DNA of 28,793 nt from a virus. Below, piece by piece: positions 1 through 28,793 of this stretch. Position 1 is the first letter of the stretch. Every line of letters begins with the position of its first letter. The notes below the pieces were generated by a model. It was not told the DNA's origin, ran no database searches, and saw only the letters and a program-made list of their open reading frames with translations. The stretch is from positions 1-28,793 of the IMG/VR virus record IMGVR_UViG_3300042562_000944; one strand, given 5' to 3'. The translations under genes were made by a program, and so were the position numbers.

Positions 1-179
1 CCACCGATCGTTCCCTCGTCGCAATTGAACAGGCATGGCCCATCAAACCCCGTAAGTGCTCCGACAACCGAGGTTTTGATCTTGTCCTCAAGCTCACGGA
101 GCATCTCCTCGATCCGGGCCATGTTGATGTCCGTATCCATCAGACGGCGTTCAATCTCGATCCAGCGTGACTCAATCAT
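1..179 (-). CDS. Small coiled-coil protein, cut by window edge
   Basis: The ATG at 179 overlaps the stop of the preceding small gene (ATGA). The frame stays open to the left edge, giving 59 visible residues, so the C-terminus is missing. The first 40 residues are charged and heptad-like (MIESRWIEIERRL at the start, then a Glu/Arg/Leu-rich helix), and the visible end contains CLFNCDEG with two cysteines. The N-terminus resembles that of the gene just upstream, which starts MIDETRVCEVERRL, so the two look like a tandem duplication. Function is unknown. Placement directly after the tail-tip gene suggests a small tail-associated or assembly protein, which is inference from position only. Confidence 0.6.
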   Translation of the reverse strand, partial: MIESRWIEIERRLMDTDINMARIEEMLRELEDKIKTSVVGALTGFDGPCLFNCDEGTIG

Positions 180-322
180 CGTCGGCCTGCGTTGTTGAGC
201 ATCCCGGATGCCGTGTTGATCCTGTCCATAAGCTCTGACGCAATCTTCTCCATGCGTGCAATTCTCGCCAACAGCTCATTGAGCCGGCGTTCCACTTCGC
301 ACACCCTGGTCTCGTCGATCAT
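176..322 (-). CDS. Small coiled-coil protein, 48 aa
   Basis: This short gene starts at the ATG at 322, which overlaps the stop of the large tail-tip gene (ATGA), and ends at the TGA at 176-178, which overlaps the next ATG in the same way. The 48-residue product is almost entirely a predicted helix with Leu/Ile spacing typical of a coiled coil (ERRLNELLARIARMEKIA). It shares the pattern MI-x-E-x-R then E(V/I)ERRL with the following gene, so the pair are probably paralogues. No known family is recognised. The perfect overlaps at both ends are the main evidence that it is translated. A role in the tail tip or in oligomer formation is only a guess. Confidence 0.6.
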   Translation of the reverse strand: MIDETRVCEVERRLNELLARIARMEKIASELMDRINTASGMLNNAGRR

Positions 323-2868
323 CGGTCAGGACTCCCGTATCGCTGTAAGTCTATGTAGTCAGAGGAGATCATCTGCCTGTAAGAGTCAAAGCCCATCTGG
401 GGGCTTGTCCACGGAGCCTTCTGGTTGCTGTACGACATGGTGACGCTCGCCGCCTTGCCGCCAGAGCCTTCATTGAACCGGATGGTGGCCTCACGGATAA
501 TCAGCTCGTCCTCTGGCAGCACGCCAAGGCTGGTGTCACAATCGCCTGATCCAAACTGTGTGACCTTGATGGTCGGAACCAGTGGACGCTTCCTCGCCTT
601 GCCGTCAGCCCCGACATACGACTCTGAGGCCAGCCAGTACGGATGCCAGTCGTCCTTCCACGGGTCGAGCAACTGAACGTGCTCAAAGTCACCGTGAACA
701 ATGGTGTCCTTGACGCTCTCGTACAGGGATGAGGCATAGATCGCCACATTGGGGGCGTCAGACGATCTGACCCACTGTGGCAGGGAAACTTCCATCACCC
801 GCTCCACAGCCTCATAGCGGGTCGCTGTGCCGTAATATGGCTTACCATCAGGGCGGTTGTCTGTCACGTTGGCTGTCAGCGGCGGGTACTCGGTCGTCAA
901 GACCCCCTCGGCCACCGGGAGCAGCACCCGAATGTCATACGGTACGCCGTCAATCTTTTGGCTGGTGGTGTACCCAGTCGTCGCATTGCCCGTGATCGTT
1001 CCCCACGGAGGCTGTATGGAGTTGTCGAACCCGCCCGTCTCCAGCTTGCTCCGAGTGCCGAAGAGTCGCACCACGGGAGGCGTAAAGATCAGGTCGTTGT
1101 GCTCACGATCCACATAGAAGTTCAGCGGCCACTCGATATAGGGCGACTTGTAGTCTTGACTCCAGACGCACACCGCCTGTGGACTGGAGACCATCATCAC
1201 CGACAGTCCATTGGAACTCCTCCACGGCACAGGCTCCGGGAACTGTTTCATAATCTTCTTGGTGACACCACGTTGCGAAGATGTCTGGCTGTCTGCGCCC
1301 AGGTTGACGTGGTACTTCCTCCAGACGTTGGCCCCGGAAGGATTGAACCCGGTCAGCTCAAAACCCCACTCCTCGTAGTAGTCACCGGGGTTTGCCACGA
1401 TGTTTGAGGGTGGGTTGACGTCGTCCGGCGAGACACCGTGCGGCCTGTCGAGGGTGAACCGGATCTTGTCGTAAGTGCAGGTCTCGCCGCAAGCTGAGAA
1501 TGTGTTGGGGTAGGGGTCGTTGGCAGTGACCAGAAAGCGGTCGGAGATCTGCCACATGATCTGGCCTTTCTCCGGTGCTCCAATCGCACCCGTGGACTCG
1601 TTCTTCCACCGGAACATCCGCTTGATCGTGATGTTGCCCTGACGAGCTACGCCGCCCACGGAGCCTGCAACCTGCGCCCACTCATCTTTGCCCCACCGGA
1701 TCGGGCTGACTCCGATGTCGGTCTCGGAGTTGGCGAGGAAACTTGCGGCACTGATTTCGATCTGGTCTGGCCCCGGCATGGTCTCTGGCAGGCACGTTCC
1801 CGGAGGTCTTGAACCACAGGGGAGGTACTCGCCCGGCTTGGGCCAGTAAACACCGTTGCTGTCACCCTTGACCATCACCTGACGCTCGTAATCCGAGAGC
1901 TTCCAGCCGCTCTTGGCCGCACCGTTGCTGATCGAGCCGAAGCCGAAGCTCTCGATCAGCTCGCCCGGCGTCACGCCACCTGCGTAAGACCCGTTGGCTC
2001 CGTAGTTCCAGTGGCACATGTAAGGCTTGATATTGGCCGAGCCGCGAATCCTGACACGCCTGTAGGACGAGGAGACGTCCCGGTTGTGCGTGAACCTGTC
2101 CACCGGGTCTTGGCCCAGCACGAAGTCCTTCTTGTTCACCCGCCTCATGTCGAAAATCTTGAACCGTCTCTCATGAGGATCGGCCACAACGTGATAATTG
2201 GGGTCATACGACTCAAACAGCGACTGTACAGCACCGATGATGTTCTCGCCAGAGAGGTTGATCTGGGTGGGAGGTCTGGTCGTTACCGAATCAAGCTCCG
2301 ACACAAGGTCTTCCACTAGAACAGCTTCCGTATCTCCGCTGCCCAGGGACTTGTACATCCCCGTAAACCCGTAGTCACTGAGCCTTTGGGCGATATCGTG
2401 ACCCTCAAGGACGAACTTGATCGCCTCGCCAAGGTTCTTGCCGTCCAAGAGAGAGTCGTAATCGAGGTTTGACCTCTCCGTGTTGAACGATATCGAAGTC
2501 GATAAGTCCAGAGGGTTTATCACGGGCGTCACTTCGGCTCTGTTGCCATAGCCGACCGACGAGATGGAGTACCCGTTTAAGTGTCCATCGCGATAGGACG
2601 GGTTGACCTGCTTGATGTCCCCCAGAAAGATCGTCCGCAGCTTGGTCTTGTCTGTATCGTGGGCGATGATAAGCTCAACCTCCTTACCGTTATACGTCCA
2701 CGGGTTGGAGGTGTTGAACGTCGCCGATGGGGGCCACATCTGGGGTGTCAGGACGAAGAAGTCGAACTGTGGCTGGCCGGAAGTCGTGTAGGTCTGCACG
2801 GCGTTGAGCCGGATTGACTGAGCCACCATGTCGATGACGGTCTTGTTGACCTTGAGCGTGAATTTCAT
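319..2868 (-). CDS. Putative tail-tip / hub protein
   Basis: An 849-residue protein encoded directly after the tape-measure gene, with an ATGA overlap at 2865-2868. In siphoviruses this slot normally holds the distal tail, hub or baseplate proteins. The first 110 residues look beta-rich and contain a stretch (FLGDIKQVNPSYRDG) of the kind found in tail-hub proteins that report an offset or diffraction loop. Residues 350-600 carry several Cys pairs (CGSRPPGTC, CGETC). I see no peptidoglycan hydrolase motif, no collagen repeats and no transmembrane helix. Length fits a large hub that combines roles split between genes in other phages. The specific family is not recognised; the tail-tip assignment rests mainly on size and position. 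Confidence 0.5.
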   Translation of the reverse strand: MKFTLKVNKTVIDMVAQSIRLNAVQTYTTSGQPQFDFFVLTPQMWPPSATFNTSNPWTYNGKEVELIIAHDTDKTKLRTIFLGDIKQVNPSYRDGHLNGYSISSVGYGNRAEVTPVINPLDLSTSISFNTERSNLDYDSLLDGKNLGEAIKFVLEGHDIAQRLSDYGFTGMYKSLGSGDTEAVLVEDLVSELDSVTTRPPTQINLSGENIIGAVQSLFESYDPNYHVVADPHERRFKIFDMRRVNKKDFVLGQDPVDRFTHNRDVSSSYRRVRIRGSANIKPYMCHWNYGANGSYAGGVTPGELIESFGFGSISNGAAKSGWKLSDYERQVMVKGDSNGVYWPKPGEYLPCGSRPPGTCLPETMPGPDQIEISAASFLANSETDIGVSPIRWGKDEWAQVAGSVGGVARQGNITIKRMFRWKNESTGAIGAPEKGQIMWQISDRFLVTANDPYPNTFSACGETCTYDKIRFTLDRPHGVSPDDVNPPSNIVANPGDYYEEWGFELTGFNPSGANVWRKYHVNLGADSQTSSQRGVTKKIMKQFPEPVPWRSSNGLSVMMVSSPQAVCVWSQDYKSPYIEWPLNFYVDREHNDLIFTPPVVRLFGTRSKLETGGFDNSIQPPWGTITGNATTGYTTSQKIDGVPYDIRVLLPVAEGVLTTEYPPLTANVTDNRPDGKPYYGTATRYEAVERVMEVSLPQWVRSSDAPNVAIYASSLYESVKDTIVHGDFEHVQLLDPWKDDWHPYWLASESYVGADGKARKRPLVPTIKVTQFGSGDCDTSLGVLPEDELIIREATIRFNEGSGGKAASVTMSYSNQKAPWTSPQMGFDSYRQMISSDYIDLQRYGSPDR

Positions 2869-5210
2869 CGGGCAAACCTGTTCATTCTCATTCGTTGACG
2901 CCTGATCTGTTGCTGGTACATACGCTGCATGTAGAACGTGTTGGTTGAAGCGTTGCCATAGACAGCGTTCAGGTCGTTCGACATCTCGCCTTGCAGGCTC
3001 ATCAAGGCCCGTTGGTTCACAGCACCGTCAGACTGTTTGATGCCATCATAGGAGTTTGAGTTCTCAATCTGGCTCTTGGCATCATCAAAGGCTTGAATGG
3101 CATCCCGGTGAGCTTCGTTGTAAAGCAGCTCAGTAAACCTGTCGAGGCTATTGCGAGATATCCCGGCACGCTTGAGGTCGTCGCTAATCTTGGCCTTGAT
3201 CCGCTTGAGGTACTCGTTGTACTCCGGCCTGTTCTTAGCCGCACGACCCGCCTGAAGCATGTCCGATTTGATCGTTCTGATCCACACGTCGTGGTACTGG
3301 TCAAACATCCTCTGGTCAGGGTTCTTCCGGGCGTCCCGATCCATCGCGTCTTGGTCTTGAACCTGATCCCCGATACGCTTGGCCTCAACAGCGTCAACAC
3401 CCTGCTCGGTCAGCGTTTTTTGCACCTCTCCAGAGACGTCTCTGTTGACTCCGGTGGCTTTTGCCGTTGACCGGATCAGAGCACTGTGCTTGCCAGCGTC
3501 GCGGGCGTCCTTTGCACCGATCACTGCGTTTCGGTTGCCGATGACCTGATCGGCCTTCTGATCGGCCACGTCGCGGCTGTAGCCCAAGTTGACATAATGG
3601 TTGGACGTGGACTGCTTCAAGTCCTCGTCGCCATAACTTTCCATCTCTGACATTTCCCTGTCGCGCTGATTCTGGCGAGTATCGCGACCCAAGGTTCTTG
3701 TCTGGCTCTCGTTTGCCTTGTCCATCATCTGCTGACGTGTGAGCGGCCCGGTGAACTCGCTCCCGCCAGAGGAGGCTCTACGACGCTCTCCAGAGGTCAT
3801 TTCAGCCGCTCGCTGGTTTGCCGCAGCGACAACTTCGGCGGCGTTCTGCTGCTGCTGCATCCCGCCCGGAAGTGGGCCTGTGAAGCTGCTGCCGCCTTCC
3901 TGTTGGGCGGCAATTTGCTCAGGGGTCATGTTCCTAAGTTGTGCTTGGTGCTGCTTGTTGTATTCCACTGTCGCTTTGGCCGCATCGAACGAAGCCTTCA
4001 ACTCCATCATCTGCTTGATGACAGTTGGGCCAAGCAATCGAGCTTCCTTCATGACCAGATCCCAGTCTGGGTCTAAACCCTGCTCGATCTTGGCAATCTC
4101 GGCCAACAACTTGTCTGAAGAGTTGACCTTCTTGGTTTTGACTCTAGTTAGAGCCTCGGCGACACGCCTGTCGTTGGCACTTTCACGACTGTCCGTCCAG
4201 CCAAACTGCCTTGCGGTGAACTGCATCGCATCGCCTGCGCCATACGAAAACTGGTCGTATCCTCTGCCCAGAGCGTCCATCTTCGACCACTCGTCGGACA
4301 CCATGTTGTGGGCGTCAGCCACCTCATTGATGTTTGTCCCTCGCAGCGAAGTGTTGATGCTGCTTCTCAGATTGCTAAACGCTCCAGCCTCACCACGAGA
4401 TTGAGCCATTGCCTGATATGTCGCCCTGCGTGATGCAGTCTCGTCCGACGACAATCTGTAGTCGCGTGTCAGCATATCCATGCCGGACTGTCTGAGGCCG
4501 CTATTTCGATCTCGCTCTGCAAGCGTAGCCTCCATGCCAAACCGATTGGCGTTACCTGTTTCCATGTTCTGGAACTGCTTGCGAAACTCTTCGTTCCGCA
4601 TCCGAGCCAGCTCGTTCTGCGACGCTCCAGTGCCGCCAAAGAGCGATTGCGAAATATTGTTCCTTGCCTCTGGCGACTGCCCCTGCCAAGCGGCGTTAGC
4701 CAGTGGGACGCCAATCGCTGTTGCCAGCAGTGCTGCCTGACCAAGTCCCGGCACACCAAACGCCGCACCCGCCATATTGCCAGCAGCCTGAGCAATCCAC
4801 GGCACGTTGTTCATCGCACCACGCCAGCCAGCGTACTGGTAATCCTCCATCGCAAAGCCGATCTGGGAGAGACCGAACATGCTGGATGTGATCCCGCCGC
4901 CCCACGCACTCTGGGGTGCTCCAAGCCCACCCCTGCTGCCTACGCCACCACCGCTCCCACGGTTCGTGGAGAGAGGGTTTGAAGGGGCAGACCCGACGCC
5001 ACCCCTGCCACCCCCGCGACCACCACCCATCGGATATGGAGACGGCATCCCGCCGCCGCCCATCCCACCGCCCATCCCACCAGCCATCCCGCCGCCACCA
5101 CTGCCGCCCATTGCCGACTGGGCGTTGGTTGCCGCCTGTGACAACAGGTTGAACTGCTGGATCGCCTGCGACAAGTCGGCGTTCATGCGGATATTGACGA
5201 GACGATCCAT
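2865..5210 (-). CDS. Tape-measure protein
   Basis: A 781-residue protein that should set tail length and line the tail tube before ejection. Residues 1-34 form a short helical head. Residues 35-98 are an unusual Gly/Met/Arg-rich low-complexity linker (repeats such as GGMGGGMGGGG). Residues 109-175 are a hydrophobic Gly/Ala segment with the stretch IGFAMEDYQYAG, a pattern I associate with tape-measure proteins that insert into a membrane. The remainder is long, polar and helical with many Gln, Arg and Glu residues. At about 1.5 angstrom per residue, a known rule for these proteins, the tail would be near 115 nm. The ATG at 5210 has an AAGGAG site seven bases upstream. The gene follows the tail-tube gene and overlaps the tail-tip gene. 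Confidence 0.75.
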   Translation of the reverse strand: MDRLVNIRMNADLSQAIQQFNLLSQAATNAQSAMGGSGGGGMAGGMGGGMGGGGMPSPYPMGGGRGGGRGGVGSAPSNPLSTNRGSGGGVGSRGGLGAPQSAWGGGITSSMFGLSQIGFAMEDYQYAGWRGAMNNVPWIAQAAGNMAGAAFGVPGLGQAALLATAIGVPLANAAWQGQSPEARNNISQSLFGGTGASQNELARMRNEEFRKQFQNMETGNANRFGMEATLAERDRNSGLRQSGMDMLTRDYRLSSDETASRRATYQAMAQSRGEAGAFSNLRSSINTSLRGTNINEVADAHNMVSDEWSKMDALGRGYDQFSYGAGDAMQFTARQFGWTDSRESANDRRVAEALTRVKTKKVNSSDKLLAEIAKIEQGLDPDWDLVMKEARLLGPTVIKQMMELKASFDAAKATVEYNKQHQAQLRNMTPEQIAAQQEGGSSFTGPLPGGMQQQQNAAEVVAAANQRAAEMTSGERRRASSGGSEFTGPLTRQQMMDKANESQTRTLGRDTRQNQRDREMSEMESYGDEDLKQSTSNHYVNLGYSRDVADQKADQVIGNRNAVIGAKDARDAGKHSALIRSTAKATGVNRDVSGEVQKTLTEQGVDAVEAKRIGDQVQDQDAMDRDARKNPDQRMFDQYHDVWIRTIKSDMLQAGRAAKNRPEYNEYLKRIKAKISDDLKRAGISRNSLDRFTELLYNEAHRDAIQAFDDAKSQIENSNSYDGIKQSDGAVNQRALMSLQGEMSNDLNAVYGNASTNTFYMQRMYQQQIRRQRMRMNRFAR

Positions 5211-5221
5211 CAGCAGGCTCC

Positions 5222-6400
5222 TTAGATGGTAACGGCAGGCTCTTGGGTATCGGCAACGAACTCAAACGTGCCGTCCGCACTCTTCGTCCCCGTACCAAAC
5301 TCGATGGAGAAGTTGTTGCAGTCGTCACCCAGCATGGCGATGCCACCGACACGCACGGTGAACGTCCGGGACATCGGCATGACGTCCGAGACGCTGGTGA
5401 TGAGCGACTTGCCGATCTTGAACTTGAGTGCCTTGTTGCCCTCGTTGGAGAAGAACTGGAACTCGATCGGGAATGCTGCGGCAGTCGTGCTGTCCTTGAG
5501 ACTCTCCAGCTTGTGCCTCAACCACTGGCTTGGGGCCATGTTGTTGGCTGACGGAGGCTTGAGGGTCGTTGTCGCATCGTCGCCCAGAATCGTCATGGTG
5601 AACTCCGCAGACCACGACATCTCGCACATGGTTCGCTGGAGCGTCTGGACGTTACGGGACTGGCCGAAGATCGGGTCAAGCATGTTGCGGAAGCTGAGGG
5701 CCAGGTTGCGCAGCTCCGTCACCTGAATGTTCGCCACCGTGCCTGTGTCGGCCAGTTGGAGCTTCATATCCTGAAACGTGTAGACGTCCTTGGGATAGGC
5801 GTCACAGGCGGTTGGCTCTTGGCAATACTTCAGGGCGTCACCCGTGTAAGGCTCCGTCGAACCACCACCGAGATAAGCCTTGGTTGACCCGACAATGCCG
5901 AACCCGGCTCGCAGGAGCGGTGCTTGGTCAGAGCAAGCCATTGAGACGTCGGAGAACTTGCACCCCGTGTACAGTTCGTGTTGCGGGTAGTTGTCCGCAT
6001 CAAGAAACGACCTCGCCACCGAGAAGCTGAACGTGTCGCCAGCGTAGAACGGCTTGCCGTTTCTGAGCTTGTAGGCCACCAGAGCGTGACGCAGCAACCA
6101 CTCGGCATTCTCCGAGAAGAGTGCCGTGGTAAACTGACCACCCACCGTCATGACCTCGCTGCCTGCCAGCCTGACCCCACCGTAGGAACCGAACGAGCTG
6201 ATCTGCCACGGTACGTTGACCGACTGCATGTTCAGCCCCGGCCCGTCCTCGACATCAGGCAGGATGTAGTCCTTGTTGATCGTCGCGGTTGCAACGTCCT
6301 TGATCGCACCCTTGTACTTGTAGGACGACTCCTGCCACACATTGGCAGCGGGAGTTCCCGTCACACGTTCCGCAAACATTCTGGCCCAGTACCTTGCCAT
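5222..6400 (-). CDS. Major tail tube protein
   Basis: A 392-residue protein preceded by GGAG six bases before the ATG at 6400. It sits immediately upstream of the tape measure, the standard place for the tail tube subunit. It is rich in alternating beta-type sequence. A central stretch (TGCKFSDVSMACSD) resembles the loop and strand of phage tail tube proteins that report residues specifying the target fold, and residues 90-120 (GGQFTTALFSENAEWLLRHA) fit the inner sheet plus helix of that fold. At 392 residues it is roughly twice as long as the smallest tube proteins, so it may carry an extra exposed domain. There are about five cysteines. Tail tube is well supported by context; family membership is from pattern recognition. 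Confidence 0.7.
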   Translation of the reverse strand: MARYWARMFAERVTGTPAANVWQESSYKYKGAIKDVATATINKDYILPDVEDGPGLNMQSVNVPWQISSFGSYGGVRLAGSEVMTVGGQFTTALFSENAEWLLRHALVAYKLRNGKPFYAGDTFSFSVARSFLDADNYPQHELYTGCKFSDVSMACSDQAPLLRAGFGIVGSTKAYLGGGSTEPYTGDALKYCQEPTACDAYPKDVYTFQDMKLQLADTGTVANIQVTELRNLALSFRNMLDPIFGQSRNVQTLQRTMCEMSWSAEFTMTILGDDATTTLKPPSANNMAPSQWLRHKLESLKDSTTAAAFPIEFQFFSNEGNKALKFKIGKSLITSVSDVMPMSRTFTVRVGGIAMLGDDCNNFSIEFGTGTKSADGTFEFVADTQEPAVTI

Positions 6401-6403
6401 CGG

Positions 6404-6883
6404 TCACTCCTTGATAAGAAGGTTGATGTAGATTGATCCCGTTCCGACCATCGAGTTGTCTTCTCTGTACTTGACATGGTTCAGAGCCGACTTGCCGAAG
6501 CCCTCGAACACAACCGTCGTGCATTTGTCGCCCTTGAGTGCCTCGATCAGAGCCTTGCGACCCTTTGTCGATGGCTTCAGAGCCTTCTGGATGGCCCACC
6601 AGAGGTTCAGCAGGTCGTCCTGATCTGTACCCATGACAGCCATCTCGATGTCGATGACCATCGTCTCTTCGTTTGCGGCCTGACTCCAAGCACTCATGCC
6701 ACTGGATGAGACCAGCAGGGCCACAGCCGGATACTGGTTGACCGATGGCTTCTGAAAGTCCTCGGTCTTGCCCTCAAACGTGTTCCACTTCTTGACGACA
6801 CCCGAAAGGACAGGATCGTCCTTCAACTGGGCCTCGACAGCACGGTAGAGCTTCGTGTAAGCGGAGACTGGTAGGTTAAGCAA
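6404..6883 (-). CDS. Putative tail terminator / completion protein
   Basis: A 159-residue protein between the neck-like gene and the tail tube gene, where tail terminator proteins (lambda gpU type) are usually found. Its plan fits: an N-terminal helix with PVSAYTKLYRAVEAQLKDD, then alternating strands and helices, including EETMVIDIEMAVMG and a C-terminal strand GTGSIYINLLI. The start is TTG at 6883, overlapping the upstream stop by eight bases. A GAGG site lies six bases before the TTG and there is no nearby ATG, so a non-ATG start seems required. The gene ends three bases before the tail tube ATG. Assignment is by position and fold pattern, not a recognised motif. Confidence 0.5.
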   Translation of the reverse strand: MLNLPVSAYTKLYRAVEAQLKDDPVLSGVVKKWNTFEGKTEDFQKPSVNQYPAVALLVSSSGMSAWSQAANEETMVIDIEMAVMGTDQDDLLNLWWAIQKALKPSTKGRKALIEALKGDKCTTVVFEGFGKSALNHVKYREDNSMVGTGSIYINLLIKE

Positions 6884-7589
6884 GGATGCCCTCGTCTAGG
6901 TCTTGGAGGAAGTAGCCAGTCTGAACCTCGGCGTTGTGCCGCCCCCAGTACCGCAGGCCCGTCAGGTCGCGTGGAGGGATTCGGCCCTGACCGTAGAACA
7001 GGTTGGTCAGGAAAGCCTCTCCACGCTCGTTTGTGACGCCTTCCCACTGACTGGAGACCTGAACGCTCGGCCCACGACTGCCAACGTCATGGGAGACGTA
7101 ATTGGCGATCACACGCGACTGCTCCCAGTTTGGAGCTGTAGGAGGCCCATCCATGCCACGGTAGAGGTCGTAATCCGAGTTCTTGGGGCTTGGCTCATAG
7201 AAGTTGGACTTGTAGGAACCCACAGCCATCGCTCCACCGTACATCATGGGCATTGTCTGTGCGCCCAGGTTGACCTGTGCGGCGTAACTGTGGTGATCTC
7301 TGGGTATCTCGCTGAAAAAGAAGAATGATCGCCCTGACGCAGCTTGCTTTCGCTGCGTGATGCCGTTCTTGCCCAGAGGATTGACGCCTGAACCGGAGTA
7401 TCGGTACTTGGTCGGGGCCAGCTTGGACGAGTAGCCGTCCGTACCATTGAGCACGCCCACACGATTGTCTTCCAGCAGGACGAGCTGAAGTCGGCTGGAG
7501 AGATCCATCGCGTACTGATCCATCCGGGCCAGACGGTCAAGACTGGCCTCCAGTTGGTCAAAATCAACGCTGGGCGACAGGGAGATCAT
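6876..7589 (-). CDS. Putative neck / tail-completion protein
   Basis: A 237-residue protein whose ATG at 7589 overlaps the upstream stop (ATGA). The N-terminus is helical (residues 8-40, DQLEASLDRLARMDQY). A central Ser/Tyr/Gly-rich region follows, and the C-terminus reads IPPRDLTGLRYWGRHN. That ending recalls the Pro-Arg-containing C-terminal segment of phage morphogenesis proteins of the gpG/gpS tail-completion type, where a PxR motif is followed by a helix. The likeness is loose. Its location between the connector-like gene and the tail terminator-like gene supports a role at the head-tail junction. Alternative: a virion protein without a standard equivalent. Confidence 0.4.
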   Translation of the reverse strand: MISLSPSVDFDQLEASLDRLARMDQYAMDLSSRLQLVLLEDNRVGVLNGTDGYSSKLAPTKYRYSGSGVNPLGKNGITQRKQAASGRSFFFFSEIPRDHHSYAAQVNLGAQTMPMMYGGAMAVGSYKSNFYEPSPKNSDYDLYRGMDGPPTAPNWEQSRVIANYVSHDVGSRGPSVQVSSQWEGVTNERGEAFLTNLFYGQGRIPPRDLTGLRYWGRHNAEVQTGYFLQDLDEGILA

Positions 7590-8446
7590 GAAACCCCCCG
7601 GCCACTGATACGACCGATCTCGATCTGAATGTCAGCCATCCCGTCACCATCGGCATCAAAGTGGATGATGGCTGTCTCAAGCTGGTGGGCTGCGGAGCCG
7701 TACATTCTGCGTGAGATGTCCAGATAAGGCCCATACGACCCGCCCGGAGAGAACTGGGTCTCGCAGATCAGGTGGACGGCATAGTAGGCCGCAATGCTCT
7801 TGAGCGTCTCATCCACCATGATCTTGCCTTGGGAGATCAGTTTCGCGATGTGGCCTGAGTACGCGAAGTTGGGCGGGACGACACCGTAGTAAAGGTAATT
7901 GGTCGAGTCGTGCCATGAATTGTCCAACACTTTGGCACGCTTGATGATGGCTGTGTCGATCCAGCTCTTGGCAGCGGAGCGTTGACGCATGAAGCCACTG
8001 CGATCCATATCCGTCTGTATAGAGTCGATCCACGGAGCCTTGTCCAGAAGATCCCGGTAGGAACAGTATGTCTTGAGCTTGTCAGGGTAGTGGCCCGGTG
8101 CATCGACGATTCGGATCTTGCCACGGAAAATTTCCTTCGGGCCATCCGCATCATCCATGACGACACGGATCGAGTAGATCGCCGTAGCAAAGCACTGATC
8201 CAGAGGCGGTATGCGAATCGAGTACAAGCCATTGGCAGCATCCTCCCATGTTGCGTCGAGACCATTGGTAGGGATCGGAGGCTGGTCGTCGCCCGGCCAG
8301 ATCTGGCACGCCAGAGTGTTCTTGAGTGAGTCAAACCCGGTCAATCTGACCCTGTTCTCGCCAACAACTTCGCGATTCAGGGTACGCCCGGTGTCACGCA
8401 CGACATCAACGACAACGCGATCCACATTGTAAGGTTCAACTGACAT
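7586..8446 (-). CDS. Putative head-tail connector with Ig-like N-terminal domain
   Basis: A 286-residue protein directly downstream of the major capsid gene. The GAGGGGG site five bases before the ATG at 8446 supports that start. Residues 1-110 look like a beta-sandwich of the type attached to phage structural proteins (FDSLKNTLACQIWPGDD, then a strand-rich stretch ending GKIRIVDAPG). Residues 120-265 are helical with YRDLLDKAPWIDSI and KSWIDTAIIKRAK, then YYAVHLICETQF, a layout like the helical head-tail adaptor proteins that bind beneath the portal. The C-terminus includes an Asp-rich segment (FDADGDGMADIQIEIG) that resembles a calcium-binding loop. The connector role is inferred from position and helical pattern; the N-terminal domain could instead be a decoration-type domain. 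Confidence 0.4.
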   Translation of the reverse strand: MSVEPYNVDRVVVDVVRDTGRTLNREVVGENRVRLTGFDSLKNTLACQIWPGDDQPPIPTNGLDATWEDAANGLYSIRIPPLDQCFATAIYSIRVVMDDADGPKEIFRGKIRIVDAPGHYPDKLKTYCSYRDLLDKAPWIDSIQTDMDRSGFMRQRSAAKSWIDTAIIKRAKVLDNSWHDSTNYLYYGVVPPNFAYSGHIAKLISQGKIMVDETLKSIAAYYAVHLICETQFSPGGSYGPYLDISRRMYGSAAHQLETAIIHFDADGDGMADIQIEIGRISGRGVS

Positions 8447-8467
8447 GGCAACCCCCTCAATAAATAC

Positions 8468-8505
8468 AGCCCATCAGGTGGCAGAGTTCTACCACCTGAC
8501 AGGCT
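8468..8505 (-). terminator. Hairpin after the capsid gene
   Basis: AGCC-CA-TCAGGTGG, a ten-base loop, then CCACCTGA-CA-GGCT: twelve paired positions with a two-by-two internal mismatch. It lies ten bases beyond the capsid stop, in the only sizeable gap in this part of the operon. On the minus strand it is followed by a mixed AT stretch (TGTATTTATTG) rather than a U-tract. It is therefore a weak terminator or an mRNA-stabilising hairpin that would raise capsid output relative to the tail genes. Confidence 0.5.
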
Positions 8506-8514
8506 CGGCTTGGC

Positions 8515-9624
8515 TTACTTCGGCAGAGGCTCAGACTGAAGGATCACGCCGAACTCTGGACGGAAGACCATGTCTCCGTACAGGGTGTCGAAGCTGATCT
8601 CCCAGCGGAACTTCTGACGGTTGTAGGTCAGCATGAATCGGATTGGCACGCCCTTATACATCGCCATCGAGGCTTGGACGCCAGACTCTGGGCCGGGCAG
8701 CTCAAGAGGACGATAAGCGACCGCGATGGCACGCTTGTGGAACAGGAACGAGCGGTAAGACTTGTAGCCAGCGTCGACATTTGTGGCGTCAACGATGTTG
8801 TTCTGCGTGTCGCCAGCAGGGATGTCGGCGGCATCGTTGTAGGCAATCGGAGCGTCGAGGTCGTAGTCAGCAATGACGCCGAACACCTGACCAACCATCG
8901 CGGATCGACGGACGGAGCCAGCGATCTCGTAGCCGACAGCAGAGGCCAAGGCCCAGTTGTCGTCTGTCAGGAAGTAGGTGTAGGTTTCAGGGTGAACCAC
9001 AGCATGGACGTTGCCGAAGTCCCGGACAGGAGCTTTGGCCTGAACCATTGCTGACCAGCCCTTGGCGAAGTCCACGACGTCCAGCTTGGCGTTGGCTGAG
9101 GTTGTCGAAGCCTTGATGACCTTGAAACCTTCAATCCCCGCAGCAGCAGGCCGGATCAGCTTGGTGATCTGACGGTTCATGTACGTCCCGAAGGACTTGA
9201 TGGCTTCGTCAACGAACATCTCGCGGAGCTGGCCGGGATGAGCCGAGAAAGCCTTCTCCAGATCATAGATCGGGAAAGCCATCGTCGGGTGGTACTTCAG
9301 CTCCAGATCGCGTGTGAGCGTCTGCGGGGCATCATACTCGATGCTGTCACCCACCGCCACGTCACGGACGGTGAAGTCCGATTTCGGGAAGTTCATGGTG
9401 ATCTTCTTGCCTTGGTAGCCCGTATCGCCCATGTCGATATCGGTGTAGGCAAGGTCGAGGAACAAGTTTGGCCCGACAAGTGCCGCTTCAGCCTGCGTAA
9501 ACGCAGTGATGATGTTGGCGTAAAGTTGATTGAGCGAGAACGGAAGCGACGTGTTGTTGGTGATCGCACCCGTGCTGCCGTTTACGCTTGATTTCCACAA
9601 GCCCTTAACTGGTTCTGTCGCCAT
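8515..9624 (-). CDS. Major capsid protein, HK97 fold, P22-like
   Basis: A 369-residue protein immediately after the scaffold gene. Residues 75-130 (KSDFTVRDVAVGDSIEYDAP followed by a segment containing KYHPTMAFPIYDLEKAF) fit the E-loop and adjacent region of P22-type coat proteins. The C-terminal part, with FHKRAIAVAYRPLELPG then GVPIRFMLTYNRQKFRWEIS, is typical of this coat family, where a conserved strand precedes the P-domain close. The length is somewhat shorter than P22 coat (430). A GGAG site lies ten bases before the ATG at 9624, an unusually long spacing. A separate coiled-coil scaffold upstream supports a P22-like assembly scheme rather than an HK97-type delta domain. Confidence 0.85.
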   Translation of the reverse strand: MATEPVKGLWKSSVNGSTGAITNNTSLPFSLNQLYANIITAFTQAEAALVGPNLFLDLAYTDIDMGDTGYQGKKITMNFPKSDFTVRDVAVGDSIEYDAPQTLTRDLELKYHPTMAFPIYDLEKAFSAHPGQLREMFVDEAIKSFGTYMNRQITKLIRPAAAGIEGFKVIKASTTSANAKLDVVDFAKGWSAMVQAKAPVRDFGNVHAVVHPETYTYFLTDDNWALASAVGYEIAGSVRRSAMVGQVFGVIADYDLDAPIAYNDAADIPAGDTQNNIVDATNVDAGYKSYRSFLFHKRAIAVAYRPLELPGPESGVQASMAMYKGVPIRFMLTYNRQKFRWEISFDTLYGDMVFRPEFGVILQSEPLPK

Positions 9625-9656
9625 TGGTCAAAAACTCCAATGGCTACAACGGTTGG

Positions 9657-10415
9657 CTATTCGCTGCTGGTGAACTGCGCCCCAGACTCGACAGCCGCCG
9701 CTATAGCCTTTTGATTGGCTGCAATCCATTTGGGGTCTTGAAATCGACCTTGGATTGCCTGCGGAGGTGGAGATATGGGGACGCCCCGTGAAGCCACTTG
9801 AGACCAGCCTTGTGGGGGAGTTGGAGCAGGGTTCATTCCCGGCCCACCACGCCCTGTAAAACCACTTGGCTGCACGAATCCCTGTTGGACTCCACTGCCC
9901 ACACCCTGTGGGCCTGTCTGGTACTGGTTCGACGGCATCGACTGCGATACATCCTTGCCCATGAACAGGAACGGAGCCTGTTGCTTTGCGGCCCCCAAGA
10001 CCTCATTGACGAGTTCTGGGGATAACTCTTCAACTTGGAACGGGTCATACCCGACCATTTGCCAGAGCTGATCAAGGCTGGCCTGCGGGTGCAGACCTGT
10101 GTCGCCAAGCATCTGCTTGAACGCTTCCTTGTGTTGATCAAGGAAACTCTGCCGTCGATAGTCCTCTAATTCCTGCGGTATGTTTTGAGCCTGACTTTCA
10201 AGCTCAAGACGATAGTCGTCCAGCTCTACGAGTGCGGTTTCGTACTCTTCGAACTTGGTCTGATACTCGGCCAGTTGACCGTCTCGTTCGGCAAGCTGTT
10301 GCTTGAGTGCCGCAATCTCTTCGCTGGCCTTTTGCAATTGCTTGCGCTTGGAACGAGCGTCCTGATTGGCATCATGAAGCATGTTGCGGTAACGACCGAT
10401 ATCATCTTCTGGCAT
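9657..10415 (-). CDS. Capsid scaffold protein
   Basis: A 252-residue protein directly upstream of the capsid gene. Residues 10-75 form a long coiled coil (KQLQKASEEIAALKQQLAER region), residues 85-145 are helical and acidic, and residues 150-220 are a Gly/Pro/Gln-rich flexible linker. The C-terminus (IQGRFQDPKWIAANQKAIAA) is a short helix with basic residues, like the capsid-binding end of known scaffolds. Position, size, coiled coil and charge all fit a scaffolding protein. It begins 41 bases after the -10 element of a promoter-like site in the gap upstream, so scaffold and capsid may be transcribed from their own start. The SD before the ATG at 10415 is weak (AAGAG, seven bases). Confidence 0.8.
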   Translation of the reverse strand: MPEDDIGRYRNMLHDANQDARSKRKQLQKASEEIAALKQQLAERDGQLAEYQTKFEEYETALVELDDYRLELESQAQNIPQELEDYRRQSFLDQHKEAFKQMLGDTGLHPQASLDQLWQMVGYDPFQVEELSPELVNEVLGAAKQQAPFLFMGKDVSQSMPSNQYQTGPQGVGSGVQQGFVQPSGFTGRGGPGMNPAPTPPQGWSQVASRGVPISPPPQAIQGRFQDPKWIAANQKAIAAAVESGAQFTSSE

Positions 10416-10455
10416 GACTGTACTCTTGTGTTGGTGTCAGATGTCAACGTAATTG

Positions 10456-10484
10456 AGTGTACGCTGGTGTCACACTAATGTCAA
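10456..10484 (-). promoter_or_regulatory. Sigma70-like promoter before scaffold gene
   Basis: On the minus strand TTGACA (10484-10479) is followed after 17 bases by TACACT (10461-10456). The predicted start near 10449 gives a short leader before the scaffold ATG at 10415. The spacer contains CACCAG at the same distance from the -35 box as in the promoter at 28614-28641. A second TTGACAT copy lies at 10447-10442 just downstream, too near the ATG to serve the scaffold gene. Confidence 0.6.
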
Positions 10485-10506
10485 TAGTGTTCGTTCATGT
10501 TACACA

Positions 10507-10953
10507 TCAGCCTCGGTTTTTCTTGCGAGAGTAGACTCGCTCACGAGCACGCTTCACGACAGGATTTGAGAGGATTTTAGCCATCTGCGCTCTTTGAAGC
10601 TGGCTGAAATCACTGATGGAAGTGTAGAAAGTCCCATCATCCCTGTTGGCAGCATATGCGTAACCGTCAATAAGTCTGGACTGGTTTGGGTACTTGGCCC
10701 TCATCTTTTCAAACACGGTGCCGTCTCTTGCCTCATGATCACGCTGCCTGAACTTAAGTCCGTGAGTCTCCATCTCGTCGTAAATCTGTCGCTGCTCCCT
10801 GATAGACTTCGCCTCATTAAACTCCATAATTCTGTCGTAGTTCTGCGAATCTGATATACGTTTGCCGCGATGGTAGAACGAGCCTCCGTGATATCCAACC
10901 ATAGGCTGTTTTGCCGGAGCTGGGGTTTGCCCTGTACCCCCAGCCCCTGTCAT
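10507..10953 (-). CDS. Hypothetical protein, 148 aa
   Basis: A 148-residue protein whose ATG at 10953 overlaps the stop of the long basic protein (ATGA). The first 15 residues are Gly/Pro/Ala-rich and probably disordered. The rest is charged and helical, with RIMEFNEAKSIREQRQIYDE and a basic tail ending in RARERVYSRKKNRG. Family not recognised. Coupling to the basic AT-hook gene and the position just before the scaffold promoter suggest an internal head or assembly protein. The basic C-terminus may bind nucleic acid or the capsid interior. No membrane segment or signal peptide is visible. Confidence 0.6.
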   Translation of the reverse strand: MTGAGGTGQTPAPAKQPMVGYHGGSFYHRGKRISDSQNYDRIMEFNEAKSIREQRQIYDEMETHGLKFRQRDHEARDGTVFEKMRAKYPNQSRLIDGYAYAANRDDGTFYTSISDFSQLQRAQMAKILSNPVVKRARERVYSRKKNRG

Positions 10954-13154
10954 TTTCCCACGCTGCCATTCTTAGGTTTATTGGTGCTTCCCTTTGGCCT
11001 GCCACGTCCCCTGCTGGTAGTCTCGTCAAGGTTGAACTGTGGCCGTGGTGGCCCAACAGCGGCACTTGCTCGCTGCATAACTTGTAAGTGTACTTGCTTC
11101 TGCTCTTCAGCCTGCCTTGCACCGGCTCTTGCAACATACGCCCTTTCGCCCTTTATCTTGCCCTTGTGCCACACCTTTTCAGTTGCGGTAGCCGGGCGTC
11201 CACCTCTGGCAGCTTTAGCCTTCGACACGACGTCAGACACTCTCGCTGACATGCTGGGCGTCATGACCCCGGTTGCCGTGTAATGCACATCTTCTATCCA
11301 CCTTTTGTACCCACCGTCAGACTGGAAGTGAGCTGCCTTCATCACGGTTCGAGTCCGGGGCGACGCTGGAGTTGTCCGTAAGCCAGCTCCGGAACCCTCC
11401 TTGTTCTCGTAGAAGCCAGCTATAGAGTCGCGGGTTGCTCTCGCCTGACGTGAAGCAAGAGCACCCCTTGCTCGCGTCTTTAGATTCCACCGGGTCGAAC
11501 CGTTGGCACTCGCACTTTGCCAAGGGGCCGTGATCGTAGGCGTAGGCTTTGGGTTAGGCGTAAGCGGTCTTGGCTTGAGTGGGGTAATGTTTGCCGGAGT
11601 GCCAGCCATCGCCTGCCCACGACCAGAAGCCTGACCCATGAACGACCCGGACGACGCCGACTTGGTGTGTATGGACGGAGCCGGAGCGTTCTGGCGTAGA
11701 GGGTGGGGCTGACCCTTCTGTTTCTTGATCGACATGTATGTGGACTGGCGTGCCTTTTGCAGCACGACGTTGCGGCCCATTGGCGTTTTAGCCGGAGCCT
11801 GAGGAGCTTGTGGCTTCGGAGCCTGACCACGATACACGCCGCCATTCTGGGCGTTCTTGATACGCACAGCCTGTACGACCGAATTGTTGCCCATTGGCGT
11901 GAACTTGCCAGCTTGACCAAACCCTGCGGCTCGCGTCATGCGGGGTGACTTCATGGCAGCATCACTGGCAACCTTCATTCGTGCAGATGCCGCGATATTG
12001 CTTTTGACGCCGTTGACGATCGCCTTGCCACCGTGGTAGACAGCCAGCGACGGTGCAGCAGCAGCGTAGCCTACACCCTTGCCGATGCCCATGAAGACCT
12101 TCTCGGCCCCACGGTTGAACCTTTCGATTCCCGGCATCACGCGATTGTTCGCGGCGTTCATCGCGTAGGACTTTGCGGTCTGAAGCGTGCGATTGAACTT
12201 GGCAGCGTCCCTGAACCCGCCAGCAACCTTGCCAGCCGTGCTTATCAAGCCGCCAACAGCCCTGCGAGACGCAGAGAACATTGACCGAGTCGCATTACCC
12301 GGAGCGTCCTGAATGGCGTTTACACCCTGTACGGTTCTTCTTGCGGCCTTTCCTACACCATAGCCAGCCGCTGTGGTCAAAGCAGTTGCGTGTGACACCC
12401 GTGTGACAGACTTGTTTATTCCAGATGGATCGGCGTAACGCTGGGCAGAATACACCTTGCTGAGAGATGCGTCAGGCATACGACTGCCCATCCTGACGCC
12501 TTGGCCGAACGTCTTGCCCTTTGCAGCAGTAGCCGACAATGCGGCCCTAGGGGCGTTCCGCACAGCACTGGCAACGCTCTCAGCCCTCATGCCCAGCTTT
12601 GCACCACCGCCGACAATATTGTTTGCTCCACGGTTGACCGACGCTGCCACCGCAGTGCCACGCTGCACAGCTCTTTCCCTGATGGCCGACACGACAGCGG
12701 ACGCCTTCTGCTTGGCAAGATCCGTGCGGGTTTCAAGACCTGTACGCTGGCCGGGGTTGTTGGCTGCGACGTTACGCTTGTAGGCTCTGGCAACCGAGCG
12801 AGTCCCCACGTTGTAGCCAGCCCTGTTCATCACCCCGTAGCCAGCCGGAGCCTTGGCTGACTTGAGAGCGGCCACCGTATTCTGGCGGGTTTGCTGGAGT
12901 GTAGCACCAGCCTTCTTTGACTGGTTTGCGGCAGTCTGCTTGATGTTGCCGCCAGACCCCTTCAGCCCCTTGTCAGAGCTTGTGCCGTGGGCGTACCCAG
13001 CTCCACCCGCCTTGGCACGGGCCTTCTGTACCAAGCTGACAGTGCCTTCACGGATCGTGCGTGCCGATGACCGGATTCTGCTGCCAGTAGTGTTGGACGT
13101 TCCACCCATCTTGGTGGAAGGGTTACGCATAGACCGCATGAATCGCATTGGCAT
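10950..13154 (-). CDS. Large basic AT-hook protein, putative DNA-condensing head protein
   Basis: A 734-residue protein, very rich in Ala, Gly, Lys, Arg and Asn, with few acidic residues. In the first 220 residues I count about six acidic against roughly 45 basic. The sequence is helical but low in complexity, like histone-like or internal head proteins. The last 20 residues contain RGRGRPKGSTNKPK, a canonical AT-hook core (RGRP flanked by basic residues), and a GGRP motif lies about 80 residues earlier. Two related blocks occur near the middle (TPMGNNSVVQAVR and TPMGRNVVLQKAR). The ATG at 13154 is preferred over an in-frame TTG at 13166 because TGAGG lies six bases before it. It sits between the cysteine peptidase and scaffold genes. 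The likely role is binding packaged DNA, or ejection with it; this is inference. Confidence 0.7.
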   Translation of the reverse strand: MPMRFMRSMRNPSTKMGGTSNTTGSRIRSSARTIREGTVSLVQKARAKAGGAGYAHGTSSDKGLKGSGGNIKQTAANQSKKAGATLQQTRQNTVAALKSAKAPAGYGVMNRAGYNVGTRSVARAYKRNVAANNPGQRTGLETRTDLAKQKASAVVSAIRERAVQRGTAVAASVNRGANNIVGGGAKLGMRAESVASAVRNAPRAALSATAAKGKTFGQGVRMGSRMPDASLSKVYSAQRYADPSGINKSVTRVSHATALTTAAGYGVGKAARRTVQGVNAIQDAPGNATRSMFSASRRAVGGLISTAGKVAGGFRDAAKFNRTLQTAKSYAMNAANNRVMPGIERFNRGAEKVFMGIGKGVGYAAAAPSLAVYHGGKAIVNGVKSNIAASARMKVASDAAMKSPRMTRAAGFGQAGKFTPMGNNSVVQAVRIKNAQNGGVYRGQAPKPQAPQAPAKTPMGRNVVLQKARQSTYMSIKKQKGQPHPLRQNAPAPSIHTKSASSGSFMGQASGRGQAMAGTPANITPLKPRPLTPNPKPTPTITAPWQSASANGSTRWNLKTRARGALASRQARATRDSIAGFYENKEGSGAGLRTTPASPRTRTVMKAAHFQSDGGYKRWIEDVHYTATGVMTPSMSARVSDVVSKAKAARGGRPATATEKVWHKGKIKGERAYVARAGARQAEEQKQVHLQVMQRASAAVGPPRPQFNLDETTSRGRGRPKGSTNKPKNGSVGK

Positions 13155-13166
13155 CGGACACCTCAA

Positions 13167-13304
13167 TCACTCAGACTTGGACTTGGGCTTGAGCTTCTTG
13201 ACTTGCTTGGTGGGATCAGACTTGGCCGGAACCGTGAGGATCATCCTCAGAGGCGGCTTTGGTCTGCCGGGGTTCAACTTCTGACTGGGTAAATGGGCCA
13301 TCAT
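13167..13304 (-). CDS. Small basic protein, 45 aa
   Basis: A short gene that starts with two consecutive ATG codons at 13304 and 13301, the first overlapping the upstream stop (ATGA). It ends at the TGA at 13167-13169, thirteen bases before the next ATG. The product is about 45 residues, Pro-rich in the middle (NPGRPKPPLR) and Lys-rich at the end (KQVKKLKPKSKSE). It is strongly basic like the next gene product, so it may also contact DNA or the capsid interior. No family is recognised. Overlap at the start and tight fit are the evidence for expression. Confidence 0.6.
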   Translation of the reverse strand: MMAHLPSQKLNPGRPKPPLRMILTVPAKSDPTKQVKKLKPKSKSE

Positions 13305-13564
13305 GTTCCATCCGCAATACGTTTGATGATCTTGTCGGGTACTGTTTTCAGCTTGATCTGTCGCTGACTGTTGTTGATCCTGCCGCCTGTGGGCCTGACT
13401 TCCGTGTCGTCTGGATAAACACCTATCGGTAAAACCGCAGCCCCTCCTGCGTCAAGCGTCGCCAGCGGAGGCTCCGTTACGTCCGGTGCAGGTGGCTCGA
13501 TGATAGGCTCAACCACTGGTTCAGCCACTGGTTCAACTGGTGGTTCAACTGGCACGTCCGACAT
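13301..13564 (-). CDS. Small protein with Pro-Val-Glu repeat, 87 aa
   Basis: An 87-residue protein. Residues 3-33 form a PVEP-type repeat (PVEPPVEPVAEPVVEPIIEP), encoded by imperfect tandem DNA repeats at about 13465-13560, and are expected to be an extended acidic rod. The C-terminal 30 residues are basic (SQRQIKLKTVPDKIIKRI). The gene is preceded by an exceptionally strong ribosome binding site (13565-13578). Strong translation suggests a structural or decoration-type protein made in quantity, but no family is recognised. The acidic Pro-rich N-terminus recalls the start of the 817-residue fibre gene. Possible roles include a linker or scaffold between head components. Confidence 0.65.
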   Translation of the reverse strand: MSDVPVEPPVEPVAEPVVEPIIEPPAPDVTEPPLATLDAGGAAVLPIGVYPDDTEVRPTGGRINNSQRQIKLKTVPDKIIKRIADGT

Positions 13565-13578
13565 GGATCACCTCCTTA
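13565..13578 (-). promoter_or_regulatory. Full-length anti-16S ribosome binding site
   Basis: The minus strand reads TAAGGAGGTGATCC immediately before the ATG at 13564. This is the exact complement of the 14-base 3' end of bacterial 16S rRNA (GGATCACCTCCTTA). Its first three bases are also the stop codon of the C1 peptidase gene. GGAGG lies six bases from the ATG, the best spacing. It is by far the strongest SD in the window. Confidence 0.9.
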
Positions 13579-14475
13579 GAAGTTCAGCTTGGTAAGGGAC
13601 AAATCTTTCTCACTCCACTGCTCAAGATCAGCCAGAGCGAATGAGTCGCCCTGTGCCAGCATCCTGTTGACCGTGTCCTTATCTACCCACTTGGTAGCCG
13701 GAGACATCCCCTTTGGCCCACCTGTGTAGTAAGCACCCCAACTGTTCGCCATCAATGCCCCCGGACGGTCGTGTCTGACCCCCAGAGCCGCGAAGCAATG
13801 GCCCCAGACCTGTGTGGCTGGAGCGAACCCATCCGCATCACGGCGTCTGTCAAAGCCCAGATTGCTGGAGACGATGACTGGGTAGCCGGACTCAATCGCC
13901 AGTGCCAGCTCATCAAACGTCCTGACCTGTGCGTAGCTCTTCACCTGACGATTGCGAGCAATGGACTTGATGCCCTGAGGGACACCCCTTGAGCCAGCAG
14001 GCCCACAGCAGATGTTGGGGTCGTACACGCTCAGGTCGATCTCAGGGTACTTGGCCTGTATCACCGTGCCGAAGTCCTTGGCGTATTTCACCGTCCATGC
14101 GACATATGTGCCGTGGTATGGCAGGGAGTTGCCGCCAATCTCCACCCGACTCCCCCAGTAGAGCGTCACCGGATCTGTGCGCCCTGGCTGTGACTTCTCG
14201 CCAGATTCGACCAACCTGATCGCCGCCAGAGCGTCACACGCCAGTGCCACCGAGAACGAGACGCACGCACCACAGATCCCTTGGTGCATGTACCACCTGT
14301 CGCCAAACACCTTATTGAGGTAGAGCGTCAAGTCTGTCCTGACAGGCGACTTGCGGTCGCCCTTCAGGTGGTCAGACACAGGCTTGATTCCGTCTGTCCT
14401 GATGACAGCCCGAACCGCTGCCGGGTTGGAGATCCAGCCTTGCCCAAACTCAAGTGGTTTGAAGTCCAAGCTCAC
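13576..14475 (-). CDS. Papain-like C1 cysteine peptidase
   Basis: A 299-residue protein with all hallmarks of peptidase family C1. The oxyanion glutamine and catalytic cysteine are in MHQGICGACVSF (Gln65, Cys71, with Cys68 as the usual extra cysteine), the catalytic histidine is His226 in VWGHCFAALGV, and the asparagine is Asn244 in MANSWGAYY. The first 55 residues could act as a short propeptide. There is no signal peptide. The start is GTG at 14475, overlapping the TGA of the secreted-protein gene (GTGA). The peptidase lies in the head gene region, where phages usually carry a serine-type maturation protease, and none of those is visible here. Head maturation is one possibility; degradation of host proteins or of a virion component is another. 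Confidence 0.85.
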   Translation of the reverse strand: MSLDFKPLEFGQGWISNPAAVRAVIRTDGIKPVSDHLKGDRKSPVRTDLTLYLNKVFGDRWYMHQGICGACVSFSVALACDALAAIRLVESGEKSQPGRTDPVTLYWGSRVEIGGNSLPYHGTYVAWTVKYAKDFGTVIQAKYPEIDLSVYDPNICCGPAGSRGVPQGIKSIARNRQVKSYAQVRTFDELALAIESGYPVIVSSNLGFDRRRDADGFAPATQVWGHCFAALGVRHDRPGALMANSWGAYYTGGPKGMSPATKWVDKDTVNRMLAQGDSFALADLEQWSEKDLSLTKLNF

Positions 14476-15011
14476 TTGAAGGTTCCCAGTCCCTGCTTCA
14501 CGTCAGAGAGTGCCTTGACGAGCTGATCCTTGGTGGCAATCTTCTGCCCGGCCAGAATATCGCCGAGCTTCCACCCCTTGAGGATCGAGCTTGCCTTGGA
14601 GGACTCAGCGTTCTCGGCCAGCTTGTTGATAAGAACCTGCGGGTCGGTGATGTTAAGGCCACCCGCTTCACTGAGCGTCGTGTCAATTGCACCGATCATG
14701 GCTTCAGCTCCCTGCTTGCGTGACGCAGCGTCGAGACCTGCAATAGCCGTGATCGAGTCGCTCACCATCTTGGGCAGGCTTGCGGCAGGTTCTGGGGCTG
14801 GAACGGGTAGAGGTGGCATTGCCTGAGCACCTTGCTCAATCACAATCACCTTGCCTGTCGCAGTGCCAGCGAAGTAGGTTCTGCCACGGTCACTGAAGAC
14901 AATGGTCGCCTCTGATATTGGCGGCACGGTGACAGATGACAGTGCGGGCGGTTGTTGTGCAGAGGCGATCTGGGAGTAGGTTGCGACAATCAAGAGGGCG
15001 ATGCGTTTCAT
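14472..15011 (-). CDS. Secreted protein with Sec signal peptide
   Basis: A 179-residue protein starting at the ATG at 15011, which has GAAAGG six bases upstream; a longer frame from 15068 would bury the signal. Residues 1-18 form a signal peptide: MKR, a hydrophobic core (IALLIVATYSQIA) and an ASA-type cleavage site before Gln19. The mature part begins with a short beta-rich domain (EATIVFSDRGRTYFAGTATG), then a Pro-rich linker (PLPVPAPEPAA), then a helical C-terminal domain. No known family is recognised. It is translationally coupled to the C1 peptidase, so the two may act together; a secreted partner or inhibitor is possible. Export signals are unusual inside a head-gene region. Confidence 0.65.
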   Translation of the reverse strand: MKRIALLIVATYSQIASAQQPPALSSVTVPPISEATIVFSDRGRTYFAGTATGKVIVIEQGAQAMPPLPVPAPEPAASLPKMVSDSITAIAGLDAASRKQGAEAMIGAIDTTLSEAGGLNITDPQVLINKLAENAESSKASSILKGWKLGDILAGQKIATKDQLVKALSDVKQGLGTFK

Positions 15012-15039
15012 GGGTGGCCTTTCACGGCAAAGAGAGATA

Positions 15040-15063
15040 GCCCGGCAGAACACTCTGCCGGGC
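15040..15063 (-). terminator. Strong hairpin, terminator or attenuator
   Basis: On the minus strand GCCCGGCAGA, loop GTGT, then TCTGCCGGGC: a perfect ten-base GC-rich stem with a four-base loop, followed by TATCTCTCTTTG. The downstream stretch is only partly U-rich, so termination may be incomplete. It lies between the 71-residue gene and the secreted-protein gene and would reduce read-through from the fibre genes. Confidence 0.65.
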
Positions 15064-15074
15064 CGCACGGCGAG

Positions 15075-15290
15075 TCACTTGGACTTGGCAGGCTCGGACT
15101 CTGTGGTGGTTGTGACCTCCACAGGGATCAGGTTGCCGAACAGCCCACGCTTGTAGCGGACGACTGTCTTGCCGGGGAACTGTGTCCCGACAGCCACGAT
15201 TTGCGGGGTCAGCACAACAGCACCGCCGATGATGGCAGGCTGCACGACAGCGGTCGCGAACGACCCGTTGAGAACGACGAGATCCAACAT
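15075..15290 (-). CDS. Small hydrophobic protein, 71 aa
   Basis: A 71-residue protein. The ATG at 15290 is preferred over a GTG at 15299 because AGAGGTGG lies five bases before it. The first 40 residues are hydrophobic and Val/Ile/Ala-rich (FATAVVQPAIIGGAVVLTP), followed by a basic turn (KTVVRYKRGLF) and a polar tail ending EPAKSK. The hydrophobic part contains prolines and glycines, so it may be a small beta-rich virion protein rather than a membrane helix. Function is not recognised. It ends just before the strong hairpin at 15040-15063. Confidence 0.6.
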   Translation of the reverse strand: MLDLVVLNGSFATAVVQPAIIGGAVVLTPQIVAVGTQFPGKTVVRYKRGLFGNLIPVEVTTTTESEPAKSK

Positions 15291-15323
15291 ATAAACCACC
15301 TCTTGTACGACGTACCCTTGCTT

Positions 15324-15614
15324 TCAGTCCGGCACGTTACCAGACTGCTCATTCGGAGCCGGAGCGATCCATATGCCCGACTCATAAATGACCTGATAGC
15401 CCGGCCACAGGTAGTCCGGGTCTTCAAAGTCCCTTATCCTTGGCATGGGCGTGACAATGTGCTGCTCCAAGGCCCGGATGGAGGCCCAGCGTGCCGCCCT
15501 GAATCGCGTCAGGGCTGACTCGACCCGCTTGCGTTCCTCGACCAGAATGTGCGGTCTGACAGGCCACTCGCCGGGCATAAACGATGCGATGATCCGCTTG
15601 ATGAGTCCGATCAT
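15324..15614 (-). CDS. Hypothetical protein, 96 aa
   Basis: A 96-residue protein whose ATG at 15614 overlaps the stop of the 817-residue fibre gene (ATGA). Residues 1-12 are amphipathic (MIGLIKRIIASF), residues 25-52 a basic helix (EERKRVESALTRFRAARWAS), and the C-terminal part is acidic and aromatic (DFEDPDYLWPGYQVIYESG). Its place right after a long fibre gene would suit a fibre assembly chaperone, but no motif supports that. Family not recognised. Confidence 0.6.
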   Translation of the reverse strand: MIGLIKRIIASFMPGEWPVRPHILVEERKRVESALTRFRAARWASIRALEQHIVTPMPRIRDFEDPDYLWPGYQVIYESGIWIAPAPNEQSGNVPD

Positions 15615-18064
15615 TCGATACTCTCCACGACGCCGTCAACGATGGTCACTGTCTTGCCGTCAGGTGTCAAGAATACGCCTGAGAACCGTGCTTTAGCCCT
15701 TGATCGTGACTGATATCGATCGTTGCAATCCGAAAGCGTCATATAGGAGTTATCCGAAAAGCCGTTTGGTGGCACACCGCCAAGACGTGCCATGCCAGCG
15801 TTTTGGATGCAAGTGAAACCGCCGCCCATTTGATCTTTGAAGCCCATTTGGTCATAGCTGACGAACATGCCGGCTGAACTTCCTGTGTCTACCGTCAGGC
15901 CGGAAGTGGATATGGTGACCTGTTCCGGTGAGCTTAGTGGGACGTACTTTGCGTCAGTCTGCTCGATGGTCAAGCCGCCGCCACTGGCGTCAGCATCGGT
16001 GTCTTGTGCCAGCCAGATATTCCCGCCCGGTAGCTGGGTATTGACCTTTGTGATCTTCCACCCAGTACCAACGCCTGATTTAGCAAGCGTCTTTGAGCCA
16101 ATAACACTGCCAACACCGCCACCGCTTTGCGGCAAAAGCGTGATCGTCGCATTGCCAAGATTGATTACATGCAACGTGGTTTCGACTGGGCCTGCACCAA
16201 GCGTCAAGGAGATGTCTTCAGTCCCGCTGTATGTGTAGACACAGCTTGAGAGTCCGTCTGCGCCGAGTTGCCTCGATCCAGTTAGCGGGATGATCTCCGG
16301 CATAAAGTCGCTCACGACGGCTGAACCAAAGCTCCATCTTGGCCTCGTCAGGTCGTCGCCCGGCGTAAGGGAGACAGCCTGGAACTGCATGGGGTCTTCG
16401 CCGGGTGCTTGTGATGCCCCCGTTGCTTTCCAATTCATGCCAAACGCCGACTGAGCCATGGTCGTTGGCGTTTCACCCGTCTCTTTTTGGCAGGAGATTT
16501 CCAAACCGTCGCCATAAACCTTGATCTTGGCTGCATGAGTCTTCGTGCCAGACAGGTCGTACAGGTAGCTGGCTATCTCGGTCTGCCCCGAAAACGACGC
16601 AGGGTCGGCAATGACGGAGACCTCCGAGCCGATCCTGTAGCCCTGAGACCGTCCCTTGTAACCCGTGATACCGTAGGACGCACCAATGGCGAAGACGTTC
16701 TGCGTATCGTTTTTCACGAACCCGTGAAACACTTCAGCTCCATCGCCGGAAAAGCCCACCTCACCCGTCACCGCTTGGTAGTGTGAACAATTGAGCGGGA
16801 TATTGCTGTCGGTGTTGATGTTGGCAAGTTTAGGCTGGTACAGACCGTTTGCCGTCTCCGTGTCCAGCCCACCACCGCCCGCACCAAGCGGAGCATAGCG
16901 GGCATCGGCGTACTTCCGGTTGACGTAGCTCAGGTTTCCCGGCGCAATGTCCGTCAGGGATTCCAGTGCCTTGGTGGTGTTGTTGTAGGCAAACCCGCCA
17001 GAGGTCTCCGTAAACGTCAGATTGCCGGTGCTCCTGATCGTCAGGTTGGCTGTAGTGTTGCCGCTGACGTTCGTGAACAGCTTGACCGAGTCCGTAGCCG
17101 CCGTGATACAACCGTAGTCTGTGGTACTGGCGTAGCTTGACAGGGACGAACCCACGACTGTAATCAGCACCTGCGAATACTTGCTCGGATCAGCGGTACT
17201 GACGCCCACCAGCTTGATCTGACCATTGTTGCCGACACCAACCGCACCCGTCTGGATGACCCCTGCCGTACCAAACGAGGTCTCAAGACCCGTAAAGTTT
17301 GCGAGGTTTGTGCCAGTCCAGTTGGCTTTAGGGATATAGCCTGTCAGGTTGCTTGGAAACATGACGCTGATCGTGCCATCGCCTGCGATGGTCGTATTGG
17401 CTCCCTGCTTGACCCCACCGAGCGTGCTGGCTGTAGCAGGAGGCAGAGTATAGTTGCCGCCTCCACCGCCGCCCGTGGCATTGGCCGCCCCCCAGACTGT
17501 TCCGTTGTAGGTCAGAACTTGCCCCGCCGTAGCGTTAGCCGGAGCCAGCAAGGTGCCAGCAAGCCTACTGTCCGCGTAGCCCTTTGTGATGTAAGAATTA
17601 TTGCTGAACTGATTGTCGGTCAGATTGGCCATGCTGCCCAGCGCGCCGCCCGTCCAGACGAACCCGGTACCGTTTGAGGTAAACGAAAATAGCTGATCGC
17701 TCAGAACCAAACCTGTAACGCCCTTGTTAGCGTCCAGATAAAGCCAGTTGTTATCTGTTCTCAGTCCAGCCTGAAACGCATCACCGGCCGTTAAACAGGC
17801 CCGGTTATTGTTCAGGTACAGAGTCGATCCGTTGGCCGTTCCGTTTGAGGCCGCGTAGCCCCCAGACTGAACGTTCATAGGCTCGCTGAGTGTTGCCGGT
17901 TCCACGTACTGGAATTGGGTCGGGCTTGAGGTTATCCCGTTCGGGTCGGTCGGCGGTGGCGCTGGTATGGGGCCGTCCGGGTCAACCACTGGATCCGCTG
18001 GAGTTGGGTTGATCGGGTCAACCGGGTCGTTCGGTGTTTGATTGGCTGTATTATCTTCGGCCAT
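15611..18064 (-). CDS. Large tail fibre / receptor-binding protein
   Basis: An 817-residue protein, the longest fibre in the locus. Residues 10-43 are an acidic Pro-rich linker (NDPVDPINPTPADPVVDPDG). The rest is Gly/Thr/Asn-rich beta sequence with modules common in phage fibres: YITKGYADSRLAG and YVNRKYADARYAPLG repeats, and STLGGVKQGANTTIAGDGT, which matches a block in the 382-residue fibre at 19920-21068 (SSVLGGVKIGTGITVSGDGT). A Gly6 run occurs at about residue 200. The C-terminus (LTPDGKTVTIVDGVVESIE) resembles the end of other tail fibres. The ATG at 18064 has AAGGGG six bases upstream. Host recognition is the likely role; no enzymatic domain or chaperone autoprotease motif is seen. Confidence 0.75.
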   Translation of the reverse strand: MAEDNTANQTPNDPVDPINPTPADPVVDPDGPIPAPPPTDPNGITSSPTQFQYVEPATLSEPMNVQSGGYAASNGTANGSTLYLNNNRACLTAGDAFQAGLRTDNNWLYLDANKGVTGLVLSDQLFSFTSNGTGFVWTGGALGSMANLTDNQFSNNSYITKGYADSRLAGTLLAPANATAGQVLTYNGTVWGAANATGGGGGGNYTLPPATASTLGGVKQGANTTIAGDGTISVMFPSNLTGYIPKANWTGTNLANFTGLETSFGTAGVIQTGAVGVGNNGQIKLVGVSTADPSKYSQVLITVVGSSLSSYASTTDYGCITAATDSVKLFTNVSGNTTANLTIRSTGNLTFTETSGGFAYNNTTKALESLTDIAPGNLSYVNRKYADARYAPLGAGGGGLDTETANGLYQPKLANINTDSNIPLNCSHYQAVTGEVGFSGDGAEVFHGFVKNDTQNVFAIGASYGITGYKGRSQGYRIGSEVSVIADPASFSGQTEIASYLYDLSGTKTHAAKIKVYGDGLEISCQKETGETPTTMAQSAFGMNWKATGASQAPGEDPMQFQAVSLTPGDDLTRPRWSFGSAVVSDFMPEIIPLTGSRQLGADGLSSCVYTYSGTEDISLTLGAGPVETTLHVINLGNATITLLPQSGGGVGSVIGSKTLAKSGVGTGWKITKVNTQLPGGNIWLAQDTDADASGGGLTIEQTDAKYVPLSSPEQVTISTSGLTVDTGSSAGMFVSYDQMGFKDQMGGGFTCIQNAGMARLGGVPPNGFSDNSYMTLSDCNDRYQSRSRAKARFSGVFLTPDGKTVTIVDGVVESIE

Positions 18065-18077
18065 GTGTTGCCCCTTG

Positions 18078-18920
18078 TTAGGATCCGAAAGTCGGGTTGT
18101 TCCCGCCCCATTTCTGGATCAGATAGCTTTCCACAGAGTTTATTTCAGCCGTTGTCAAGACGCGGTCATATGCGATAATTTCCGCGTAGTAGCCTGATAC
18201 AAGGCTGAACGCGGTATCCATGTACTGTAAATTCAGGTCACCCCCTAAGAGGTATCCGACTTTATAGTCATTTGGTAGCGGATTGTAATTGAGATACCCG
18301 TACCCGCCGGACAGGTTCCCAACCCGGTTTTCAACCCGGTCACCCGCTTTTTCGTGCCTGATACGTTTCCAGCCGTAAGACTGTAATAGCGGTTGGTTGG
18401 AGACTAGGGCGCCGCTCGGGGTTTTTGTCCATACGTTCGCATTAAGGCCGTAAACCAAGGGGCTGTAAGTCACATCCCCGGTGTAGTAGATCGACTGGCC
18501 GAATATGGGGCAACGGCTAGCCCCGTTCAGGTTGTTAGCCAGTCTGAACAGTACAAATAAGGTTAGATCGGGATAGTTATAAAACTCGCCCGTCATCACA
18601 GACTTTCCCTCAGTGTACAGCACAGACTTGCCATTGATTGCGTTCGGGTTGTTTCGCCCGAGATAGCGCCAGCCTTTATTCGACTTGATCGGCAAATTGA
18701 CTGCGTTTTTACCAACCCCCCGCGAACTGCTGAACGGCTTTTCGACAGACTTGTCAGTCAGTCCGTAGACTTCCGCCGTTGCTGGCGTGTTGAGGTTGGC
18801 GGTCGTCCCGTCAAAAAACGTGAAGGTACTTGGGTCGGCAAAGTCGAACCAAAGCACCATTCCGCCGACTGGCGGTACAGGGTCGGCCGCAAACAGCATA
18901 TTGGGGAATGGTAAAGGCAT
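18078..18920 (-). CDS. LamG / concanavalin-like lectin fibre protein
   Basis: A 280-residue protein with the pattern of a LamG/concanavalin A-like jelly-roll used by phage fibres to bind sugars. Near the N-terminus it has LWFDFADPSTFTFFDGT, then VYGLTDKS. The C-terminal strand and helix read GYYAEIIAYDRVLTTAEINS followed by VESYLIQKWG, a very common closing motif of this domain. The first 20 residues are hydrophobic (LPFPNMLFAADPVPPVGG) but lack a clear signal peptide. The ATG at 18920 follows the previous stop by one base. Codon choice looks different from flanking fibre genes, suggesting a swapped receptor module. The polysaccharide target cannot be told. Confidence 0.75.
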   Translation of the reverse strand: MPLPFPNMLFAADPVPPVGGMVLWFDFADPSTFTFFDGTTANLNTPATAEVYGLTDKSVEKPFSSSRGVGKNAVNLPIKSNKGWRYLGRNNPNAINGKSVLYTEGKSVMTGEFYNYPDLTLFVLFRLANNLNGASRCPIFGQSIYYTGDVTYSPLVYGLNANVWTKTPSGALVSNQPLLQSYGWKRIRHEKAGDRVENRVGNLSGGYGYLNYNPLPNDYKVGYLLGGDLNLQYMDTAFSLVSGYYAEIIAYDRVLTTAEINSVESYLIQKWGGNNPTFGS

Positions 18921-18921
18921 T

Positions 18922-19920
18922 TTAGCCGCCTATTCCAAGGTTGCGCTGAACGGCCCCGTACATATTCGTTCCATCATAGATGAACGAGAATACATCTATC
19001 GCATAGTTTGAACGCGACAAGGCCGGCTTGGTTTTATTGGGGAACATGTAATTTCCAAGCCAACCAATATCACAGGGTGTATTCAGCGCGCCTTGTACGA
19101 CTATCAGGGTGTAAGTGGCCCCGGGCACAAAACCGGCCCCGCTCGGGAAAGCCAGTTGCCGGGAAGACGTTAGCCTTAGAATTGCGATTTTCATCGGGTC
19201 GGCCGGCCATACAACCGGACTCGCCTCGACTAGATTAATCGCCCCGTAATCAGACTTCTTGATATACCGGTCGTCCATTTGAACACGGTTCAAGATTGAC
19301 TGATCCGTTAAAGCGAACCCGGGCGGGGGATTGTAGATTGCCCCGTTGACGCTTGATAAGGTCATCGAAGTGATGCTGGTATCAGTCCCGGCCGTCAGCG
19401 TCACCAAGTCTTGGCGGACAGTCACAGAAGAATTGAAAGCAATCCCGGCCGGCTTCAGGAACATTCCGATTTCACGATAGTCAGTGTTAAACAGCCGGTA
19501 TGAATCCAGTTGGCCACCAGCCACGGACTGGAAATACTCGCCCGCCATGTACCCGTAAGGAACGTTCGGCGCTGATGTGTGATGAACAACACCGTTCAAG
19601 ATGTTCTTATACTGGCCGGTTCCGCCAAGAGTGCCGGTTATGTTGGGGCACAAGTCCCCCTGATAACTGTTTACACTCCGCATAGTCGGAATGGTGGTCT
19701 GATTAGCGTAAGTCGTGTTTGCAAGCCGTGGCTGGTACAGAGTATCAGCAATAGACTTTGTTAAATCGCTGCCGCCAATACTGACAACCGTTCCATCACC
19801 CTTCTTGGTGTACAGCTTGCCGTCAGCGGTGTTGATGGCAAGCTCGCCGACCGTCAGGTTTGCTGGCGATGGAGTCGCATTGGCTGTCGCTGAACGCTTA
19901 AGAAGGATGGTGTTGGGCAT
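18922..19920 (-). CDS. Tail fibre protein with N-terminal adaptor
   Basis: A 332-residue fibre protein. Residues 1-50 (MPNTILLKRSATANATPSPA, then LTVGELAINTADGKLYTKKG) match the adaptor found at the start of many phage fibres, and a diverged copy begins the adjacent gene at 21068 (MPNTVRIKRR). The middle is beta-rich with an MDDRYIKKSDYG segment. The C-terminal 80 residues (GAGFVPGATYTLIVVQG, then DVFSFIYDGTNMYG) are the typical closing domain of tail fibres with a W/F/G-rich sandwich. The ATG at 19920 overlaps the upstream stop (TGATG). The SD, GGAGGG eight bases before, is encoded by the last codons of the upstream gene. It likely pairs with the LamG protein to form a receptor-binding unit. 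Confidence 0.75.
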   Translation of the reverse strand: MPNTILLKRSATANATPSPANLTVGELAINTADGKLYTKKGDGTVVSIGGSDLTKSIADTLYQPRLANTTYANQTTIPTMRSVNSYQGDLCPNITGTLGGTGQYKNILNGVVHHTSAPNVPYGYMAGEYFQSVAGGQLDSYRLFNTDYREIGMFLKPAGIAFNSSVTVRQDLVTLTAGTDTSITSMTLSSVNGAIYNPPPGFALTDQSILNRVQMDDRYIKKSDYGAINLVEASPVVWPADPMKIAILRLTSSRQLAFPSGAGFVPGATYTLIVVQGALNTPCDIGWLGNYMFPNKTKPALSRSNYAIDVFSFIYDGTNMYGAVQRNLGIGG

Positions 19921-21068
19921 CAGAACGTCCCTCCGTCAATGATGGACGATGGAGCGAGGTAGTCTGTACCAGCTACGGCAGCACTGAACGCTGCTTGGCT
20001 ATTACCCTTGATAATGCCGGTGATCGTGTTCACACCCGTGCCACCATAGGCCACGCTGATAACACCGGCATTCCATGTGCCAGAGGTCAGCGTCCCAACC
20101 TTGGTCAGGCTGGAGTTGACCACACCGACACCCAGAGTCGTGGCGTCCAGCACCGTGGTTCCAGCGACCTTGTAGGACTTGCTTGAGGCTACGTCAACCG
20201 ACTCGCTGAGAAGCCAGTTGCCCGTAGGTTGATCCCAGACAATGGTCTTGTCTGTCGCACCCTTGAGCGTGATGCCGCCACCATTGGCTGTGGCATCCGT
20301 AGGCGTCGCTACTTTGCCGAGAGTAATGTTCTTGTCGGTCACGTCAAGATTCTGAGCGTTGACCGTGGTCGTCGTGCCATTGACGGTCAGGTCGCCGCTG
20401 ACAATCAATGCCCCGGATACCGTGCCGCCCGTGAGCTTCAGGTAGGTTGCATCTGCCGTGGCAGGCTTGAGATAGATCGGGTCTGTGATCGGCGTCACGT
20501 CACCTGCAACCAGGGTGATTGCTCCGGTGCGGGTGTTGAAGCTCGTCACGCCACCGCCAGTCACGTTGGCCGAGATTGTGCCGTCACCAGAGACCGTGAT
20601 TCCCGTGCCGATCTTGACGCCACCCAAGACCGATGAAGATGCTGTGGGCAGGCTGTAGTTTACCGGAGTGTAGCCCAGAGCACCCGTGATGTCGCTGGAT
20701 AGGAACGTCACCGCACCAGAGCGGCCATTGAAGGTTGTCACGCCGGAGGAGATCGACCCAATCTTGGTCAGCACCCATGAAGTAGTGGCGAGCGTGGTGG
20801 AGTTGTCGTTAGGCGGGATGGTGGCCGAACACAGGACTGTTGCCGAGAAAGTTTTTGACCCGGTAATGGTCTGGGTCGTCACCTTGTCAACAAACGACCC
20901 ATTGCCGCCAATGGCTTGCACGGAGGTAGATCCACCACTGCCGTTGTCGCCAAAGCCGTAATAGAGCGTGTTGTCCATCTCGTTGAACGCCAGCTCGGCA
21001 TTCGACAGCGAGGCTGGAGCACCCTGAGCACCACTGACACGACGCTTGATCCGTACTGTATTCGGCAT
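19920..21068 (-). CDS. Tail fibre protein with repeated beta modules
   Basis: A 382-residue fibre protein. It opens with the adaptor MPNTVRIKRRVSGAQGAPAS followed by LSNAELAFNEMDNTLYYGFG. Next come fibre modules: TTFNGRSGAVTFLSSDITGA and a second SFNTRTGAITLVAGDVTPI copy, an internal duplication, then YLKLTGGTVSGALIVSGDLT and a C-terminal GTWNAGVISVAYGGTGVNT segment of a kind seen in many phage and cyanophage fibres. It ends in IIDGGTF, close to the ITDGGNF ending of the collagen-like gene upstream. The TAATG overlap at 21068 couples it to that gene. Probably a trimeric fibre shaft; no enzymatic motif is visible. Confidence 0.75.
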   Translation of the reverse strand: MPNTVRIKRRVSGAQGAPASLSNAELAFNEMDNTLYYGFGDNGSGGSTSVQAIGGNGSFVDKVTTQTITGSKTFSATVLCSATIPPNDNSTTLATTSWVLTKIGSISSGVTTFNGRSGAVTFLSSDITGALGYTPVNYSLPTASSSVLGGVKIGTGITVSGDGTISANVTGGGVTSFNTRTGAITLVAGDVTPITDPIYLKPATADATYLKLTGGTVSGALIVSGDLTVNGTTTTVNAQNLDVTDKNITLGKVATPTDATANGGGITLKGATDKTIVWDQPTGNWLLSESVDVASSKSYKVAGTTVLDATTLGVGVVNSSLTKVGTLTSGTWNAGVISVAYGGTGVNTITGIIKGNSQAAFSAAVAGTDYLAPSSIIDGGTF

Positions 21069-21622
21069 TAGAAGTTACCCCCGTCTGTGATTGTGGACTC
21101 TGGAAGATTGACCCACTTGGAAAGAGCCTTGTTGTAGATCGGGACGTCTCTCGCTGAGAGTCCCGTGAAGACGACATCTGAAAGTGCTTCAAACGTGAGC
21201 TTTGACGGATCGGCTGGCTTGTAGCCCAGTGCCGTTTCGATATCTGAGGCTGTGACCGTCTGTGCAGGCTGGCCCTGTGGCCCCTGCGGCCCGGTTGGCC
21301 CAGTGGCTCCGGTTGCCCCGGTCAGAGGCCCGGCATTGACCCACTTGGCCGGAGCCGGGCTTGCAGACCAGACATAGCAGTCCTGCGTCGCCTCATTGAT
21401 GTAGTAGTCGCCACCAGTGTTGCCAGTTGCAGGAAGCCCGGCCTCACTTGTGACTGTGCCTTTGAAGACAAGGCCCAGTCCCGTTGCCCCGGTTGCCCCG
21501 GTTGGCCCCTGAGCACCCTGCAATCCCGTATCGCCCTTGTCGCCCTGCGGCCCAACTGGCCCGACGCCAAAGTTCTGCCCGACACGGATCGCAACCTTCT
21601 CCCATTTTGACAGGTCAGGCAT
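21068..21622 (-). CDS. Collagen-like fibre protein
   Basis: A 184-residue protein that starts at the ATG at 21622, preceded by AGGAGA six bases upstream; a longer GTG-started frame is not needed. Two Gly-X-Y blocks form collagen-like triple helices: about residues 20-49 (GPVGPQGDKGDTGLQGAQGP and on) and 100-118 (GATGATGPTGPQGPQG). Between them is a short globular domain with FKGTVTSEAGLPATGNTGGD and YYINEATQDCYVW, a common phage module that sits between collagen stretches. The C-terminal domain ends in STITDGGNF. Collagen stretches usually stiffen trimeric phage fibres. It lies between the BppU-like gene and the 382-residue fibre and is coupled to both. Confidence 0.8.
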   Translation of the reverse strand: MPDLSKWEKVAIRVGQNFGVGPVGPQGDKGDTGLQGAQGPTGATGATGLGLVFKGTVTSEAGLPATGNTGGDYYINEATQDCYVWSASPAPAKWVNAGPLTGATGATGPTGPQGPQGQPAQTVTASDIETALGYKPADPSKLTFEALSDVVFTGLSARDVPIYNKALSKWVNLPESTITDGGNF

Positions 21623-21992
21623 ATTGGTTCTCCTCGCACTGACAAGCCGCCAACTGGCTATTGACATCAATGCAGCCACGGACGAGCGTCAGGGTGTATC
21701 CAGACTGGTCAATGGCAACGACAGAATACTTGTAAGACCCCACGGGCATATCCTGTGAATATCGGCTGAAATCGACAGTGATCCTGCCTGCTTCGGCATT
21801 GATAACGGACACGATCCCCAGCACAAAACCGTTCGGGTTGACGCTGACGGGGACGTAAAGTGTCGCCCTGAATCCCAGTCCAGTCAGGTCAACGGGAAGG
21901 CCGCTTGACCTATCCACAAACTCCAACGCCCATCGGTAAGAATCGCCCTCAATGAAATCGCCGTTCTTGATGGCAGCGTCTTGGTCAAGCAT
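21615..21992 (-). CDS. BppU-like tail fibre N-terminal domain protein
   Basis: A 125-residue protein. The ATG at 21992 is chosen over a GTG at 21998 because AAGGAGG lies six bases before the ATG and abuts the GTG. The sequence IKNGDFIEGDSYRWALEFVD then GLPVDLTGLGFRATLYV is the pattern of the beta-sandwich domain of baseplate upper proteins and related fibre adaptors (G-x-P-V-D-L-T-G signature). It also has a conserved-looking strand GRITVDFSRYSQDMPVGSYK. In other phages this domain links fibres to the baseplate. It is coupled to the collagen-like gene by an eight-base overlap. The C-terminus has three Cys and ends CQCEENQYA. Confidence 0.65.
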   Translation of the reverse strand: MLDQDAAIKNGDFIEGDSYRWALEFVDRSSGLPVDLTGLGFRATLYVPVSVNPNGFVLGIVSVINAEAGRITVDFSRYSQDMPVGSYKYSVVAIDQSGYTLTLVRGCIDVNSQLAACQCEENQYA

Positions 21993-22140
21993 CGCCACCC
22001 TCCTTGAGCGGAATGGCTATCGGAGGCTTGGGTTCGTCTGGCGGACGAACTGGAGGAGGTGGCACGACACCATCGTTCTTGATCCTCAGTGCGGCCCGTC
22101 TGCGGCTTCTGCGAATGACAACGAGATTAATCTTCCCCAC
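21985..22140 (-). CDS. Small basic, Pro-rich protein, 51 aa
   Basis: A short gene overlapping the end of the portal gene. I place the start at a GTG at 22140 because GGAGGTAACA precedes it with a correct SD distance; an ATG at 22170 would extend the overlap and lacks such a site. The 51 residues begin with a basic stretch (VVIRRSRRRAALRIK), then a Pro-rich tail (PPPPVRPPDEPKPPIAIP). No family is recognised. The arginine cluster suggests nucleic-acid or capsid binding. Its stop lies inside the start of the next gene (eight-base overlap). Confidence 0.5.
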   Translation of the reverse strand: MGKINLVVIRRSRRRAALRIKNDGVVPPPPVRPPDEPKPPIAIPLKEGGDA

Positions 22141-23692
22141 TGTTACCTCCGGGAGCTGGTGGTGGAGCATACTGGGCCTGTAGAGCCATCTGCTGCTCTT
22201 GGATCTGCATCTGGGCCTGTGCCACGATCATTTCTTCCTGATTGAGCTGCGTGAGCGTCATCTCGACCTTGAGCATCGCTTCGTCTTCTGTCAGTTGCTC
22301 GTTGTCCATGATGATCTGAACCCGGCTTGCGAGCTGGTTCTGGAGCAGGAACGCATCGTGGGAGTCCCTGTCAGGGCCGGGCCTGTTCTTGGTCATGGGA
22401 GGCCAGCGGAACGTCATGGAGAGGTTCGTCGATGCAGCCAAGAGGAGCTTCGGATCTATGACCGGACGGCTCTTGAACGAGGATATCTGGGCTGCGGCAG
22501 CAATGAGCGTAATGCGTGCCAGCTCCGTCTCGTACCGCTCAAAGGCCACCTGACGGTTCTCGGCCTCTTCGATGAGCGGCAACTGCTCGGACTGGATCGC
22601 AATGCCTGACGTGCCACCCTGCTGCTCCATCCTGATGGCCGATGGTGGAATGCCCAGCATCTCCAAGGAGAGGTCGATATAGGCTGTCAGGTCGTTCCAG
22701 TCGATGGTCGTAAACGAGGTGTCAGGGTACAGCCAGCCCAGTTCAGCCTCTGGCCCTTCGCCTTGGGCATTGAACGCATTGGGCAGGGTGACGAACTCAT
22801 CAGGCCGCATATTGGTTGGCACAACAAACTGCGGAGGGCAGTTCTTGGCGAAACCCTTGGGCCTCAGGTTCATGATCTGGTCGGAAAGATCCGTCAGACG
22901 CCTGACAACGTGTATGTTCAGGTCTCTCAGAGCCTTGCCTACGCCCGGACTCCAGAAGTAGTTGACAGGCTGCTCGTAGTGGAAGAACGCGAATGGGATC
23001 ACGCCCAGATAATTGACGCCGCTCTCCATCAGCTCGGCCTTGCCCTCGACAACCCTGTAGGTCGAGATATCGCGTGCCGTGTAGACCGTCGTAACGAACT
23101 GGTCATCACCGTAGGTCGAGAGCGTTGCCACCGCCACAGGCGTCTTGGAGTCCGTGGACGCGAACATCGGGACGATCTCTGAACCGTCCCACAACCGGAA
23201 CTTGACCGGGCTTGCCGCAGGGTCTGGCGAGAAGTTGGGGTAAACCTCCACCGCTGCCACGTCAGTCACATAGGTGGAGCGGTCTGCCGCCTGTACGATG
23301 GCTCCGACACCCTCGCGCCTGTAGAGGTCTTCCAGATAGATGGCGACATCCGGGAACGCCGGGATCATCCGCTTGGGCTGGTTCTTGTACAGGTACTTCG
23401 ACAATACCGATACGGCACGCTTCATGATGACGCTGTACCGCCAGACTTTCCTTGGCACAGCACTGCCGTTCATTGACGCGAACACATCATCGAACTCGGC
23501 ATTGTACGCCTGCTTGTTCTTCAGGTGCTCGGTAATGCGGGGATACTCGGTCTCAAACCCGTTGTTGACGTGCTTGACAATATCCTCTGGAGACTCAATC
23601 GTGGTTGGGGAGTATCGCCCGAAAGCCTTGCCAGCATTGCTGCCCAAGAGCTTGGAGGATGAACCAAACAGTGATCTCGTCTCTATGGGCAT
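22127..23692 (-). CDS. Portal protein
   Basis: A 521-residue protein downstream of the large terminase, the normal site of the portal. It would form the dodecameric ring at the capsid vertex through which DNA is packaged and ejected. The visible pattern fits: a helical N-terminus with KVWRYSVIMKRAVSVLSKYL, a beta-rich wing (VAAVEVYPNFSPDP), then a long stem and crown. The segment LGIPPSAIRMEQQGGTSGIA, followed by an acidic helix, is typical of the portal stem with the S/T-G-x-A/S motif that precedes the tunnel loop. The C-terminus is Gln-rich (IVAQAQMQIQEQQMALQAQ), probably the barrel or disordered tail. The SD is weak (AGGCG, ten bases). Confidence 0.85.
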   Translation of the reverse strand: MPIETRSLFGSSSKLLGSNAGKAFGRYSPTTIESPEDIVKHVNNGFETEYPRITEHLKNKQAYNAEFDDVFASMNGSAVPRKVWRYSVIMKRAVSVLSKYLYKNQPKRMIPAFPDVAIYLEDLYRREGVGAIVQAADRSTYVTDVAAVEVYPNFSPDPAASPVKFRLWDGSEIVPMFASTDSKTPVAVATLSTYGDDQFVTTVYTARDISTYRVVEGKAELMESGVNYLGVIPFAFFHYEQPVNYFWSPGVGKALRDLNIHVVRRLTDLSDQIMNLRPKGFAKNCPPQFVVPTNMRPDEFVTLPNAFNAQGEGPEAELGWLYPDTSFTTIDWNDLTAYIDLSLEMLGIPPSAIRMEQQGGTSGIAIQSEQLPLIEEAENRQVAFERYETELARITLIAAAAQISSFKSRPVIDPKLLLAASTNLSMTFRWPPMTKNRPGPDRDSHDAFLLQNQLASRVQIIMDNEQLTEDEAMLKVEMTLTQLNQEEMIVAQAQMQIQEQQMALQAQYAPPPAPGGNSGED

Positions 23693-23736
23693 GAGTGATA
23701 CGCCTGAGTGGAGGTATACAATCTTAACACCATAAA

Positions 23737-23765
23737 ATTGTCACCATCGTGGCAACTGGTGTCAA
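23737..23765 (-). promoter_or_regulatory. Possible promoter before portal gene
   Basis: In the 108-base gap between terminase and portal, TTGACA (23765-23760) is followed after 17 bases by GACAAT (23742-23737), a four-of-six match to a -10 box. GACACCAG overlaps the -35 box, as in the two other promoter-like sites. The -10 match is only fair. Confidence 0.4.
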
Positions 23766-23784
23766 GACAAATATTCCACGACAG

Positions 23785-23808
23785 ATATATTACCCGTGAG
23801 TTATATAT
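23785..23808 (-). other. AT-rich inverted repeat at terminase stop
   Basis: ATATATTAC, six-base loop, GTTATATAT: nine-base arms with one mismatch, overlapping the terminase stop codon. No U-tract follows on the minus strand, so it is not a clear terminator. It may modestly affect mRNA ends or be a chance AT-rich stretch. Confidence 0.3.
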
Positions 23809-25177
23809 TTGGGTAAGCCCACGACATTGCCGTCGCATCCGCATAATCGGGAGAGTGGCCCAGACTGGCGACGATATCCTCTTTCGGGATGATGCAGATC
23901 CGGTCGGAACTGTCTACTATATAGCGTGTTGCGGAGAGTTCGGGTCTCAGCAGCTTGGTGTACTTAGGCGCGATCGAGAACCGGCTCGGCCAAGCTCCGT
24001 TGGGGTCAAGTCTCTGCCGCATGTTCCAGTAGCTTGCTGCCTTGAGGTTGGCATGGATCTTGCCGGAGTACCGCTGTCCCTGAAAGCCAGTCGCCCCATA
24101 GATACCCACTGATTCCAGACGGTGCTGGAAGTCCATCCCGACGCCCGGCATGTCCCATACGACGTGTTGTGGGGCAATCCCGAAGCGGGTGAACATCTCA
24201 TAGGCCCGACGTGCCGTTTCGCCCATATCCCACTCGTTGGAGCTGACCATCTCCAAGATCCCATTGTCATCACGCACGACAAGTACGGTCTTGTCGTTCC
24301 CAGAGCCTGTCGAAAGGTCAATTCCGAGCCTTCTAGGCCCACTTGGAGTCCAGACGACGCTCTCACAGGCATTCAACCAGTCCTGTGGGATCACGACCTC
24401 GCTACCTGATGTCGGAAACTCGGCTTCAACGTGGGCTTGCCACCATAATGAGCCGACACCGTAGTCCATCTTGCACTTCTCAAGCCAGTTCTTGCACGCC
24501 AGACCCCGATTGGAGTGTGGTACGACGATATCCGGGCTTTCTGTGCTCTTGATCGTGATGAGGTTCGTGCCGGGCGTCTGGTGAGCACGCAGGCAACGCT
24601 CGTAAAACACGCCTTCAGGACGCAGTGGGTTGCCAATCAGCAGCATCCTGTGCGGAATGAGACTGTCTGCCGCCTCAAAGATCTCTCTGGATACGCCCGA
24701 CGCCTCATCGACGATCACCGCCAGCCGTGCCGAGTGGTGGCCTGAGAACCGTTCAGCCGTGGTGGTCGAGTAGGCCAGAATGAACCACGTCGGGCTGACT
24801 TCCAGCTTCAGGTCAGGGCTACGACTGAGGCGTGCGTTATCAAACAGGAGGTACGGGCAGTTGTTGTACGCCTCCACGATGTTCGCCCACAGCACTTCTC
24901 GGAGCTGCGTGTGACTGGGGGCAGTGCAGATCACCTTGGCTCCGGGGTTCATCGCCAGATAGTGCAGGGCTGCTGCTGCCAGAGCGTAGGACTTGCCGAC
25001 CGAGTTACCCGCCTTACAGAGTGTAACTGGGAACCTCTGAAAGCTCTCCAGAATCGACGCCTGCTTCGTCCAGAGCTTGTGACGCCTCAGGATCGTCCGG
25101 TTGAACCTCACCGGATCCGTCCTGCATCGCTCCCACTCCTGCTTGATCCACGGAGGATTGGACTTCTGAGCCACCAT
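23801..25177 (-). CDS. terL: Terminase large subunit
   Basis: A 458-residue DNA-packaging motor. The ATPase domain has Walker A AGNSVGKS (56-63) and Walker B LAVIVDEAS (152-160, Asp157 Glu158), plus coupling motif LLIGNP (179-184). A Q-motif-like Trp-Thr-Lys-Gln lies at 36-39. The RNase H-like nuclease domain has GIDLS (Asp287), VWDMPGVG (Asp342) and SPDYADA (Asp444, Asp447) as metal-binding acidic residues. The length is normal. The ATG at 25177 is supported by the N-terminal motif (TDPVRFNRTIL), although the SD, AAGGTG, is nine bases away. The upstream small gene overlaps it by 164 bases. It packages DNA into the procapsid through the portal encoded next. Confidence 0.93.
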   Translation of the reverse strand: MVAQKSNPPWIKQEWERCRTDPVRFNRTILRRHKLWTKQASILESFQRFPVTLCKAGNSVGKSYALAAAALHYLAMNPGAKVICTAPSHTQLREVLWANIVEAYNNCPYLLFDNARLSRSPDLKLEVSPTWFILAYSTTTAERFSGHHSARLAVIVDEASGVSREIFEAADSLIPHRMLLIGNPLRPEGVFYERCLRAHQTPGTNLITIKSTESPDIVVPHSNRGLACKNWLEKCKMDYGVGSLWWQAHVEAEFPTSGSEVVIPQDWLNACESVVWTPSGPRRLGIDLSTGSGNDKTVLVVRDDNGILEMVSSNEWDMGETARRAYEMFTRFGIAPQHVVWDMPGVGMDFQHRLESVGIYGATGFQGQRYSGKIHANLKAASYWNMRQRLDPNGAWPSRFSIAPKYTKLLRPELSATRYIVDSSDRICIIPKEDIVASLGHSPDYADATAMSWAYPNI

Positions 25178-25301
25178 TTAGCAGTTCACCTTGTATCCTG
25201 AGTGCCATCAATGCCCCACCCAGCAGAGCCTCCGTGTAATCGTCCGACTTGCCACTCAAGGCCAGCAGGATCTTCGCCACCAGCAGATCATTGGGGATCA
25301 C
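25014..25301 (-). CDS. Small protein overlapping the terminase start, 95 aa
   Basis: A 95-residue protein whose ATG at 25301 overlaps the upstream stop (ATGA), so its first 41 codons fill the gap before the terminase. It then continues in another frame through 164 bases of the terminase gene. The N-terminal half is helical (PNDLLVAKILLALSGKSDDY, then a Gly/Ala/Leu-rich helix). The overlapping half is acidic (QPDDPEASQALDEAGVDSGE). No family is recognised. A small-terminase role is possible from location but no DNA-binding motif is visible. The tight start junction supports it; the long overlap is unusual. Confidence 0.55.
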   Translation of the reverse strand: MIPNDLLVAKILLALSGKSDDYTEALLGGALMALRIQGELLNGGSEVQSSVDQAGVGAMQDGSGEVQPDDPEASQALDEAGVDSGELSEVPSYTL

Positions 25302-25516
25302 GGCATCTTCTCCAGTTCCCTGTTGAACATCATCACAACATTCTCAATTGTCACGTCATCCGGCTTGAGCGTCATGTGGACGGTGTAATTGGGCTGGGAG
25401 TGCCGAAAGTAGATCTTGACGCAGATCATCGGCGTGTACAGCCAGTCGATACGGTAGTCCACAAACTCTGGCCTATCTCTCAGCTCGTCCAGAACACGAA
25501 CGTAGTTGTTCTTCAT
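25298..25516 (-). CDS. Hypothetical protein, 72 aa
   Basis: A 72-residue protein. The ATG at 25516 is preferred over a GTG at 25528 because GGAGG lies five bases before it, and because it overlaps the stop of the small membrane-protein gene (ATGA). The sequence is mixed alpha/beta with alternating charged and hydrophobic residues (VDYRIDWLYTPMICVKIYFR and TVHMTLKPDDVTIENV), suggesting a compact folded domain. Family not recognised. It is coupled to both neighbours in the packaging operon. Confidence 0.6.
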   Translation of the reverse strand: MKNNYVRVLDELRDRPEFVDYRIDWLYTPMICVKIYFRHSQPNYTVHMTLKPDDVTIENVVMMFNRELEKMP

Positions 25517-25641
25517 TTCTTCCTCCACGCTGAGGTGAGCACCAGCATCAGCATCAGGATCGTGAACGCCAACAGGATGGCTTCAAACAGCGTTTCTTCC
25601 ACCATCGCTCTCATGTTCCTCATCAAAACGTCGAAGTTCAT
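25513..25641 (-). CDS. Single-pass membrane microprotein, 42 aa
   Basis: A 42-residue protein starting at the ATG at 25641 and ending at a TGA that overlaps the next ATG. Residues 1-16 are a polar head (MNFDVLMRNMRAMVEE), residues 18-37 a hydrophobic helix (LFEAILLAFTILMLMLVLTS), and it ends AWRKK. An AGGGGT site lies seven bases before the start. This is the plan of a small inner-membrane protein with a positive C-terminal anchor. It could be a holin-like, pinholin-like or membrane-sensing protein. No lysis gene is next to it, so function is open. Confidence 0.6.
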   Translation of the reverse strand: MNFDVLMRNMRAMVEETLFEAILLAFTILMLMLVLTSAWRKK

Positions 25642-25669
25642 TCGATTGACCCCTGAGCTTGAACAGCGG

Positions 25670-26002
25670 TCACTCTAGGCTTCCTACGGGCCTGTCATCA
25701 ATCATGCTCTCACCGTCCGCAGGAGGAGTGTTCGCCAGAGCCTCTGACACACCGCCTGTCGCCAGATCCATCGCCCACTTCGCTGCTGAAGCCAGGGACT
25801 CCGTCTTCTGCTTCTTGATGTTCACCAGAGCGTTCGCCGCCTGTATCCGGTTGCGTGTGCTCTGCTCAGGATCGTTCGTGATCTCAAAGAGCAGATCGGG
25901 TATCCGGTGATTCATGTCCTCCGGCAAGTCCCACCCACCTGCCAGAGCCTCTTCAATCAGCTTCATGACTACTCTGGCAGAGACGCCGTGACGATCCTCC
26001 AT
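25670..26002 (-). CDS. Small helical protein, possible small terminase
   Basis: A 110-residue protein starting at the ATG at 26002, which has GGTGG six bases upstream; a longer frame from 26044 would bury that site. It is helical: residues 8-22 (SARVVMKLIEEALAGG), then DMNHRIPDLLFEIT and DPEQSTRNRIQAANALVNIK. Spacing of Arg and Ala in the last resembles helical proteins found beside terminases in some phage-like loci. Being first in the packaging group, it is the best candidate for a small terminase, but no helix-turn-helix can be clearly drawn. The C-terminal 30 residues are acidic and probably flexible. Confidence 0.55.
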   Translation of the reverse strand: MEDRHGVSARVVMKLIEEALAGGWDLPEDMNHRIPDLLFEITNDPEQSTRNRIQAANALVNIKKQKTESLASAAKWAMDLATGGVSEALANTPPADGESMIDDRPVGSLE

Positions 26003-26003
26003 A

Positions 26004-26066
26004 CTACACCACCTTTCTACCAGAGATAGTAGCCAGTATGTCACCAGATATCAACCTATCTGCCAT
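26004..26066 (-). CDS. Possible 20-residue leader peptide
   Basis: An ATG at 26066 with GGTGG six bases upstream starts a 20-codon frame (MADRLISGDILATISGRKVV) ending at a TAG one base before the next ATG. The SD-to-start layout is almost the same as that of the gene it precedes. It may be a leader that couples translation. Only the ribosome site and spacing support it. Confidence 0.35.
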   Translation of the reverse strand: MADRLISGDILATISGRKVV

Positions 26067-26160
26067 GAGATACCACCCAACTGAACCTGCGGTATTTTCA
26101 CCTGACCCCCACCCGACCTGAACTGGCCTGACCCATGCCACCTGACCTGCTATGAGATAC
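26060..26160. repeat. Spaced 14-base direct repeat
   Basis: CTGCCATGAGATAC at 26060-26073 and CTGCTATGAGATAC at 26147-26160 match at 13 of 14 positions. Between them lies a run of CCTGACC/ACCTG-type repeats (26086-26150). The first copy covers the ATG of the possible leader. A binding site or slippage product is possible. Confidence 0.5.
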
Positions 26161-26298
26161 AGGCAGAAAACTGGTATGGTTGGAGGAGAGGGGGGTGGGT
26201 CGTGCCTTGTTGATTTCTTCCTGATGCCCTGCATCTTGCAAGCCTTCCCGACTGACCCTATCACTTCTCTCTATCGAAGCCGACCAACGGGAGGTATA

Positions 26299-26322
26299 GT
26301 CGCGACCAAATATCGGGATATT
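26299..26322. promoter_or_regulatory. Two adjacent palindromes
   Basis: GTCGCGAC (26299-26306) is a perfect palindrome, and AATATC-GG-GATATT (26309-26322) is an inverted repeat with a two-base centre. They are separated by two bases. Such pairs often bind dimeric regulators, though chance cannot be excluded. Confidence 0.35.
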
Positions 26323-26534
26323 GGCCTATGGGGGCGTTCGTCGTAAGTCCTTAATCGTCGTGACGCCTCATATAAGCGTGTACTTATGCCTATGCCATTT
26401 CAAAAAAAGTTTTTTCTTCCATAGTGTCAAGGCTTTACATGTGTTTTTTGAGGAAAAATAAAAAAATAGTGTTAGAGAATTGGTCTGGATGTGGTTCCAT
26501 AATAGGTATGGGCGGCCGGAGTAACGAATATGTG

Positions 26535-26557
26535 GATGTGTGGCGATATCACACATC
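26535..26557. promoter_or_regulatory. Operator-like inverted repeat
   Basis: GATGTGTG, seven-base spacer GCGATAT, CACACATC: perfect eight-base arms in a 23-base element. Size and symmetry suit a dimeric repressor site. On the minus strand TTGACG lies right beside it at 26562-26557, but no good -10 box follows at the usual distance. Confidence 0.45.
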
Positions 26558-26591
26558 GTCAATATTACCACACCTCGCCAATAAAAGCCAA

Positions 26592-26631
26592 CAAACTTTG
26601 CTTTGCTCTTTCAAACTTTGCTTTGCTCTTT
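26592..26631. repeat. Perfect tandem repeat, 2 x 20 bases
   Basis: CAAACTTTGCTTTGCTCTTT occurs twice head to tail (26592-26611, 26612-26631). Because 20 is not a multiple of three the two copies would be read in different frames, which argues against coding. Iteron-like origin repeats or replication slippage are both possible. Confidence 0.75.
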
Positions 26632-26800
26632 GCGGGGCGCCCCCCTTTGCGGGGCTTTGCGGTGTGGTGTGGTGTGGTGGTGCTCTGGTGAGGTGTGGTG
26701 TGGTGGTGCTCTTTGCGGGGTCGGGTCGGTTCGGTTCGGGTCGGGTCGGGCGTGGTTCGGGCGTGGCTAGGCTGTTCGGGTCTGGTGGGTCTGGTTGTGG
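26631..26800. repeat. G-rich low-complexity tract
   Basis: On the plus strand: CTTTGCGGGG three times, GGTGTGGTGTGGTGGTGCTCT-like units twice, and GGGTC/GGTTC pentamers from about 26716. Several GGG runs separated by two bases (26717-26752) could fold into a G-quadruplex on the plus (template) strand. A GGGGCGCCCC palindrome lies at 26634-26643. The repeats have diverged stepwise, as expected from slippage. Confidence 0.7.
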
Positions 26801-26859
26801 TCAAGGTGCTCATCAGGTGTGGCCTATCTGGATTGCCTAGAGGGTGTGAAGCGGCAACG

Positions 26860-26887
26860 AAAAAAAGCCTAGAGGTTAGTCTAGGCT
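26860..26887 (-). terminator. Intrinsic terminator after amidoligase-like gene
   Basis: On the minus strand AGCCTAGA, six-base loop CTAACC, TCTAGGCT, followed by seven T. A perfect eight-base stem and a U-tract make this a textbook rho-independent terminator. It lies 31 bases after the TAA of the amidoligase-like gene and isolates that gene from the packaging operon. Confidence 0.85.
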
Positions 26888-26918
26888 GGTGCGGTGTCAA
26901 GTTGTGGGGCAGGGCGTG

Positions 26919-28538
26919 TTAGTTGGTCTTGGCGTTTTGGCGTTTGTAGCGCTTGATTGCCGATCCGGTCAATCTGGCGTGGTGAAAGTCCAGATAATTG
27001 AGAAATAAAACATCCGGTGCGGTGGCGTATGTGTTGGGGTCTGGCTCCAAGCTCCAAAGGACTAGGCTCATGGCAAGCTCTAGGCGTGCTAGTAGGCTTG
27101 GGGCAGTCCATGCCGACCGTGGGAATCTGAGTTCGATCCGGCCGTATTTCGCTGACAGGTCACGCGCTCTTGGGTCGGATAGGTTGCGGATTGCCACGGC
27201 TCCGGTCTTTCGGCCATCATAGTCACCTTTGGCAACCTTGATAGGCTTCTTGGCGGCGTTGTTATAGTAGGCTCCTGGGATTCGGCCAAATAGGTTCTTG
27301 GCGTGGTCTTGCCCGTTGTGGTCGTTGTCCAGATAGTCGGTTATGGCGGTCAATCGGTAGATGCTGCGTTGGTTCATCGCGGAGTGTGGGAAACTGATAT
27401 GTAAGCCGATCGCCTCATTTCCTCTCATAGTGTGGTCGTCAAATAGGCTTTCGTATGATTCAGCCACCTCGCTATCTGTAAAGATTGCTCTGAGTGTTTC
27501 CATCCGGAGATACGGTGTTTTGATTTCGAAACCGTGGCTATTTGATAGGCTGCCATCTGGTTCACTTGTGGCAACGTAACGCGAACGTGTATAGGGCAAG
27601 GTTTCGCTCGTCCATTGGTCGTGGGCTGCTGCGGTCATGTTGTCGATTAAAGTTTCTAGGGCCCCATAGCGTCCCCGTCCCGATTCGTTCGCCTCTCCCT
27701 CGATCTCAATTGCAAGCGGCACGGGATAAGCCGATTTAGCCTGTCTCTCTGGTGTCCAGTCCGCGTATCTATCGTGCAAGGTGGGCTGATAGTATCTCTC
27801 TGAGCGTTCGTAGTCTGTGTAGCAAGATTCACACAATGTACAGTCGTTGGCGCAATGAGATTCTTCTGAATGATGCCATTCGTTACACTCTTCACACTGG
27901 TTGTAGTCTTCAAGGCAATTGGTACAGACTGTGTTATATCGGTCAACGGTGATCGTGTGTTCGGTATCCTGGTAACACGCGCACTGGCTGCAACGGGTTA
28001 AATTCTCGTCAATATAATCCTCCGTCACATACTGGGTGTCTGTCCGATTGCGGCGGTGGTTTACTACTTCGATTTCTTCGGATTCATCCACCCAGATGTT
28101 TTTGTCCATCAATTCGCTGTAGATAAGTGCATCCTGCAAGTCTTCAATTACCTCATCTTCACTGATAAAGTCGTTGTCAATCCATAATCCGGCGGTGTCA
28201 TGTTGTGTGGTGTATTGGCGTATGTGTGCTTTGCGGTATGATTCGTGGTGTTGGGCGATTTGACGTTCATCGCCTGATGTCATTCGGATTGAAACGGATT
28301 GAAAGTTAAACCATGCTAGGCTGTATTGAGCGTAAAACGATTGTAAGATTGCGGCGGGAAAGTTCTCCGGTGTCCATCGTCGCAAGCGATAGGCTAAGTT
28401 AGTTTTGATGCTGTCTAGGTGGTACGGGCCGTAAATATCGACCATGATAAAAATCAGGTCTGTCATGCTGTCAGTGTTAATTTCACTGGTTGTACTGAAT
28501 GGCTTGACGGGTGCGGCGGTGTAAACTGTGCTATTCAT
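26919..28538 (-). CDS. Amidoligase-like protein with cysteine-rich zinc-binding region
   Basis: A 539-residue protein starting at the ATG at 28538 (AAGGA six bases upstream); a longer frame to 28634 would overlap the promoter. Residues 183-239 hold eleven Cys in CxxC pairs (CSQC, CTNC, CEEC, CESC) plus several His, enough for two or three zinc sites. Residues 275-475 follow the putative amidoligase pattern (glutamine synthetase/GCS superfamily): LAIEIEGE (Glu278, 280, 282), EPDGSL (Asp328), HGFEIKTP (Glu338), IGLHISF (His380) and YGRIELRFP (Arg467, Glu469, Arg471). Such enzymes form amide bonds between carboxylates and amines using ATP. The substrate is unknown. The gene has its own promoter and terminator and appears AT-richer than the rest. 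Confidence 0.7.
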   Translation of the reverse strand: MNSTVYTAAPVKPFSTTSEINTDSMTDLIFIMVDIYGPYHLDSIKTNLAYRLRRWTPENFPAAILQSFYAQYSLAWFNFQSVSIRMTSGDERQIAQHHESYRKAHIRQYTTQHDTAGLWIDNDFISEDEVIEDLQDALIYSELMDKNIWVDESEEIEVVNHRRNRTDTQYVTEDYIDENLTRCSQCACYQDTEHTITVDRYNTVCTNCLEDYNQCEECNEWHHSEESHCANDCTLCESCYTDYERSERYYQPTLHDRYADWTPERQAKSAYPVPLAIEIEGEANESGRGRYGALETLIDNMTAAAHDQWTSETLPYTRSRYVATSEPDGSLSNSHGFEIKTPYLRMETLRAIFTDSEVAESYESLFDDHTMRGNEAIGLHISFPHSAMNQRSIYRLTAITDYLDNDHNGQDHAKNLFGRIPGAYYNNAAKKPIKVAKGDYDGRKTGAVAIRNLSDPRARDLSAKYGRIELRFPRSAWTAPSLLARLELAMSLVLWSLEPDPNTYATAPDVLFLNYLDFHHARLTGSAIKRYKRQNAKTN

Positions 28539-28613
28539 GTTCTGTCCTTGTTCTGGGTTCTGTCTTCGTGTTGTCTCCGGATATCCTCCGGCGGTGGGTT
28601 TCCCCCGACCTGA

Positions 28614-28641
28614 ATGATATCTGGTGCCAAGCAAATGTCAA
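28614..28641 (-). promoter_or_regulatory. Sigma70-like promoter of amidoligase-like gene
   Basis: TTGACA (28641-28636), a 16-base spacer, and TATCAT (28619-28614): a perfect -35 and five-of-six -10 box. Expected start is near 28607, giving a leader of about 70 bases before the ATG at 28538. TGTCA-N6-TGACA forms an inverted repeat across the -35 box (28636-28651), a possible operator. Confidence 0.75.
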
Positions 28642-28793
28642 TAGGGTGACACTAAAGAAAATTTATCTCGGCAAGCTCTCTTATGTGTGTGGGTGTGGGT
28701 GCGGGTGCGTGGTAGATGATTCTTTGGTTTTATCTTGTTTCTTAGGGGTTTTACTGTATTAACTCTATTTCCTGTCTTCCGGTTTTCGTAGGT
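28642..28793. other. Upstream edge with GT-rich tract
   Basis: The right edge contains a GT-rich low-complexity tract (28684-28712, units like GTGTGGGT and GCGGGTGC), similar in style to that at 26660-26710. On the minus strand a frame open from the edge reads through to a TGA at 28638, and another ends at a TAA near 28757 (ending in REIELIQ-like residues QEIELIQ). Either could be the tail of a gene beyond the window, but the piece is too short to decide. Confidence 0.35.

Follow-up and report, generated by a model that had tools for sequence, protein, structure and literature searches.

A tailed phage represented by an IMG/VR record of 28,793 bases (hereafter the window, meaning the whole stretch of DNA analyzed) was shown by sequence comparison to carry, at a syntenic position in its head module, a gene for a long and strongly basic protein. 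The charge of this protein is conserved, its gene is coupled or fused to the gene downstream, and the downstream gene contains a cassette that has been swapped between near-identical phages. We tentatively favor the explanation that the product is a DNA-bound internal head protein that is recruited by the scaffold or portal, ejected with the genome, and equipped with a variable C-terminal effector cassette.

The basic gene and its head-module context

The genes of the window are ordered on the minus strand as terminase, portal, fibers, papain-like peptidase, basic gene, scaffold, major capsid protein (MCP), and tail genes. The terminase was called from a PHROGs match (8e-35) together with tblastn, and the portal gene (22127-23692) was assigned from its position and a weak PHROG match (0.054). 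The scaffold protein (9657-10415, minus strand; 252 aa, pI 4.8) matched PF06810 at 1.3e-09, and the MCP (8515-9624, minus strand) matched phrog_283 at 2.2e-16 and PF11651 at 6.4e-06. As the original prediction had it, the basic gene (10950-13154, minus strand) lies between the cysteine peptidase and scaffold genes, with the scaffold and MCP genes downstream, and is flanked on the same strand by two genes for further basic proteins, one of 45 aa immediately upstream (13167-13304; pI 10.8) and one of 148 aa downstream (10507-10953; pI 9.9). The upstream context also includes a small acidic, Pro/Glu-rich protein (13301-13564, minus strand; 87 aa, pI 4.4). Elsewhere in the window, about 500 bp between the portal gene and the first fiber gene (21620-22126) contain partly open frames that suggest a small gene, and positions 26919-28634 encode an acidic 571-aa protein whose middle part contains several CxxC pairs and which has no convincing Pfam or PHROG match.

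Repeated viral scans confined the relatives of the basic gene to two IMG/VR contigs, UViG_3300042945_002518 (L003) and UViG_3300042565_001276 (L004 and L012). No further relatives were found in scans of the genome collection, and tblastn with the whole protein and with its N-terminus gave no match in 50,697 phage records. The comparison set consisted of three genomes, two of them near-identical; L012 is 99.5-99.9% identical to the window across 20 kb. The homologue in L003 (4640-6739) encodes 699 aa with 36% identity to the window protein. In the window and in L003 alike, the basic gene is located between the portal and scaffold/MCP genes, the fiber and peptidase genes being inserted after the portal, and a small basic ORF precedes the homologue in L003 in the same place as the 45-aa gene. 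The neighboring papain-like cysteine peptidase (13576-14475, minus strand) also keeps its position in L003, where the positional counterpart (3637-4434) matches Peptidase_C1 at 3.4e-12 and shares the QGxxGAC, His, and NSWG motifs with the window protein. A C1A papain-like peptidase, which may serve in lysis, at the envelope, or in the maturation of head proteins, is encoded between the fiber and head genes of both lineages, in sequences that are hardly alignable (23%).

In the relative G001, the terminase has 82% identity to that of the window. Close to the end of this contig lie the terminase and portal-like genes, which appear to continue into the fiber and head genes at its beginning, and the contig looks like a circularly permuted genome of 42.9 kb, by which measure the window would be about two thirds of a genome. 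Since G001 carries a tyrosine recombinase gene (L010:5613-6608; Phage_integrase 2.6e-17), the phage group may be temperate; the window, probably incomplete, showed no tyrosine recombinase gene.

The 734-residue reading frame was found where it had been predicted, with an ATG at 13154, a stop codon at 10950, and a Shine-Dalgarno-like GAGG ahead of the start. The probability of 734 open codons arising by chance at 56% GC is approximately 6e-13. Antisense shadow ORFs in GC-rich phages reach pI 11-12, as illustrated by a 509-aa antisense ORF on the minus strand of MW202496 with a net charge of +73, and we therefore applied a separate coding test. The values of pN and pS between the window and L003 were 0.49 and 0.74 over the whole gene, and 0.29 and 0.90 over the first 57 codons. 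A shadow-ORF artefact was rejected because the gene shares the strand of its neighbors, faces no comparable competing ORF, and has a syntenic homologue in L003 with pN below pS.

The predicted excess of basic over acidic residues is borne out by 121 Lys and Arg (16.5%) against 26 Asp and Glu (3.5%), giving a net charge of +95 and a calculated pI of 11.8, the highest among the tabulated window genes. The protein contains no Cys, and its charge is distributed over the full length (+6 to +17 per 100 residues). Gly/Ala-rich repeats had also been described. The richness is real (27.5% Gly plus Ala), but there is no notable tandem array, and the best internal self-match was no better than those of shuffled sequences. 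No transmembrane segment was found (best 19-residue hydropathy, 1.1), and some of the basic Ala/Gly-rich stretches include amphipathic helices. The AlphaFold2 model (mean pLDDT 33) has a helical N-terminal half of low confidence and an unstructured middle, and is compatible with disorder without proving it.

Promoter-like sites occur 5' of the scaffold gene in both lineages, in the window at the 3' end of the basic-protein unit (10456-10484, minus strand) and in L003 at 7419-7447; L003 has a further site at 4431-4459, 5' of its basic unit. The number of such matches was not above that in shuffled sequences, and the positions alone are suggestive. TTGACA is present at 10484 and 10447 before the scaffold gene (region 10416-10506), an TTGACACCAG-type site is present at 23765 before the portal gene (region 23693-23800), and TGACACC elements similar to the window sites precede the basic unit and the scaffold gene in L003. 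These sites may possibly represent a shared late promoter motif.

Conserved charge and retained motifs

Between the window and L003, the basic protein is far more divergent (36% identity) than the terminase (82%), MCP (77%), and scaffold (67%), marking it as the fast-evolving gene of the module. Its bulk properties are nearly constant: the two proteins have 734 and 699 residues, 121 and 118 Lys plus Arg, 26 and 24 Asp plus Glu, pI 11.8 in both, and no Cys in either, and their amino-acid compositions correlate at r = 0.96. Basic residues have turned over extensively, with 57 positions kept, 48 lost, and 43 gained, and the net charge is still +95 and +94. This constancy despite turnover suggests that selection appears to act on the charge rather than on the sequence.

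Against this background, a few features are retained. The segment of residues 1-36 (13047-13154, minus strand), which includes MRSMRNPSTKMGGTSNTTGSRIRSSARTIRE, is near-invariant, with the highest identity and the lowest pN of the protein, and is a candidate head-targeting or protein-contact segment. The AT-hook predicted at the C-terminus was recovered as GRPKGST at residues 718-724 (GRPKGSTNKPK) within the AT-hook-like motif RGRGRPKGSTNKPK (residues 715-728; 10971-11012, minus strand), which at the motif level has the GRP core and flanking basic residues of an AT-hook. The pattern GRP[KR]G[ST] arises in 0.1% of composition shuffles, and L003 keeps GRPKGSTDKAK at its C-terminus, although the surroundings have diverged. 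Single AT-hook-like motifs also occur elsewhere among phage proteins, one of them a terminase small subunit, so the motif alone does not imply packaging. Two copies of a TPxGxNxxxQxxR motif, at residues 419-431 (11862-11900, minus strand) and 457-469 (11748-11786, minus strand), have counterparts at residues 437 and 476 in L003; the spacing is 38-39 residues in both homologues, and as a repeat alone the pair is not above shuffles. Overall, the pattern of retained features fits a long polycation with a few specific contacts.

An exchangeable cassette downstream of the basic gene

The 148-aa downstream gene (10507-10953, minus strand) overlaps the basic gene by ATGA. In L004/L012, the two are a single in-frame ORF of 870 aa, and in L003 a different basic gene of 222 aa overlaps the basic-gene homologue by GTGA; homology between the 222-aa and 148-aa genes was undetected. 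That the basic gene is fused to its downstream neighbor in one genome and overlaps it in the others suggests that both products act together, and we argue from this arrangement that the 148-aa gene belongs to the basic-gene unit and that its product is probably an exchangeable C-terminal cassette.

Comparison of the window with L012 located a hypervariable cassette of about 342 bp within this gene (10508-10849, minus strand). The downstream gene differs by 145 substitutions and 82 indel positions and is the only strongly divergent stretch over 20 kb, whereas nearly every other gene compared has 0-9 substitutions. The exception is the terminase large subunit gene with 28 substitutions, 22 of them at third codon positions; most fall within 24755-25154, a second, smaller cluster of differences that suggests a separate recombination tract. 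The limits of the cassette swap are sharp, lying at about 10849 within the 148-aa gene and at the stop codon at 10507, so that the last ~115 codons are replaced. The two alleles are 41% identical overall; the first ~35 residues are common to both, as are an RAKYP..SR block and an NPxxKRARxRV end, and the remaining sequence differs.

A sequencing or assembly chimera is an unlikely source of this difference, because the L012 allele retains the frame, the N-terminal part, the RAKYP and NPxxKRARxRV blocks, the stop codon, and the downstream promoter region. A diversity-generating retroelement was set aside owing to the many indels and to differences at more than one base. Searches of the cassette for a toxin domain or an anti-defense match detected none, and Foldseek matches to its structure model (pLDDT 60) all had E > 1. 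The unit has a constant N-terminal part and a swapped C-terminal part, an arrangement reminiscent of MuF polymorphic toxins, but no toxin domain was recognized in it.

Candidate roles of the basic protein

The basic protein had no match in Pfam, PHROGs, NCBIfam, PADLOC, or the PDB, and an HU/IHF, H-NS, Lsr2, or histone domain was absent from it in Pfam, NCBIfam, and PDB sequence searches. No Pfam match to a MuF domain (PF04233/PF06152) was obtained at E<=1, and the traits of ejection proteins, namely membrane-spanning segments and a PHROG or Pfam profile match, were lacking. Among the window proteins scanned, neither a MuF protein nor a prohead protease family was recognized, the nearby peptidase being papain-like.

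We also compared the locus by position with the phages Hiyaa, Galactica, PSonyx, and Morgana, whose MCPs weakly match the window MCP (E 5e-5 to 0.1). Each encodes a minor capsid or MuF-type protein of 352-372 aa in the slot between portal and scaffold, with a net charge of +12 to +24 as against +95 for the basic protein. Their portal and scaffold profiles did not match the window, so that, with MCP matches this weak, the argument from the slot is positional and not one of homology. Comparison with the four slot proteins by hhalign gave E 0.61 (probability 0.1%) for the basic protein and E 0.094 (probability 0.6%) for the cassette. The negative Pfam and profile comparisons speak against MuF membership, and by the tests applied the basic protein is not a MuF protein, a T7/P22-type ejection protein, or a folded histone-like protein. 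We propose that it represents a new, unnamed family of putative virion-internal head proteins, and a packaged, DNA-bound internal role appears more likely than membership of any known family.

The original prediction of a histone-like protein packaged with the genome, or of an internal protein ejected with it, is thus upheld in part. The head-module position by the scaffold, the steady charge, the AT-hook, the lack of a transmembrane segment, and the MuF slot speak for it; against it stand the lack of a recognizable DNA-binding fold in the AlphaFold2 model and of a characterized homologue. In the mechanism that we propose, the protein would be made late from the unit immediately 5' of the scaffold and capsid genes, and its conserved N-terminal segment, its charge, or both would let the acidic scaffold or the portal draw it into the prohead. 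There it would remain as a largely disordered or helical polycation covering part of the packaged DNA, aided by the C-terminal AT-hook, and it would enter the cell together with the DNA. The 148-aa product would be a variable payload, an effector or counter-defense domain traded among phages in a manner that we liken to the exchange of T4 internal proteins or of MuF C-terminal extensions. From recruitment onward, every step of this mechanism is something that we infer from the features described above, including the binding of DNA, packaging, ejection, and the effector role.

Several known systems resemble this proposal in part. The T4 internal proteins are basic, packaged, DNA-binding, ejected, and variable among relatives, and one of them, IPI, counters restriction (PMC9026906). 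IPI, IPII, and IPIII (and Alt) would share with the basic protein an association with the head core, ejection, DNA binding, and poor conservation, as well as the basic character observed here. However, the T4 proteins are of 8-20 kDa and carry a targeting propeptide of 10-19 residues cleaved by the gp21 protease, whereas the basic protein is of 77 kDa, has an AT-hook, matches no profile, and is accompanied by no recognized prohead protease. MuF/SPP1 gp7 proteins occupy the portal-scaffold slot; SPP1 gp7 binds DNA and is targeted to the procapsid, and variants of the family carry diverse C-terminal extensions (PMC6316719, PMC5576092). The basic protein lacks the MuF domain, is much longer and more basic, and may have its variable part in a separate overlapping gene. 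The podovirus ejection proteins T7 gp14-16 and P22 gp7/gp16/gp20 are internal, helix-rich, fast-evolving, and mosaic, and some bind DNA (PMC8954989), but T7 gp14 and gp16 contain segments that span the membrane and form a DNA conduit, in contrast to a protein that lacks transmembrane segments and is extremely positively charged. The crassvirus cargo proteins gp45 and gp46 of phi-crAss001 are large proteins that reside in the capsid, for the most part giving no clear density, and that are expected to leave it in a partly unfolded state (PMC10172136). Of these, gp45 binds the portal and has a predicted transmembrane helix, and no sequence relation of either to the basic protein was found. Among viral DNA-condensing core proteins, adenovirus protein VII is also a virus-encoded basic protein on a packaged genome (PMC5491326), although it belongs to an animal virus with another packaging route and shows no homology.

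The features that point to a packaged protein also bear on other roles. Charge, an AT-hook, and the lack of Cys would suit any bulk DNA binder, and a single AT-hook is typical of regulatory DNA-binding proteins. The product could then be a late, non-virion nucleoid-binding protein that covers the DNA of the host or the phage within the cell, outside the head, silencing host transcription or readying concatemers for packaging, with a variable partner adapting it to different hosts. We regard this as rather unlikely, since in both lineages the gene adjoins the scaffold and capsid genes and not replication or takeover genes, and since its slot is the one that related phages fill with MuF minor head proteins.

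The same slot, together with the lack of a MuF protein among the window proteins scanned, would suit a low-copy minor head protein bound to the portal in place of MuF/SPP1 gp7, touching DNA at the portal and not in bulk, and needed for efficient infection. SPP1 gp7 is itself DNA-binding, is targeted via the portal into the procapsid, and supports infection, and proteins of its type can carry C-terminal toxins (PMC6316719, PMC5576092). This role is doubtful given the lack of MuF similarity in the Pfam and profile comparisons, a length twice that of MuF proteins with a far more basic composition, and the fiber and peptidase genes that separate the basic gene from the portal gene. Improbable, too, is an assembly co-factor, a polycation that would pair with the acidic scaffold in the construction or sizing of the prohead core and leave before or during packaging. 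The adjacent scaffold gene and the near-invariant N-terminus, which suggests a protein contact, are consistent with such a co-factor, but it would leave the AT-hook and the hypervariable cassette unexplained and would evolve much faster than the scaffold and MCP that it served. A cationic, membrane-active factor that acts in lysis or on the envelope and forms part of the upstream peptidase cassette is very improbable. Only small genes and short gaps intervene between the peptidase and basic genes, and the Ala/Gly-rich basic stretches contain some amphipathic helices, but the protein has no transmembrane segment, carries an AT-hook, is, at 734 aa, very large for a protein of this kind, and in L003 is separated from the peptidase by a promoter-like site.

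The preferred reading, a packaged and ejected DNA-bound internal protein, would acquire a broader meaning if the unit were an effector platform independent of MuF, in which a polycationic AT-hook tether on packaged DNA carries a fused or co-translated swappable cassette, probably with a counter-defense or anti-competitor role; we consider this extension unlikely on present indications. If the basic protein is packaged, a dsDNA phage would carry a large polycation with its genome, which would bear on the management of DNA pressure and ejection. In addition, the protein would be a delivery vehicle with no relation to MuF or the T4 internal proteins, and its cargo segment could be identified by comparison of near-identical strains. 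The swapped 340-bp cassette offers a concrete candidate for a counter-defense or effector domain.
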